From positions 1,711,397 to 1,775,396 of the forward strand of contig OY735212.1 of assembly GCA_963457665.1 (NCBI GenBank): a stretch of DNA of 64,000 nucleotides. The letters are read 5' to 3'. The position numbers and the translations under genes are program-made. Below the pieces are notes generated by a model. That model was not told where the DNA came from. It searched no databases and worked only from the letters and a program-made list of their open reading frames with translations. This stretch comes from Thysanoteuthis rhombus (taxonomy: Eukaryota > Mollusca > Cephalopoda > Oegopsida > Thysanoteuthidae). Of the stretch, positions 1 through 64,000 are shown piece by piece; within the stretch, counting starts at the first letter, position 1; every line of letters starts with the position of its first letter.

Positions 1-189
1 GGCTTCAAACATACAACCAGGGATAATACCCCCTTGTCTCTCTTGCTAAACAACTGGCTACATCTGTTTTCTTTACATCATTTTGTCATTACCTACACTT
101 GTGCACGGTAGCTCTGACGTTAAACCGACCTTAAGTCAAAGTTGACGTCGTGTAGAGGCGAAGAAATAATCTTTACATATTTACTTTGT

Positions 190-1320
190 AGCCAGTATGA
201 GAACAGATGTTTTGAATTGTAATTTTTGTAAGGTGTTGTCAGGAAGTAACGATCAATAGCTCCATCCCATGTAAATCTGAAGTGAATCCAACTGAGAATA
301 AAAATCAAATCCCAGCTGTCATGGATTGAAATAACGTTTTTCTAAAATAGTTTAGACAAACAGAGAAGAGTTTACTCCTGTGAATTAGATGAGAATTGTG
401 CATTGTTTATAATCTGAAAAGAGTCATAAACTTTCTAACTTTCATTTGGACAATCCGATCTTTTCTTTCCATCTTTGATTTGAACACGATTTTTCGACTG
501 ATTCATCCTGTTATGGTGTCAGGATTTTAGTACTTCCCTCTAGCTACACAACTGCTTTGGTGCATATCTCGGAACCAGGGATATTCCTAGGCCGTTGATA
601 GAGAGGAGATGGAATGAGTGGTCACTAAGTGTTGTGCAATGTATTCTATAATCATTTGGTCCTGATTTCGTTGTTGCCTTGTGATTTCCAATTGTGTAGG
701 GAACTCACGTCCCAGTGAAAAATGCACGGACACTCAATTTTGGTTTGAAATTCTTTTATTTCTCGACTTCGAATCGTCAAAGCCCAGAGAGAGTTATTGA
801 GGGAGAGAGAGACAGAGAAAGAATGAGAGAAACACTCCGGGTGGGGGTGTCCCCGGTTCTGATGAAGTCCATTGGATACTATCCCACCTCTTCTAACTCC
901 GATGCTCTCCCCTTCGTACTACCGATACGTGCTATACGTACATATTCCGCTTACTTGACTTTGGTCATCCTATTGTTTCTAATTCAAGACACGTCATCAA
1001 CAAATCATACACACTATTCTGGTACAATACCATAGTCTTCTAAAGAGAGAGAAAGAAAGATAATGCATTTTTGATTACTCAGAAAAGAGTTATTAACATT
1101 TCAACTTTGGTTTGAACAATCCAATGTCTCGTTTCCATCTTTGATGTTAACTCACCATCGAATTTGTTGTCGTATCAAGGCAAATAGTTTTACAATGAGT
1201 TTGGGAACAGATGTTCTTTCAAAGATGAAAAGCTCGGTATTTGTCTATTAGATGAATCCATTTGAGAATAAATGTTGAATATCAGCTGTTACGGATAGAA
1301 ATGAAGTATTTCCAAGCATT
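190..1320 (+). repeat. Degenerate direct repeats at left edge
   Basis: Two kinds of block recur. Block P (about 190-335) shares the phrases gaacagatgtt, gaatccaa/tttgagaata and cagctgt..cggat/tggat-gaaat with 1205-1312. Block Q (about 412-515) shares aaaagagt..ta..a, ttgaacaatccaat and tttccatctttgat with 1080-1180. The order is P-Q then Q'-P', all in the same orientation, so this is a decayed multi-copy unit rather than a simple duplication. Similarity was judged by eye at about 65-70%. A GA-rich low-complexity tract lies between (about 780-835). No coding potential is seen. Confidence 0.45.
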
Positions 1321-1663
1321 AGAGGCCGTTTTGACAATAACATTGTCCACTTCGTATAATGCAATGGTTGACAAGTTGTGGGGTTAATTTTTGTTAAAAA
1401 CCGTTCCTTCGAAAAAACCTTCGAAGGAAGCGATTTTGACTCCATCCTTCTTATCCATAAGTGAGGACTGTTCTTTCACTCTATAGAAACTACCCAAACA
1501 TGGGAGCAGCCCATCCAAATCTGGCATGCATACTCAGTGGACCTTGGGGAAGATTTTAAATTAACAAATTTTGAGGAAACCTTGTAAAGGTTTCAGGGAA
1601 TGGTTATATTTACAATGCAGCTATAATGTTAAACTGAATCATTACTTTCCGTTCGTTGTACAT

Positions 1664-1860
1664 AGACTGATAGATAGAGAGAGAGTGTGTGTGTGAGTGA
1701 GAGACAGATATACTAAGCTTAATGTGGCATGCACAACTACCCCCCCCTCATTCTCCTCCCATATCTCCTCTTCTTCTTTCTGTCTCTTTTTATTCTTTTT
1801 CACTCTTTACCCCTCCACTTTCTTTTCTTCTTTTTTCAACTACTTTTACTTTTCGACTTT
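1664..1860. repeat. Low-complexity GA/GT and pyrimidine-rich tract
   Basis: A short GATA/GAGA/GTGT tract (about 1669-1708) is followed by a long C/T-rich stretch (about 1740-1850). Reading frames here are produced by the biased composition and show no protein family resemblance. From about 1860 to 2600 nothing was recognised beyond AT-rich single-copy-looking sequence. Confidence 0.6.
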
Positions 1861-2599
1861 TATCTACCCATTGCCAAACTCCTACAATTGAGTTTTGACT
1901 TTATTTTTGTTCGTCACAACAATCACAATGGCCTCAACAAAAACCGGTGACGTCATGGTGGCTCGATTAAAAGTTATATACGCAAAAACTGATGACAAAT
2001 TTACTCTTTGAACTCAGATAGACTTATTATATTACCGGAACTACTAACAAAAGAGTTGAAATAGGATAGACATGGGGTATGTGGCTTGCTTTTGAGAATG
2101 TGACCAGTACATAAATACAAGCTAATTCGACTTTACGAAGCCATTTTGATCCATCGTTGTTCACAAACAACGCAAATTCTGTTGACCATGTTACTCATAT
2201 GAGTAATTATTAGTATTAAAAAGGCATTTTAATGATAAATATCCTGTCAATACCCTGAGATATCAAAATTTTGGTCTACAAAACTAGATCTTAAAATCCG
2301 ACATTTTGAATTTGTTTGATTGTGGATGTATAGGGCGATTACAAAGGCAACTTTTTAAGAGTATCATTCCAAACAACCCTACGTACTCAAATGTTCCGGT
2401 CGATATGAGAGATAAATTACAATGTCGCCTTTTTCAGTCACCTGAACTGTAATATATGTGTTTTTGGGAGGTCAAATTTTCATTTTGATATTTGGATGTC
2501 ATCAAAAATCAATACTTTATTAGAAGATGAACCATTACTGGCAAAAAGTCTGCTTGTGTGAGGAAGTGTAAATTGACCCATTTTTATATACTAATAGTA

Positions 2600-3480
2600 T
2601 ACACTGCTGCAATCAGATGGTAAAGTCTAAAGGTTCGATTGGACACTGGGGTGAGAGTTACCTGCATTTTTACTGGCCTATAGATCTACAATCTGTGGAT
2701 CCCAAAGCAGTCTCTTGTGAAGAAGGTTTTTGGTCACGAGGTGTGGTTACCTGTGAACGTGTTGATTGGGGTTGGGGGGCATCTAAAGGCCTCCACTCCA
2801 AGGGAACCATCTCATTTTGTCTGAAACCTGGAGCAGAGACTGGATGGAGTACTTCGCCAAGTCCAGCATGATGTTTTCACGCAACTGAGGCAAGACTTAT
2901 TTGTTGTATTCCAAGGACTATTTCTTCCAGTTCCTTAGATTTTTGCACTCTAATTGACCTTCTCATAGACGGGTCGGCCCTCCGGGAAGACTTAGAGTTT
3001 TCTGGCGAAGCCACGAAACGGACGTATGGCCTGAAGGTGAGTCAAGCTGTGTTCTGGAATGAGGACTGGGTTTGGCTGTGTAATTCTCGGTGCAAGAAGA
3101 GGCAGTCAATTATCGGATTAGAGAAACGAAGTCCACACTCAAGGTAGTGAATACCAACAGACTACCTGGGTTCTGGACAGTGAAGGGTGCATCCGAGAAT
3201 GTTGTGGGTACAGATCCACACTGCAATCGTCCTAACCACCCCAGAGTGTTGGAAAGAACAGTTTTCACGCAGGGATCAGGGAAATGGCTTATCCAGACAA
3301 GAAGATGTTGGGACAGGTGGACCAACACGATTGGAGAAGATTCTAAAATAAACCATCAAATATCGAGGCTATCATCCATAAAGACTTTAGTGAGTGCTGA
3401 GACTAAGCGATGCAAAATATTCGATGAGGGTAGTGATACGCTTGTTGGTGATGGACCGGAATCAGATTTGGTGAAGACAC
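2600..3480 (+). other. GC-richer block of unclear identity
   Basis: This stretch is clearly more GC-rich than its surroundings and runs directly into a recognisable LINE 3' end. It holds two moderate open frames (2617-2871 and 3090-3596, +). Neither shows a domain I can name, and the second only becomes LINE-like at its end and in another frame. It is probably an older internal part of the LINE insertion, or another retroposon joined to it. I see no splice-site-bounded exon. Confidence 0.35.
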
Positions 3481-3489
3481 AAAACGATC

Positions 3490-4110
3490 AAAATCGCAAA
3501 CACAAAGTTAGACAAAGTGGACCCCAACATCTACCTCGGACAACTAGTCTCCATGAAATCCTCATAAGAAGAAAATCAAGCGAAAAATCAGTCTAGGGTG
3601 GCAAGCCTTCGGTAGAGTAAACTCAGCCCTGTAGAACAAGAAAATCACATTAGTCCTAAAAAGAAGAGTATAGAATCTATGCATCTTCCCGATAGTCACC
3701 TATGGAGCTGAAACATGGAAACTAGCCAAACGATTGACCCTCAAACCGAAAACCATGCAATGCACACAGGAAAGATACATGTTCAGCCTAACATGGAGAG
3801 ATCATGACAGCACAATTTATTTGAGAAAAGACAGGAGTCCGAGACATCATAGAATCTGTTAGAAAACTCAAATGGCAATGGGCTTGACATGTTGCAAGAA
3901 TGTCAGACAGCCGTTGGACATCACGATTCACGACGTGGATCCTCAGAGATCATATGCGAAACTGTGGCCGACAGAAAGAAAGATGACATGACGAACTAGA
4001 TGAATTCAGAAAGTACTGGCTCTGCTATACCTATGATAGAGAGGTGTGGCGAATCTTGGGGAAGGTTTATGTTCGACGACGGACGCTAACTGACTGATGA
4101 TGATGATAAA
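3490..4110 (+). mobile_element. RTE-type LINE, 3' fragment (dead)
   Basis: Frame-hopping translation gives the C-terminal part of an RTE-type reverse transcriptase protein. A YLGQLVSM-like segment is followed by LGWQAFGRVNSA, VTYGAETWKLAKR, LTWRDHDS and finally RNCGRQKERWHDELDEF-KYWL. These are the usual landmarks between the RT thumb and the C-terminus in this group. Several frameshifts and stops make it non-functional. It ends in a short TGATGATGATGAT tail, as RTE elements commonly do. The same 3' end occurs on the other strand near 12310, so the two copies belong to one family. Confidence 0.8.
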
Positions 4111-6000
4111 GTAGTACCCTTATGCTGGTTTGAACTCCACATATCACGTTATTACTTGACTCGAAGTGGCATCATCCACTTCTGTCTGTTCTTGATTATT
4201 GTAGGGGGGAGATTTCACGTGGATGAGTCACTTGAGTCTGAGTTAGTGTCTGATGGAGACAGACTGGGAGTCGTACTGTGTGCATTCTATGGAATAGGCT
4301 GGAACCTTAGAGGGTGTAAAAGAATCGTGCATTTGGGATATAGTAAGGCACGGATATCTGAGAATGACTGTGCTAGGGATCACAGGTAGGGCTGAAAGAA
4401 GATGAAAAGTATGTGGAACATTAGAGTAAAGACAGTGCTTATAATCATTGGTACATTCACAACAGCCCCAAAGACCACTGCAAAGAGATCGGAGCATATG
4501 AATTTAACTAGAAACAATCTGAATCTCATCACTATACTAACCTTCTAGAATAATAAAGGGGTGCTCGAGGTTTGCGAAGATTTGCTGTCACTTGATGACA
4601 ATCAAAATACCTTTGGTGTGAAGATTCTGATTATAGATAAAAATGTTTTTAAGAAATAAAATCATTCTTCAGTGTTTGATATATCTGATTACATGTTCAC
4701 TGTTCAAAGCATCACAGATGATCTTTATTCTTTATTGAAAGTCCTGTCGGTAATTTTGAGAAGGGCCGTCAACATTCAAAGAGTTTGGGGATAATTGAAC
4801 TCCTCCTTGCTGTTTTTTCTTGTTCACGCGACATAAACAACGAGGAGTAGTCCAATCGTCTGAAAATTTCTTTGAAAAGTATTTTTGAAAGTATTTTCTT
4901 TTCGAGAAAACTAATGTATGTGAATGTAAAACTTGGAAGCATCTCTTTGTTTTAAAAACAAATCGTTGACTGTCGATTTGTTAACACAGCCAACCAGTGG
5001 TGTTGTACTAGAAAGGACAAGTGGGGAAATGCTATAGCAAGGGTAGCGATCTGGTGAGTGAAGTAAGCCTCTACTACTGGAATTTCTTTACGCATTCTTC
5101 GAGAATCACATTTAGGGATACCTTGAATCAACATACGTACCTAGCTACAATGCATCGTTTTGGTTAATTTGAGAGCACAAACATTAACTGAATGAGCATT
5201 TTAGTAACATACTAGTTTTGATGTCCGGCATTGACCAGGGAAAGCACTTCAATGATAACATGATACATGATACGTTCTAGAGATTCCAACCCAACCATCG
5301 GAACTACACACACTCCCTAACTGAGAATTCATGTTTGGGTTGAAGTCAGTGGTAAAGGTTACTTAAAGTAGAACATGTTTTTGTTTTTTTTGTCGGGTTG
5401 GGGTCATATTCCTTAAAAATATAGCGAAACTGGCATAAACACTGGGCAAAATATAAATTCACATCAGCAGTTTCCTTAGACGAACAAAAAGTAAGTCTTC
5501 AGTATAAGTTTATAGATCCTTTGATCAAAACTGAAGAATATCCGGAAGGTTGGAGGGTCTTAGAAAGCCCATACATTTTTTTTTAAATATCAAATTTTCT
5601 TCGACAGAATTCGAACTCGGTCCACTGGATCCATTTTTCATGCTTCTAAACGCTTGATCATCGAAGTTTACACAGATGTTTATTGGAAATAAATCAATAT
5701 ATAGATCAAAGTTTACGGCTTAGGGCGGAGAAAGTAGTTTTGACCGCAAGTTGACTTCAGGGGATCAGTATAACCGATGTTAACAATGGGTCAAATTACC
5801 ATCAACAGATTTTAGCCCCCAGTGTGCAGTCGTTTGGACGGCTGTGAGACTTGAATATTTTTTTTTTTTGAGAGAGAGATTTCAATCCATAAGCTATTCG
5901 TTTACCCAGGAAATTTGTCAGCTTTGAAAAAATGTTAATTTTGAATTTATCTATTATTTTATTTTTTGGTGGGGACGATTCTGTTCAAAATGTTACTCTA
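4111..6000. other. Intergenic, nothing recognised
   Basis: AT-rich sequence without splice-bounded open frames or clear repeats. The stretch 4156-4497 is slightly GC-richer and has short overlapping frames on both strands without family resemblance. Confidence 0.5.
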
Positions 6001-6002
6001 AC

Positions 6003-6263
6003 GCTAAACTGGACCCTCACTTTCCGCCAAAAAGTTCCAATAATAAAAATTACCTTGCACCCTACCCCCAGAGGGAGTAACGCAATCTTACAGGCAAACC
6101 CACGCACACCCTCGGTCTAGCCCGCATAACCCCTTCCCAGAAACCTCAATGAAAGTACAAAAATTACTGCTGAAATAAAATTTTACGCCCAATCAGAGAT
6201 GTAACTGAATACTCCGATGCTGTCCGTTTATATGAATGGCGGAAAGTAAGAGTCCAGTTTAGC
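6003..6263. repeat. Inverted-repeat (MITE-like) element
   Basis: The arms 6003-6029 and 6237-6263 are near-perfect reverse complements (two mismatches in 27 by eye), separated by about 207 bp. The phrase ctggaccctc-ctttcc in the left arm also occurs near 20980 and in altered form near 21120. The sequence just outside the right arm (gcattata..attgtaaat..accccccc) recurs near 13597-13630. No transposase is present. It is likely a non-autonomous DNA-transposon relic. Confidence 0.5.
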
Positions 6264-7062
6264 ATTATAGATATATTGTAAATTGACCCCCCCCCGCCCC
6301 ACTAAAGCATTTTGAAATTATCTTCTTCCAAAACTAGCAGGCTCCTTGGGGTTACGAAGTTTTTATGGATTTAAAACACACAAAAATACATTTTTAAGCA
6401 TTTTTCCCAAAAGAGGCGGGACCCCTCTCGCTTTCGTTTACGAACGAGTGCCTAAAGAAGAAAGTACACTTTCAATGTGTTACGACTATCAATAATGTCT
6501 GGGTTTTTTTTGTTTTTTTTTCTCTATGTGTTTAATTTGAGATAAGAAGTAGGCAATGATATAAGCTTTCGATACCTATTTTTTTCCCGAATCATTATTT
6601 TTTTCTTTCTTCACCTTTTCAATTTCGACTGCTTAAAGGCCCACCAAACCATTTCTACCCTTTATCGTTAAAAGAGCTCCGTTCTTCACTTCCGCTTCCG
6701 TTTTTAATTCGACATTTCTCCACTTGAAACTAATCGTAAAACTAAAAAACACAGGTGAGTTTTCTTAAAAACCTATCTTTTATCAGCATTTTTTACCCTT
6801 TATTATTTACACTCGTCTTATTTCTTTACCTTGAAAACTTGACACTTGAAAGACAAGTCGCAATTGCCCCGTTCTCCCTCCGAAATTATTTGCTTTCAAG
6901 AAAGGCTGACGTGTGCTGTTTTGGTGTAACGTCTGTCAGGAATCCTGTTAGAGTATTTTATATTAATAAAAAAATACTTATATATGTAGATTATTCAAAA
7001 TATGCCGTGGAAATTTAATTTATAGACATTCTATATGGTTTACAATGTGTTATTTATAACGT

Positions 7063-7176
7063 AGTAAACCATTATTATTCATTTTTTTACTATTATTTAC
7101 CTCCGTCTTGATAATTTTTTTAGTTGTTTTTATTACAACTAAGGTGACGGTAAATAGTAAATAATAATGGTTTACG
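7063..7176. repeat. Palindromic repeat, AT-rich hairpin 1
   Basis: The left arm begins gtaaaccattattatt and passes through actattatttacctccgtctt. The right arm is its approximate reverse complement, ending ..ataataatggtttac. The whole segment can fold into a long hairpin with a short T-rich loop. A related palindrome lies at about 7943-8062. Confidence 0.6.
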
Positions 7177-7199
7177 ATAATACATTTATCTATTGCAAT

Positions 7200-9310
7200 A
7201 AAAGTATATAAGTTGTATACAAGCATACATCATACGAATCTTAATTACACGTTATCACAAAACCTTAAACATTTGTAGTATTGTAATAAATATACATTTT
7301 CTTTTTCAAATTATTTACATCTGGTCTGGTTAAAATCTAAATAATGGATTACAATACTTCATCTTATATTAAATATACAACGCAAAACAATTAAAATGCA
7401 AGACTGGGGTTTAATATTGTAAAAGATTACAGTTGGCTTTCTTGTTTTAAATATATTGAAAAATTGTCATTTTTTTTTCTCTATATATTTTCACCACTGA
7501 AATGAAAGTGAATAGCTGTCAAAAATGAAATGATAGTTCAATTTACATAATGAATAGAATTTATATGATGTGAAAAAGTGCACAAGTTATATTATAAGCA
7601 CCGGCCATAACAATCTTATTCACTCATTTTATTAAAACCTTTGTGGTGTGATTAGTGGTTCATCTACAAATTATTTACATCTGGCGAGAGCACTACGTAC
7701 TACGTTTGTTGGGAATTTTGTTTTAATAAAAAGAATTACTTTGAGATAAGTTGTGAAAATTCAATATATGAATATTCTTTATTAAACATAGAATATCTAT
7801 AGATTGACTAATGAACTTATTTAGTTGACTTTTATTTTTATATCACTAAAATGAAAGTGAATCAAAATTAATAATGGTTTAGTACACGAATAAATTTATG
7901 TATAAAATGTAACTATGTATCAATACATGATTCTGATGCAGTTCAGTAAACCATCATTATTAATTTTTGACTACTATTTATCTTCGTCTTAATTTTTTTT
8001 TTTTTTCACTCCTTAAAGAAGGTAAATAGTTGTCAAAGATTGATAATAATACTATATGATGATCATAATAGATTTATTTAGTGGGGGGTGGGTGCACAAG
8101 TTATATACACATAAGTTTGTTTTTGTTAACAATATGGAAAAAAGATTTTAGACTACTTTGTACAGCTCCATTCTTTCTTTTTTTTAATTTTATTTTGCTT
8201 CTCAAGAGTATAATAGCTTACATACATTTCACACGAGGAAACTCAGGGTTTCATCAGAGCTGGGTGAACGAAGATTGTTTTGAGAGAAACACATTGTTTT
8301 TTTGGACGTACATTCTTTTTGCATAACAAGTTTACATATTACTTTGAACAGCTGTGGTGTTGTAATAAGTATAGTTCTTTTAAAACTTTTTTTTACAGCT
8401 GGTGAAAAAGCATTACATATTCTGGTTATAATGATTTACAATCCTTCATCAACTAAAAAATGAATAATGAAAAAATATTCATAATATTGTATGTAACTAT
8501 AATTGAAGATATTTCTGTGGTTAGATGTGCGTGTCTCTACACTGAGGTTACTCAAAAACTGGCCATTCAATGAGATAGATATTAGTCATGTACATTAGGA
8601 CACCAAGTATTGCAGTGTCCAGTTTAAAGTTGTTTGGAGTAGTGGTTCCTGATAAATCTATTGAAATCTAAATTAAGATATGAAATACCTTAATCGGCCA
8701 TACGGTAGAGAAGTAACTGAAATGCTTCAAATCCATCGTCTCGAAAAAACACTACTATGACAGGCTGCTCTACACTCTGTAAAGCCTTAAACATTTTTGT
8801 TGTTGTTATAAGTAAATTATTTATGTCTGGTTAGAGCACTACGTTGTTTTCGGATTAGCCTCTGGTGGACCTGCAGTGACTGCTGTGGTTATAAAGACTG
8901 GTTCTCAGCCGAAAAAGGTGTAGTCCATGCCCGACCCTGAAGTTGCTATCATAGCCCTCCATCGTCTGTGCTCTTTCTACTCATTCCTCCAATCTTCTCT
9001 CCTCTTTTTGTTTGTCTGGATACCTGCCTGGATGGCAACCCCCTGTCTGCCATTCAGTGTCACGTTTACAAACGTCTCTGTAACGAGCGCTACATATTCC
9101 GTCTATAGTTTCGAGAAGATGTCAACTGGCATCAAGTTCAACACGTTATCTAAATCCAACATTGTTGTGTGACCACCGTTGGAATATTCTGTTTACCAAC
9201 ATGTTTACAACACAAACAATCATCCAAAAAATCTGTTTGAACTCATTCAAATACAATACTTGATTTGATTAAAAATAAATAATGGAAAAAGCAATTATTA
9301 TGATAGAGTA
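7200..9310 (+). repeat. Decayed array of related repeats
   Basis: The phrase aattatttacatctgg plus a following gcactacgt or equivalent appears near 7311, 7669, 8388 (altered) and 8811. It is preceded each time by a tgt(g/a)gt..ttgtaataag-like stretch. A gtgcacaagttatat phrase appears near 7579 and 8092. Spacing is irregular, about 350-700 bp. The array includes both palindromic segments, so it may be repeated insertion or tandem growth of one element. A GC-richer insert at about 8830-9170 has a short open frame without recognisable homology. Confidence 0.5.
7943..8062. repeat. Palindromic repeat, AT-rich hairpin 2
   Basis: A diverged relative of the 7063-7176 palindrome: cagtaaaccatcattatt..ctactatttatcttcgtctt on the left, and a matching reverse-complement arm (aaggtaaatagttgtcaaa..) on the right. 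A poly-T tract separates the arms. Confidence 0.55.
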
Positions 9311-12300
9311 CCATATAAAGAAATGAATTCAGGATTTGTGTTTATTGCAGAAGTAAAGATTTAATTGTCTTTGATACCATCAATAATGATGGCATACATG
9401 AAATATATGGATATACTTGTTACATTTTGTATAAGATTTGCATTGCTGTGAGAATAGGGTTCAGTTGGCCTCAAACGGATTTTGTATTTTTTTTTGTTTT
9501 TATTATTTTTCTATTTTTCTGTTTATTAAATTCAGCATTTTCATTACGTCATTTGAACATGAATGAAATTCTATTTTTCTACATCGGCTGTGTCTCTTGA
9601 CATGACAGACAGCTGCAAATTACTAATTATTATGTATGAATTACCGTAATTAAATGACACTAAAATCATACCACTAAACAAGACCCAGCATTTAACCAGA
9701 CAAACAAAAGACTTCAATAAAAACCTCCGTACACCTCTAGTAAAAAGACAATACACATTTTCAGAATTCTTAACTGGACCACCATTGTTAAGCAGTGCCA
9801 AAAGTTTCAATGAATACCTTTTAATTGTTTATATCCCTAAATTATTGTGGAAATACATTGAGAAGAAATTCATTGGAGGTGGGGAAAGAGAATGGAAAAT
9901 GTTTGTTTTCTGTTTGGATTCTGTATATTTTGTGTATAATTAACCACGTGTCTTGGGTTATTACGATTTGAAGAGTTAGGGTTCATAACATCAAAAAAGA
10001 GGATGGATAAGGATTATTGAATCGAAATGTTTAGAATCATCCAGGATTTTGAGTAGGGTGGGTATCCAAACTTCTTTTTCTTAATTGCTCTATCTCTCTA
10101 ATTAGACAATGGATGGACTAAATTTTCGGTTTTAAGGTTAATTTCGAATTATTTAGGTTTTTTATTCATAAAATTTCTTTACCTAGCTTTTTTTTTTCTT
10201 TTTTTTTTTTTTTTTTTTTGTTAAGTTTTGTGCTGCCTGGGCAAGGGTTAGGTCTGGACCTTTCTCCCCTGGTAAGAAGGTACAATGGACAAAGAGGTCA
10301 TAAATATACTATCAAAGCAAAAAGACGATTATTGGGAAATTCTTCTTTAGCAATAGAATTGTAGGACTATGGAATTGAGTACTTGAATATCTTGTACTCA
10401 CATCGGATGTAGATACTTTAAAATGAATTATAGTTATTTCAACACCAGAGAAAGCTTAGGGTTTCTGATATCTTGAAACTTGATTTATGATGTGTGCTTG
10501 TATATACAACTTTTATACTTTTTCTTGTTACAAATGAATGTATTATGTATTATAATGTCAGAGTGGATCCAGGATTTTGAGCTGGGCAGTTTTCTATTTA
10601 AAAAAAATTTTTTTGTTCAACCTCACAGCTGTAGACGATGTAAAAAAAAAATTGCTTTTTGTTTATTTTCGTTTTTTTTTTTTTTTTTTTAATAAAATTT
10701 CTGTTAAGATAAAAAACTCAATAATGGTTTGTCCTAGGGGGTTGTGGGGAAAGACCCTGCTCTTCCAGGATCCATGCCTTAATGTAGTTAGTATTCTGTC
10801 TCTTCAGCTGTGCCTCATAAAGAAGCATATTTTGCAAAATCCAAGTTTCTTTCATTTTGAAATGCTGCTAATTCTCCTGTCTGGATGACGCATACTGTAT
10901 TTAGTGTCAAACTTTTAAGCAACCCAGAAAGTGGGACAGACATCCTGGCATATTGCCACAGTATTAACAAAGAAATATACATGTTGGGTGTAACGAAGGA
11001 TAACATTACGGCTTTATTGACGTGTTTAAAAAAAAGTCAGTGATAAAGTTAGATTCAGGGGCAGAGAACTTGATTTTGATTCCTAGAGGGAGGAATGAGA
11101 TTTTATGAATAAGGAAAATTTGCAATAAATAGATGTGCTTTCAGTTAAAAATCCCCTAGTGCTGTAGTAGTATTATTATTTATGCAATTATTGTATGCAT
11201 TAATATATCCTTGTTGTTGTTTGATGTTGAAGAAATGCAGTAGGTGAACTTCTATTTATAAGAGTTTGAGGGCCCATCCTCTAATGTTTTGTTTTCCAAT
11301 GTCACTCAGACTCTGTTATCAATTTATATTAAGGCAGTGTCCATCCGAAAGGTGCATATTTGGAAGGGGCCAGACTTTACGGGGTGTGGCGCAGTCAGCC
11401 ATAATTGTCATGGAAAATAATTTTCCATCCGTTATATGAAACTATGGCTTTGAAGTATATCGCTTGTTTCTCTTCTGTGTTGCTAATTTAAATAATTCTA
11501 AATAGCGAAAGTCAAGGGGGTTTGTTTATAGAAACTAAGAAGAGAGATCTATAATCTCTGATATTCATTTTTAGTGAATTTCTCAGGAACTGCTGATCAA
11601 AAAAAACTTCAAACTCTACACAGCATTGCTTTGCATATCTGGCGAACGTTAGCTTTATACAATGGCCCTTTGTTGATTATGAGTGATGTATTCATACGGA
11701 TATTTCCTCAATTGTATTTATATAATATAACTATTGCTTCTTGCTTGATAAAAGGCTTGGAAGACACCTTAGGCATTCTGTATTCTTCTTTCTTTCTATT
11801 AATACTTGGTGACCTTCAACATGTTTTCAGAGGTGTAGTGAAGGAACACAGGGCTGCCTGTGATTATCAGATTGATAAGAAGAGTCAGTGAGAAGAGGGG
11901 GTCAGGATGAAAATGGTTGTCTATTTCTATCTTAAACAAGTAATAAATGCATTCACCTTCCAATTGTCGAATTACCAATACAACTTGAAATGTGAAAGCA
12001 AAAAATGTCCAATAAATTTACTGACTTGTATTTTGAAATTATAATCCTTCAAGTATTCAAATGATTAAAATGAACATCAACTCTAATAATGAACAATATG
12101 ATTTTCTTGGTATGCTATCTGTAATACACAACTCTCCTACGGGGAGGGGAGGGTAGAATTTTTCTGATGAAAATTCTCCCTACACACCATAACTATTCCC
12201 CATAAATGAATTCAGCATTTTCTTTCTAAAAGAAAATAAGCATCTCAATCCAAGTATATTCCTAGATCTTTTTTTCTGGAATGAACAATGAAAAAAATGG
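9311..12300. other. Intergenic, poly-T tracts only
   Basis: Poly-T runs occur near 10189-10220 and 10670-10691. Open frames such as that at 11574-11891 (+) lack an ATG start and any family resemblance, and nearby sequence is equally AT-rich. Nothing else was recognised. Confidence 0.5.
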
Positions 12301-12304
12301 ATTA

Positions 12305-12670
12305 GGATCATCATCATTATCAGTCTTTCAACGTCCGTCGTTGGACATAAAACCTTCCCCAGGATTTGCCACACTTCTCTATCATGGGCGTCACAGAGCC
12401 AGCACTTTCTGAATTTGTCTAGCTCGTCTCTCCATCTAATATTTTGTTGGCCTCGGTTCCGCATGTGATCTCAGGGGATCCATGTGAGTCGCGATGTCCA
12501 TCGTTTGTCCGCCATTCGTGCAACATGGCCAGCCCACTGCCATTTGAGTTTTTTTAATGGATTCTATGATGTCCCTGATTCTTGTCTTTTCCCGGATGTA
12601 CTGTGCTGTCTTGTGGTCTCTCCATGTGAAGCCCAGCATAATCTCTTCATGTGCACACTGCATAGTTCTC
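12305..12670 (-). mobile_element. RTE-type LINE, 3' part (minus arm of inverted copy)
   Basis: On the minus strand the frames read MLGFTWRDHKTAQYIREK, then a shifted W-GWPCCTNGGQTMD stretch, then RNRGQQNIRWRDELDKFRK, and near the end REVWQILGKV..TTDVERL. This is the C-terminal tail of an RTE reverse transcriptase with frameshifts. It ends in a (TGA/ATG)n tail seen as catcatcattatcagt on the plus strand at about 12310. The 3' end matches the copy ending at 4110. It abuts an RT-domain fragment on the opposite strand at about 12670. Confidence 0.85.
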
Positions 12671-12671
12671 A

Positions 12672-12990
12672 ATTTAGAGTAGATGGCGAGTATCTGAGCA
12701 ACCTCAGATTTGTAGACGACATAGCCCTTTTTGCAGAGAACCTACACAACCTCCAACTAATGATAGATGAACTAAATAATGAGAGCAAGAAAGTCGGCTT
12801 ACACATGAACTTCAGCAAGACAAAGATCATATGCAACAACCACATCAGGGATAAAAACACTAAGATCAAAATCGAAGAAACAGAACTGGAGAAAGTAGAT
12901 CACTACATCTACCTAGGACAACAAATCTCCATGAGACCCTCAAAAAAAGAAGAAATCAAGTGAAGAATCACACTAGGATTAGGAAACACA
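12672..12990 (+). mobile_element. RTE-type LINE, RT catalytic part (plus arm of inverted copy)
   Basis: The plus strand encodes VDGEYLSNLRFVDDIALFAE, the catalytic palm motif region with an intact F-V-D-D. It continues through a NFSKTKIICNN stretch and VDHYIYLGQQISM, and ends with KKEEIK, a stop, and RITLGLG. In an intact element this lies upstream of the tail found on the minus strand next door, with about 200 nt missing between them. The opposite orientations, with the upstream part inverted against the 3' part, are what twin priming during LINE insertion produces. The stop and the truncation make it inactive. Confidence 0.85.
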
Positions 12991-13205
12991 TCATAAAATG
13001 ATGATCAGCCAGTTAATCTTGCTTAGTGTTGTTAGTAGGTTCAATCCTTATAAGATCTCTTAGTTTGGATGACTAATGTCCGCACTTATAATAATTAGCT
13101 ATGTGTTGTATGTCATACTTCAGTGATGTCTGGTGACGTAACTTAGTAGAAATAGGATTTTATTGTACACTGAACTTAAATTGTATCTTTACTTAAATTT
13201 AATTA

Positions 13206-13535
13206 AAAGGCGGGAAGTCTTCCTTCGCTGTTCATGGTGAAGAAAGTCTCTCTCCCCTTTTGACCCCTTGAAGGAGGAGACAAAAAAACTTCCTTCTTTT
13301 TTGAACCGTTGAAGGGGGTGATAAAAGACTTATAGAGGTGAGGGGAGTTCCTTTTCATTTTTGACACTTTGAGTGATAAGTCTCTCTTTACTTTTGGTCC
13401 CTGAAAGAAGTTTCCCTTCACTTTTGACCCATTAAAGGAAGAAAATATCTTGCTTCACATTTGACACCTTGAATTTTGATCCCTTAGAGAGGGGGAAAAA
13501 TTCCATTCCCCTTTTAACCTCTTAAAGAATTAAAT
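13206..13535. repeat. Degenerate minisatellite
   Basis: A motif of the form ttcnnttttgaccccttgaaggag recurs about seven times, near 13254, 13296, 13354, 13388, 13416, 13454 and 13508. Spacing is about 30-55 bp and point changes are heavy. The minus-strand reading of part of the tract gives a repetitive K/F/S/P-rich frame, a composition effect rather than a gene. Confidence 0.6.
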
Positions 13536-14226
13536 ATAAGCATATGAAGTAATATATGTATCTATATATGCACATAGAGTAAGATTCCACTCTGGCATTA
13601 TACTTTATTGTAAATAGACACACCCCCCCACTTCAAAACCCTTGAAAAATGATCTTTCTCAGAACTTTGAAACTTTCCCCTCTTGGTCCAATGTTATGTC
13701 TGCCTACTCTAGTTAGATTGCACCCATGCTGAGGTGGTTTCTATTGCATGACAATATGACACTTCTTACTTGTATCACTTCAACCACACCCCAAATAATA
13801 TAACATTCAAAAAGAGAAATAAATCAATAAAAAGTTGTCCCTCTCAAAGTAATACAAAAGCAAATTATTTACCTATTAATCATCTAAATAAAATCTCTCT
13901 ATTATTCTGACAATACAACTAAATATGTCAGCCAATCAGCTGACTGTAAGTTATTTCCGTAAATTAAGCTGAAAGTAAAAAGTAGTAATAAAAAGTGAAA
14001 AATATCCTTATTTGACACCCAGTCATATTGCTCAAAGATGGGGAAAAATACAGATTTTATTTTTCTCTTTTTCTTCAATTTTTTTTTTTCTTTTTAAAGG
14101 TTGTATTACTTCAACAACACCCAGTGTATGCATGTGTCAAGAATGCTTATGGCTTTGAATACCAAATATATGAACTTTTTTTCCATCTCAGTCAATTATT
14201 TCCCAATATCTGGTAATGTAATTCAT

Positions 14227-14237
14227 GTATATATATA

Positions 14238-14304
<67 letters not shown>
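14227..14304. repeat. (TA)n/(TG)n microsatellite
   Basis: Alternating TA with a short internal gtgtgtg interruption, about 78 bp. Confidence 0.95.
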
Positions 14305-14307
<3 letters not shown>

Positions 14308-14332
14308 ACCTGAAGAGAGCAGAAATATAAAC

Positions 14333-14492
14333 ATGTTTGTGTAGCGAATCTACTTTCTACTATATTCCAGGCTCCACTCTAAACCATCTTAACTCTTGGT
14401 GTTTACAGTTGAATGTATCGGGCACTCTATGAAATAAATCCATCACATATCAGACATTGCTTTATATTATATTGCAAACTTGATTTGTACTA
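14333..14492 (+). repeat. Interspersed repeat family B, copy 1
   Basis: The core reads ctctaaacca, then gttgaatgtatcgggcactc, tatgaaataaa, and ends near gatttgtacta. It recurs at about 58358-58478 and 59655-59777 in the same orientation. Next to this copy, 14333-14350 is an exact 18-bp reverse complement of 59615-59632, which lies next to the third copy. The family is unnamed. It has no coding potential and is probably a short non-autonomous element. Confidence 0.6.
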
Positions 14493-15494
14493 TAATATAT
14501 AATTATTTTTTTACCTTACAGAATTCGATAATATGGTACTACCTGTGAATTTTTCTTATTGGGATCATCAGTTGTTTACCATGTAACTATGACAAAACAG
14601 TTATATTAACACGATTATTTAGCAGTGTTCCCCTTAAGCTATGATTTTAGTATACAGCTTTATTTCATTATTTTTAGGGCTGTGTCATTCTATATGTAGT
14701 TAGTTTTGTATAGGGTATTATCATATTGTTTTGTAGATAGTTATTTTATACTACACATCATTTGAAGTTTTTTTTCCTTTTTTTTTTTTGTTTTTAAACG
14801 CTGGGCTTCCTACCATACGTTATCCCCAAAAACGCATTTGACATTGAGGTATCAATAAGTGTTACTACAGACATGTTTTTCATGTTTATTATTAAAAATA
14901 GATATTTAATAATAACAAATAAGGGGCTAGTCAATTTATCTAGTTACATGCACAATACAGAACATGTTTGATTCTGTTGTGCAGCATATTTTATGGAAAT
15001 GTTGGGGGGGATGATCAATTAAAAATAGGAAAAAGAGGTGATAAGTCATTTTTCCCACCTTTTGTTCAGCACTGATCACTAAAAAAGGCTGGGGTTTTTT
15101 TTTGTTTTTTTTTTAAGCGTAAATGCTGACAGACACGAACTAAGGGACAAATTAAGCATAAACTTATGTTGTGTTTGCCCCCCCCCCCCGCCTACTAAAA
15201 TCCTATTTTGGAAGGGAATTCAGGTAAAACCAAAACTCCATTGCCTGTATGTGAGAAACATTCATAGCCAACAAGTCTGACCCACAGAGGGAAACTATGA
15301 TAGCAGTTTTGGTTGAGTCTCTGATAAAGAAGTCAATGTATATGCAAGCTGTTATTTTTGCCTTTGTCATCAAATATAAAAGTGAAAGCTTCAAATAAAA
15401 ATGGATATTTATGATAAATAAAGGATTAGTCAATGTATCAAGTTGTATGCGCCTTTAATACAGAACAAATTCAATAGTAAAAGAAAGCCTGCTG

Positions 15495-15890
15495 AAACTA
15501 GGAAGCACCCAGAGAGTGCATACCTCTGCCAACACCATTGTCAGAGAAAGTAATTGTGTATGGATCCACCCCAAAATTAAAGCACTTCATCCATGGCTCA
15601 TTGACTGCCCTTCCATAAATTTTCATGGAAATTCATTGAGAACTTTTCAAGATATTGTGTGGGCAGAAATGAACTTCAGCCGCTATTATGTAGTGCAGAC
15701 GTATAACTACGACTTTGGGGAGGTGATTGTACATGAAAATTTATTCCTTCTTTTTGTAGGCTATTGTCCATCCCTCTACAAAATTTCTTTGAGATATTAT
15801 ATGCACTATCATGAGCATAAACATGAATGTATCGGGGGCGGGGGGGAATGGAAAAATGTCTCTATCAAATAAGAAATTCCAGGATCCACT
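15495..15890 (+). repeat. SINE-like repeat, plus copy
   Basis: It begins with gagagtgcatacctctgcca and contains ccttccataaattttcatgg, then aaattcattgagaactttt. The form 'ccatgaaattt-catggaaat-ccgttcataactttt' is a widespread tail in animal SINE/LINE families as I remember them. The same segment occurs inverted near 20530-20590. A second half (about 15750-15890) resembles 20690-20870 in inverted form. The open frame across it is incidental. Confidence 0.5.
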
Positions 15891-17013
15891 CAGAAATTTA
15901 ACCAAGCCTATTAGTTGAAAATATTGTTACAAACTCTGTGTTCCTGGTTTTCTGAGTTCAGTTCTTGACAAGGGTGGTAGATGTAATTCATCAATGAGTA
16001 CTCTTTCTACATTGGGTAGTAGTGATCTTGAAGAGTGTTCACTAGTGATTTGTTCAAGAGGGTCTGATTAGTGAAGAAAATAAGTTTGTATATAGAAATC
16101 TATGTGGATGAGTCAATGCAGCTCCTGTCCCTGGTTCAACAATCACCAATCCTCTATCCTACTGTTTTAGCAGAGAGGCATTGAGTACCATTTTTATTTC
16201 AAAGTCTTGGTTATGACTCGACCAGGGATTGATGCTCAATTGTTTATTTCTAGACTGTTAAGTACTATGTGCTGACGTTGCTTAACTTTGGTAATCTTAC
16301 GAGAACCAGTGTATCAGACATGATTTGACTGTAAATTCAATGTAGAAATCTAATTCTGATCAATTAGTAATCTATAATATAATAGGCAAGATGTCTATAC
16401 ACTTGCGTCTGTCAGAATTAAAAATCAAAATTTCCTGTCAAAAGGTGTCGGGTAGGGGAGAGTTCTGAGAATGGAATCACAATGCACAGAGGGTGGGAAG
16501 AGGGAACCAGAAGCTGGGAAGAGATATGCAATGTATGGGGATTAAGCATCAAGATATCCACTGATGGAGAATGGCTGAACTTGGCTATCAACAAAAGGTG
16601 AGAGAATGAAATATAATTAAAATCTCCTGAATGTCTGAGCCAAAGTTTAGATCAAGCACTAGGGATAGTCTGTTGTTTTTTTTTGTTTTACTGTTGTTTT
16701 TTTTTTTTGTTTTTTTTTTCCCCTTCAGGTACTTCAGATTTCCATCAATATTGAAATATTACTGTTTCTAGGTTACATAGAATGAGTTACACCCACTTAA
16801 ATAAAACTTATCGAGCATATCAATGAAAGTGACTTCATCTGCTCTTGGTTGCCAAGTTACATCAAGATCACCAATTGGTTCTCGAGGTATTCAAAGTATC
16901 TAGATGCCATTTGGTCTGGCCTCATACGGACTTTTCCCATGATTAAAATAGAAAATCTACTTGAAATGATTCAAGTTCTACATGTGCTTCATTCTATTAA
17001 TCTATATTGTTAC

Positions 17014-17464
17014 AAACCATCTAGCAGATCAGTTAACACAAGTTTCTTTTGTTTTTAAAAAGGTCTGGCTGGATAGGTAAGTATGTATGTATCATGTATG
17101 GAGGCTGTGCCAATGGAGCTAGAGGGGTGAAAATTAAAAATTTTGCTTTATATCCTGGATTTCTTTTCTTTGTTTTGAATTCACACCCTGAATAAGCTAG
17201 TGGGAGATTCAATTCAAATTAAATCTATAAATTGCTCCCTTAATTTGTGTCCAGCAGTATTCATGCTTACTCTTTTTTTTATTTTTTTATTTTTTTTTAT
17301 TCAGAATTTTCTTGTGATCACTGCACTACAAAAAGTAAGACAAGTAACTTCATTATTGATCACCCCTTTTCCCAATTTTTTAGTTGGTCACCCTCAACAT
17401 AGCATGATTCCAAAAGACTGTGGCTGTGTAATGGTTTCTATTGAGTTCCTAACCAGTCCTGTTT
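17014..17464 (+). repeat. Interspersed repeat family A, copy 1
   Basis: Copies begin around aaaccatc..ctgtcaacatgggtttcttc, continue with gtctggctgg, a 'gccaatggagctagagggctg' equivalent, an internal T-rich tract, and 'ttagtgatcactgcccaa'. They end in 'caaaagacgttggtca..tgatggtttctattgagtgact-aaccagacctg' equivalents. Here all these landmarks are present in diverged form. No coding potential is seen, and it does not match any named class I can recall. Confidence 0.65.
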
Positions 17465-17516
17465 AAGTAAGACTTTGTACCATAGTCCCTCAAGTTTTGC
17501 AGACTTGAAATATTTG

Positions 17517-17600
17517 TGGATTTGATTATTCCTTTTTTTGATTATTCCTTTTTTTGATTATTCCTTTTTTTTTTCTTCTTTCTTTTTCTTTCTTTTTTCT
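17517..17600. repeat. Short tandem repeat and pyrimidine tract
   Basis: The unit gattattccttttttt is repeated about three times, then grades into a T/C-rich run. Confidence 0.8.
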
Positions 17601-17926
17601 ATCAATTATGTGAATTTACTCTCATGGGGGAAAATTTTCAATTTTTTGCTGAAAAGAAAAACAAATTCTCATTAATTAATAACATAGAATATGGCTGTTT
17701 TCAAACAGTGTTTCTGGGTTTGTTTTTGTTTTTTTTTGTTTTTTTCCAGCAAATTATCATAACCTGTTTTGTTGATTGCTTATTAACAAGCTTTGAAAAA
17801 ATGACAATGGAAAGTGAAATTAAACTTTAACTTGAAGTGAATATCATTGAAGAAAGCATAACCATAATAAATACTTGAAAAACTTAATAGCATTATCCAA
17901 AATGTGTATAAAATTACTCTCTCTGT

Positions 17927-17953
<27 letters not shown>
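17927..17953. repeat. Poly-A run (27 nt)
   Basis: One of the few long A runs on this strand. Most long homopolymers in the window are T. No retroposon body was identified immediately upstream. Confidence 0.9.
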
Positions 17954-17957
<4 letters not shown>

Positions 17958-18973
17958 CCATAAATCAAAAACTACAGAGTTCAGTGTGTCATGTCTATTC
18001 CAAGTTCTCAAGACATGAAAGGAGAAGGTAAAAATGAAGACAACATTGCTGGGTTGAACTAATTACATTGAAAGAAATATAATAGATGAAAACTGTTCAT
18101 TTCTCCTCGGTGAATGGATAGGAAAGAAGTATCATGAATCATAAATAATCATGGAAATCACTCTATTGTTAATGATATCCCTTTGCTTTCCTCTCTCTGA
18201 GGAGAAATGAAAAACTGTAACCCAGACGCAAATCTATTCCAGGTTGTACTTTGAACAGGTGAGAGATTTAATTAAATTTTAATTACTTAAAATCCCAAAT
18301 GTTTATCTCTCTGTAAAATCATAAAGGATCTGACCTCACTTGCCTCCCATACTCACAAAGCTTCTATTGTATGAAAAGAAAAAGGTTTCCATTGTATTAT
18401 TCTTATTTTTCACAGATTATATTTAATTAATCATTGCATTATAATTGTCAAAGTTGGGCAAAAATCAAGGACAAATTTTCGAAAAGAAAAAAAATCAAAT
18501 TTTTCATCATAGCTATATCCAAAAGTTCTCAATGAATTCAATGACATTTCACTTAAGGTTAGGCTATGGGCTAAGGAAGACTTGATTGAATTTGGGGGCT
18601 GATACTAGAATATTTTGTTATCTCCCACCATTCCAAAACCTATTTAAGGGGAATTTTGAAGAAACAAACATTTTTCTAGACATGGAAATGTTTCACTACT
18701 TTCTTTTAAATTTAACAGTGTAGGACTTACAGCTTTGGATAGAATATGCGGAAAAGTCGGGCCACTTACTATATTATGGCAAGTTAACTTTAAGATTCAT
18801 AAACCACTTTTAACTGTTGTGGACCTTTTCAATGTATAGAGTAAAAGGGAGTACTTATGTGAATTGAATTGAAGAAAACATTTTTTTAAATCACCAAAAA
18901 GAATTTATTCTCTTTGAATTACTTTTTGAATTCTTTAAAATGAATCTATGAATTAAACTCTCTACTATTGTAG

Positions 18974-19069
18974 CCTTGTGCTAGACAAGCTATGTTTAGT
19001 AAAGAAGAAATGGAAAGGTTTTTGATGATTTATGAAAATCCTGATGGGCAATCACCAAAATCAAGCAAT
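18974..19069 (+). other. Possible exon (unrecognised, 32 codons)
   Basis: A pyrimidine-rich stretch ending in ttgtag at 18973 could serve as a 3' splice site, and AAT|GTGAGT at 19069/19070 is a strong 5' splice-site match. Only one frame is open between them. It reads MFSKEEMERFLMIYENPDG in its centre, hydrophilic and not low-complexity. The exon would be 96 nt, phase 0 to 0. Joined directly to the membrane-protein exon at 22157 it would be out of frame. It would therefore be a non-coding 5' exon, need another exon in between, or belong elsewhere. I do not recognise the peptide. Confidence 0.25.
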
Positions 19070-19644
19070 GTGAGTAATGCCACTCTGGGTACTAGTCAGC
19101 TCTGTCTATATCCCATGTGGCCATCCAGGAGGAGAGAAACTTGTGGTATGGAAAGCTGGGCAGGGATGGCTGTTGCCATAGCCAGCATGAAGGTTCTGGC
19201 AATTGGTTATCAGAAGCTTATACATCTTACCTTTTTATCCCTTGTGCTCATTGGTTTATAGTCCATGTTTAACATTTTTCTTTCAGGAATGTTGTTTGTG
19301 TAAAGTAACTGGTAACAAAGGTGTCTCTGCTCTGATGCTAACCAAGTCTTCAAAAGTTGTTTTTCTTAGCACTGTCAACCTCAGTCTTCTTGATAGTCTA
19401 CTTCATTATTAAAGTCAATCTGGTCATGGGTGTCTGTTGCCAGTTTTCTGGGGAGAAAGGTGCAAAAGGATATATACAGAGTAGATCTTAGTCACAAACC
19501 TGTTGAAAGTGAAGAACAACACCATCTTTTTACATAGATACAGGTGAGATCCTTTATCTATTGTAACCTTTCACCTTTCAAACTCCATCTCCTGGGGTGA
19601 GAAGGCCTGATCCAGGTTAGTCTACATTCTGCAAAAAAAGGGCT

Positions 19645-19835
19645 GAAAATTTGAATGTTTACTCCCTATTATGCCTACAAAAACTTTTCTTTTCTTTTTT
19701 TTAAATAGCACCCCCAATAGTGTTTTAGATGGAGTACAATTAACCATGTGAATTTATCCAAAATTGTTTCCTCAATTTGCGTCTAACAGTGTTCAAGCTT
19801 GTCAAAACAAAGATGACAAAATTCTACTAGAAACA
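19645..19835 (+). repeat. Interspersed repeat family A, partial copy
   Basis: The middle part of family A is visible: 'gtttactccctattatgcctac', a T-rich stretch, 'agtacaattaaccatgtgaa', and a 'tttgcgtctaacagtgttcaa' equivalent. The 3' end with the gtttctattgag landmark is missing. Confidence 0.5.
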
Positions 19836-20475
19836 GTTTTGAAATTAATCACCTTTCTTAGATCTATCAATTTTCTTACTTACCTAGGGATATAGATATT
19901 CAAAAATGGATTTGTTATTGTTTGTATGGTGAAATAGAGTTTATTCAATTCTAGAATTGAATGAACTAAAATGAAGTCAGAAATTCAAAGTGTCCAACAT
20001 TCAATTTGATAAATAGATATAAATGATTCTTTTTGGAATAATAATAAAATTTTAAAAAAACTTATATATTTTGGCTACTTATGCCTTCATCTACTTTTGA
20101 GACAAAAATTTCCAGATGTGTTCAGTATTTAAAAAAATTAGTTATGAACTCTTGTAAACCAATCCTATTCTATTCATTGTATTGAACAATCTGAGACTGG
20201 CATTTTTGTTGTTGTTTGACTTGTCATCCATTAGTGTGTACATCAGTTTTTGATGAGGTAATATTGTTTTGGTATGAAATCAAGGTCAGCACTTCAGCCC
20301 CCAGGCCAAATCCAATATACTGCTTTGCTTGATGGGGGTCCTCAAATATCTTAAAGACAGCCGTATTAATAGGCAGAGTTTATTGATGGTATATTGTATT
20401 GTTTTGGTAGGGGTGTCAAATTTACCATACAATTACGATGCAGACATTGATCCTTACATTTGAATTGTTCATCTT

Positions 20476-20880
20476 TTGGGGCAAATCCAGGAATTTCCTG
20501 TAGTTTCCTCCTTCTCCCAACCCGGCATCATAGCTCATCTTCAGAAGTTCTCCATGAATTTCCATGAATATTTATGGAAGGTTTGGCAATGGTTTTTAAA
20601 TCTTGTGGTGGATCAAAACAATTTTTTCAGTCACCTCTCCTGCATCGTAGCTTTATCTATTAGTGGAATGGAGGGCGATGCTCTTACAAAGATATTTTTA
20701 CATTTTAGGGTTGATGCAGAAAGTTTTCATGTGCACCTCTTCTGCATCATTATTATATGTACACAGCACAATATCTCAATGTTCTCAATTAAATTTTGTA
20801 CAAGGGGGGGGCAATGGGTTAAGGAAGGAGTGTTTGGGGGCAAATTCAGGAATTTTTCAGTCATCCAAGTTTTTCAGTTA
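20476..20880 (-). repeat. SINE-like repeat, two minus-strand monomers
   Basis: The reverse complement of 20530-20590 reads ccttccataaatattcatgg, then aaattcatggagaactt, matching the plus copy at about 15595-15650. A second monomer (about 20690-20870) gives tacaaaatttaattgagaac, comparable to 15778-15800. Each monomer ends with the same caaat(c/t)caggaatttt sequence, at about 20480 and 20840. Confidence 0.5.
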
Positions 20881-21191
20881 AAATGACTACATTGAAAAAA
20901 TCCTTTTTTCTAAAGCAAAAAATTTTACAAATTTCAATTCTAGTGATGCGTTTTATTCATAATTAATGTATACAAATCAGCTGGACCCTCTCTTTCCATC
21001 CATCGTCCAAAACTAAGTCATCTAAGTATTGTGATTAGTTCCCTTGATTTTGAGTTAACATTATTCCAAAGCACGAGGGGGCGGGGTTCTATTTATGATG
21101 TAACTATACTGACAGATTGGGCCCTCTCTTTCTGACTAGCAAATTGTCCATCAAGTATTTTATTGATTTTAGGAGGGTTTCTATTTGCGCT

Positions 21192-21210
21192 ATGATATAT
21201 ATATATATAT
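21192..21210. repeat. Short (AT)n
   Basis: Brief AT dinucleotide run. The 20960-21180 stretch around it holds ctggaccctctctttcc-like phrases related to the arms of the inverted-repeat element at 6003-6263. Confidence 0.7.
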
Positions 21211-21758
21211 TAGTACTGATCAAAGACAGTAATGTAGGCATACCCAATTAAACATGGTTTGTTATAGGGTAGTTTGTGTCCCTTGATGTAGCACAGTTAT
21301 ACAAAAGAAAGGACTGTACATTGAGCTGGCAAAGACGGCCTTTATGTGAGTAATTATAAGGATCAATTGATAAGTAAGTTATAAATGTTCATTTCAAAAG
21401 CAGTGGCTTGGTAATAAAAGAGTCGAAAGAAAAATTCATGTTCTGAATGTTTTGAACTTCTCTGATGTTTAATGACCTGATCTTCATCAGCAGCCTTTTA
21501 ACGTCCAGGCATAAAAGGAGCAAATGTTTGAATTTTCAGCTCTAGCTCTCTAGATGCATCCTCTATGCATGACATTTAGATAGCCAGCCAGATCTACTAA
21601 AAACTGGAGAAACCTATGTTGACAGTTTGGATCAATGGTTGCTGATAATACTGCTACAGATAAAATATCAGTCTCACAAAATTGATCACTTGCAACATAA
21701 ACTAAATTGATGATCAGTTTTAATTTCTCTTCCCTAATCTTTTTAAAACTTAAACATT

Positions 21759-22101
21759 TACTTCTTATGTCCACAAAAAGTTTTTTTTTTCTTTTTTTGT
21801 TTTGTTTTTTTACTCTTCCCCCAACCCACCAAAAAAATGTTTTTAGTAGGGGTTTAACTTACCATGTAAGTTTATGCTAAATTGATTCCATGGTTTTTGC
21901 TACCATTTTTTTTTTTTTTTTTTTTTTTTCAAATTCAGACGTTTTAGTGATTAGTCAAAACGCTGAACAAAAGTGACAAATTATTGATCAATCCCCTTTT
22001 TTTTTCTTTTCCAATTTTTCAATTGATCATTTCCAACCCTGCATGCTGCCAAAAGACGTTGGTCACATGATGGTTTCTATTCTGTGACTAACCAGACCTG
22101 A
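21759..22101 (+). repeat. Interspersed repeat family A, copy next to gene exon
   Basis: It shows the 'atgtccacaaaaag'-T-rich start of the middle part, 'gtaagtttatgctaaattga', 'ttagtgattagtcaaaacgc', 'caaaagacgttggtcacatg' and the terminal 'gtgactaaccagacctg'. It ends about 55 bp before the splice acceptor of the membrane-protein exon. It therefore makes up most of the visible end of that intron and could contribute branch-point or pyrimidine sequence. Confidence 0.65.
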
Positions 22102-22141
22102 CCATACTTCTATCTGACTTCTTTCTTTACTTATGTACTTA

Positions 22142-22156
22142 TGATCTGTTTTGCAG
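22142..22156 (+). promoter_or_regulatory. 3' splice site of the membrane-protein exon
   Basis: The sequence tgatctgttttgcag ends at 22156, a good polypyrimidine-CAG acceptor. Base composition changes from AT-rich to clearly GC-richer right after it. The frame of the downstream protein stays open back to this point, leaving one nucleotide from a split codon. Confidence 0.6.
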
Positions 22157-22196
22157 TGGCCCCTCAGATTTAGCGGACCAGAACATTGCCAGCGCC

Positions 22197-22730
22197 ATGT
22201 CTTCTGGTGACAATGGGAACCATTCCAGTGAGCGGCAACCGCTCCACAAGGAAATCCACGATGATACGGACTTCTCGAATGACCTAAACGTTCACAATGG
22301 AGCCATGTCCGTTGATGTAACTTCACTCATTGACCAGAACACGCCCTCTGGTAGTGGTCCCGATGACATGCGCTCTTTCTCGATCGAACCTGTGTTCCAG
22401 AACACACTGGATAATCCTTACCGTGAGACCACGGTCTCCGTCCCCCACATGGTACGTCGTGTACCATCTTCAGAGATGCTTCCGAGACCATGGAAACACC
22501 TGCAGTGGATTCTCATAGCATCATACATCAGCCTGTTCTTGTGTATTCCAGTTGGTGTTCTTGCGTATCACTATGCATGGAAAGCCATGAAACATCAGTC
22601 GAAAGGTCTTTATGGCCTGATGCAGAGGGACAGTAAGTTTGCTGTGTGGCTCATCTACACGAGTTTTTTGATGACCGCCCTATTAATAATCATAATCACG
22701 GTGGTTCTGGTTTGTAGGAACGGATGCTGA
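22197..22730 (+). CDS. CD225/dispanin-type two-helix membrane protein
   Basis: 177 residues. Residues 1-98 are hydrophilic, rich in Ser, Asp and Asn, with no signal peptide. Residues 104-124 form a first hydrophobic segment containing CIPVGVLAY. Then comes a basic loop with WKAMKHQSKGLYGLMQRDSK (127-146). Residues 149-172 form a second membrane segment, and the tail is CRNGC. The spacing of Cys116, the P-x-G of helix 1, the basic loop and helix 2 fits the CD225 domain (dispanins, including IFITM, PRRT and SynDIG types). The match is divergent and I cannot assign a subfamily. Known family members sit in plasma or endosomal membranes and affect membrane or vesicle behaviour; a role here is inference. 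The ATG has a good context (gcgccATG). The frame is also open upstream to the splice acceptor at 22156 (13 more codons), so translation may start in an earlier exon not identified here. Codon use and GC content stand out from the flanks. The frame is intact and the exon carries the stop. Confidence 0.75.
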   Translation: MSSGDNGNHSSERQPLHKEIHDDTDFSNDLNVHNGAMSVDVTSLIDQNTPSGSGPDDMRSFSIEPVFQNTLDNPYRETTVSVPHMVRRVPSSEMLPRPWKHLQWILIASYISLFLCIPVGVLAYHYAWKAMKHQSKGLYGLMQRDSKFAVWLIYTSFLMTALLIIIITVVLVCRNGC

Positions 22731-23475
22731 AATGATAATCGATGAACTTGAGGAAAAGGATGGAAATAATCACCGCCTAACTCAGTGTTGCCACATTCAG
22801 CTATTAGGGGGAAATAACCCGATCTTCATTTCCAACACTTACCCGAAACAGGCATTCTCGCTAATCTGATAACAAAGATTCAATACCAGCCTCATTTCTT
22901 GCTCTATTTCTGAATTTGGTGCTATTCCAATGCCTGTGTTTGGTAAGCATCAAATTTGGAAATCAATTGTCTGGGGGCAGAGGTTAAATACCAGCCTAAT
23001 TTATAGCTCGATTTCCAAATTCTTCACCATTCCAATGCCTGTGTTAGGTAAGTCTCCCAGATAATGTTTGGATTATTTCCCCCTTATGGCCAAATCTGGA
23101 GACCCTGATCTAACTTGCACCCACCTTCCCAATACTGTTGTTGAATAATGATGATGATGATGATTGTTGGTCAATTGTGTGCACCAGATGGAAAGAAGGT
23201 TTTGGTTTTTTTTTTTGTTTTTGTTTTTTTGTTTTTAATCCAAGGAATTAAGTAATATTTTGGATGAAAAGAAAAAAGACATCAGCATTTCAAGTATGGT
23301 TTTTATTCCATGCATTTATAACAGGAAGAAGGAAAAAATGAAAAATGGTGGTTACAAAAAATGAAATGTAAAAAACAAGAAAATATCTCTTTTCCTCCCT
23401 CAAAAATTAAAGAGATTACACTTACAAATATTTTGTGGGAGAGAAAAATTGGAAAAAAATTTTAAAAAATAAAAG
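22731..23475 (+). other. Probable 3' UTR with internal duplication
   Basis: No intron acceptor is needed after the stop at 22730, so this is likely 3' UTR. A ~75-bp segment is duplicated at about 22880-22952 and 22985-23057. Both copies contain aataccagcct and attccaatgcctgtgtt, and both end in a splice-donor-like ggtaag. The first near-canonical polyadenylation signals are ATTAAA at 23406 and AATAAA at 23468. The true end is not determined. Confidence 0.4.
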
Positions 23476-23729
23476 GGAAGAGGGGAAAAGGAGATGTATA
23501 ATTATGAAGATAACCAGATGAGTTTAAAGAGAATTCTTGTTTTTATCATGAATGAACACACCATATTAGAGGAAAAAAAGGTCTGTTTTAAAAAAAAAGA
23601 AAAAAAAATTGTTTAAAATCCCCATACATTTGAAAATGACTATTCCATGATTAAGATCCAGAAAAAAATGGATTGTTGATGTTTTGGTCAAATGTAACTC
23701 TTATTTCCCCATTTGAGTGCAATATTGAT

Positions 23730-23730
23730 G

Positions 23731-23761
<31 letters not shown>

Positions 23762-23769
23762 ACACACAT
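23730..23769. repeat. (CA)n microsatellite
   Basis: About 40 bp of CA with one TA interruption, followed by a short TA run. Confidence 0.95.
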
Positions 23770-24239
23770 AGATATATATAATCTCAGCTTCAATCTTTTA
23801 GTTATCGACTGGAAAAAAAAAAGAGCCTTAACTCTTAAATTCATAAACCATTTGTAATCAACAGTGGGACTCTTCAATTAATAACCAAAAAAAATCAAGT
23901 CTTGTGAATTGAATCAAAAAAATTTAATCGTAAATTAATTCCATTGATATTGACATTTGATTTTTCTTATAGATTTAAGTGTCAAAGCATTTGAGTTTTC
24001 GGGGGTTTTTGTTTTTTTTGTTAATGTTGTACTTGAAAAATGTCATCAAAATCCTGTTGAAAATTTTGCATTTGTAAAATCATCTAATGTAATCTAAATT
24101 TACTTTATTTTTCTTCTGAAATGAGTCTCAAAAAACCCAAACAATTATTCATGATTACGGCTATTTTACATTCTGCTATATACATTATTATTTTTCTTGG
24201 AACAGAAACTATTTTAATCCTCATTATTCCAACTCCAAC

Positions 24240-24485
24240 TTATTTGGTCCCATGTCCTGCGATACATGAGGCGGTCATGGTGCTTGACCGTGTTTGATTT
24301 TCAGCCAGTCTATTGGTGTCATTCCACCATTTATCAACCGGTCTGAGTTCCCTATCATCTTGGTCCATCCTCTTTTTTTTTTCATTTTTTTTTTTTTTTC
24401 ATTTTTATTTGATGGCTTGTTTTGCACGTCTTGTTGTAGGGGAGTCTCAACACGTGCTTCAACTGGTGAAGGCGCCATGTTTATT
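24240..24485 (-). mobile_element. LINE C-terminal fragment, copy 1
   Basis: The minus strand reads a frame-broken version of the tail of a LINE reverse-transcriptase protein: ETPLQQDVQNKPSN, a low-complexity Lys-rich run from a poly-T insert, then RGWTKMIGNSDRLINGG and MTPIDWLKIKHGQAP. The layout (RGRPK-x-W, then a T-x-x-DW/DR-W stretch) parallels the clearer copy at 33690-33930. It is shared with RTE-like LINE tails. The poly-T expansion has split the motif. Confidence 0.5.
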
Positions 24486-25775
24486 ATTACTGACATTTTA
24501 ATTTTTACCCAAGTGATTCAGAAGAAAAATATTTGAAATTTCTAAAATTTCTCCACATATGAAGACAAATTTGATTAGCAGTTGTTACCTTTCCTATTCT
24601 AGATGCAGAATAAAAGATGTTGATGACCCTAACCCTAAAAAAATACGAACCATAACTTATCCTCTGTATTTTTGCTTTAATCCTTTTTGAATTAAAAATC
24701 CTTTAACCACATGAAATAGCCTGATGGCAGGAGACCACTTGAAAAATATGGAGAAAAAAATTCAAAATGCCGCTCTCTGAGAAATTATGTCGACTGTTTC
24801 TTTGATCTGAAATTCATCATCAGCACCTGTTATTCTGCAGCTGGAATGGTGGCTTTTTTAAGCTGGAAAGGTAACAATTGCCATTTGAATTTTTTGTTTT
24901 TTTGTTTTTTTTTCTTTTTTTTTTCTTTTCTTTCCCCCTTTATATTAACATTTTCATTTATTCCACAATATTTTTTCTTAAGATCTGATTTTTCTTTTGC
25001 AAATTTCTCGATATTTTTATTTATATTTGGCCATATAAAGACCACTAACATTGATAAATGATTATTTTAGGTGTACGCTAATTATTTTTGGAAATTTTAA
25101 ATTTTATCCAAATTAACCTTGTCTGTAACTTCAAGAAGAGTCATCAACATACCAACTTTGTTTCAGGGAATTTAACCTCTTCTCATTTTCTGCTAAACAG
25201 ACACAGGATTATTCTTCGTTTAACAAAGAGAGAAAATGAGGGCATTTTCATGTTAAGAATTATGAAACCAATTGTACTGCAATCGTTGCTGAAATGGGAT
25301 ATTTACAAGTGTTGCAGTCGACATTTAAATTTTCAGTTTGATACCTTTTTTTCCTTTCCCCTTTTTTCTTTCATCTTTTTCCAACAATTGGAAGAAGAGA
25401 CTGATTGGAGAGAGTGTCTTTCCTTACAAATAATACAATTTTCACCTGAAGATGGCTCATAAAAATAGATCAGCCCAAATGTTGTGACTATATCGAAGAT
25501 GAAAAGCAGAGTTTGAATTATCCGAAACGAAGTGGTATCAAATTGACTTGTATCTAAATTGATATGTGTTTAAATATGATTTTTCTCTTTTTTTTTTTTC
25601 TCTGTGTAAGTCAGCTGGCATCTTGAATGCTCAAAAGCAACGTTCCCTGTACTTTTGAGTAATCATCGTGCATAAAAAGGTTATACAGTGCAAATTACCA
25701 TCTTGTACACAAGGTATTAGAAAAACTAAGTAACTAATTAACAGAAAATTATTTTAATTAGTATAAATATATATT

Positions 25776-26006
25776 AGAAACCATCAACTGAAACTGTCAA
25801 GATGGGTTTCTTCAGTTTCCAAGTTGGTCTTGCTGTGCATGTATCGTGCATACAAACCACATCAATGGAACTAGAGGACTGAAATTTCCAACATACTCAT
25901 TGTCTAGAAAGATTCTTTTCATTTTCAAAATTATCACTCCCAACATAGCATGTAGGCAAAAGATGTTGGTCCTGTGACAGTTTCTGTGAATGACTAACCA
26001 GACCTA
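25776..26006 (+). repeat. Interspersed repeat family A, short copy
   Basis: The start (gaaaccatcaactgaaactg, gggtttcttcagtttccaag) and end (gcaaaagatgttggtcctgt, gaatgactaaccagaccta) are both present. The T-rich middle is absent, so this copy is only about 230 bp. Confidence 0.65.
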
Positions 26007-27740
26007 TGATTATAAGTATAATTATCAATTACTACATTATTTTAGGAAATTAATCTTCTATGCACTCATTGATTCTCTTGTGTGCTGCAAAATGTATTTG
26101 CAAAGTACAGCTTAAAGGGATCTATACCCAGAAGATGTTGATATGTGGGCTATTCAGAGATACTGAGCTAGACCCACTTAGAATTGGCTGAGACCTTCAT
26201 TTCCAAAGATGCTTGTGCTATCTGAGATATCAAGAAGACCCTCATTTATCTATTTTTTTTTTTTTCCCAATGTATTACTTTTCTCTGAAGATTGGCATTT
26301 TGCTTGTTGTCAAGCAGGAAGAATTGGAAACAAAACTTCCTTTCCATAGTTTCCATCAAGGCCAGCACAAGGGTTTCATACACCCTACGCGAATCTTGAA
26401 ATTTGCATCCCCAGCTCTATTCTAATGACCATATTTTTCTGTTTGGAGTGCACCACGAGGACCGATGTTCCTTGGACAACCATCTGGGTTTGACCTTGTT
26501 CTCAATGAATCTCAGAATTTTATCATCAATATATCATTTTCCAGTGCTTTTACCCTTCTGTTATTGTTATGAGATTCTGTGTACTCCAACACTGAGTTTT
26601 GACTCAATGATACTTGATTCTAATGTCATTATAACCTAAATCTGTTGAGCTAATGTCTACACCATTCAGTGATTCTTAACTCCTTCAGGATTAGGTTTTT
26701 TTTTTTTTTTTAAGATACAAAACAAGGACGTAATAGATGGATTTAAGTTTTAATGGTCATGTAACCACATATTCAAAATGTACGTCATTCTCAAAGCAAA
26801 CCTACGTGCACTCTTGGCCTAAATGAGAACCTTTTTTTGCTCAATCTCAACAACTCGATAAATTTGATGTTCCCCTTATTATTAAAAAAAAAAGTCATAT
26901 AAATATAAATCTTATAAAATGAACCACATCTGTGCTTTTGCATATGTATGATTAAATTCTTGGAATTCTGTCAACTCTTACATTTCACGTTTTGATTAAT
27001 TCCTCCTTACTATGAATTAACCATTTGTTACTATGGAATCTACGGTAAAATTAGTAATTGGTAGTATTTAGTAACTGGGAATTAATCAGTCAAGCCTTAA
27101 CGTGATTCAGTTTTGAGCCATGGATTGCTTTTCACTCTTCATACCCAAATACCAAATCCCATCCCTTCCAAATATATTCAAATTGCCCCTTTGTAGGGCA
27201 GGTGCTCCACATTTAGAATCTCTGGTCTACACATAACTTTATATACTCAGTAATACTAGTTCTCTGTATATTAAGATGCTTTATTCATTGGATATGTGAT
27301 TATATCTGTGCTAATGTTGCTACTCATAACTTTGGCCTTGCCTTTTTTTCCTGCTTGTGTCACTTTCTATGAAAACCATCATCAACTGTTTGTTCAGTCA
27401 GGTAAGTAGGTTGCTATGCTACTCGACCTTTTTTTATTTATCTTTATTTCATTTTCCACTTATACTCGAGGTGTTTTGGAGACAATGGTCATATTACCTT
27501 TGTATGTCCTTTTGTTACTCTCCTTCATTTCACATGTACAATCTACCACCATCCACTTCTGGCTTCTACGCAAATTCAAACATCTTTATTATAGTTTTTG
27601 ACCTTATACACTTTTCTGCTTTTTTCTTTTTTTTCTTTCTGTTGACGTAGCATACTTTCTTTTTATCAGTGGTTCACGTAGCACTATGTGACGCTATTTC
27701 CACCTATGTAAAATTTCATACTCCCCCCCCCTCCAAAGTT
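26007..27740. other. Intergenic, nothing recognised
   Basis: AT-rich sequence with short T runs. Open frames at 26213-26639 and 27357-27650 are hydrophobic because of T-rich composition and have no family resemblance. Confidence 0.5.
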
Positions 27741-27889
27741 TTATGACATTGGGAGCAGGTTGATTGGCCTTACCCTGCCATGCTGGCTTATGGCATTTTG
27801 GTAATAGTATCTCCAGACTGTCCCTTTTCTGGGCACTGACTGGGCAAACATGGCCATGAATAGGTTTACATTTATCCAAATATCTGTCC

Positions 27890-28060
27890 AAGAAGATCCG
27901 AGTTGCATCTCACAGTTGGAGGAAGAAGAGATGGATTCATGACTTTCCCAGGGGCATTTGTGTAGAGTGAACACAAACTGTCTCAGCCGGAGTTTGAACT
28001 CTGTTTGCTGATTCCTTTTTCCATCATGTTAACTATTAGGCCACCTGCATATCCTGTATT
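27890..28060 (+). repeat. Interspersed repeat family C, copy 1 (partial)
   Basis: It shares agagatggat, gtgaacacaaactgtctcag and gtttgaactctg with copies at 30805-31010 and 49625-49965. Only the right half is recognisable here. Confidence 0.5.
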
Positions 28061-28370
28061 GAAATAGTACTAGGTTGAACCCACTCCTCTCTCTACAAAA
28101 TGATGATTATATCATAATCTGCATGGATGCGAGCTGGATCGTGTATTCCAGAGCAGACCAAATAAATGCCATAAAAAGCTTGAAATATGTGAATTATCCA
28201 TTGAAATACATCTAGTTATATTTGCCTCAAATCAATCAATAACAAATGCTAGAAAATCATTTGTGCTTAATAAAGGATAACAATTAGTAATCAAAGAATT
28301 CAATTTAGTACAATTTATTTCAATCAAAAGAATCACTAAAACATAAAAAGGTATAGTATTCAAATATTTG

Positions 28371-28441
28371 CTAGCGGGCCAGTAAAAAATCCTTGTGTGG
28401 GCCAGATCCAGTCTGCGGGCTAGAGGTTGCCTTTCCCTGCT
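28371..28441 (-). mobile_element. hAT-like transposon terminus
   Basis: On the minus strand this reads cagggaaaggcaacctctag, then cccgcagactggatctggcc. This resembles the 'CAGGGGTCGGCAACCT...GGCCCGC...CTGGCCC' ends of hAT (Charlie-type) elements. No matching second end or transposase was found, so it is a truncated MITE-like piece. Confidence 0.45.
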
Positions 28442-30500
28442 ATAGAGTCTTGCTCACGGCAAGTCATATTTTTTAAACAAACAGAATTAGTTAGTGCAAG
28501 AAGAACTTTTATTATTTACAGTATTAGTTTTCTCCGAAACTTTAGCATCGATACCCACACGGTTCAATTCTTTTTATTTTCCTCTATAACTGAATTCAAA
28601 TTCCTGCTTTATACTATACAGTATTACTTGTTGGGAGTGTGCTTACTTGTCTATATTATTTTGCCCCTGTAAAACTGTATAGCTTAGCATGTCTAAACAA
28701 ATTATTACCCTGCTGTGGAAAATTATATTTCACTATCATCGACCGGAAAAGTTGTTGATACTTTTATTGTACTGTTTTAGCATTTTCAAAACCTTTGAAT
28801 TTTGTTTCTACTTAGCATAAGTGTGTCACTAAATTGAAGTCTCGAACTCTGTATCTTTTCCTGAGCAAATTTAAAAGTGAGGCAAGCAAATTAAAGAATG
28901 TAGCAACCAATTTGAAAAATGTAGTGAGCAAGTTAAAAATATAGCTGTATTTTAAAATTTTATTTTACTTGCCGTATCTTTCAACTCTCTCGCCTTATTT
29001 TTCAATTTAATCTGTGTTCTTCAATTTGCTTGCTGTGTTTTTTTTTTTGTTTTTTTTTTGTTTGTTTTTTTCATTCTGTATTTTTTTGATTTTTATTGCT
29101 GTATTATTTAATTTGCTTACCTCACTTTTTAATTCTCTGGGAAAATGGTATAGACTTTGATCCTCACCTGGAAAGTTGTCTTTCTGCCTTTCAGCCATTC
29201 CAATTTTGTCCTCCATCGGGCAGAAGGCAAATCGATATGAACAGCGTATATTTCAACTTTTCACGCTCTGTGTGTAAAAAGTTTGATTTCACAAAAAACA
29301 AAAAATATTGTTGTTTAATACTGGGGGAGGGGACTTGAGTTATTGCCAGTCGGGAAAATCTTTTATATATTTTAATTCCTTGTGGCATGCAAATTATCTT
29401 TTTTTTTTTTTTTTTTTTCTTTTAATGAATCATGATTAAAACATCTATTATTTTCCAACAATTTTTTATTTTATTTCTTCAAACATGGAAATTGTGTGTG
29501 TATGTGTGAGTGTTGCCTGTATTATTACAGTCCATGTTGGTGTCACGGTGATCATCAGCTTATATAGAAAGAAAAATCTTTAAGGAAACAAGAACAGACT
29601 CTCTTCAAAACCTACAATGTTGTTTACACAAGTTTTAAAATCTGTTTCTGACAAAATCACAGAATTTCATTGAAATATCAATATCTCATCAAAAATACAA
29701 TATTCCATTGCAATTTCAACAAAATTATAGATTTTTTTTAGTTTGAAAAAAAGTGAATTTTCTTTCATAGACCTGGTTACTTTCCTCATCCCTCACTGCG
29801 TTTCTTCTTTGCTTCGCAAGCAGCTGGCAGCACTTTTTTTTCTTACCCCCTCCCCCTTCTTTCTCTCCACTCTCTCATTAAAGAACTCATTTTTGCGAGC
29901 ATCCACCCCTATCTTTTTATAGATGCTTTCAACCTCTTTATAAATTTGGTCTGAAAAACAAGTTGGCTCTCATAGACCAAACAACGTTCTTTACAGGTAA
30001 AAAGTGAAAGAATTTGACTGGTGATAAGTGTTGCAGAAATCACACGAGAATAATGTGCTGTACAAACGAAGATTTAGGAGGGTTTTCCATGTCTTTCAGG
30101 GCCTCAACCAGCTGGCCTGTACATAAATGGCTTAAAGGCATGTGAAATTGAGTTTTATAAGGTGCTGCATATACACATCCAAACTCACTCTCCAAACCAA
30201 AGGTTTGATTGGCATAGCCGACCATGATGGGACGATAGCAAGGTCCCTAAATAGTAGGTTTTCTGTTTGATTTTCCTCCTGCAGATGCCTGAGCCAACTG
30301 TTGAGGTCTATAGTGCCCTTGAGGGAATATTCAAGTTGTATACCTTGGTAGATTGAAGCTCAGGTTCTGGACTCTTTGTTGTAGGTAGATTCATGTGTTT
30401 GCTTTAGAAATCTACTACACCATATGAGGAGCACAATATATGAGATAGGTCCGTGTACAATTGGTAGTTTTTGAAAGCTGTGCAAAGGATGATGATGTTT
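28442..30500. other. Intergenic with poly-T tracts
   Basis: Poly-T runs occur near 29040-29070 and 29399-29420. The 28860-29130 stretch repeats 'aa(t/a)ttaaa-(a/g)tgtagc(a/g)a' and its reverse complement loosely, giving a weak inverted structure. A short unrecognised frame at 30040-30225 (-) has no start or splice support. Confidence 0.4.
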
Positions 30501-30580
30501 GTCTGCCAATGTCAGGTTTATAGCAGAACACGGCTGCGGACCCCTCTCCCACCCCTGATATTACCATTTGATAGTTTCAT

Positions 30581-30614
30581 AGTAGTCCACAGACCCCCAG
30601 TTTTGAAACTACTG
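30581..30614 (-). mobile_element. hAT-like transposon terminus
   Basis: The minus strand reads cagtagtttcaaaactgggg then gtctgtggacta. This is close to the CAGTGGTTTCAAACTGGGGGTCCGCGGAC form of hAT terminal repeats. No partner end is identified with confidence. Confidence 0.5.
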
Positions 30615-30804
30615 CTGTAAGATATCCAAGCTGGCTCTTAATGTTTGAACTTGCTGTTCAGAGTGAAAAGTTTCAAAACTCTTAGTTGTCTCCTTCTTGC
30701 TGTTTGGTTTACTTCTGATAAAGCTTGCTTTTGTATCAATGAACTGTGTTCATTTTAGGTGCGTCAGAGGCAAGATAGCTTGACTGGGCCCATCCCTCTT
30801 CTGG

Positions 30805-31010
30805 ATGATTTTTTGAATTGGAGTTGTCTGTCTCCTAAACTGGTTGCTAGTCATGACTATAGAGACCAGTCTGCCCCACTATTTACCCATAGGTGTGGGG
30901 AGTAGAGATGGATTTCCAGGAGCAGTATTGCAAAGTGATGCTAACTGTCAGTTTGAATTTATCTTGCCAAATCCATACTCCATCAACTGCAGAGTCTAAT
31001 TCATAAGATT
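30805..31010 (+). repeat. Interspersed repeat family C, copy 2
   Basis: Contains ctgtctcctaaactggttgc, agagaccagtctg, ctatttacccataggtg and agagatggat, all shared with the 49625-49965 copy, plus the 'aaagtgatgctaactgtc' equivalent of the right half. Confidence 0.55.
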
Positions 31011-32280
31011 CTTTTTAATTGATTTACCTTTGAGAGTGAAAACTCAGAAACCTTGGCAGTCATTTCTCAGCCAGTCTTGCAAAAAAAAAAAAAAAGAACT
31101 GGAAACATGTATTAGTTCTAATAGATGTGGGGGGGTTTACAGACATGGGCGCCACAGCGATAATCTACCATTATGAAAAATAGAGCTAAATATTTTTTGC
31201 AACTGATCTTGAATGTTTACCCACTACTTACTAAATGTCCCACCAGCATGTCCAATTAGTTTTATTACTTTACTCAAAAGTTACTACGGGGTTCTATTGT
31301 GACACCCGGGCCATGTGTATTTCTTTTCTCTTTTTTTCTATTTATCAGATCGCAGTAGAATTATGAATTTGTATTCCAGTGGATTCAAGCAGAACACATT
31401 GGGGACCACAGATATTGTCCTTATAGATAGTTTTTCCCTTTATAGGGATCTGCATAGGATTTATTGAGATTTATTAGTTGATCCTTTTCATTGGGATTTG
31501 CATAAAGAGTCAGAAGTGGCTATTCCCTTTAACCAATATTGGATTCAAACAAAATCTTCCGTAGTATAGTAGCCTCCCTCTATCAAGTATGGTGTCTCCT
31601 AGTAGAGTATATTGTCTTGTGTCCTCTATGGAGCAAGGTGAGCATAAGCTAGGACTGGGTATATAGTCTTCTCCCAGAATGACCAAGATGTTCTGTTAAT
31701 CAGCTGCAGAGTGTAAGCTGAGATGGACTCAGAACAATTTTGTTGCTGCTGCTGCTGCAGCATACGGCACTTGATATTCCCAGACAGTCACCCACCTTTT
31801 ATAATGACCAAGCTCAACATGACTTAACTTTGGTGATCTCATGAGAACTAATTTATTCAACATACAATTATAATGCAGGTGTTGGAGTGCAACCGTGTTA
31901 TAACTGAATCACTGATCATCAAAAGTTGATTACAGGTGCTAATAAGTTCACTAATGAACAAAGGCATTTTCTTTTTTAATCACAAAAGATTATATGTAAA
32001 ACACCATTTAATCATGTGTTGAAATTGAAATTTAATTTTCTAGTCATTGATTCTTTTGATGAAATTCTGTTTTTATTTGTGGTTTCCTGGATGAGTGGAT
32101 GGAAACAGGCCAAAATGTTGGGGGTGCACAACCCACCCTTTAATAAACTATATGAAAGGACATCCTTAAAAATTTTGTCTATCTTTTGTGTGGACAGGGT
32201 GAATCAATCCCTTTAGACTTATGAATGTAGTTTAAAGCTGGGTAGCTCATCTTGACTTTCCACTGGTTACTGTTTAGTAT

Positions 32281-32685
32281 TTGAAACCATCAATCAAAAC
32301 TGTCAGTATAGGTTTCTTCAGTTTTCAAGTCGGTCCAACTGGCTGGTTAGCTATGTGTGTATGACATGTACCTGCCACACCAGTAGAGCCAGAGGGCTGA
32401 AAACTTTAAACATTTACTTATTAGGTCTAGAAAAAGCATTCATTTTGGGTTTTTCTAGTGGGGGTTCAATTTACAATGTGAGTTCATGCTAAATTGATCC
32501 CTTAGTTTGTGTCCACCTATTTTTTGAAAATTTAGACTCTTTTAGTGATCACTGCCCAAACAAGAGACACAAGAAGTAATTTATTCATTGATCACTTTTT
32601 TAATTGATTACCCCCTTAAAGGCATACTGCCTAAAGAACTTTGTCATATGACAGTTTCTATTGAGTGACTAAACAGACCCGTTTA
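32281..32685 (+). repeat. Interspersed repeat family A, full-length copy
   Basis: All landmarks are present: gaaaccatcaatcaaaactg at the start, ggtttcttcagttttcaag, gccagagggctgaaaa, agtgatcactgcccaaacaa, and gtttctattgagtgactaaa near the end. About 405 bp, and lacking the long poly-T insert of other copies. This is the best single representative for building a consensus. Confidence 0.7.
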
Positions 32686-33689
32686 GTATTTGTTTAAGAT
32701 TTTTTTTTTTTTTTTATATCATCCTTTAAAAGTCTAAACATAGGCTTTCTCTACGTAACTCTATAACATGGAAGGGGGTGATAAGCCTTACCCTACCACA
32801 TTGGTCCATGATGTGTTGGTGGGGTAAGATCCCATTCTCTATGCCCTTGGCCACTTGCACCTTCCTGTATGGATCTATACACCTTCAATAGAAGAATTGT
32901 AAGAATTTCATTCAATTGATTTCTGTATTGAAACCTTTTGATTCTTTCCAGCGCTTTCAGACAATTAGAAGAAATTTACAGTTTGACAGAAAATGAAATT
33001 TCGAAACCCTCAAAGTCTGTGTTGATTTTGACTTAGGCACAGTATATGCCTGCTAAAGATTAGATGTTGTTCTGATAAAATTTTCAGTTTCCAACCATCT
33101 TGTAACTTGACATTCATACCAAGGCACTCTGTGTCCGAACTATAGAGTACAGACCTATGTTGACACTCTAGGAGGATATACAGAGTATAAATATGGGTTA
33201 TTATGGAACCTGTGCGAATTTTGATCAGTTATATTACTTATATGTTTAATCTTGAGTAAATTGTACTACGTATTCAGGGTGTTGCAGTTTTATTTTCTGT
33301 TGGTGTATTTCAGAAGTTTTTTTCTTTTTTTTCTTTTGATAAATAAAGTCTTGTATTTCTTATGAAGTAATTGACCCCTCAAAAATCAAACACTGCTTTT
33401 TAATAGGTTGATTGTGTTGTGGCTGAGATAATTGTGTATTTCTCACTGGTGCCACAGGTTGGTGTCTGAGCTTAGTTGAAAGCTAGAATTTTAAATAGTG
33501 ATTTTTTTTAATTTTTTTCACCGAACAAAGAGGAGTTCCCTCTTCACCCAAAAGAGAAAGATTGGTTTAACAAAATGTTAATCCTGCTTTCCTCCCCTAT
33601 TTTGAACCTTGTGCAATACTATGTTGAACATAGTAAATATCTATAAGTTTAGTGTGTTTAATTGAAAATATTCAGTCGTGCACACGTGG

Positions 33690-33930
33690 GATACATGGGG
33701 CTGTCAAGAGACTCCATTGTATACAGTTTTCAGCCAGTCTGATGGGTTTTGTTCCGGCTTCTGTTGGCTAGTTGGAGGTCCCTCTCTACTGTCTGCTGCC
33801 AGATCATCTTAGGCCATCCTATCTTTCTTTGGCCGATAGGTGTCCATCTGATGCGTTGATTTGCTGCTCTTGTTGTGAGAGACCTCAAGGAAATGCCGCA
33901 ACCAGCAAAGGCACTGTCTGCTAATAATAG
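33690..33930 (-). mobile_element. LINE C-terminal fragment, copy 2
   Basis: The minus strand gives LRSLTTRAANQRIRWTPIGQ, then RKIGWPKMIWQQTVERDLQL, and further NKTHQTG. This fits the 'R-W-x-P-x-G-K-R-x-R-G-R-P-K-x-T-W-R-R-T-V-E-x-D-L' tail of RTE-like LINE reverse-transcriptase proteins. Only this tail is present. The end corresponds to the copy at 24240-24485 (both end near c-ccatgtatc/cc on the plus strand). Confidence 0.65.
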
Positions 33931-33972
33931 AAAAAAAAAAATGGGTGTTACAAGTATAAGAACAATTTAACC

Positions 33973-34436
33973 TAACTGTCAACATGGGTTTCTTCAGTTT
34001 TCAAGTTGGTGTGGCTGGCTCTCTATTTATTCATCAGTCTATTTTATCTATCTATGGTGTATACTGGCAGCACCAATGAAGCTAGAGGGCTGAAATTTTC
34101 AACATTTACTCATCATGTCTAAGAATTTTTTTTGTTTTTTTTTTTTTTTTCTTGTTTTGTTTTCAAATTTACCTCCCAAAATAGGTATTTATTTGAGGTG
34201 TCAAGTGAGTTTCTGGTCCCTTTATTTTTACTTTGCAATAGTCACGCTTGTTTTCTGCAAATTCAGACTTTTTTTAGTGTTTACTGCCCAATAAAAGGCC
34301 AGAGAAGTAACTCATTCATTGATCACACCTTATACTGATTTTTTTTCTTTTTTAAATTGATCACCCCCAACATGGCTTGTACCAAAAGACGTTGGTCACC
34401 TGACGGTTTCTATTGAGTGACTAACGAAACCTGTTT
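33973..34436 (+). repeat. Interspersed repeat family A, copy with TATC and poly-T inserts
   Basis: Starts ctgtcaacatgggtttcttc, contains an internal tatctatctatgg expansion and a poly-T run (34122-34150), and ends accaaaagacgttggtcacc then gtttctattgagtgactaac. Confidence 0.7.
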
Positions 34437-34658
34437 TACATAGCTTTTATTAATTTTATTATTGATTTTCTTTTTTCATTTTTCTCAGTCTGTGAAATTT
34501 ATTTTATTTTTTTAAATTTTCAACAACACACGTTTCCTGCTCAGTTTTTCTTTTAACTACATGCGCCACTGAGTGTGGATTTGTCATTCATCAATGTCCG
34601 TCCTTTCATCATATCTTCTGGATTTTTATATCTTTGGTTCCGATTCATTACGCGTCAA

Positions 34659-35023
34659 TACAGTAGGATCTTGTTATCCGCGGTACATAGCTTCCAAGTA
34701 TCCTCACAGATGGTGGAATCTGCTAACCAAATTTATTTCCAGAATTATATCTAAAATTGTGACAAAAAGATCTACAAAACATCTAGATTCTCCTGATATA
34801 TATGTATCTAAAATTTAGGAAATATATTATTTATAAATCCAATGTGACTCGGATTATCCACATTTACTTCATTAGAATATTTCTGATTTTATCAAAAATA
34901 TTTTTAAAATCATCTGAATAGCAAGATTTAGGTGCAATCCGAAACATCAAGATTTTAGATGAAGATATCTAAATTAGACCAATCGTGGATTAGTGAAATT
35001 GTGGTTCGCGGGATCCTACTGTA
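34659..35023. mobile_element. pogo/Tigger-like MITE, copy 1
   Basis: It is flanked by TA on both sides (34659-34660 and 35022-35023). The ends are CAGTAGGATCTTGTTATCCG and its reverse complement form GCGGGATCCTACTG. The 'CAGTAGGwCCTC..TTATCCGCGG' style terminus and TA target duplication are typical of pogo/Tigger-type Tc1-mariner elements. The interior (361 bp in all) has no transposase and includes aaacatctagattctcctga, shared with the second copy. Confidence 0.8.
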
Positions 35024-37409
35024 CATTCTTTTCCTTAAATTCTCAAATCCTGGCATTTTTATTTTTTACTTATCCGGCCTATCCTACTCTAATACATTAA
35101 CACATCCATCTTTATATGGTTTACTCATGTCATCAGTAGCTCCCTAGTGCAATTTATCCAGATTTAACCTTCAAATATACCCTATTTCCCAGCGTTGAGG
35201 ATATTCCTGCCTCAAGATCACATGAATTTTGAACTAATCTTATCATTTTTAGTGTTGGTTTGTCAGCGTAAGTTAAAAATGCTTTTTAGTGGGATCAGAG
35301 TGAGAATTATGTCACCTCTGTCCTCAAAAGGGCTTAGGGTGCAGTAAAATAATGCTCGAAATATCTCTCGGGTTCAAAGTGAAATTCTGTTTTTATTCAA
35401 TTTTGTCGACAACAATATTTCTCTCTTTAAAAAAACGACATTTACATTAATAAAATAAACTTTCCCACATGGTTGCTTGTATGAATGAAGGCTGACCATA
35501 TTACAAATTGTTAAAATCTCATTTAGTTTTTCTACAATATGCGAAAACATTCTTTAATGTTTGTCTTTCTTTATCAAATATTACCACCAAAATAACTACA
35601 ATACAGTACAAATTATACCATAGTATTTAAAACAAAATGTTTACATATTTACATGAATGATATAAAGCTTCCCACCTGTAAGTTGCTGCACCTTGAGATC
35701 CGCTGTATTTGAACTCTGGAGTTCAAAGGGAAAATCTGTTTTTATTTGTGCTTTTGTGGACGATGATATTGGTTAAAATCCATCGACCACCTGTGTTTTA
35801 TCGTGAACTAGGCTACAACGAACCGTTATATTGCGAGAGACTTCTGTCTTTCTCGGTATCAACGACATCCTAGCCTTGACTTGCAGAACTTTGAAAAGAG
35901 AGAATAAAGATTAATGTCTCATCACTTTCACCCACGTTACAAAGATAAGTTGTGGGTGGCTTGGCAACATGTGGATCCTCCTGACCACTTATAGTCTGTA
36001 TTTTTTTTTTTTTTTCTTCAATGAAGAGACACTAAATTTACACCCAGCCTTCTTCTTGGTAAGTGATTATGATCGTCTTGCTGCTGTAAGATTTACTGGT
36101 AAACCATTTTAACATTGCAGTCTTATTTCTTCTATCATTTATCAATGATTCATTAAAGTCAGTTTGTTAAGAAGAATAAAAATATCGTTAATATTGATAA
36201 GTCACTACTAGTCCATTGACTAGTATACTAATTATGATTTTTGAAAAGAACTAATAAAAATAAAATCAGTCTCAGCACTCTTATCTATCGTGTTGTGGGT
36301 GGCTCTTTTTTCTTTCTTTTTTTTTTTCTTCTTCTTCTTCTTCTACTACTTCTGGTACTTTAATAATGTACCCCCAAGGTCATTTGTAGGGAGTTTATAC
36401 CGTTAGCATCGATATACATCTAAATTACTACTAATCTGTTGTTTTGTCTACCAATATGGGAATTGATGTTTGTGATTACATATATTTTTTTATCATTTAT
36501 AATATTTTTGTTCATATACTATTTTATACTGAGTATAGCTTAAACACTTTATTCAGATGTTATGCATAGGAGCTCAGATCACTGTCTCACATAGATTAAC
36601 TTCTGTTGTTAGGAATGACCTGTGAAACAAATAACCTTTGGCCTGTAGGAGGTATGGTGAATTTTTTGGATTTATTTGAGTGGGGAAAAGTGTTTTCAAT
36701 GCTGGGAAATATGGTATATCAATTCATGTGTATTAAGGAACACATTTTCCTAATGATGACTTCCCCTTCCCCTCAATTATGGGACCAAATTTTTAAAATA
36801 CCTTATTTTCTTGAAATATTCATTGAATAAAGTAATAATTTTACTTTGTCTTTTTCATTTCTTTTTGTTCTTTGAACAAGTATTTCAAATCATGGTTACA
36901 GCCATAAGACCCTCACATGTAAATATTACCTTTACGATAAAAATAAATAAATAAATGCAGGAAGTCCCCGAGTTAACGTTCGACCCTTTGACAACTTGTG
37001 GTCACAATTGGACTGAACCCTTATTTTTTTTTCTTTTTCTTTTTTTCTTTCCAAACCCTAAATTCAAGTTGCTGACAACAGTTCATTATAATGATCGGTC
37101 CACCACTTTGCAATCTACATCAAAACATTGTACATCTTCAATGCTCCGCAGCTTGCAGGATAACTAGGCTATTGGCATTTTAAGGTGGATCACACTAACT
37201 GTTAATGCTATTTAGTGTGTGTGTGTTATAGTGTTTTGATTGCTTGTAACTTTGTACATAATGAACCATTGTAACCATGTCTTGAAAGTAAAGCTGATGC
37301 AAGTGATGATGGAAAGGAAAGAAAAATAAGTACAATTGAACGTTCCTTCAACGTAAACAATCCGAATAGCATAGAAATGAAGCTTCTCTTGTATAATATT
37401 ACAGTTATT
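35024..37409. other. Intergenic, nothing recognised
   Basis: AT-rich sequence. A TTC tract lies near 36318-36345. The 35350-35420 and 35700-35770 stretches share 'tcaaagtgaaa(t/a)tctgtttttatt', a weak local duplication. No exon-like features were seen. Confidence 0.45.
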
Positions 37410-37784
37410 AGAAATGGTCAACAAAGGTTTCTTCAGTTCTTAGTTTGTCCATGTATGTATTACACATACAGGCCACACCACTGGAGCTAGAGGACTGAAA
37501 ATTTAAACATGGCTCCCTATTTTGTCTTCAAAAATGTTTTTGGTTTTGTTTGTTTTGTTTTGTTTTTTTTTTTCTTTTCAGTTTCCCCTAAATAGGTTTT
37601 TAGTGGCGGGGGGCGGGGGGATAACAACCCTAAGTTTGTGTTTGCCTCTCTTTTGGAAATTTAGACTTTTTTAGTGATCACTACCCAACAATAAGTGAGA
37701 TAACGTGGATTGATCACCCCCCCCCAACATGCTGCCAAATGACATTGATCTCATGATGGCTTTTATTGAGTGACTTACTAGACC

Positions 37785-37787
<3 letters not shown>
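37410..37787 (+). repeat. Interspersed repeat family A, copy 7
   Basis: Shows caaaggtttcttcagttctt, gccacaccactggagctag, agtgatcactacccaacaat and catgatggcttttattgag, with a G-rich/C-rich expansion at 37607-37620 and 37718-37727. It ends in gacctatt, running into an ATT microsatellite. Confidence 0.65.
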
Positions 37788-37820
<33 letters not shown>

Positions 37821-37856
37821 TACAACTAGTGCTATTATATTATTACTATTATTATT
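37785..37856. repeat. (ATT)n microsatellite
   Basis: A perfect ATT run to about 37817, then imperfect ATT/ACT repeats. It begins exactly at the 3' end of a family A copy, as tails of retroposons often do. Confidence 0.9.
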
Positions 37857-38470
37857 TCTTTAATGGTTATTATACATAGAAAAGAAAAAAATATATTCGA
37901 TATACTAAGACAAATATTTGACTGACTTTTGATACCAACTGTACGTAGCTGTTCTAACTTGTGTACAGATCCAACAAACAACACCTAGGAACGGAACTCG
38001 TTCGTTACCTGGGGACTTCCTGTATACAGATGTATAAACCCTGTCCCTTTGAAAACACAGTTATTTCCCCTTTTTTTCTTCTCCAGAACTGAAGATAATA
38101 ATGTTGATTCTCTCTATACAAAGTTTTTATTTTTATTTTTAAACTTTGAATGTTGAACTGATTTATCACTTGTTAATATGTGGTGCAGCAGTTATGCGAA
38201 TGTATCCTTCTTTCAAAACTAGTCATACAATAAAATCATTTTGATTTTCAAGAATAAACATTATACAAACACATAGTCTAGTCTGTGTTGTGTGTGTATG
38301 TATGTATGTGATTATTATAAAGACAATTAGTTATCACATTCTGTCGGATATAGATTATCCATTTACTGATATTTCATACTGTTGGCATAGGGAACAGCAT
38401 AATTGTGCCAAAGATTGTCAAATTATGAAATGAATAATGTAAATGTGTTTTGGACTCCAGTCTTACGAGT

Positions 38471-38556
38471 GTTGTTATCTCAGTCGCACAAGCAGAGTCT
38501 GTATTTAAGGCTGCTTCCAAAGTGGACACGGGTTCAATCCCTGTACGATGCTCATT
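38471..38556 (+). other. tRNA-like sequence (SINE head or tRNA relic)
   Basis: An A-box-like tatctcagtcg (38476-38486) and a B-box-like ggttcaatccc (38531-38541) are about 55 bp apart. The T-arm acggg-ttcaatc-cctgt can pair with one wobble. The acceptor stem and anticodon arm do not fold well, so this is not a functional tRNA. It is more likely a tRNA-derived SINE head or a decayed tRNA copy. Confidence 0.35.
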
Positions 38557-38694
38557 TCTTTATTTATCTACAGGATCTAAGGCTGTTCAATTTGCCAGTG
38601 AGTAAAATCAGTGCTGAGAATTAGTTTCTGATTGTCTTTTTGATTATCACATTTTGTCCGATGTCAATTGTCCGTTTACCAATATTTTATATAT

Positions 38695-39114
38695 TACACT
38701 GTAGGACCTCCATTATCTGTGGTAGATAGGTTGCCAGTCCCCACTGAGGATAATCACAAACCACATATACTAACAGTGTAGCTAAATTTTCTTTCAATTT
38801 CACATGAAAAATTGAGTCAAAAAACATCTAGATTCTCCTTACAGTTATGTATCTAAAATCTATTATTACATATTAATGAATTAAATGTGACATTAATCAT
38901 CAACATTCACTTCATTGAAATTTTTCTTCCTGAATTTTTTCTTTTTTTTTTTAAATATTACTCCTTCAATGCTGTAAATTAATGAAGATATCACTCATTC
39001 TATGTCTGAATTTCTGACATCTTTATACGCCTGTATGCATCTAGATTTAGATGAAAAACTTCTAAATTGAGCCAACTGTGGTTAATGATTCTGCTGATGG
39101 TGAGGTCCTACTAA
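38695..39114. mobile_element. pogo/Tigger-like MITE, copy 2
   Basis: Diverged relative of 34659-35023. It starts ctgtaggacctccattatct and ends gatggtgaggtcctac. The interior shares aaacatctagattctcct, atgtatctaaaatcta and cattcacttcattgaaattt with copy 1. A poly-T insertion near 38943 makes it longer. It runs into a TA microsatellite at 39115-39129. Confidence 0.7.
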
Positions 39115-40286
39115 TATATATATATATATCATTATTTGTACTTGTATCTACTACTGACAAAGTATACCATTGGGATATCTGGTTTTAAATATCTGTCCAC
39201 TTTAACCCTTTCAAGACAAACCGATTAACTCATTCAGGCCGGCTAGTCTTGTAAGTACACTTTGAATTTTACAAACATTATTAATACGTACCAAACGAAA
39301 AATTTGCTGTCATACACCATGAGATCAAATGACCATTATGTTTGTTTCATTTTGCTAAAAATAATATCCATATCTTATAACCTTCAGAATAACATCTCCC
39401 AGGGTTTCTTTAAAAAAAAAACAAAAAAAAAACCTAAATCCATTCATTACTAGCATTGATGAAGAAAAAAAAAACAAGCCTGAATAAGTTAAGGTGCTTG
39501 ATGTCTGAATTTAAATGTCCCAATAGACTTCTGAAAGAGATTTACTTGACCTGTATATCAGAGCATTCATAGAAACATATCTATATGGATATCTCTCAAG
39601 AGTCTCAAAAGGGTTGAATTGTGCCTCATGATTATAGAGAGAATTATTAGAATGGTATATGCAAAAAAGTTTAAATGTAAAGAATGTGTGTAAGCTAAGA
39701 GAAGAGAAAGCAATTACACTCTTTCAGTGTGTAATGAAGATAAGATAAACTTCTTGGTTCATTGACTTGCAAATGCAATCAACTTTCATGACATTACATT
39801 TGGTTAATTTCATTTCTTAACTAAAAATGATGGTAAGACTTGAATAATTGTACTTAGAATATATCAAAGACATTATGATCGTTATTTTATGTTCAACTAG
39901 AATGAAACCTGGATTTTTCTTGTAATGACAAGGGAGATTACTCTGTCATTAGTAATTCAATAGTTATTAGCTTTGACAAACTAGAAATATTCCACACAGA
40001 AATTAAAGCCTGTTGTATGACAAATTCATTCATTAAAAAAGTCAACTTTTCTTTTTTTTTTTTCTTTTCTTTTCTTGATAAATTAATTTATATTTGTAAG
40101 TAAGATGTGCATATCTATACTGAATTGTTTTATAACTTGGAATCCTTTTTCACAACAATTTTTTTTTCTTTTTTTTTCTCCATCAGGATAAGTAGTCTTA
40201 TTTGCTTTTTCTGATGATCTTGAATAACTTTTTGAGAAAAACTCAATTTCTTTTGTCTTTTACCCTTCATCAAATCAATTTTATTT

Positions 40287-40290
<4 letters not shown>

Positions 40291-40335
<45 letters not shown>
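40291..40335. repeat. (TA)n microsatellite
   Basis: About 45 bp of perfect TA. Confidence 0.95.
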
Positions 40336-40340
<5 letters not shown>

Positions 40341-41464
40341 ATACCTATCAGTATATCACACATCTACTGGAAATTACTATTAGCATTTATGGGCCTTTGA
40401 GGCGCTGCAGGATTTTTTTCCCCTTACACTTAAAAACAAATGTGAGGTATATTGTAGACCCATCATAATGAAGCTTTATATAATGTCAAATTGCTTATCA
40501 CATAATTTGAGCTTGGGACCCAATTTTCAAAAAATTGAATTTGACTCTCAAAATAATGGTTGAATACAGACTTTGGCTGAATTGGGTTTTGCTGACTGTA
40601 AAAACTAAATGAATTCAACAAAAACGTTTCAGTAGTCAATAAATTGTACTCAATGCCCCTTTCCCTATTCATCTCTCTAAAGATACTGACATATTGTCAA
40701 ACTCCTAATTCTAGACACTCACTACTATGTATCTAAGTTTTGTTAAAATGTAACCTTCTGGTGAGGTGTCACAATTTTACTAATTTTTATTTATATTTCT
40801 GTCTTCCTGCTGGACTAGCCTCACCTTGCCCCTATTGTTTTTCTACACAAATCCCAAAGATCAGTCTCGAAGAAATTACATGAGGGATTTATCCAATTTC
40901 TGGATTTATTGTGTGTTGGAAGTCTAGACCCATAATTCTCTTTCTGATAACACGTCTACAGTGTAATTGTAAATCTAGGAAGACTTGAGAAAGTTTTTTT
41001 CTTTTTTGTTCCAGTATTGCTCTTGTTTTGAATTACTCACATTTGTAATAAGTTGATAAATACTATCTGAAATTATGAGATGTCAGTCATTGTTCCGTCA
41101 TTTAGACGAATATTCTCACCCTTCATGCAGTTAATGTGTTCTTCAGGCTCTCTCTGGTGTAGAGTCTTTCCAGTTGTGTGTTTTTGTTGGTTTTTTTTTT
41201 TTTTTTTTTTTTTTTTTGTCTTTTTGTTTTGTTTTTTTTTTTTCAGATGGGGGGGGTAGGTTGAGAAGGCTTTAGATCAAGGTTTGAAAGATAAGTGGAA
41301 AAAAAAATTCGAACTTCTATGAAACCTGCTCCAGATGTAGACCTTTAGATATCATATACTTGAATTATATTGCATGTAAGTGGATTCACCGTAAAAGTGA
41401 AGGTAAATAAGTGATTGCTTTTTATTCATAATTTTTTATGTAACATTTACAGGTATCAATAGGT

Positions 41465-41467
<3 letters not shown>

Positions 41468-41499
<32 letters not shown>
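41468..41499. repeat. Poly-T run (32 nt)
   Basis: The longest of several T runs. Others of about 27-30 nt lie at 41191-41217, 41921-41950 and 55708-55736. They are probably A tails of minus-strand retroposons or expanded T tracts inside repeats. Confidence 0.9.
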
Positions 41500-41744
41500 C
41501 TCTTTTCTTTTTTTTTTCCCCTCCTCTTATCTGTATCTCTTAGTACAATAAACTTGTACTACTGGACCAATACTTAGTGATGAGAAGTCTAGTAACCCTG
41601 ACCTAGGTTTATATAAGTTGTACCTGTATAAGTAATTTATTATAATCATTTCCTTCAGAATGCGTGACCCATTTGAATTTCAGTTTGCCATTATATTCCA
41701 TATTTGCCAGATATCTTGGATGATAGGTGAAGGCATGCTTTATT

Positions 41745-41910
41745 TTTCAACCTTTAAGAACACAACCCCAAGATGGTCAATACCTTCCACCCAATCATAT
41801 GGCTAGGAGTGCACAGGAAAATATCCCTTACGGGGAGTTTTCCACTCTCAGGGGAATCAAACTCATGACCTTCTGCATGTAAGGCAGATCAGGAATACAT
41901 TGCAGTATAT
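41745..41910 (-). mobile_element. tRNA-Val-like SINE fragment
   Basis: On the minus strand TCTGC-CTTACAT-GCAGA (41872-41888) forms a perfect 5-bp anticodon stem with a 7-nt loop and anticodon TAC (Val). It is followed by AGGTC and a decayed T-arm containing gtttgattcc, a B-box remnant. The D-arm is not clear, so this is not a working tRNA. The unrelated sequence continuing downstream to about 41745 would be the SINE body. A 30-nt T run lies just beyond the 5' side (41921-41950). Confidence 0.45.
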
Positions 41911-41916
41911 TATATT

Positions 41917-41950
<34 letters not shown>

Positions 41951-43591
41951 CTCCACTTTAGGCTTCACTGGCTTAGGAAATTCAATACTACAGCACATCT
42001 CTAATCCCAAGCATGCTGGATTAGTGAGGTTCAATCTTTGACACCCCCCCCCCCAATACTTGCATTGTATTAGGTTGATGCAAAAAGGCTTCATACCATT
42101 TGTTTTTCTCAAATGGACAATGTAGGAGATATTTGCTTTTGACAGGCCTAGTATGGCACTTAATCATAAGATAGATAAGATCTAATGTGTGACATTCAAA
42201 ACACTTGACTTGATATATGACTATGTTGGATGTAGCTATGGTCACATGATCCTGCTAACACAATAAGACCATCCTGAAATTTCCTTTGGCTATGCCGTGT
42301 ACTGCTATGTACATCTGTTGCAGATTGTAACGACTACTCTTTTTCTTTATAGACAAAGTGATTCTGTTGTATCAGGTCACATTTATTTAAACCATTGTGC
42401 AGCACTACGTGACACATATTGATATCCCTTTTATCAGTTTTTATTGTTTGATGGAGGAGCTGTGTACTAAGTTTCAAGCTATTGATTTCATTCTAAGTGT
42501 TGCTATGAATTTTTTTTTCTACATTTGCTCAGCTTAGGCCAGCTTTATCTGAACATGCAAAAAAGATGAAAAAAACATTCTGTCCCCTGCCTAATGCACA
42601 TTTTAGTGCTATGTAACTATGGAGCTATCATGATAATCAATTTTGTGGGCATTTGAAGAATTTTTCAAAATCCTTCTAGATGATTTCAACACCTAAATTC
42701 GGTGGGTTTGGACCTAGTAGTTATACTTTTTACAATTTTTTTTTTTCTACCATTAATTTTGAAAATACTTTTGATTGAAAGAAAAAATTATTGTATTCAA
42801 AAATCTATTATATTAATTTACAAAGGTTGAACCACTTTTTTTTTTTCTTTTTTCTTTTTTCAAACTTAACCCAGTCCCTAGATAGTTCCTATTGGTCCTG
42901 GCTGCATATGTGTGCAAAATTCACATATGGTTTCTGCTACTTTTAGGATTTTAATATGTTGTTGTGTGTTTGGTTTTTTTTTTTTTTTTAGAGTATACTT
43001 CAGGTCATTTCCTGGCGGATTTAGATGTTTTGGATCAAAAAATTCAACAAATGAGTTAGCAAACATGGTCCTGTCCAGCAGTACCATCAGTCACACAATC
43101 GGTATTTAAATTTTGTAAGTAATTTAATTTAATGTTACATTTTGAATGAGATGAAGTTTCAGAGAGACACATCCATATATTGTTCTCAATTAAGTCTTGC
43201 ATTATACAAAAATAAAAAGTCAATATTGACTCCATTTTGAAATCATATATACAACACAAGGTCGACTAGTGATTCTTTCATCCCGGATGATTTACTCTGA
43301 GTAATTTCTTTCTTCTCAGTGTGATGGGTGGTCTATTTGTCTACCATCTTCAGACAAATGTATTTATCTGATAGTCTTATTTTCTATTTTATTCATTTTT
43401 AATCTTTTATCATTTATCTGATTAGTCACTCAGCCTTACACACCAATCATTCTGGGCCATTTGTTTCTGGCCACATTCTGCCAGCCCCCCCCCTTCCTAT
43501 TTTTTTATCATCAAATAATTCCATCTCTTTGATGGTTTTGTTTCTGTGCTCTGGGATGCCAAATTGCTATTTGTGATGTCCAACTTACTTT
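41951..43591. other. Intergenic, nothing recognised
   Basis: AT-rich, with T runs near 42838-42860 and 42973-42990 and C runs near 42043 and 43486. No coding or named repeat signal. Confidence 0.5.
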
Positions 43592-43777
43592 TGTTGCTCC
43601 GACAACTATCTTTCCATGTATCTTCATTCCTTCTAGTACCTCTTGGACTAGTTCCCCTCTCTTGCAAAAAAACCTCAGGTCTTATAAAGAGGAAAGTTAC
43701 TCAATGGTTGCCTGAGCTGACCACAATTCATGGGCAAATGATTAAGTTAAACAAAGATGATCGTTGGTACTTGTATC
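43592..43777 (-). repeat. 3' LTR of the 43.6-47.6 kb copia element
   Basis: Shares with 47460-47614 the phrases (plus strand) gtacct..tg..c.agtt, cctctcttg, agttactc and accaagttaaac/gattaagttaaacaaagat, in the same order, with an extra ~20 bp here. Its end begins TGTTG on the plus strand. Similarity is about 65%, so the insertion is old. Confidence 0.55.
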
Positions 43778-44046
43778 GAAGTTGTTGTTTTTATTATTAC
43801 TTTGCCATACTCACTTGTGTCCAGTTGTAAGTACCTCCAGTAATGGCTTAGAAGATGCTCTGGCCTTCAAGAGAGGGTCAATCAGTTGGAGATCCTTCAG
43901 CACCCATCTTAGCCATATCTCCCTTATTCTCACAATGTCCACTCAGCAGTCTTGAATCACATCCAAGCTTTCAGTGTGGTCTATCAATGATTAATTGTCC
44001 GTATAGCATTCAACTTTTGGAGTAGGAATCCCAAACACTTCCTTCA

Positions 44047-44337
44047 TCATGACTGCAACTTGTACTCCTGCATCTTTCTGCTTCTGCCATTGTCTATGCA
44101 GCAAAAGGGCTTTTTGTTGTATGGTTCCTCGACTGGCACATTATCGATGCCACTTGTCCATTTCCTGGAATAAATATTATTGTATACCCTTGAGACACAC
44201 CTGGTGGTAGAATGTGCAGTATCAGAATAGATGATTATTTTGAGATTTCTGGGTCGGCTGAGATCTGGAATCACTAAACAAATCTTGTGGTCTTTCAGTT
44301 TCTTCACCTCTTTGTTCACCATGTTTATGTTCCTCAC
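44047..44337 (-). pseudogene. copia RNase H fragment
   Basis: About 96 residues read as RNase H. KEVKKLKDHKICLVIPDLS is the start, followed by LKIIIYSDTAHSTTRCVS, matching the usual 'L-x-I-x-x-Y-S-D-A-x-x-x-N' first catalytic Asp region. It lies downstream of the RT fragment in the expected order. The continuation is truncated and the remaining catalytic acids cannot be placed. Confidence 0.65.
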
Positions 44338-44447
44338 AATAAGATTCTTGCTGTGATTACACCCAACTCAAGCATTATAATACATCTGGCCTTTTCTATG
44401 TTGGTGTCAAAACAATCTGTCCACACTATGAATGTAAACTGGCCTTC

Positions 44448-44955
44448 TCAGCTGTATAGGGAGATTCCTCCATCTACTTCAATCGAACTTTGCTTGATTG
44501 GTTCAAGGTTTGCTATGTAGTTGCATTTATCTAATAGCTCACAGTTTTTGTTCCGTCTGACATTGTGTCCAACGTACATGAATGAACCCTGTGAACTAAT
44601 GCTAAATTCCTTCATTATCTTATCCATAACAAACTGATGCCAATCTGTGTTACACAATACCATCAATATATGAATCAACGATCCCTCTTAGCACACCATA
44701 CTCATCTTGCCACAGGAATATTGCATTATTGTAGATACTGATTTTTACCCCCCCAGTCTGATCAGTCCCTGCAGCACACGTCCGCACATCATTTAACCCA
44801 TAGATCCACCCTTTCAGTCTCCATAATGTTATGTTTTCACAGAACTCTGTTGGGGGCTTGGGATACTCCTCTCATTCAATCTCATCTCCTTGTAGAAATG
44901 CTGAATTAAGTTCCTGTCTCTTTATAGGTGCTGTCATGAAACTGATCCTTAATGC
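44448..44955 (-). pseudogene. copia reverse transcriptase fragment
   Basis: The upstream part reads ELNSAFLQGDEIE, then a stop, EEYPKPPTEF and LKGWIYGLNDVRT. The catalytic box then reads SYIDGIV, where Y-V-D-D is expected, so the second catalytic Asp is lost. The downstream part (44448-44678) contains EFSISSQGSFMYVGHNVRRN and a CNYIANLEPIK segment, the usual thumb landmarks. Several stops are present. Confidence 0.75.
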
Positions 44956-45229
44956 TTGATGACTGCATGTCGGTAGATCTGTCCAAACATTATGTATCTT
45001 CTCTTTGAATCATCTTTGCTTTCATGAGCATTGCTTTAAGCATTTCCTTCTTTCACCTTCCTGATGATAACCCACCTTGTTCTGATTTATCATCATTCAC
45101 ATCATTCTCAATTAGATTCTGCCCCTCTCTTTCTTTGGTATCCGTCACTTCCTGGCTCAGTTCCTCTCAACCGATCAGCAAGATTTACCGCTCAGGTTCT
45201 GGCAGCTGCCTTCATCTTGTTACGTTATC

Positions 45230-45400
45230 CCCACACACTCTATCGGGACTTCCTCTCCATCAACTTGTACGTCTAGCCAGTTTCCATTCTTGGATCCTTG
45301 TTCTGGCTGTGATGGAAACACCTTTGCTTTTGCCACTGTACCATTATCTAGAGTATATTTCACAAACATTTTTGGTTTGGGTTTCACTTCTCACGACCCG
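45230..45400 (-). pseudogene. copia integrase-RT linker fragment
   Basis: Reads YTLDNGTVAKAKVFPSQPEQ followed by a SKNGNWLDVQVDGEEV stretch. This resembles the 'A-x-V-L-x-R-A-G-K-x-x-G-x-x-x-x-W-x-x-V' linker of GalEa-type copia polyproteins. Confidence 0.5.
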
Positions 45401-46499
45401 AGTCTCATTATCACAACACACTAATTTAGGCTCCTTTAGGATACCTTTGTCAACTTCTTCCTCTTAGTTGTCCTCCTCTTCATCTGGGTCATCCATTGCT
45501 CTCTTGTATCTCTTCTAGCTGCTGACTCTCAAGTTTGGATGCCACACCCGTTGCCTGTTATGTCTGCTGCTGCTGAAGAAGTACGTCTTCTCAAAACAAT
45601 AACTTGGCTATTCTTATTTGATGATCCATTATTTCTTTCACCATAACTTATATCCTGAGTATTTCTTTCATTTTACATCCACCAGAATACTACAGTTTCA
45701 TTATGAAAATTCTACTTAACCCCATATTTGCAGAATCATGTGGGAGGAGGGTAAATAAAATGATATATATGTACATTTAAAGGTTCTTCAATTTTTTTCT
45801 CTTTTAAGTTAATCAGTATGAATCCCCTCAATGGTTTAATATGGTAGAAACATTAGTTTACCAGGCAAAAGCAAGTATGAGGAAGAATCAAATTCATAAA
45901 ATCGAAATTGAATAACAGCAATTTAAGTTAAATGTCTTATATTCTTCGGAGAACTTTACATTCTATCATCTACAGGGGATGGATAGGGCGTGCGAAAACA
46001 GAAAAAAGTGTGTGTTGGGGGTGGGGGCGACCAATTCCCCTTTGCTAAGTTGCACATTAAACATAAACGAACCACCAGATTCTAACAATGAAAGACCGTT
46101 TGCTGATCTTGAGCATATTCTGGATAACCAACTTGGTTATTGTTGAGGCACTCCATCCTGGGCATCCTAGGCCAGATGGAGCAACTCCCCCACACACACT
46201 CAAAGAAAGTTTCTCTATCAAATCATCTAACTGGTGTAGTTGTGCTGGGTCTCCTCGATGAGACTGTCAATGTCTCCTGGTTGGTGTCTTTGTGGGGACT
46301 GAGAAACTGCTACTTGGGGCTTTCTTCCTCCCTTTTCCTGTCAATTCTTGCCTGACTTCTCTGGTAGCACCACAACCTTTCTTGATGATGGAGAGCCAAC
46401 TTAAAAGTGGTGGGACAAAAATAAGCCCATGTTGTGAACTTGATCTTTCGGGCCCAGGGGATATAGATCACTTTTCAATTGCTGCAGTAGGAATCTTGT

Positions 46500-47008
46500 A
46501 TTTTTTTCAGGATCTTCCTCTCCCTTGCAGGTTGCTCTGGGGTGATCATTCTTGCCACATTGTTAGCACCCTGATCTCCTGCCACTCGCCTTGTCTCCTG
46601 CCACTTGCTATGATTGGCAATGTTTTCTGGTTATCAATGTCTAAGCAGTTGGGAAGGGAGGTGATGGCTTTTTTATCCATTGCAAGGTTGAATCTCCATT
46701 CTCCTTGCATACTGTCAGAGGAGACTGACACAATACCCCTGTTTTTCCATGAGGAATGCCCATATGCTCCCCTCACACATAGCCAGGAACTGTGTAAACT
46801 GATATTGTGGTTGCCCAAGGCACTCGAACCGAAGAATGTGTTCTTTTGTTTGGAGGTCTCCCTTGGTGAGTGTTACACATTCATCGCTTCTGGATAACAA
46901 TACATCCCACATAGCCAAGCTATTCCCTTTCACGACTTGATCCATCTTCACCTCCAAATTGGAGAGTGTCTTAATTTGATCAGACAATTTTGTTTTGTTT
47001 CTTGTCAA
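46500..47008 (-). pseudogene. copia gag fragment with CCHC zinc knuckle
   Basis: A lysine-rich frame starts MTRNKTKLSDQIKTLSNLEV at 47008, with no clear homologue by eye but in gag position. Downstream, at 46568-46527, a C-X2-C-X4-H-X4-C knuckle reads CG KNDH PRATC. The second position of the first C-X2-C is a stop codon (TAA). The frame changes between the two parts. Confidence 0.55.
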
Positions 47009-47440
47009 TCAAAAAAACCAACACCATTCTTGTTTCGATGCTTTTCAGCTTGAGCCAATCTACCATATTCTGTTAACATGGTGAGAGTAATTTTGGCATC
47101 AGTGGATGAACTCTGTCACATTGTTGATAATTGGAGGGAATTTCCAGTGGCAAGAGAGCCCTTACTTGTACATTAGAGATTTTTTTGGCTTGACTTATTT
47201 TTTCCTACTTCTTCCTTTTTGTTCTTCTTTGATCAGGATTCTGATACTTCTCCCTTTTCCCATTCTCCTTGGATGGTGGGGGGTCTTCTTTTTTTTTTTT
47301 TCTTCACCCCCTTTCAAGTCAAATGAAGCTCTTGTGGCTTGACATTTTTTTATCAGCCATGAGGGAGCTAAAAAGGAGAGGAGTGGGGTAACCATGTCAG
47401 TCTTCTTCCTGTCCTAGTTTTTCCTAAAGCTCTGCATGGG

Positions 47441-47456
47441 TCTCTGCTATCATAAA
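47441..47456 (-). promoter_or_regulatory. Primer-binding-like site next to 5' LTR
   Basis: The minus strand reads ttatgatagcagagac a few bases inside the LTR end. It resembles the initiator-Met tRNA primer site of animal copia elements (tggtagcagagc form). Confidence 0.4.
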
Positions 47457-47459
47457 AAA

Positions 47460-47614
47460 TGTTTCAGCAAGTCTGCTCTCCTTGGTACCTTCTGTACAAG
47501 TTCTACTCTCTTGTGAAAAAGGCTCAAATATTACACACTGGAGAGTTACTCCATCCTTGCCATAAGCAAATTACCAAGTTAAACGAAGATTAACCCATCT
47601 ATTGTCTGACATTT
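47460..47614 (-). repeat. 5' LTR of the 43.6-47.6 kb copia element
   Basis: Matches 43592-43777 as described there. On the minus strand it begins TGTCAGACAATAG and ends in ..CTGAAACA, a TG...CA pair. Confidence 0.55.
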
Positions 47615-48224
47615 GCAATACGTGATTGGTCGATCTTAGCTTTTGCAATCAACTTTTGAGAACAAAGGCTTTGACTTTGGAAGAATTTCTTAAATGCATA
47701 TCCGATATATGATCATGGAATGATATATCAAGAATGCTTTGTTTCATCCCTCTTTGAGTGACTGGTAGGCCTTGCTCTTCTTTTTGTCATAACATCACTG
47801 ATGAGACTGTAGTGTCAAAGCTGTATGCTCTTGTTTTGGGCTCTTCAATTGTTTTTTTTTTTTTTTTTTCAAGATGCTTTTTATTCTGTTTGAAGCAGTC
47901 CACCCAACCATTTTCCATCTTGTAAATTCTTGAACCTTTCGTCCTCTGAAATGTTTCTCTATTGTTAGTATCAAAGTGTTACAGCCTTCCTGAGTACTTG
48001 ATCCCATTTATGGTACTTATTTCTATACTGCAACTTTCTTGAGTATTTGTTTCTAGCTTTTTATGCTGACTTCATGGTGGTTGTCCTTAATACATATAAA
48101 CTATCTTAATCTATGGAATGTTAAATGGTTGCAACCAGAGTCTTGAGCAATGCAGGCCCTGCAGGTTGGTTGTTTGGATCATTGACTATGCAGTTTTGAG
48201 TCTCTAATACCTAGCCTCTCCTCC

Positions 48225-48239
48225 ATATATATATATATA

Positions 48240-48277
<38 letters not shown>
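48225..48277. repeat. (TA)n/(TG)n microsatellite
   Basis: TA, then gtgtgtgtgt, then TA, the same layout as the repeat at 14227-14304, followed by a T run. Confidence 0.95.
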
Positions 48278-48282
<5 letters not shown>

Positions 48283-48560
48283 TTTTTTTTGGGTTGGCCA
48301 CGTGCAAGCTCTTTTATAGCCACGTGCGAGCTCTCCATATTGCAGGGATCTTGGCCATGCGGATAGCATGGCTCAGTTTTGACTCGGTTTCAGTATACAA
48401 ATGTTTTCATGTGATTTTATTATGAATCTATTCTAAAGAGGGCAATGTTCTCCTTTTACCTGTATGTTATACTGAGAGTCTCAACATAGGCTATTGCATT
48501 GGCAGTTCTCCAAGGACTGGTTTCACCCTTTGCTACAAGAGCATGAAACTTTGCACTAGA

Positions 48561-48605
48561 TCTGAGGTTCCCAACCTTTTTGTCCCTCTGTACCCCTTGG
48601 GCATT
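48561..48605 (+). mobile_element. hAT-like transposon terminus
   Basis: tctgaggttcccaacctttt then tgtccctctgtaccccttgg, close to the CAGTGGTTCCCAACCTTTTTTGG..GTACCCCTT ends of hAT elements. No second end was found. Confidence 0.5.
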
Positions 48606-48779
48606 TTGACAGGTTCCCACGTACCTCCAGTAATCATTAAATTCATAAAATTATATTGATTTTAACAAGAGCTCGGTTGAGTCGTTTGTGAAAAGTTTCT
48701 TCTTCCAGCTTCACAAGATACTCTGATTAATTTTCAATAAATACCTGTCTTACATTGTAACTCATTACTTTAGGTCATC

Positions 48780-49250
48780 TTTAGCCCATCTTCAGCTGTC
48801 CTCTCTTTCTTGGGCCTGCTGGTATCCATTTGCAGCTCCTTTTGTATGATGGCTCAAGACATGCCCCAATCAGTAGGGGTACCAGCTACAAATGCTGGTT
48901 GTGATCTTTCCCAACCTCTTTATTTCACACATAGTCTTTTATTTTGATGCCCATGATTTTACATAGGCTTCTAGAGTCAAAGGTTTCCAATTTCTTCTAT
49001 TATGGGCTTTTAAGTGGCCAAGTTCCAAAGCCATAAAGCATCGCAGATGCCATGTTCAATTTTGTTATCAATAAAAATCTCCTTTTCCGTACTCCGATCA
49101 GCAGGCTGAATGTTACCTTTCCAATCCTGCGTTTTAGTTCATCGCGAGGTCACTAGTTTTGCTAATGGAACTACAAAGGTACGTGAAGTTCTCTGACCAC
49201 TCAACTTTCTTCTGGGTAATGGAGACCTCTATTAACACTTGATCTCTGCT
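48780..49250 (-). mobile_element. LINE reverse-transcriptase fragment, copy 3
   Basis: The minus strand gives DELKRRIGKVTFSLL, then LITKLNMASAMLYGFGTWPL, then KLETFDSRSLCKIMGIK and DYV-NKEV. These match the post-catalytic region of RTE-like LINE proteins ('R-R-I-G-K-A..T-K-L-x-x-x-x-x-x-L-L-Y-G-x-E-T-W..F-x-x-R-x-L-R-x-I-x-G'). Stops and frameshifts make it inactive. It belongs upstream of the tail fragments seen at 24240 and 33690. Confidence 0.7.
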
Positions 49251-49624
49251 CAATAGAGTTATTTTTATACTGAAGCAGCTGAACTGGCGTCAAAAAAAAG
49301 AAAAGGGCAGTCTATACATTATCAACTGATTTCAGTTTGTCTTAAACTTTCAGACTAAATTCAATTTGAGATATTCAAAGTTAAATAAACTTTTAGAAAA
49401 CCACTTGGTTGAATGATCAAAAACCTCCCCACTAAACTTGATTGTGCACCTACCTCCATCAGCAAATTACTCTCTATTTTTGACTGATTAGGGTAGCTGA
49501 AGAGGTTTTTTTTTAAAATTTTGGGAAGGGGGTTCAAATCTTCCTCTAGGTGTTGTGAGGATGATGGACATGTTATTTCATCAATTGGTTATTAATCCTC
49601 TGTATTTTACATGAGAATTTTCAT

Positions 49625-49965
49625 CTTAATCCACTTCAGGCTTGCTAGGCCTCTCTAAGCTTCACCCGAAACCTGTTAACCACACTTTTCAGGAACATAT
49701 TCCCTACTCTGTCCGTTGCTATCCCCTCATGATGCTGGATGAGGTATTTGACTTTCCCTGTTTGAATCATCTGTCTCCTAATCTGGTTGCCAACCAAGGC
49801 TGGAGAGTCGAGTCTGTCCAGCTATTTACTCATAGCTGGAAGGTGAAGAGATGAAATCATTTTTTTTCTTTTTAAGGCATTACTGTAAAGTGAACACAAT
49901 CTGTCTCAGTCAGGGTTTGAACTCTGCTAATCATCAAGTCACCCACACCTCCAGAAAAATCTAAT
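49625..49965 (+). repeat. Interspersed repeat family C, longest copy
   Basis: Runs from atccacttcaggcttgctag through catgatgctggatgaggtat, ctcctaatctggttgccaac, ctatttactcatag, to tgtctcagtcagggtttgaa. Shared in parts with 27890, 30805 and 50276. It has no long open frame and its class is unknown. Confidence 0.6.
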
Positions 49966-50275
49966 TCAGAAAATGTGTCTTTGATAATAAAACTATTTTA
50001 GATTAAAATTGGCTCAAATTGGAACACTAAAACTCAGGATGGTGGAGACAATTGAGGGTTGTTTGAAACTCAAGTTATATCTGTATTTTGGTTTGTGTTG
50101 TGGGCAGTAAAAGAAAAAAAAGAACCTTACAGAAACCTTGCAACAAACCTGTTTCTATAGAGAAATAGCTTTTACCTTTTTTTCTTTTCCCCCTAGTTGT
50201 CAAGGTGTCTTGGGAAGATAGAGACTTGGTCACTTTTTATAGAATTTCCTTTCATTTTACTTGAACAATTTGTCG

Positions 50276-50478
50276 TAATCCATTTCCAGCTTGCTAATTC
50301 CGTCAAAGCTTCTGTAGAGCATCACTATCTATACATTTGGCAAACACCTTCCTTGCTCTGTTCCTTGCCAGCCTCACATGATACTGAATGGAGGGTTCGA
50401 ATTCAGAGTTGTCTGACTTCTAGACTGGTTACCAACCAAGGCTTATGAGCCTAATCTGTCCTGCTAATAGAGAATGAG
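50276..50478 (+). repeat. Interspersed repeat family C, copy 4
   Basis: Matches the left two-thirds of the 49625 copy (atccatttccagcttgctaa, ctagactggttaccaaccaa, aatctgtcctgcta). It stops exactly where the LTR beginning at 50479 starts, so the copia element probably inserted into it. Confidence 0.55.
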
Positions 50479-50751
50479 TGTTGCACTTGACATATTCAGG
50501 GTAGGAACGTCTGTCAAATCATACATCATGAAAAGGAATAAAACTGCACATCGTAGTAGGAGTAGTTTTATTAGAAAAAGCCTTCATGTGTACACAACAA
50601 AAAATAGCTATCAATATCGAATAGCAAAAGAATATACAGACACTGGTGACAACCAATTTATTGTCACTGCTTAATAAATATTCCATTAATTCCACTATCT
50701 GTTCTCATACTGTACAACCTTGTATTGATGCTTATAGGAGAGCACACAACA
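50479..50751 (-). repeat. copia LTR 1 (3' LTR of short unit)
   Basis: Plus-strand ends are TGTTGC at 50479 and CACAACA ending at 50751. It shares tgtcaaatca, aggagtagttttatt, aagccttcatgtg, agctatcaa and gttctcatactgta with LTR 2, in the same order. About 273 bp. Confidence 0.7.
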
Positions 50752-50756
50752 CAGAG

Positions 50757-51130
50757 TTAATATTCCAGTCTGTACTTCTTTTCGCCCATCCTTATAGATT
50801 CTTCCCTCTGCTCGAAATCTATCCCTGGGAAATGCCTAAGTTTCCAGTAATCATGTATTTTGAAATCAGCTGTCCGCATTCTCTTCATATCAGTGGGTGA
50901 GGCCATGACCCTAGCAGTAACAGTTTCGTTGTCAATCAAGAATAACGCTATTCACCGCTTCTCGCCCTGAATCAGTGGAGACACAATGATCTTCTGTATT
51001 CTGCACAAAACCATTTTCTTTTTTAGATAGTCAAGTGAGATTCTGTTTCAATTCCTGCCTGACTGCTTCAGTCTAAAAATGATTTATTTTAAACTAGTTT
51101 CTTTTTTGTTAACCTTGCAGCAGGACCTAA
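50757..51130 (-). pseudogene. copia RT fragment A
   Basis: The minus strand shows a KKKETS remnant, AVRQELKQNLT, KENGFVQNTEDHCVS, and then DMKRMRTADFKIHD and GIDFEQREESIRM. This is the part of RT between the 'L-Y-G-L-K-Q' region and the end of the palm, with the Y-V-D-D box destroyed by frameshift. It joins directly to ankyrin-related sequence on its upstream side, so gag to integrase is missing. Confidence 0.7.
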
Positions 51131-51395
51131 GTTCGAGATGAGTGACAATATATTTCAAAATATATTCTCCGGCATCTTCTTTTTCAAAGTATTTGTCATT
51201 TGCTCTAAATATTTGTAATTGTCTGGTCAGCTAATAGATATGAAACATTCTCAAGTTTCTTACAGTCACTCCATTACTATTAACTGTATCAACACTTATA
51301 TCTTTTATTAGAAAATATGCTGTTATTTGCTTTCTAAAGTGATGACACATTATTCCTTCAAAGTTAGTTCTGTAGATATTAGCTCCATGAAATAG

Positions 51396-51728
51396 TCAGT
51401 CATAACTGAATGTCCACGATGACAAGCTATGAAAAGGGCCACTGCCTGCAAAATGAACATCAGTATTGTGTTGTATGGGGCTCTGGGCTATTTTTAGATT
51501 GTAAAGACTTGCTTTCCAAGGACGATCCAATCTGTTCTCATAGCCAACATCATTTGGATTAGCCCTGCATTCATTCAACATGTAATTTACAAGAGCTAAA
51601 TACGCACTTTTAACTGCAATGTACAAAGGTGATGTTCCGTTTTGTTTGATAGATAGTATATGTTTGTGTTCTCCAAAGGAATAAAGTTGTAGTAATTTCT
51701 GAATTTCATTGATTTTTGTCCTCTTCAT
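51396..51728 (-). pseudogene. Ankyrin-repeat ORF in gag position, copy 1 (FEM1-like)
   Basis: An ATG at 51728, about 60 nt after the LTR end at 51790, opens a 110-codon frame starting MKRTKINEIQKLLQ. An ankyrin repeat follows, with NGTSPLYIAVKSAYLALVNY and MLNECRANPND. A second ankyrin repeat continues in another frame (ALFIACHRGHSVMTDYFMEL, about 51445-51385), so the frame is broken between the repeats. Just before the shift the minus strand reads ttcattttgcag, so a retained splice site is an alternative explanation. The spacing of the two repeats resembles the N-terminus of FEM1-type ankyrin proteins; that subfamily call is tentative. Gag is what normally occupies this place in a copia element. 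Confidence 0.65.
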
Positions 51729-51789
51729 TAAATTCTGCAATTGTTTATCACATGACCCATTCTCTGAGTGATAGAATTCAAAAAAAAAT

Positions 51790-52077
51790 TGTTGTGTTTG
51801 CCATAATTAGGATTGACACAACTGTCAAATCAAAATTAACAGAAATAAAACATATATACATTGTAATGGAAGTAGTATTTTTATAAACAAAAGAAGCCTT
51901 TATTTGTGTGTATATATACACACACACACATACACACACCAAACAGCTATCAAATTTGAATAAAAAATTAAAATATGAACGCCAAAGGTGATCAATTTAT
52001 CGTTCCTTCTGTGACCCCACTCCTAATTGTTCTCATACTGTAAAACCATATTTTTCTACACCTAAGAACACACAACA
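51790..52077 (-). repeat. copia LTR 2 (shared middle LTR)
   Basis: Plus-strand ends are TGTTGTG at 51790 and CACAACA ending at 52077. Matches LTR 1 along its length by the same ordered phrases, with a TG/TA/CA microsatellite expansion at about 51907-51940. About 288 bp. Confidence 0.7.
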
Positions 52078-52116
52078 AAAAGTGGTTTGTAATGTTGTTC
52101 CTTTGATATTCACCTT

Positions 52117-52650
52117 TTAGTTTATCTTTGTAATTCCTTCGTTTAACTCAAAATGAATCCATAGGAAATGCTTGAATTTCCCAAGATCTTCCATCTTGAA
52201 CTTAGTAGTCAGCATTCTCTTTGCATTAGTGAGTGAGTCCATGTCCCTAACAGCTAAGCTGTCAACCCAGTATGCTAGCACTCGTCTCTTCTCATCAAAC
52301 CTGATTAGAGTCATCACAATGATCAATTAGATTCTGCACAAAGCCATTTGTGCTTACCTGACTGCCTCCAGTCCATTTAATGATGTGTTTAATTTATAAA
52401 CTGGTTTCTCATTTGTGTCTAGCTTGGCCTCCAAGTCGTCTTGTAGCTCCATATAAATTTTGCAATCAATCGAAGCTTGCAAATATGCCGTTTTCACAAC
52501 CGTTTGATTGAGGATGAGATTATACTGAGCTGCCATTTGCATTAAGGCACATATCGATGTGATATTTGCAGTTGATGAAAAAGTCTTCTTATAATCTTTC
52601 CCAATTATTTGTCTGTAACCTTGCCTTGTATTTTTCAGATCCATCTGCAT
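52117..52650 (-). pseudogene. copia RT, main copy
   Basis: Two frames in series. 52650-52354 reads GYRQIIGKDYKKTFSSTANI, VVKTAYLQASIDCKIYMELQ and PVYKLNTSLNGLE. 52326-52117 reads VLAYWVDSLAV, where V-D-D should stand, then LTTKFKMEDLGKFKHFLWI. This is the standard copia RT order, inactivated by the D-to-S change and by a frameshift with a stop between the parts. Confidence 0.85.
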
Positions 52651-52689
52651 TTTCTTTCATTGCATATTTGGTCAGGGTGAATTATTTTC

Positions 52690-52823
52690 CTCAAGAGAAT
52701 TTCCTCTTTCATAGTATTAACCCACATCTGTGATTGAGTTGAACTCGTAGCTTCCTTGTAGGTTTGTGATACATTTCTGTAACAGTTGATTTGTGCCTGG
52801 TTATTGCATTCAACATTTGGCAT
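52690..52823 (-). pseudogene. copia linker upstream of RT
   Basis: QTYKEATSSTQSQMWVNTMK then EEILL, matching the 'P-x-x-Y-x-E-A-x-x-S-x-x-x-x-x-W-x-x-A-M-x-x-E' start of copia RT domains. The sequence downstream is frame-shifted. Confidence 0.75.
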
Positions 52824-53029
52824 TTAATCCTTTAAATACTGAGCTGGTTTCCTATATCTCTTGGGGGACCATGAAGTATTACATTCCACATCTGACCGAT
52901 TACTATCTTGACCACCAGATTTTATTTTAGACTTTTGAACCTCCTTTGGTTTCTGACTTGAAAGAAATCTTGTTCTGTAGAGATCATCATTTACAATTAG
53001 CAGTCAGTTTGAGTCTGGTACTCAAGTAA

Positions 53030-53700
53030 ATTCTTTGTGACAAACTTCACTGGTCTATGCTTCAGAACTTCTCAATTTTCTAATTAGTAAATCAAATATG
53101 AAAGGCAATTTTTATCATATCCAACAAATAATCCCTTTTCTCATCGTATTTTTAATTTCTTCTTGTCTTGTATGCGTTGCATACTGATCCCAAAACTCTC
53201 ATGTTGGAGAGGTTGGGTTTCCTCCTTGTTACCACGTAGTATGGGATTTGCTTTATACTATTATTAAAGCACCCATTGCGAATTACCAAATAGTCCTCAC
53301 AGTGTATAGCCATAATATTTTAGGCAGATTGCTTTTAATGATTATACACTTTACCATCACCAAAAGAGTTCTCCAACTCCTCTTGGTGGTTCCATTTGAT
53401 TTAGTGTGTAAAGTGTCTAAGTCTCATATCAGATGCCATCCTTACTGAACAATGATTGAATTCAGTACCATTTTCAGACCTTAAATACTTACAAGTCCCA
53501 TAAGGAACTGAATCTGCAATGAATCTTTTGTAGCCAACAGAGTATCACTCCTGTATTCCAGGAAATACAACATGACAAGTGAGAAATTCACGCTGAATAC
53601 GGTGGCCTATCTGGATCCATCTTATGCCACTGGATCAATAGGGCCGACCAAATAAGTGTGCACACATTCATGTTTGGCCTCTGCTCGTGTATTAGGTAGA
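53030..53700 (-). pseudogene. copia integrase (core and C-terminal part)
   Basis: The core shows a KRFIADSVPYGTCKYLRSEN segment followed by GTEF, the conserved 'L-R-S-D-N-G-x-E-F' region with E in place of the catalytic D. The C-terminal part (about 53150-53030) reads KGLFVGYDKNCLSYLIY and KHRPVKFVTKN, typical of copia 'G-x-F-V-G-Y' modules. Stops occur throughout. Confidence 0.75.
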
Positions 53701-53706
53701 TGGCTT

Positions 53707-54010
53707 CTACTCTAGGCTGATTCCCCCCCACCCCATGGTGTAATTCAAGTTTGACTTGTCTTCTTTGCCCTTAACTTTCATCACCTTTACAACTTCTTGT
53801 GATTCAATAACACCTTCATTGTTACATTGACCCAGGATTTTGTGGCAAGTCTGAATATCATAGCACCCATGACTATCATCTTCATTATTCTTGGAGATGT
53901 TAAAATGGTAAAGTCTGCTATACACTTCTATGCTGAATCTGGTACCATCTTCATGAATTACTTCAATCCAGTCCTCCTTAAATGTAACTGTTGCTCCATT
54001 GGTTGATGCT
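53707..54010 (-). pseudogene. copia protease-end and GAG-pre-integrase
   Basis: Reads GATVTFKEDWIEVIHEDGTR, SIEVYSRLYHFNI, then DIQTCHKILGQCNNEGVIES and MKVKGKEDKSNLNY. This is the pre-integrase zinc-binding region in which 'W-H-x-x-L-G-H-x-N' is altered to C-H-K-I-L-G-Q-C-N. It follows RT fragment B directly, an impossible order for one element, so two copies have been joined here. Confidence 0.75.
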
Positions 54011-54149
54011 GTTTTCCATCAGAATTCTTATCCTTGTCTTGTGAGCAGACGCCTGCATAATCTTCCTTTAATGCAATACCACTTCTTGCTCTATCAGCAA
54101 GTTCAGCATGATGTTTTTTTCTGGTTGGAATGTGTTGTTTCTGATGCCC

Positions 54150-54375
54150 TTTATTCAATATTATTGAGGCCATGTCCCAAGCAGCAACATTTAAGTCATC
54201 AGCCCAGAATAATAGCATTGTTCTCTCCTTATCAATCTGCTTTGTGTAAACACAATGATCAACCGAATTCTGTACAAATCCATTTTTGCTTATGCAGTCA
54301 TGTCACATTTTGTTCTAATTTGTACCTGACTGCTCTGCTTAATTAATAAACTGGTTTCTTTTTTGTTAACCTTGC
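54150..54375 (-). pseudogene. copia RT fragment B
   Basis: GLAARLTKKKPVY, AVRYKLEQNVT, KWICTEFG and then MLLFWADDLNVAAWDMASI. The catalytic box reads W-A-D-D. It corresponds to RT fragment A at 50757-51130 and, like it, is fused upstream to ankyrin-related sequence (EYDVLKSIVTHLEHARI). Confidence 0.7.
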
Positions 54376-54786
54376 TGCAAGACCTGTGTCATTGAGATGT
54401 ATTCTTGCATGTTCGAGATGAGTGACAATAGATTTTAAAACATCATATTCTATGGAGTGTTTTTTTTTTTTCCAGGAATTCATATGGTTTGTCTAAATAT
54501 TTCTTGAGTTTCCCTGTCATACATTTGATCATTATCAAAAAGGAATTCACCCCTTGACTGTTGTCTAGTCAGTTCCTGCAGCTAATAGATATGAAACACT
54601 CCCAAGTTTCAAGCATTCTATAGCTAACGTAAGTGAAGTCACTCTATTATCATTCACCACATCAGCACTTAAGACTTTACGTAGCAAATAACTGCATATT
54701 TTCTAATAAAAGATATGACACATTATTCCTTCAAAGTTAGTTCTGTAGATATTAGCTCCATGAAATAGTCAGTCATAACTGAATGT

Positions 54787-55101
54787 CTATGATGACAAGC
54801 TATGAAAAGGGCCACTGCCTGCAGAATGAACATCAGTATTGTGTTGTATGGGGCTCTGGGCTATTTTTAGATTGTAAAGACTTGCTTTCCAAGGACGATC
54901 CAATCTGTTCTCATAGCCAACATCATTTGGATCAACCCTGCATTCATTCAACATGTAATTTACAAGAGCTAAATACGCACTTTTAACTGCAATGTACAAA
55001 GGTGATGTTCCGTTTTGTTTGATAGATAGTATATGTTTACGTTCTCCAAAGGAATAAAGTTGTAGTAATTTCTGAATTTCATTGATTTTTGTCCTCTTCA
55101 T
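54787..55101 (-). pseudogene. Ankyrin-repeat ORF in gag position, copy 2
   Basis: A near-identical partner of 51396-51728, with the ATG at 55101, 62 nt from the LTR end at 55163. Across 54715-55173 versus 51342-51800 I count 8 differences in 459 aligned positions without gaps, all transitions. The second-repeat region here reads ACHHRHSVM rather than ACHRGHSVM. The same frame break between the two repeats is present, so the break predates the separation of the copies or was spread by conversion. Confidence 0.65.
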
Positions 55102-55162
55102 TAAATTCTGCAATTGTTTGTCACATGACCCATTCTCTGAGTGATAGAATTCAAAAAAAAAT

Positions 55163-55375
55163 TGTTGTGTTTGACGTAATTAGGATGGGAACAACTGTCA
55201 AATCAGATCTCATAACTGAGAAATAAACCAAATTGTCATTGTAGGAGTACTTTTATTGAAAAGAAGCCTTTATATGCACTCGACAAACTGCTATCAAATT
55301 CAAATCCCTCAAGAAAGTAGAAATTCTGGATCCACCCAATTTATCACCCATGCTTAATAGACAGTCCATTAATAA
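55163..55375 (-). repeat. copia LTR 3 (5' LTR, truncated)
   Basis: The plus-strand edge TGTTGTG at 55163 matches LTR 2. tgtcaaatca, aggagtacttttattgaaaa, aagcctttatatg, ctatcaaattcaaat and gcttaata..ccattaat follow in the same order as LTR 1 and LTR 2. Homology stops near 55375, before the region with gttctcatactg. Confidence 0.65.
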
Positions 55376-55705
55376 TAATCCTCTGGCCAGACTTGAACTC
55401 TCATCCCTTATCCTGAGAAGCTCTCCTTAAGTACCTTCTTAATAAGATCAACTTGTCAACTGGGCAGCATACTGGGTTTCTTCATGAAATTTTCTGGGAA
55501 ATGGGTTGATGGCCTTCTTGATGATAAATCAGAACATTTTGTCAAATTTTAACAAATAAAGAAAATCTTCACATTAACTTTTCTTTTCTACTCTTCACTG
55601 ACTTTGGTTTTTGTTGGTGTAATATTGTCTTATAGCAAAAATGGAGATATAAGGCAGCTTTTGACACATAGCTATTTTTTATCGAATGAATTAACTCCCC
55701 TGGTA

Positions 55706-55736
<31 letters not shown>

Positions 55737-57470
55737 CTCATTAAAAAAAAAAAACGACTTTATATTGCTTTGAAGGACCTGGATTTAAATCATCTATAGA
55801 TAACCTTTCTGGGTTTCACTGATTGTAACTTATTCGATTTAATGATTCTTCTTGAGACACAACCAGCATGGATTATTATTTGCGATTTATGTTTTAAGAT
55901 ATTTTTGATATATCTTGACACCCAACTATTTTATAAACGTTTTAAGTAGTTTTTGATTTTGAAATTAAACAAACAAACCAACTCTTTATTTCCGCTATGA
56001 ATTTCAATTTATTTTTCATTTTGAAATGTAAGAATACATTGCTTTAAATTTACAACTGCAATCATTAACTTCCATCACCCCACAAATTTTCAAAGTTGTG
56101 GGATGATAAAAGTTCAAGATAACAGTAGTACAAAAACTTATTTCAGACCATTATATACTTCAAAGTAAAAAAATAAATTGAAATTCATAAGCAAAATGAA
56201 AATTAGTTTAGGCTATTTAATTTCAAAAACAAAACAAAATGTATATGAATAAAATTTTTTGCAAAATATATAAAAAATCATTTATGCTATTCCGTTCAAA
56301 CTGCAAATTTAGGCTTCTCTTTTATCAAAGATTCAATTTTATTTAATAAAACAAAAATGCTACAATCCAATTGAAATGTAATCAAAACAAGGATGAAACG
56401 TAGAATTCAGACCACTTTTAGCAACATAAATTGAATATTGTGAAGAAATAGTACGAGATTGAAAGAAAAAACATTAATAGAAATAAGGATTATGTAATTA
56501 AACAAATCACTACCAGTGAAAACGGAAAAAACATTTGAGCACTCATAAACCAATATTGTACCAGAAAATGTAATAATACCTTCAAAACAAGGAGTAATAT
56601 TTAAATTTAATAAATTCATTTGTTTGTTTTATGAATTCTCTTATTTACTTGTATTTTTTTCAGAATGATGAAGCCTATCCTTACTTTTACAAAAAAAAAA
56701 AGCTGAATTTTTTGTCTCTAATGAAAATTTATTTTTTAAAATGTAGAATTTTTAAATGTAGAAGTCAAAGCTAGGTGAGAAATTGGGAGGTAACTTATTA
56801 CGTAAAATCTAACAACGCACGCAAAACCCTACCCGGTATCTCCATATTTGTTGTCTTATAGCTCGTTCTAGCTAGAGTTTAATTTCCTTCCAATTTTTTC
56901 TACGAACTGTCTAAATTTCTCCATCTATTACTCATTGACTCGATCTTGCTTTAAAAAAAAAAGGTTTTTCCATTTATATTGTCATTTCGTATAATGCAAC
57001 TTTTCAGTGATATTTTTGTTGAGAGGAAAATAATTTCCTAGTCACTAATATTTCTTAAAACTAAATTTGAAACTTCAACTGGGTTCATATTTTAACGTAG
57101 AAGAGGAATTCAGGTGATAAACTAAGTTACCTCCCTTGGTTTTTGTACCATAGCAGTTACCTCCCATTGTCCATAATTGTAATCTTCCTTTATCGATTTT
57201 ATAGGTAGTCGTAAAAGAACAAATTTGGCGTTAGTTGCAATTCTGATTCCTTTCTTTCTTTATTTGTAATTATATATATATACACTAAATTATTCATGCT
57301 GTAAAGAAAATGATAGTAGTATTCAAATCATTTTTCATTATACTGAATGCCAATGTGCTGCAACAGTTACGTTTTTTTTTTTCAATCGACTTTGAGATGC
57401 GTAATATTTTGGTACTGAGAGTTTATCCAAATGACACACACTTTACCCTCCCCCCCCCCATCGGCTGATT
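55376..57470. other. Intergenic, nothing recognised
   Basis: Very AT-rich, with a 29-nt T run at 55708-55736. No exon, LTR or named repeat was seen. Confidence 0.5.
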
Positions 57471-57476
57471 CACTAC

Positions 57477-57510
57477 TTGGGGTTACGTGTCCCCAGGTTA
57501 AGAACCTCTG
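57477..57510 (-). mobile_element. hAT-like transposon terminus
   Basis: The minus strand reads cagaggttcttaacctgggg then acacgtaacccc, close to the CAGTGGTTCTTAACCTGGGG..ACCCC ends of hAT elements. A C run (57451-57459) flanks it. No partner end was found. Confidence 0.55.
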
Positions 57511-57604
57511 ACTCAACACATTGTTTACCCAAAGCCAAGGTCAAATAAGGATATTTTTCATTATGGACATAGTCGGATTATTTTCCTTGTTTATTTGATC
57601 ATTC

Positions 57605-57712
57605 GTTCACATCGTTCCGGCCGAGTTCCCACTGACCTTCGTCAGGTGTTGATCCTAAAACATGTGATCACCTCTTAGGGTGCATGCTTGATTGGACTGG
57701 ACATGTCACGTC
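57605..57712 (+). repeat. Repeat family D, copy 1
   Basis: Shares cgttccggccg, ctgaccttcgtcaggtgttg, atgtgatcacctcttag and gcttgattggact-gacatgtcac with 60355-60450 (+) and 60583-60689 (-). The 'cgtt(t/c)cg(a/g)ccg..cttcgtcaggtg' wording occurs in terminal parts of several animal retroelement groups, including Penelope-like elements. I cannot assign it. Confidence 0.5.
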
Positions 57713-58357
57713 TTTTTTTTTTTTTTTTTTTTGTATATCCAACAGAGGGTACAGGGCAAAAACATTGGGAACAAATAAACACACAGACAAGGAAAATAGT
57801 CCGACCATATCTCACACAATGCTGAATACCCCTTGGCAAACTGAATTCAGACAAGGGTATTTTTCATTATGTTTTTCTTCTACTGTTCTCTTAAAATTCA
57901 TATCAGTTTTTAAGTTGTTTCGCAGTACTTGGTTTAATGAGAATAAAATAATGTTTTTTTCCTATTGAATTTACTGGAAGACGGGGGCAAATAACAGCTT
58001 TTGAATGGGTGACGGGAAGAATAAAAATAATCCTATGTTGTTAATAATAATAATAATAATACATAAATTATGAGATAAGACCGAAGGACTAAGATCTGTT
58101 GTTTTTCTTTATATTATGTCTGTGTATTCCTTTGAATATACTTTGTGGTTACTGATGGTTCTTCTGTTAACCTGATGTTGGACAATTCTGTTTTTGAAGG
58201 TTTGATGTGTCCTGGCACCTATAACTATTTGTTACCGATGGAGCTAATCCCCGTTAAAACGTCTGAGACAAAAATTATGATCACATCTAGAATGAAAGGA
58301 AAAATATCGTCCAAAATACAATATAATTCATTGGCAAATTAAAAAGGTATATATTTT

Positions 58358-58478
58358 ACTCTAAACCAATTTGATATTTGAAGTTGAATGTATCGAGCAC
58401 TCTATGAAATGAACCATCATATATCGAATATTGCATTATATCATATTATATTATTTTTCTGATTTGTACTGTAGTCGG
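58358..58478 (+). repeat. Interspersed repeat family B, copy 2
   Basis: actctaaaccaat, gttgaatgtatcgagcactc, tatgaaatgaaccatcatat and gatttgtactgtag follow the same order as in the 14 kb copy. Confidence 0.6.
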
Positions 58479-58479
58479 C

Positions 58480-59610
58480 TTTAATTCTTCATTTTCTTAT
58501 ACTTTCTATTATTTTTCTCAAGAATTGATCTAAAAAGGGAATTAAGTAACAGTGTGACGGAGAAAAGAAAAGCCCACTCTCTATATCGTATCTTTCCATC
58601 ATTGAGAACGATTTCTATTCCTCTTTAACCACTCTCTCTTTGGGTCACTTAATTCGTTGCAAACGCTGTTAACCGATTTGAAAATCGGTCTTAACATGAA
58701 ATTCCCCTGTTCTAAGGACTGTCGACTTTCATTGCATATAAAAAAAAAACCCTTGATAGCACTAGTATCTTTATGAACATTAAACATTTTACGATTAGTT
58801 TTAGTGCGAAAGAAAAATGTACAACTTGTAGTTAAAAGCACGCATCAAATAATCCTATTTAGCCAATATCTCGGTCATTAAACATAAACGTTGGTGTTGT
58901 TGAGATATACATCATAATTCTTTTGTTCTATTGCTAAGAAAGGATTTTCTGTCATTCAATCTACTTCTATTTGCTTCCACTATGAATGTATGGCTTCTTT
59001 GGTCCTTGTACTTCTTTCTACCAATGAAAAAAATACACCAGGGTGTATTAATTATGTACCACGCATAATCTTGAATATCACGCCTGAGACTTATCCTTTA
59101 TTTTCGGATCGACGATACTTACTTACTGTCGGAAGGTTATCGGCCCGAGCAAAAAAGATTTTATCAAAAGCAACTAATAAAATCAGGATGAAAGAAAAAA
59201 GTAGTCAAAATGTTCTGAAACAATAATGATTTATGATAATTCATTTAATAAAAAAGCAAAAATACCTTTATTTTACCTAAGGAGTTGTTTTTCCTTACAT
59301 CTGACGTGGTAGTGGGTTTGATGGATTAACAGTTTGAAGACCGTTGGATAATTCTATTCACACCTGAGTTTTGCAGAGCCCCTGGGTCCAGTGCGACCTT
59401 TCCAGGTGTTCTGCCAAACCGTGACATTTTAGCTATACTCTAAATAATTATCAATTACAGAAACAATTCTGTCACAGCTTTTATATGTCTTCATTTATCT
59501 CTTTATGGCGATGTGTATTTCGTTCTTACTATTTCATTCCAGTGTTTATTTCTACTCAGTTAAATACACATTCGGATAAATCCAGTACTTACACATACAT
59601 ATTGATGGAG
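58480..59610. other. Intergenic, one unrecognised small ORF
   Basis: A 78-codon ATG frame lies at 58990-59226 (+), basic at its C-terminus (RLSARAKKILSKATNKIRMK). No domain, splice support or composition change accompanies it, so I do not call it a gene. Confidence 0.3.
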
Positions 59611-59614
59611 TGAG

Positions 59615-59777
59615 GATTCGCTACACAAACATAACCGTTACATTATATCTTAAGCTCTACTCTAAACCAACTTTAAATATTAAGTTGAATGTTTCGAACA
59701 CTTTATGAAATAAACTCATAATACATCGGATATTGTATTGCATTATGTTATATTACATCCCTGATTTGTATTGCCGT
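59615..59777 (+). repeat. Interspersed repeat family B, copy 3
   Basis: ctactctaaaccaa, gttgaatgtttcgaacactt, tatgaaataaactcataata and gatttgtattgccg. Its left flank carries gattcgctacacaaacat (59615-59632), the exact reverse complement of 14333-14350. It is followed by a short GT run. Confidence 0.6.
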
Positions 59778-60354
59778 GTGTGTGTGTAGGAAAGAGAGAA
59801 TGAAAAGTTATTTCTAGGAGTATCTGAGAAAATGTAATAACTGAAAAAGGTCTTCTAAGTAACGTTTGAAGACCACCAGAATGACTTACCCAAAGGTGAA
59901 TTATATCATTGGGTGGGGTGGGGGTGATTGAATCATTGAAGATATCTTCTCTTTACTTGGTAAGGTATTTTTACTGGTAATTATACACACTAAATGTAAA
60001 CCATCTTGCGATATATAGAAGAGACACCACTCTTTATTAATTCTAACAGAGTAGCCTCCCCTGCATCATTAGGGACATGTACACGCCAAGTGAATTGTAT
60101 GGTTACTATCAGCAGTTGATCATTGGTTTATAGGAGCGACAAATTAAATCTTGTGAATATTCCTAAATTAAGATCCATAGCATCTTCAATACCAACAACT
60201 ATCTATCCTCTCAGATGTTCAACTTAGAATCTAAACCTATTTACTGACTTGTATGTTAACCAGAGTAATTCTAATTACTGTTCGGATTTAATTATTTTGT
60301 CACCCCTGTAACAATCATTACGTATGATATGATGAGACTGAACGTTCATTTTCT

Positions 60355-60689
60355 CACAACGTTTCGACCGTGCGCCCTCCGTCTTTCGTCGGATGTTGTC
60401 AGTCCTAGATTGTGTTGTCAGTTTTTAGAGTGCACGCTCAATGGATAATCTTGCTTTATGTTCGAGAAGTCTCTTATGATGAGAGATTCCCATATGCTAT
60501 TGTTATCGATATATTATCCAATGCAAGGGAAGTAACTTAGAAGTTGACATCGAAAACACGACCAGGTTATGGGAAAACGGATGTGGCACGTCTGGTCCAA
60601 TCAAGCCTGCGTTCTAAGAAGTGGTTACACATTCTACAACCAATGACACCCGAGAAGAGCTGATGGGTACATGGCCAAAACGTTTGAAC
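60355..60689. repeat. Repeat family D, inverted pair
   Basis: The plus copy (60355-60450) contains acaacgtttcgaccg, cttt(c)gtcggatgttgtc and tagagtgcacgctcaatgga. The minus copy (60583-60689) read in reverse gives aaacgttttggccatg, tcgggtgtcattggttg and cttagaacgcaggcttgatt. The pair forms a loose inverted repeat with a ~130 bp spacer. Confidence 0.5.
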
Positions 60690-62339
60690 AAATGGATATA
60701 GAGATGAAGTAAATAGTCTGGCCAGTTTATACCTGATGTTTCTGTCACTCATTCTTTATCAATGATAATTTACGTATAAACTCGTACACAAGGGAGAATA
60801 TGGCGAAAATAATCAAAAATATTAAAAATTGTCGAGGCTGACTGAAATATTATAAAAATTGGAAGATGAATGACACTGAAATAGTTCAAGAAACATCGGT
60901 CAAGGGTTCAGTGAAATCCCTGTTTTAAAAAGGCCAATCTATTACAAAGAAAATCAAGCCTGAAAGTCTGATCATAGATGTGCTAGTTTAATCATCAGTG
61001 CCTTTGAAAGCCCCTTTCGTCTAAAAGACCTCTCCTTTCATAGCTCCCTACTTTAATGACCCTTTCGTCAGAAAAACAAACTTCATTCAGTGGTAGTATC
61101 GTAATAAAATAGAATTTCATTCTTGCAGTTGTCTTCTGTCGTAGTTAAACATTTACTGCATACGTCTGAAATTTCCTTCATGGCAGATCTAGATTTCCAT
61201 TAGTCACAAAATAGACACTTCCTCTTGAAATCATGGACAACTGTTTTTTTGCTTGTTTCTCTCTCCGTAATTTCTCTTCGATTGTTCAAAACTGACCATT
61301 CGATCAAATATTCAATTCATTTAGTGCTATGGACTCTGAAAAGGTTTCTCCTTTTTATTTGTATTCCCGAAATGAATTTATATAATACTCTTCATATCTT
61401 TATACTTATTTTTTTTTAATTGATGTGATTATCTCGAGGAGGTCAATCACTTTTAAACAATCCAGTGTTTACCAAAATGCAAATTTGTGCAGACATTTAT
61501 CACTGGTTCACGAACTAAAATATCTAACAGAGTTAACAAATAACTCTGTTTTGGACGGCTGCTCAAACGAACATTTTAAGGAATAAATGAAAGCAGAAAA
61601 CTTGAACATTTAAAACTGCATATTATAAAATTTCACAAAGGATATAATTTAGGGTTAGTTTTAGGGTTGGTATTGTGTCGGGGTTATTCAGCATTTTTAT
61701 ATTTTTGTTGTTTTTATAGACGATATAATTTAGTTTTAGGGACAGGCTTAGAGTTGATGCTACAAGTAACAACAAAAAACGATTGAACATTCCTTTTTAT
61801 AACTATAGAATTAAAAAAAATATGTACATTAGCAACTATTCATGAAAGTTTATTCTACAACCCGAACCCAAACATCTAAAAGTAACCGTAAAATTAAAGT
61901 ATATCCTTCATAATGAAATTTAATCAAGTACCTTTTTGAATTTTAACATTTTCTGCTCTCATTTGTTTCTCGATACGTTAATAGCAGCCGCATAAGTCTG
62001 CTTCATTTATTACCTCCCTTTCGAAATTTTAGTTTACGAACCGGTAACAAGTCTTTACTAGTATAGAATGTAGAGTCTATTGTTGAATCCGAACAGCGAT
62101 GGATTGTTAAGAGACGAGGATTTTGGATCCTCGTGGGTGATGTGTAGTGCGCCGGCCCTGTAGATATGGAAGGAAAGGAAACTGTACAAAGAGAATGAAA
62201 TGCGCGCCAAATATGAAGTTGGACACGCATTGAAGTAAAGAGGAATAAACACATATAAGAATTATGGCCAGACAAGAGACGTACGTTTAATACAAGAATG
62301 AAGATGGGGTACATGTAAAGATAACATTAACACAATCGA

Positions 62340-62620
62340 TTGTGAGAAGTAATGTTAGGAGAAGAGATAATAAAAGGTGGGGGCTTTTTATCTTGATAAT
62401 GCTGGAGTCGAAGTTGTAGCGGAGTTGTTTGAACGCGTGGAAACCGGGCTCAGTGTGCGAGCCTTACTGCCAAGTGAGTGAGTTAACTTGGCGGCTATTC
62501 TCAGACGCTGTTAGACTCTCGACGAACAGACTATGAAAGACATAGAACATGGAGTTTTATCCATGCGTATTTCTCGAAGTGAGGATCGTGATTAAGATCG
62601 AATCGGCCCGTGGGTTGGCG
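62340..62620 (+). other. GC-richer block, possible LTR-like sequence
   Basis: An aataaaagg TATA-like motif (about 62369), gtcgaagttgtagcggagtt, and a ggttggcgacatgataacga sequence at its end resemble the promoter-to-primer-site layout of Ty3-type LTRs (which often continue 'ttggcgac'). No gag or pol follows. It could equally be part of another retroposon. A two-copy tandem repeat follows directly. Confidence 0.25.
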
Positions 62621-62633
62621 ACATGATAACGAG

Positions 62634-62815
62634 CTTGGAGAGAAGGAAAGAGAGTAGCCGGCTGCAAAGGCCGGGGCCAGAGGCATGACCAGCTAGGGTT
62701 CCTGGCGCCAGTGAGCATTGAACTAGGGAGAAGGAAAGAAAAAGAATGGCCAGCCGCAGAGGCTGGGGCTAGAAGCGTCACCAGCTAGGGGTGCTTGAGT
62801 TAGTGAGCACTGGAT
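62634..62815. repeat. Two-copy tandem repeat, ~91-bp unit, GC-rich
   Basis: The units 62634-62724 and 62725-62815 share gagaaggaaag, gccg(g/c)..gc(a/g)..gg(c)cggggc, accagctaggg and agtgagca(t/c)tg. About 80% identical by eye. GC content is far above the window average. Confidence 0.75.
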
Positions 62816-63640
62816 CATATGCGTCCAGGGGTTCTAGAGGGATCGTCAGAGGAAGTGACGTTTTGGATATCGAGCTAAAAGAAGACTTTCGTACTTAATT
62901 CCTAACTAAAAATATTGGGGGCACTACACTAGAAATTACTTAGTTTATACACATAATCTTAGGATAACTTATCATTTCACAGTTTGGAGAATAGATGTTT
63001 ACATTTAATCGATGAAAGGTTTTAAGAGGCCATTGATGTCCATGCTTGGTCGGCTGATTGGCTCTGAAATTTACTGGGCAGACGAGTTTTTGCACTAATT
63101 GACGACTTTGATTCTGTAATAACTTTTGTAAAACTGAATCAATTTTAAATAACACCATATCATCTTGTAGAGATCTTAACTGCGAGAAGCTTTTTTTATT
63201 AACACCGATTCAGGAGAATTGCTCCGAAAAACGTTAGATACAATTGGTGTAAGGAATTTTTACTTCAAAATTGATACAACGCAGTGTACGCTTGTACTGT
63301 TGAAGTGAAACACACCAAACTTTCCATAAACACTGAATTCGATCAAGTAAATGTTGTTGTTTTTTGTTTTTTTGTTTTTTTCTGAAAGGAAAACAAAGGA
63401 TTTTCTGATTTGTAAACATGTAGGAGTTTCAATGTCAGAGATGAGAGATTTCGTAAGTCTGGCACAGATAAATCATTTTCAAAAAAAATTACCTTCATTA
63501 ACCAGTTGCCCCATGGGAACATTTGTAATGTTCAGTTTATGATGGTGAAATTGGCGGGTTGAGTCTTCCCAGGAACTACGTAATAGTAATTAATAAATGA
63601 CAGGTCTAGTATCACTAGTATCCTGATTAATAATGTAAGT
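62816..63640. other. Intergenic, nothing recognised
   Basis: AT-rich sequence without repeats or exon-like segments, with a short T/G tract near 63352-63382. Confidence 0.45.
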
Positions 63641-63648
63641 CTACGTAC

Positions 63649-64000
63649 CTTTTCCTCATTTCAACTAAATGTTCTTTGCGAACTGTGCAAGCGACTGCGT
63701 TTTGACCACAAATACCAATGATATATGCACAGACTAGATTCTTCCCCAGAAGACAAAACCCATGAAATAATCTGAGATACAAACGAATCGCCCCATCCAG
63801 GTCAAAAGACCAGATCTTGCAGTTGAAAAGGAGAAAAGAATGAGTCAAAAGATTCCGTTTCTCCGGCAGATCACGGAGTGAAAAGTTAAATAAGAATCTT
63901 GACTTTGCCAGAGAAGTAAATACCAATTGTGTTCGGAGCCCTTGGAGGGTCGGAGCATCCTCATAGAGCGGAGCAAAGAAGCTGTAATAACTGTTAATCT
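63649..64000 (-). other. Possible exon running off the window (unrecognised)
   Basis: One minus-strand frame is open from the window end to a strong 5' splice site (AAAAG|GTACGT, exon edge at 63649). That gives about 117 codons and ends with RKEHLVEMRK plus two bases of a split codon. Its middle reads LPEKRNLLTHSFLLFNCKIW then SFDLDGAIRLYLRLF. It is GC-richer than the neighbouring intergenic DNA and not repetitive. I recognise no domain. A non-coding first exon with an incidental frame is an equal possibility. Confidence 0.28.

Follow-up and report, generated by a model that had tools for sequence, protein, structure and literature searches.

Two diverged units in a stretch of 64,000 nucleotides of Thysanoteuthis rhombus DNA (contig OY735212.1; hereafter the window) share one block of 459 positions that aligns with no gaps and with 8 differences, all of which are transitions. 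We consider it very probable that the units arose by an old tandem duplication, diverged neutrally, and that one of them later received the block from the other by interlocus gene conversion, the left edge of which lies at a probably pre-existing inversion. The duplication would have given two units, each consisting of a copia LTR, the 5' part of a fem-1-like ankyrin pseudogene and a reverse transcriptase (RT) fragment, which would then have drifted to approximately 80% identity with many indels. When approximately 90% of that time had passed, one unit would have suffered a break and been repaired from the other unit, 3.37 kb away, and this repair would have overwritten approximately 459 bp. 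On the left the tract would have halted at a 43-bp inversion that unit 1 carried before the event, and on the right shortly after entering the LTR; the 8 differences would be ordinary substitutions that have accumulated since the conversion.

A gap-free block between diverged flanks

The differences between the two copies are located at block positions 74, 76, 110, 219, 221, 325, 326 and 406. In unit 1 the block comprises the 5' part of the fem-1-like ankyrin pseudogene (to approximately 51728), the bases upstream of the pseudogene and the first 11 bp of the LTR, which places its right end 11 bp inside the LTR when the LTR start is taken as 51790. Ankyrin homology continues to the left of the block (approximately 51131-51297 and 54379-54714), and the block is therefore part of a longer ankyrin pseudogene. 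The window contains no N. In the preliminary description the block had been given the same coordinates and counts, which were reproduced here; a search of the genome for further copies had been proposed in addition, and a DNA search of the own genome (514 contigs) gave no close copy besides the two in the window, the third-ranking match being 69% identical. The coordinates of all features are collected in table 1.

Table 1. Features of the two units and of the sequence between them
Feature	Position	Strand	Basis or remark
Copia-family LTR X3	50479..50751	-	LTR alignment
RT fragment, unit 1	50757..51130	-	RVT_2 match below cut-off
Rest of ankyrin pseudogene, unit 1	51131..51297	-	139/165 ungapped columns identical to unit 2
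43-bp microinversion, unit 1	51298..51340	.	reverse complement of 54674-54716, 39/43
Near-identical block, unit 1	51342..51800	-	base-by-base alignment
Copia-family LTR X2	51790..52077	-	TGTTG...CAACA ends
Decayed copia body between units	52103..54139	-	RVT_2 at 52354-52656, E 3.4e-15; related bodies on other contigs
RT fragment, unit 2	54140..54385	-	fused to ankyrin pseudogene at same place as unit 1
Rest of ankyrin pseudogene, unit 2	54379..54714	-	host residues up to 225, then 384-413; middle missing
Same 43 bp, unit 2	54674..54716	.	orientation of intact relative
Near-identical block, unit 2	54715..55173	-	base-by-base alignment
Copia-family LTR X1, truncated	55163..55373	-	LTR alignment

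For comparison with the block, the flanks were pooled from the ankyrin remainder left of the inversion (139 of 165 ungapped columns identical between the units), the first 100 bp of the LTR to the right of the block (79/94) and the RT part (181/241), leaving out the 43-bp inverted stretch and the remaining LTR; over the whole LTR stretch 129 of 157 columns are identical. Whereas the pooled flanks differ in 101 of 500 ungapped columns and contain 24 gap events, the block differs in 8 of 459 and contains none, and the two rates are clearly distinct (binomial P = 9e-34, Fisher P = 4e-22). When the 109 differences were placed randomly over the 959 columns, a run like the block appeared in 0 of 20000 trials. 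The poor homology with many indels that had been noted on both sides of the block thus stands, but the similarity of 65-75% assigned to it was too low, since the ungapped identity of the flanks is 75-84%.

An identity profile in windows of 30 ungapped columns, the check that had been proposed earlier, gives a more graded picture. Each of the 15 windows inside the block has 28-30 matches. The two directly to its left, both of which cover the inversion, have 19 and 21, and the ten further left (near flank or RT) have 20-28. To the right of the block the values are, in order, 25 (a window straddling the edge), 28 (with 13 gap columns), 22, 25 and 24. The profile confirms a step in the length of the gap-free run, but not in every single window, because individual flank windows reach 28 of 30.

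The inversion at the left edge

The left edge of the block falls where a tract that depends on homology should stop. Next to it unit 1 carries a 43-bp microinversion, which was missed in the preliminary description. The inverted stretch has a local score of 31, whereas 2000 base shuffles reached no more than 14, and it lies in place, as a short reverse complement with collinear flanks. In unit 1 a single base lies between it and the block, and the corresponding stretch of unit 2 overlaps the first two bases of the block. Residues 151-163 of the intact relative described below are found at 51300-51338 of unit 1 on the opposite strand (9/13, E 0.10), whereas the unit 2 stretch is collinear with the intact gene, within the match to residues 9-201; therefore, it is unit 1 that carries the inversion.

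With 4 differences in 43 positions, the inverted stretch exceeds the rate of the block (P 0.014) and does not differ clearly from the flanks (P 0.11). This favours an inversion that is older than the conversion and acted as a barrier to the tract, though weakly, since three of the four differences lie side by side. PMC8755829 ascribes microinversions to template switching or microhomology-mediated break-induced replication, and the stretch in unit 1 resembles those described there in that tens of bases are inverted in place; it is longer (43 bp) than the human-chimpanzee microinversions of 17-33 bp given there. The same proposed cause, together with the single base between inversion and block edge, speaks for one break-repair event with template switching, in which the 459 bp were copied from the sister unit and the 43 bp at the end were copied in the opposite direction. 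If true, this event would be a conversion tract capped by a microinversion. We regard it as unlikely, because the difference counts make the inversion look the older of the two, with the same weakness of the adjacent differences.

Composition and origin of the units

Read on the minus strand, the block corresponds to the 5' part of an ankyrin gene, with Ank profile matches below the cut-off. When the own genome was searched at the protein level, 19 matches were obtained, including the two window copies; the best of the others (53% identity) is located on contig C48. This relative, the closest intact one found, consists of a single open frame of 584 codons, and its protein has strong ankyrin repeat matches. 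Among solved structures generic ankyrins rank first for the C48 protein; fem-1 homolog C is matched over residues 15-209, and chains of fem-1 homologs C and B occur among many other ankyrin proteins matched. The family label 'fem-1-like' is tentative, because generic ankyrins outscore fem-1 in this comparison of predicted protein with structures. No cephalopod genome paper on fem-1 or ankyrin was found by title in a literature search on these subjects combined.

Unit 2 matches the C48 gene over residues 9-201, over 202-225 in another frame and over 384-413, and unit 1 over residues 9-174 and 361-396, while residues 226-383 have no match in unit 2, nor residues 175-360 in unit 1. In comparison with the gene, both blocks lack the same stretches of 7 and 11 bases. 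An intact ankyrin reading frame is absent from either unit, owing to stops, frame changes and the missing middle. The ankyrin stretches of both units are pseudogene pieces, which share protein similarity with the intact 584-codon gene and differ from it in being truncated, frameshifted and internally deleted. The earlier term 'retroelement units' is appropriate for the copia-family LTR and RT pieces and not for the ankyrin stretch, which is a decayed gene of host type.

The copia part is also decayed. RVT_2 is matched above the cut-off at 52354-52656 (E 3.4e-15) and below it at 52117-52326 and 50757-50951. The three LTR-like pieces (50479-50751, 51790-52077 and 55163-55373) are 78-83% alike in ungapped columns, and three further LTR matches are present on other contigs. 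On contig C37 a copia body has an LTR piece downstream of it, and on contig C22 another has an LTR end upstream, which supports the LTR label. With Ty1/copia remnants the window element shares the RVT_2 match, the TGTTG...CAACA ends of the LTR, and the related bodies and LTR pieces on C37 and C22; it differs in its decay and in that RT meets the LTR directly, as against approximately 550 bp between them in the C37 copy. An LTR pair around an intact body with a primer binding site was not found in the window, where there are three LTR pieces and a body with stops, and the copia element is a remnant.

In unit 1 the order on one strand is LTR - ankyrin - RT - LTR. Both units have the ankyrin-RT and LTR-ankyrin junctions, and the RT-LTR junction is found twice, at 50757 and 52103. 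These recurring junctions point to one ancestral arrangement that would have been duplicated in tandem. The order in unit 1 also fits an LTR retroelement that captured and carried the ankyrin gene, the units being two insertions; such a capture would concern the origin of the units and could be compatible with gene conversion of the block. It is quite improbable: besides the shared junctions, the ankyrin-RT fusion was not found outside the window in the genome search, and a primer-binding-like sequence is absent from the LTR ends beside the ankyrin stretch (X1, X2), where a T tract is found instead. Five other LTR ends were read. In L045 the LTR is followed by GGTTATGGGCCCAG, which we take to be a copia-type primer-binding sequence, and in L030 by a similar altered sequence, but L028, L029 and L044 are without it, so that the T tract is suggestive evidence, three of the five other ends also lacking a GGTTATGGGCCCAG-type sequence. 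A copia element that lay beside the ankyrin gene and was duplicated together with it seems likelier than capture of the gene by a retroelement.

Selection, substitutions and probable gene conversion

Purifying selection on the block as a functional exon, RNA or regulatory element, with flanks that are free to drift, was weighed against the C48 gene. In a frame-guided comparison, restricted to collinear matches with E no higher than 0.1 and to one count per gene residue, unit 2 is identical to the gene in 62 of 129 amino acids in the block and 46 of 105 in the flank (nucleotides 245/387 and 200/315). The corresponding values of unit 1 are 61/129 and 24/59 (nucleotides 242/387 and 102/177, P 0.31). 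The block and the left flank of unit 2 are thus equally diverged from the gene, and the difference in unit 1 is small and non-significant. When nucleotides were aligned without frame guidance, the block showed a higher identity to the gene than the flank did (unit 2, 280/396 against 89/153; unit 1, 282/396 against 54/111, the last count including the inversion), which would agree with selection, but the frame-guided count is trusted more.

A long open frame over most of the block, open in unit 1 for 136 codons from stop to stop, could likewise be taken as a sign of function. Counting two changes within one codon as one each, five of the 8 differences are nonsynonymous in this frame and three are synonymous, and one of the five turns a W into a stop in unit 2. 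This stop speaks against selection with the reservation that, between the 11- and 7-base gaps, the long open frame is out of register with that of the gene. If the gene's frame is used instead, the changes between these gaps are L to L, R to H and G to R, the total is still five to three, and the stop vanishes. Selection does not explain the block, given the equal divergence of block and flank and the five nonsynonymous differences out of 8; the 7- and 11-base deletions common to both copies also argue against it, and we consider it very improbable.

The exclusive presence of transitions had led to the earlier suggestion of an editing or mutation process confined to them. Six of the 8 differences could be polarised with the C48 gene, position 325 not being polarisable and position 406 being unreliably aligned. 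Five of the six are C-to-T or G-to-A and one is A-to-G, spread over both lineages (unit 2, two C-to-T, one A-to-G and one G-to-A; unit 1, two C-to-T). Since the changes are mostly of this kind and the window is poor in CpG (observed/expected 0.43), there is no need to invoke a special editing process, and ordinary C-to-T decay would probably suffice. One-way A-to-G editing was rejected as a candidate, the polarised changes being a mixture of C-to-T and G-to-A with a single A-to-G. The contrast of 8 transitions in 8 differences with 50 in 101 in the old flanks (P 0.0036) uses an unfair baseline, because the flanks are saturated. A repeat examined as a young baseline has long copies that are 80-89% alike. 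Three close pairs (within two bases) among the 8 differences are more than expected by chance in a post hoc test (P 0.0009). The changes of the pair 219/221 are polarised to different lineages and this pair is therefore not one event; the close pairs are left unexplained by the gene conversion model.

An assembly or polishing artefact, in which the block of one copy was written over that of the other, is highly improbable, because 8 sites distinguish the two copies, a simple false duplication of the units is excluded by flanks that are 75-84% identical, no further close copy was found by DNA search in the 514 contigs, the window has no N and the left edge lies at a natural heterology.

Gene conversion, the first of the explanations proposed earlier, is the best-supported one, on the evidence of the identity step, the collinear diverged flanks, the inversion at the left edge, the junctions common to both units and the lack of conservation specific to the block. 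It accounts for the gap-free near-identical run, for homologous flanks that are collinear on both sides and clearly more diverged than the tract, for the absence of another close copy, the possible donor in the genome being the other unit, and for the length of the tract. The 'copy-paste of just this block' that had been listed beside it has the same sequence outcome and is indistinguishable from it here. Measured as Jukes-Cantor distance, the divergence of the block amounts to 0.075 of the pooled-flank value and 0.10 of the value for the ankyrin flank, and, if rates were even, the conversion would therefore date to approximately 7-10% of the age of the duplication, that is, to its last tenth. 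Conversion is commoner between close copies than between partners with approximately 20% divergence. As in other cases of interlocus (ectopic) gene conversion in tandem duplicates, there are collinear paralogous units and one short tract of high identity, here of approximately 459 bp and within the usual range, most estimates of tract length in the review PMC3924818 being 50 to several hundred bp. The present case differs in that the partners are pseudogene and retroelement fragments approximately 80% identical and in that one edge lies at a microinversion.

The observation is real and clear, and the mechanism is ordinary; the detail of greatest interest is the microinversion beside the block. 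What we infer is that a repair took place and that it came after the inversion: apparently ordinary gene conversion between non-functional sequences that were already approximately 20% diverged, with one edge at an inversion. The block provides no evidence for a function, nor for a new editing process. On the other hand, if such repeats or pseudogenes were dated from one well-preserved block alone, the age would be wrong by a factor of about ten.

RT–LTR junctions of the copia remnants

Reverse transcriptase (RT) abuts the LTR directly at both junctions in the window, at 50757 (RT fragment of unit 1 against LTR X3) and at 52103 (copia body against LTR X2), whereas in a copia copy on another contig, C37 (L044), about 550 bp separate the two; therefore, a deletion shared by both junctions is suggested. 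The putative stretch lost was perhaps the RNase H region.

Cluster of ankyrin open frames in the same genome

Eight of the 19 ankyrin matches from the protein search of the squid's own genome (G000) lie on contig C31, where related open frames of 590–617 codons each are clustered within 69 kb.

Other features of the window

The reverse transcriptase fragment (RVT_1, E 3.6e-7) is accompanied by an inverted partner copy, which matches 12310–12667 of that region at 78%. One open frame has a match to CD225 (interferon-induced transmembrane protein) that scores 27.4 bits (E 3.8e-6), barely more than the 27.1 bits of the cut-off. There is also an imperfect palindrome, with 72% identity between the stretch and its reverse complement. 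Near the right end lies a high-copy repeat with at least 39 long matches elsewhere (80–89% identity) among the 50 matches listed, 40 of 19876 first-look candidates having been scored.

Coordinates of the features (window positions, except C31)
Feature	Position	Strand	Loci
Inverted partner	3751–4107		
RVT_1 fragment	12310–12960		
CD225 frame	22092–22727		
Palindrome	55951–56234		
High-copy repeat	~62070–62930		
C31 ankyrin cluster	25138268–25206624	both	L007, L010, L011, L014, L015, L016, L018, L020
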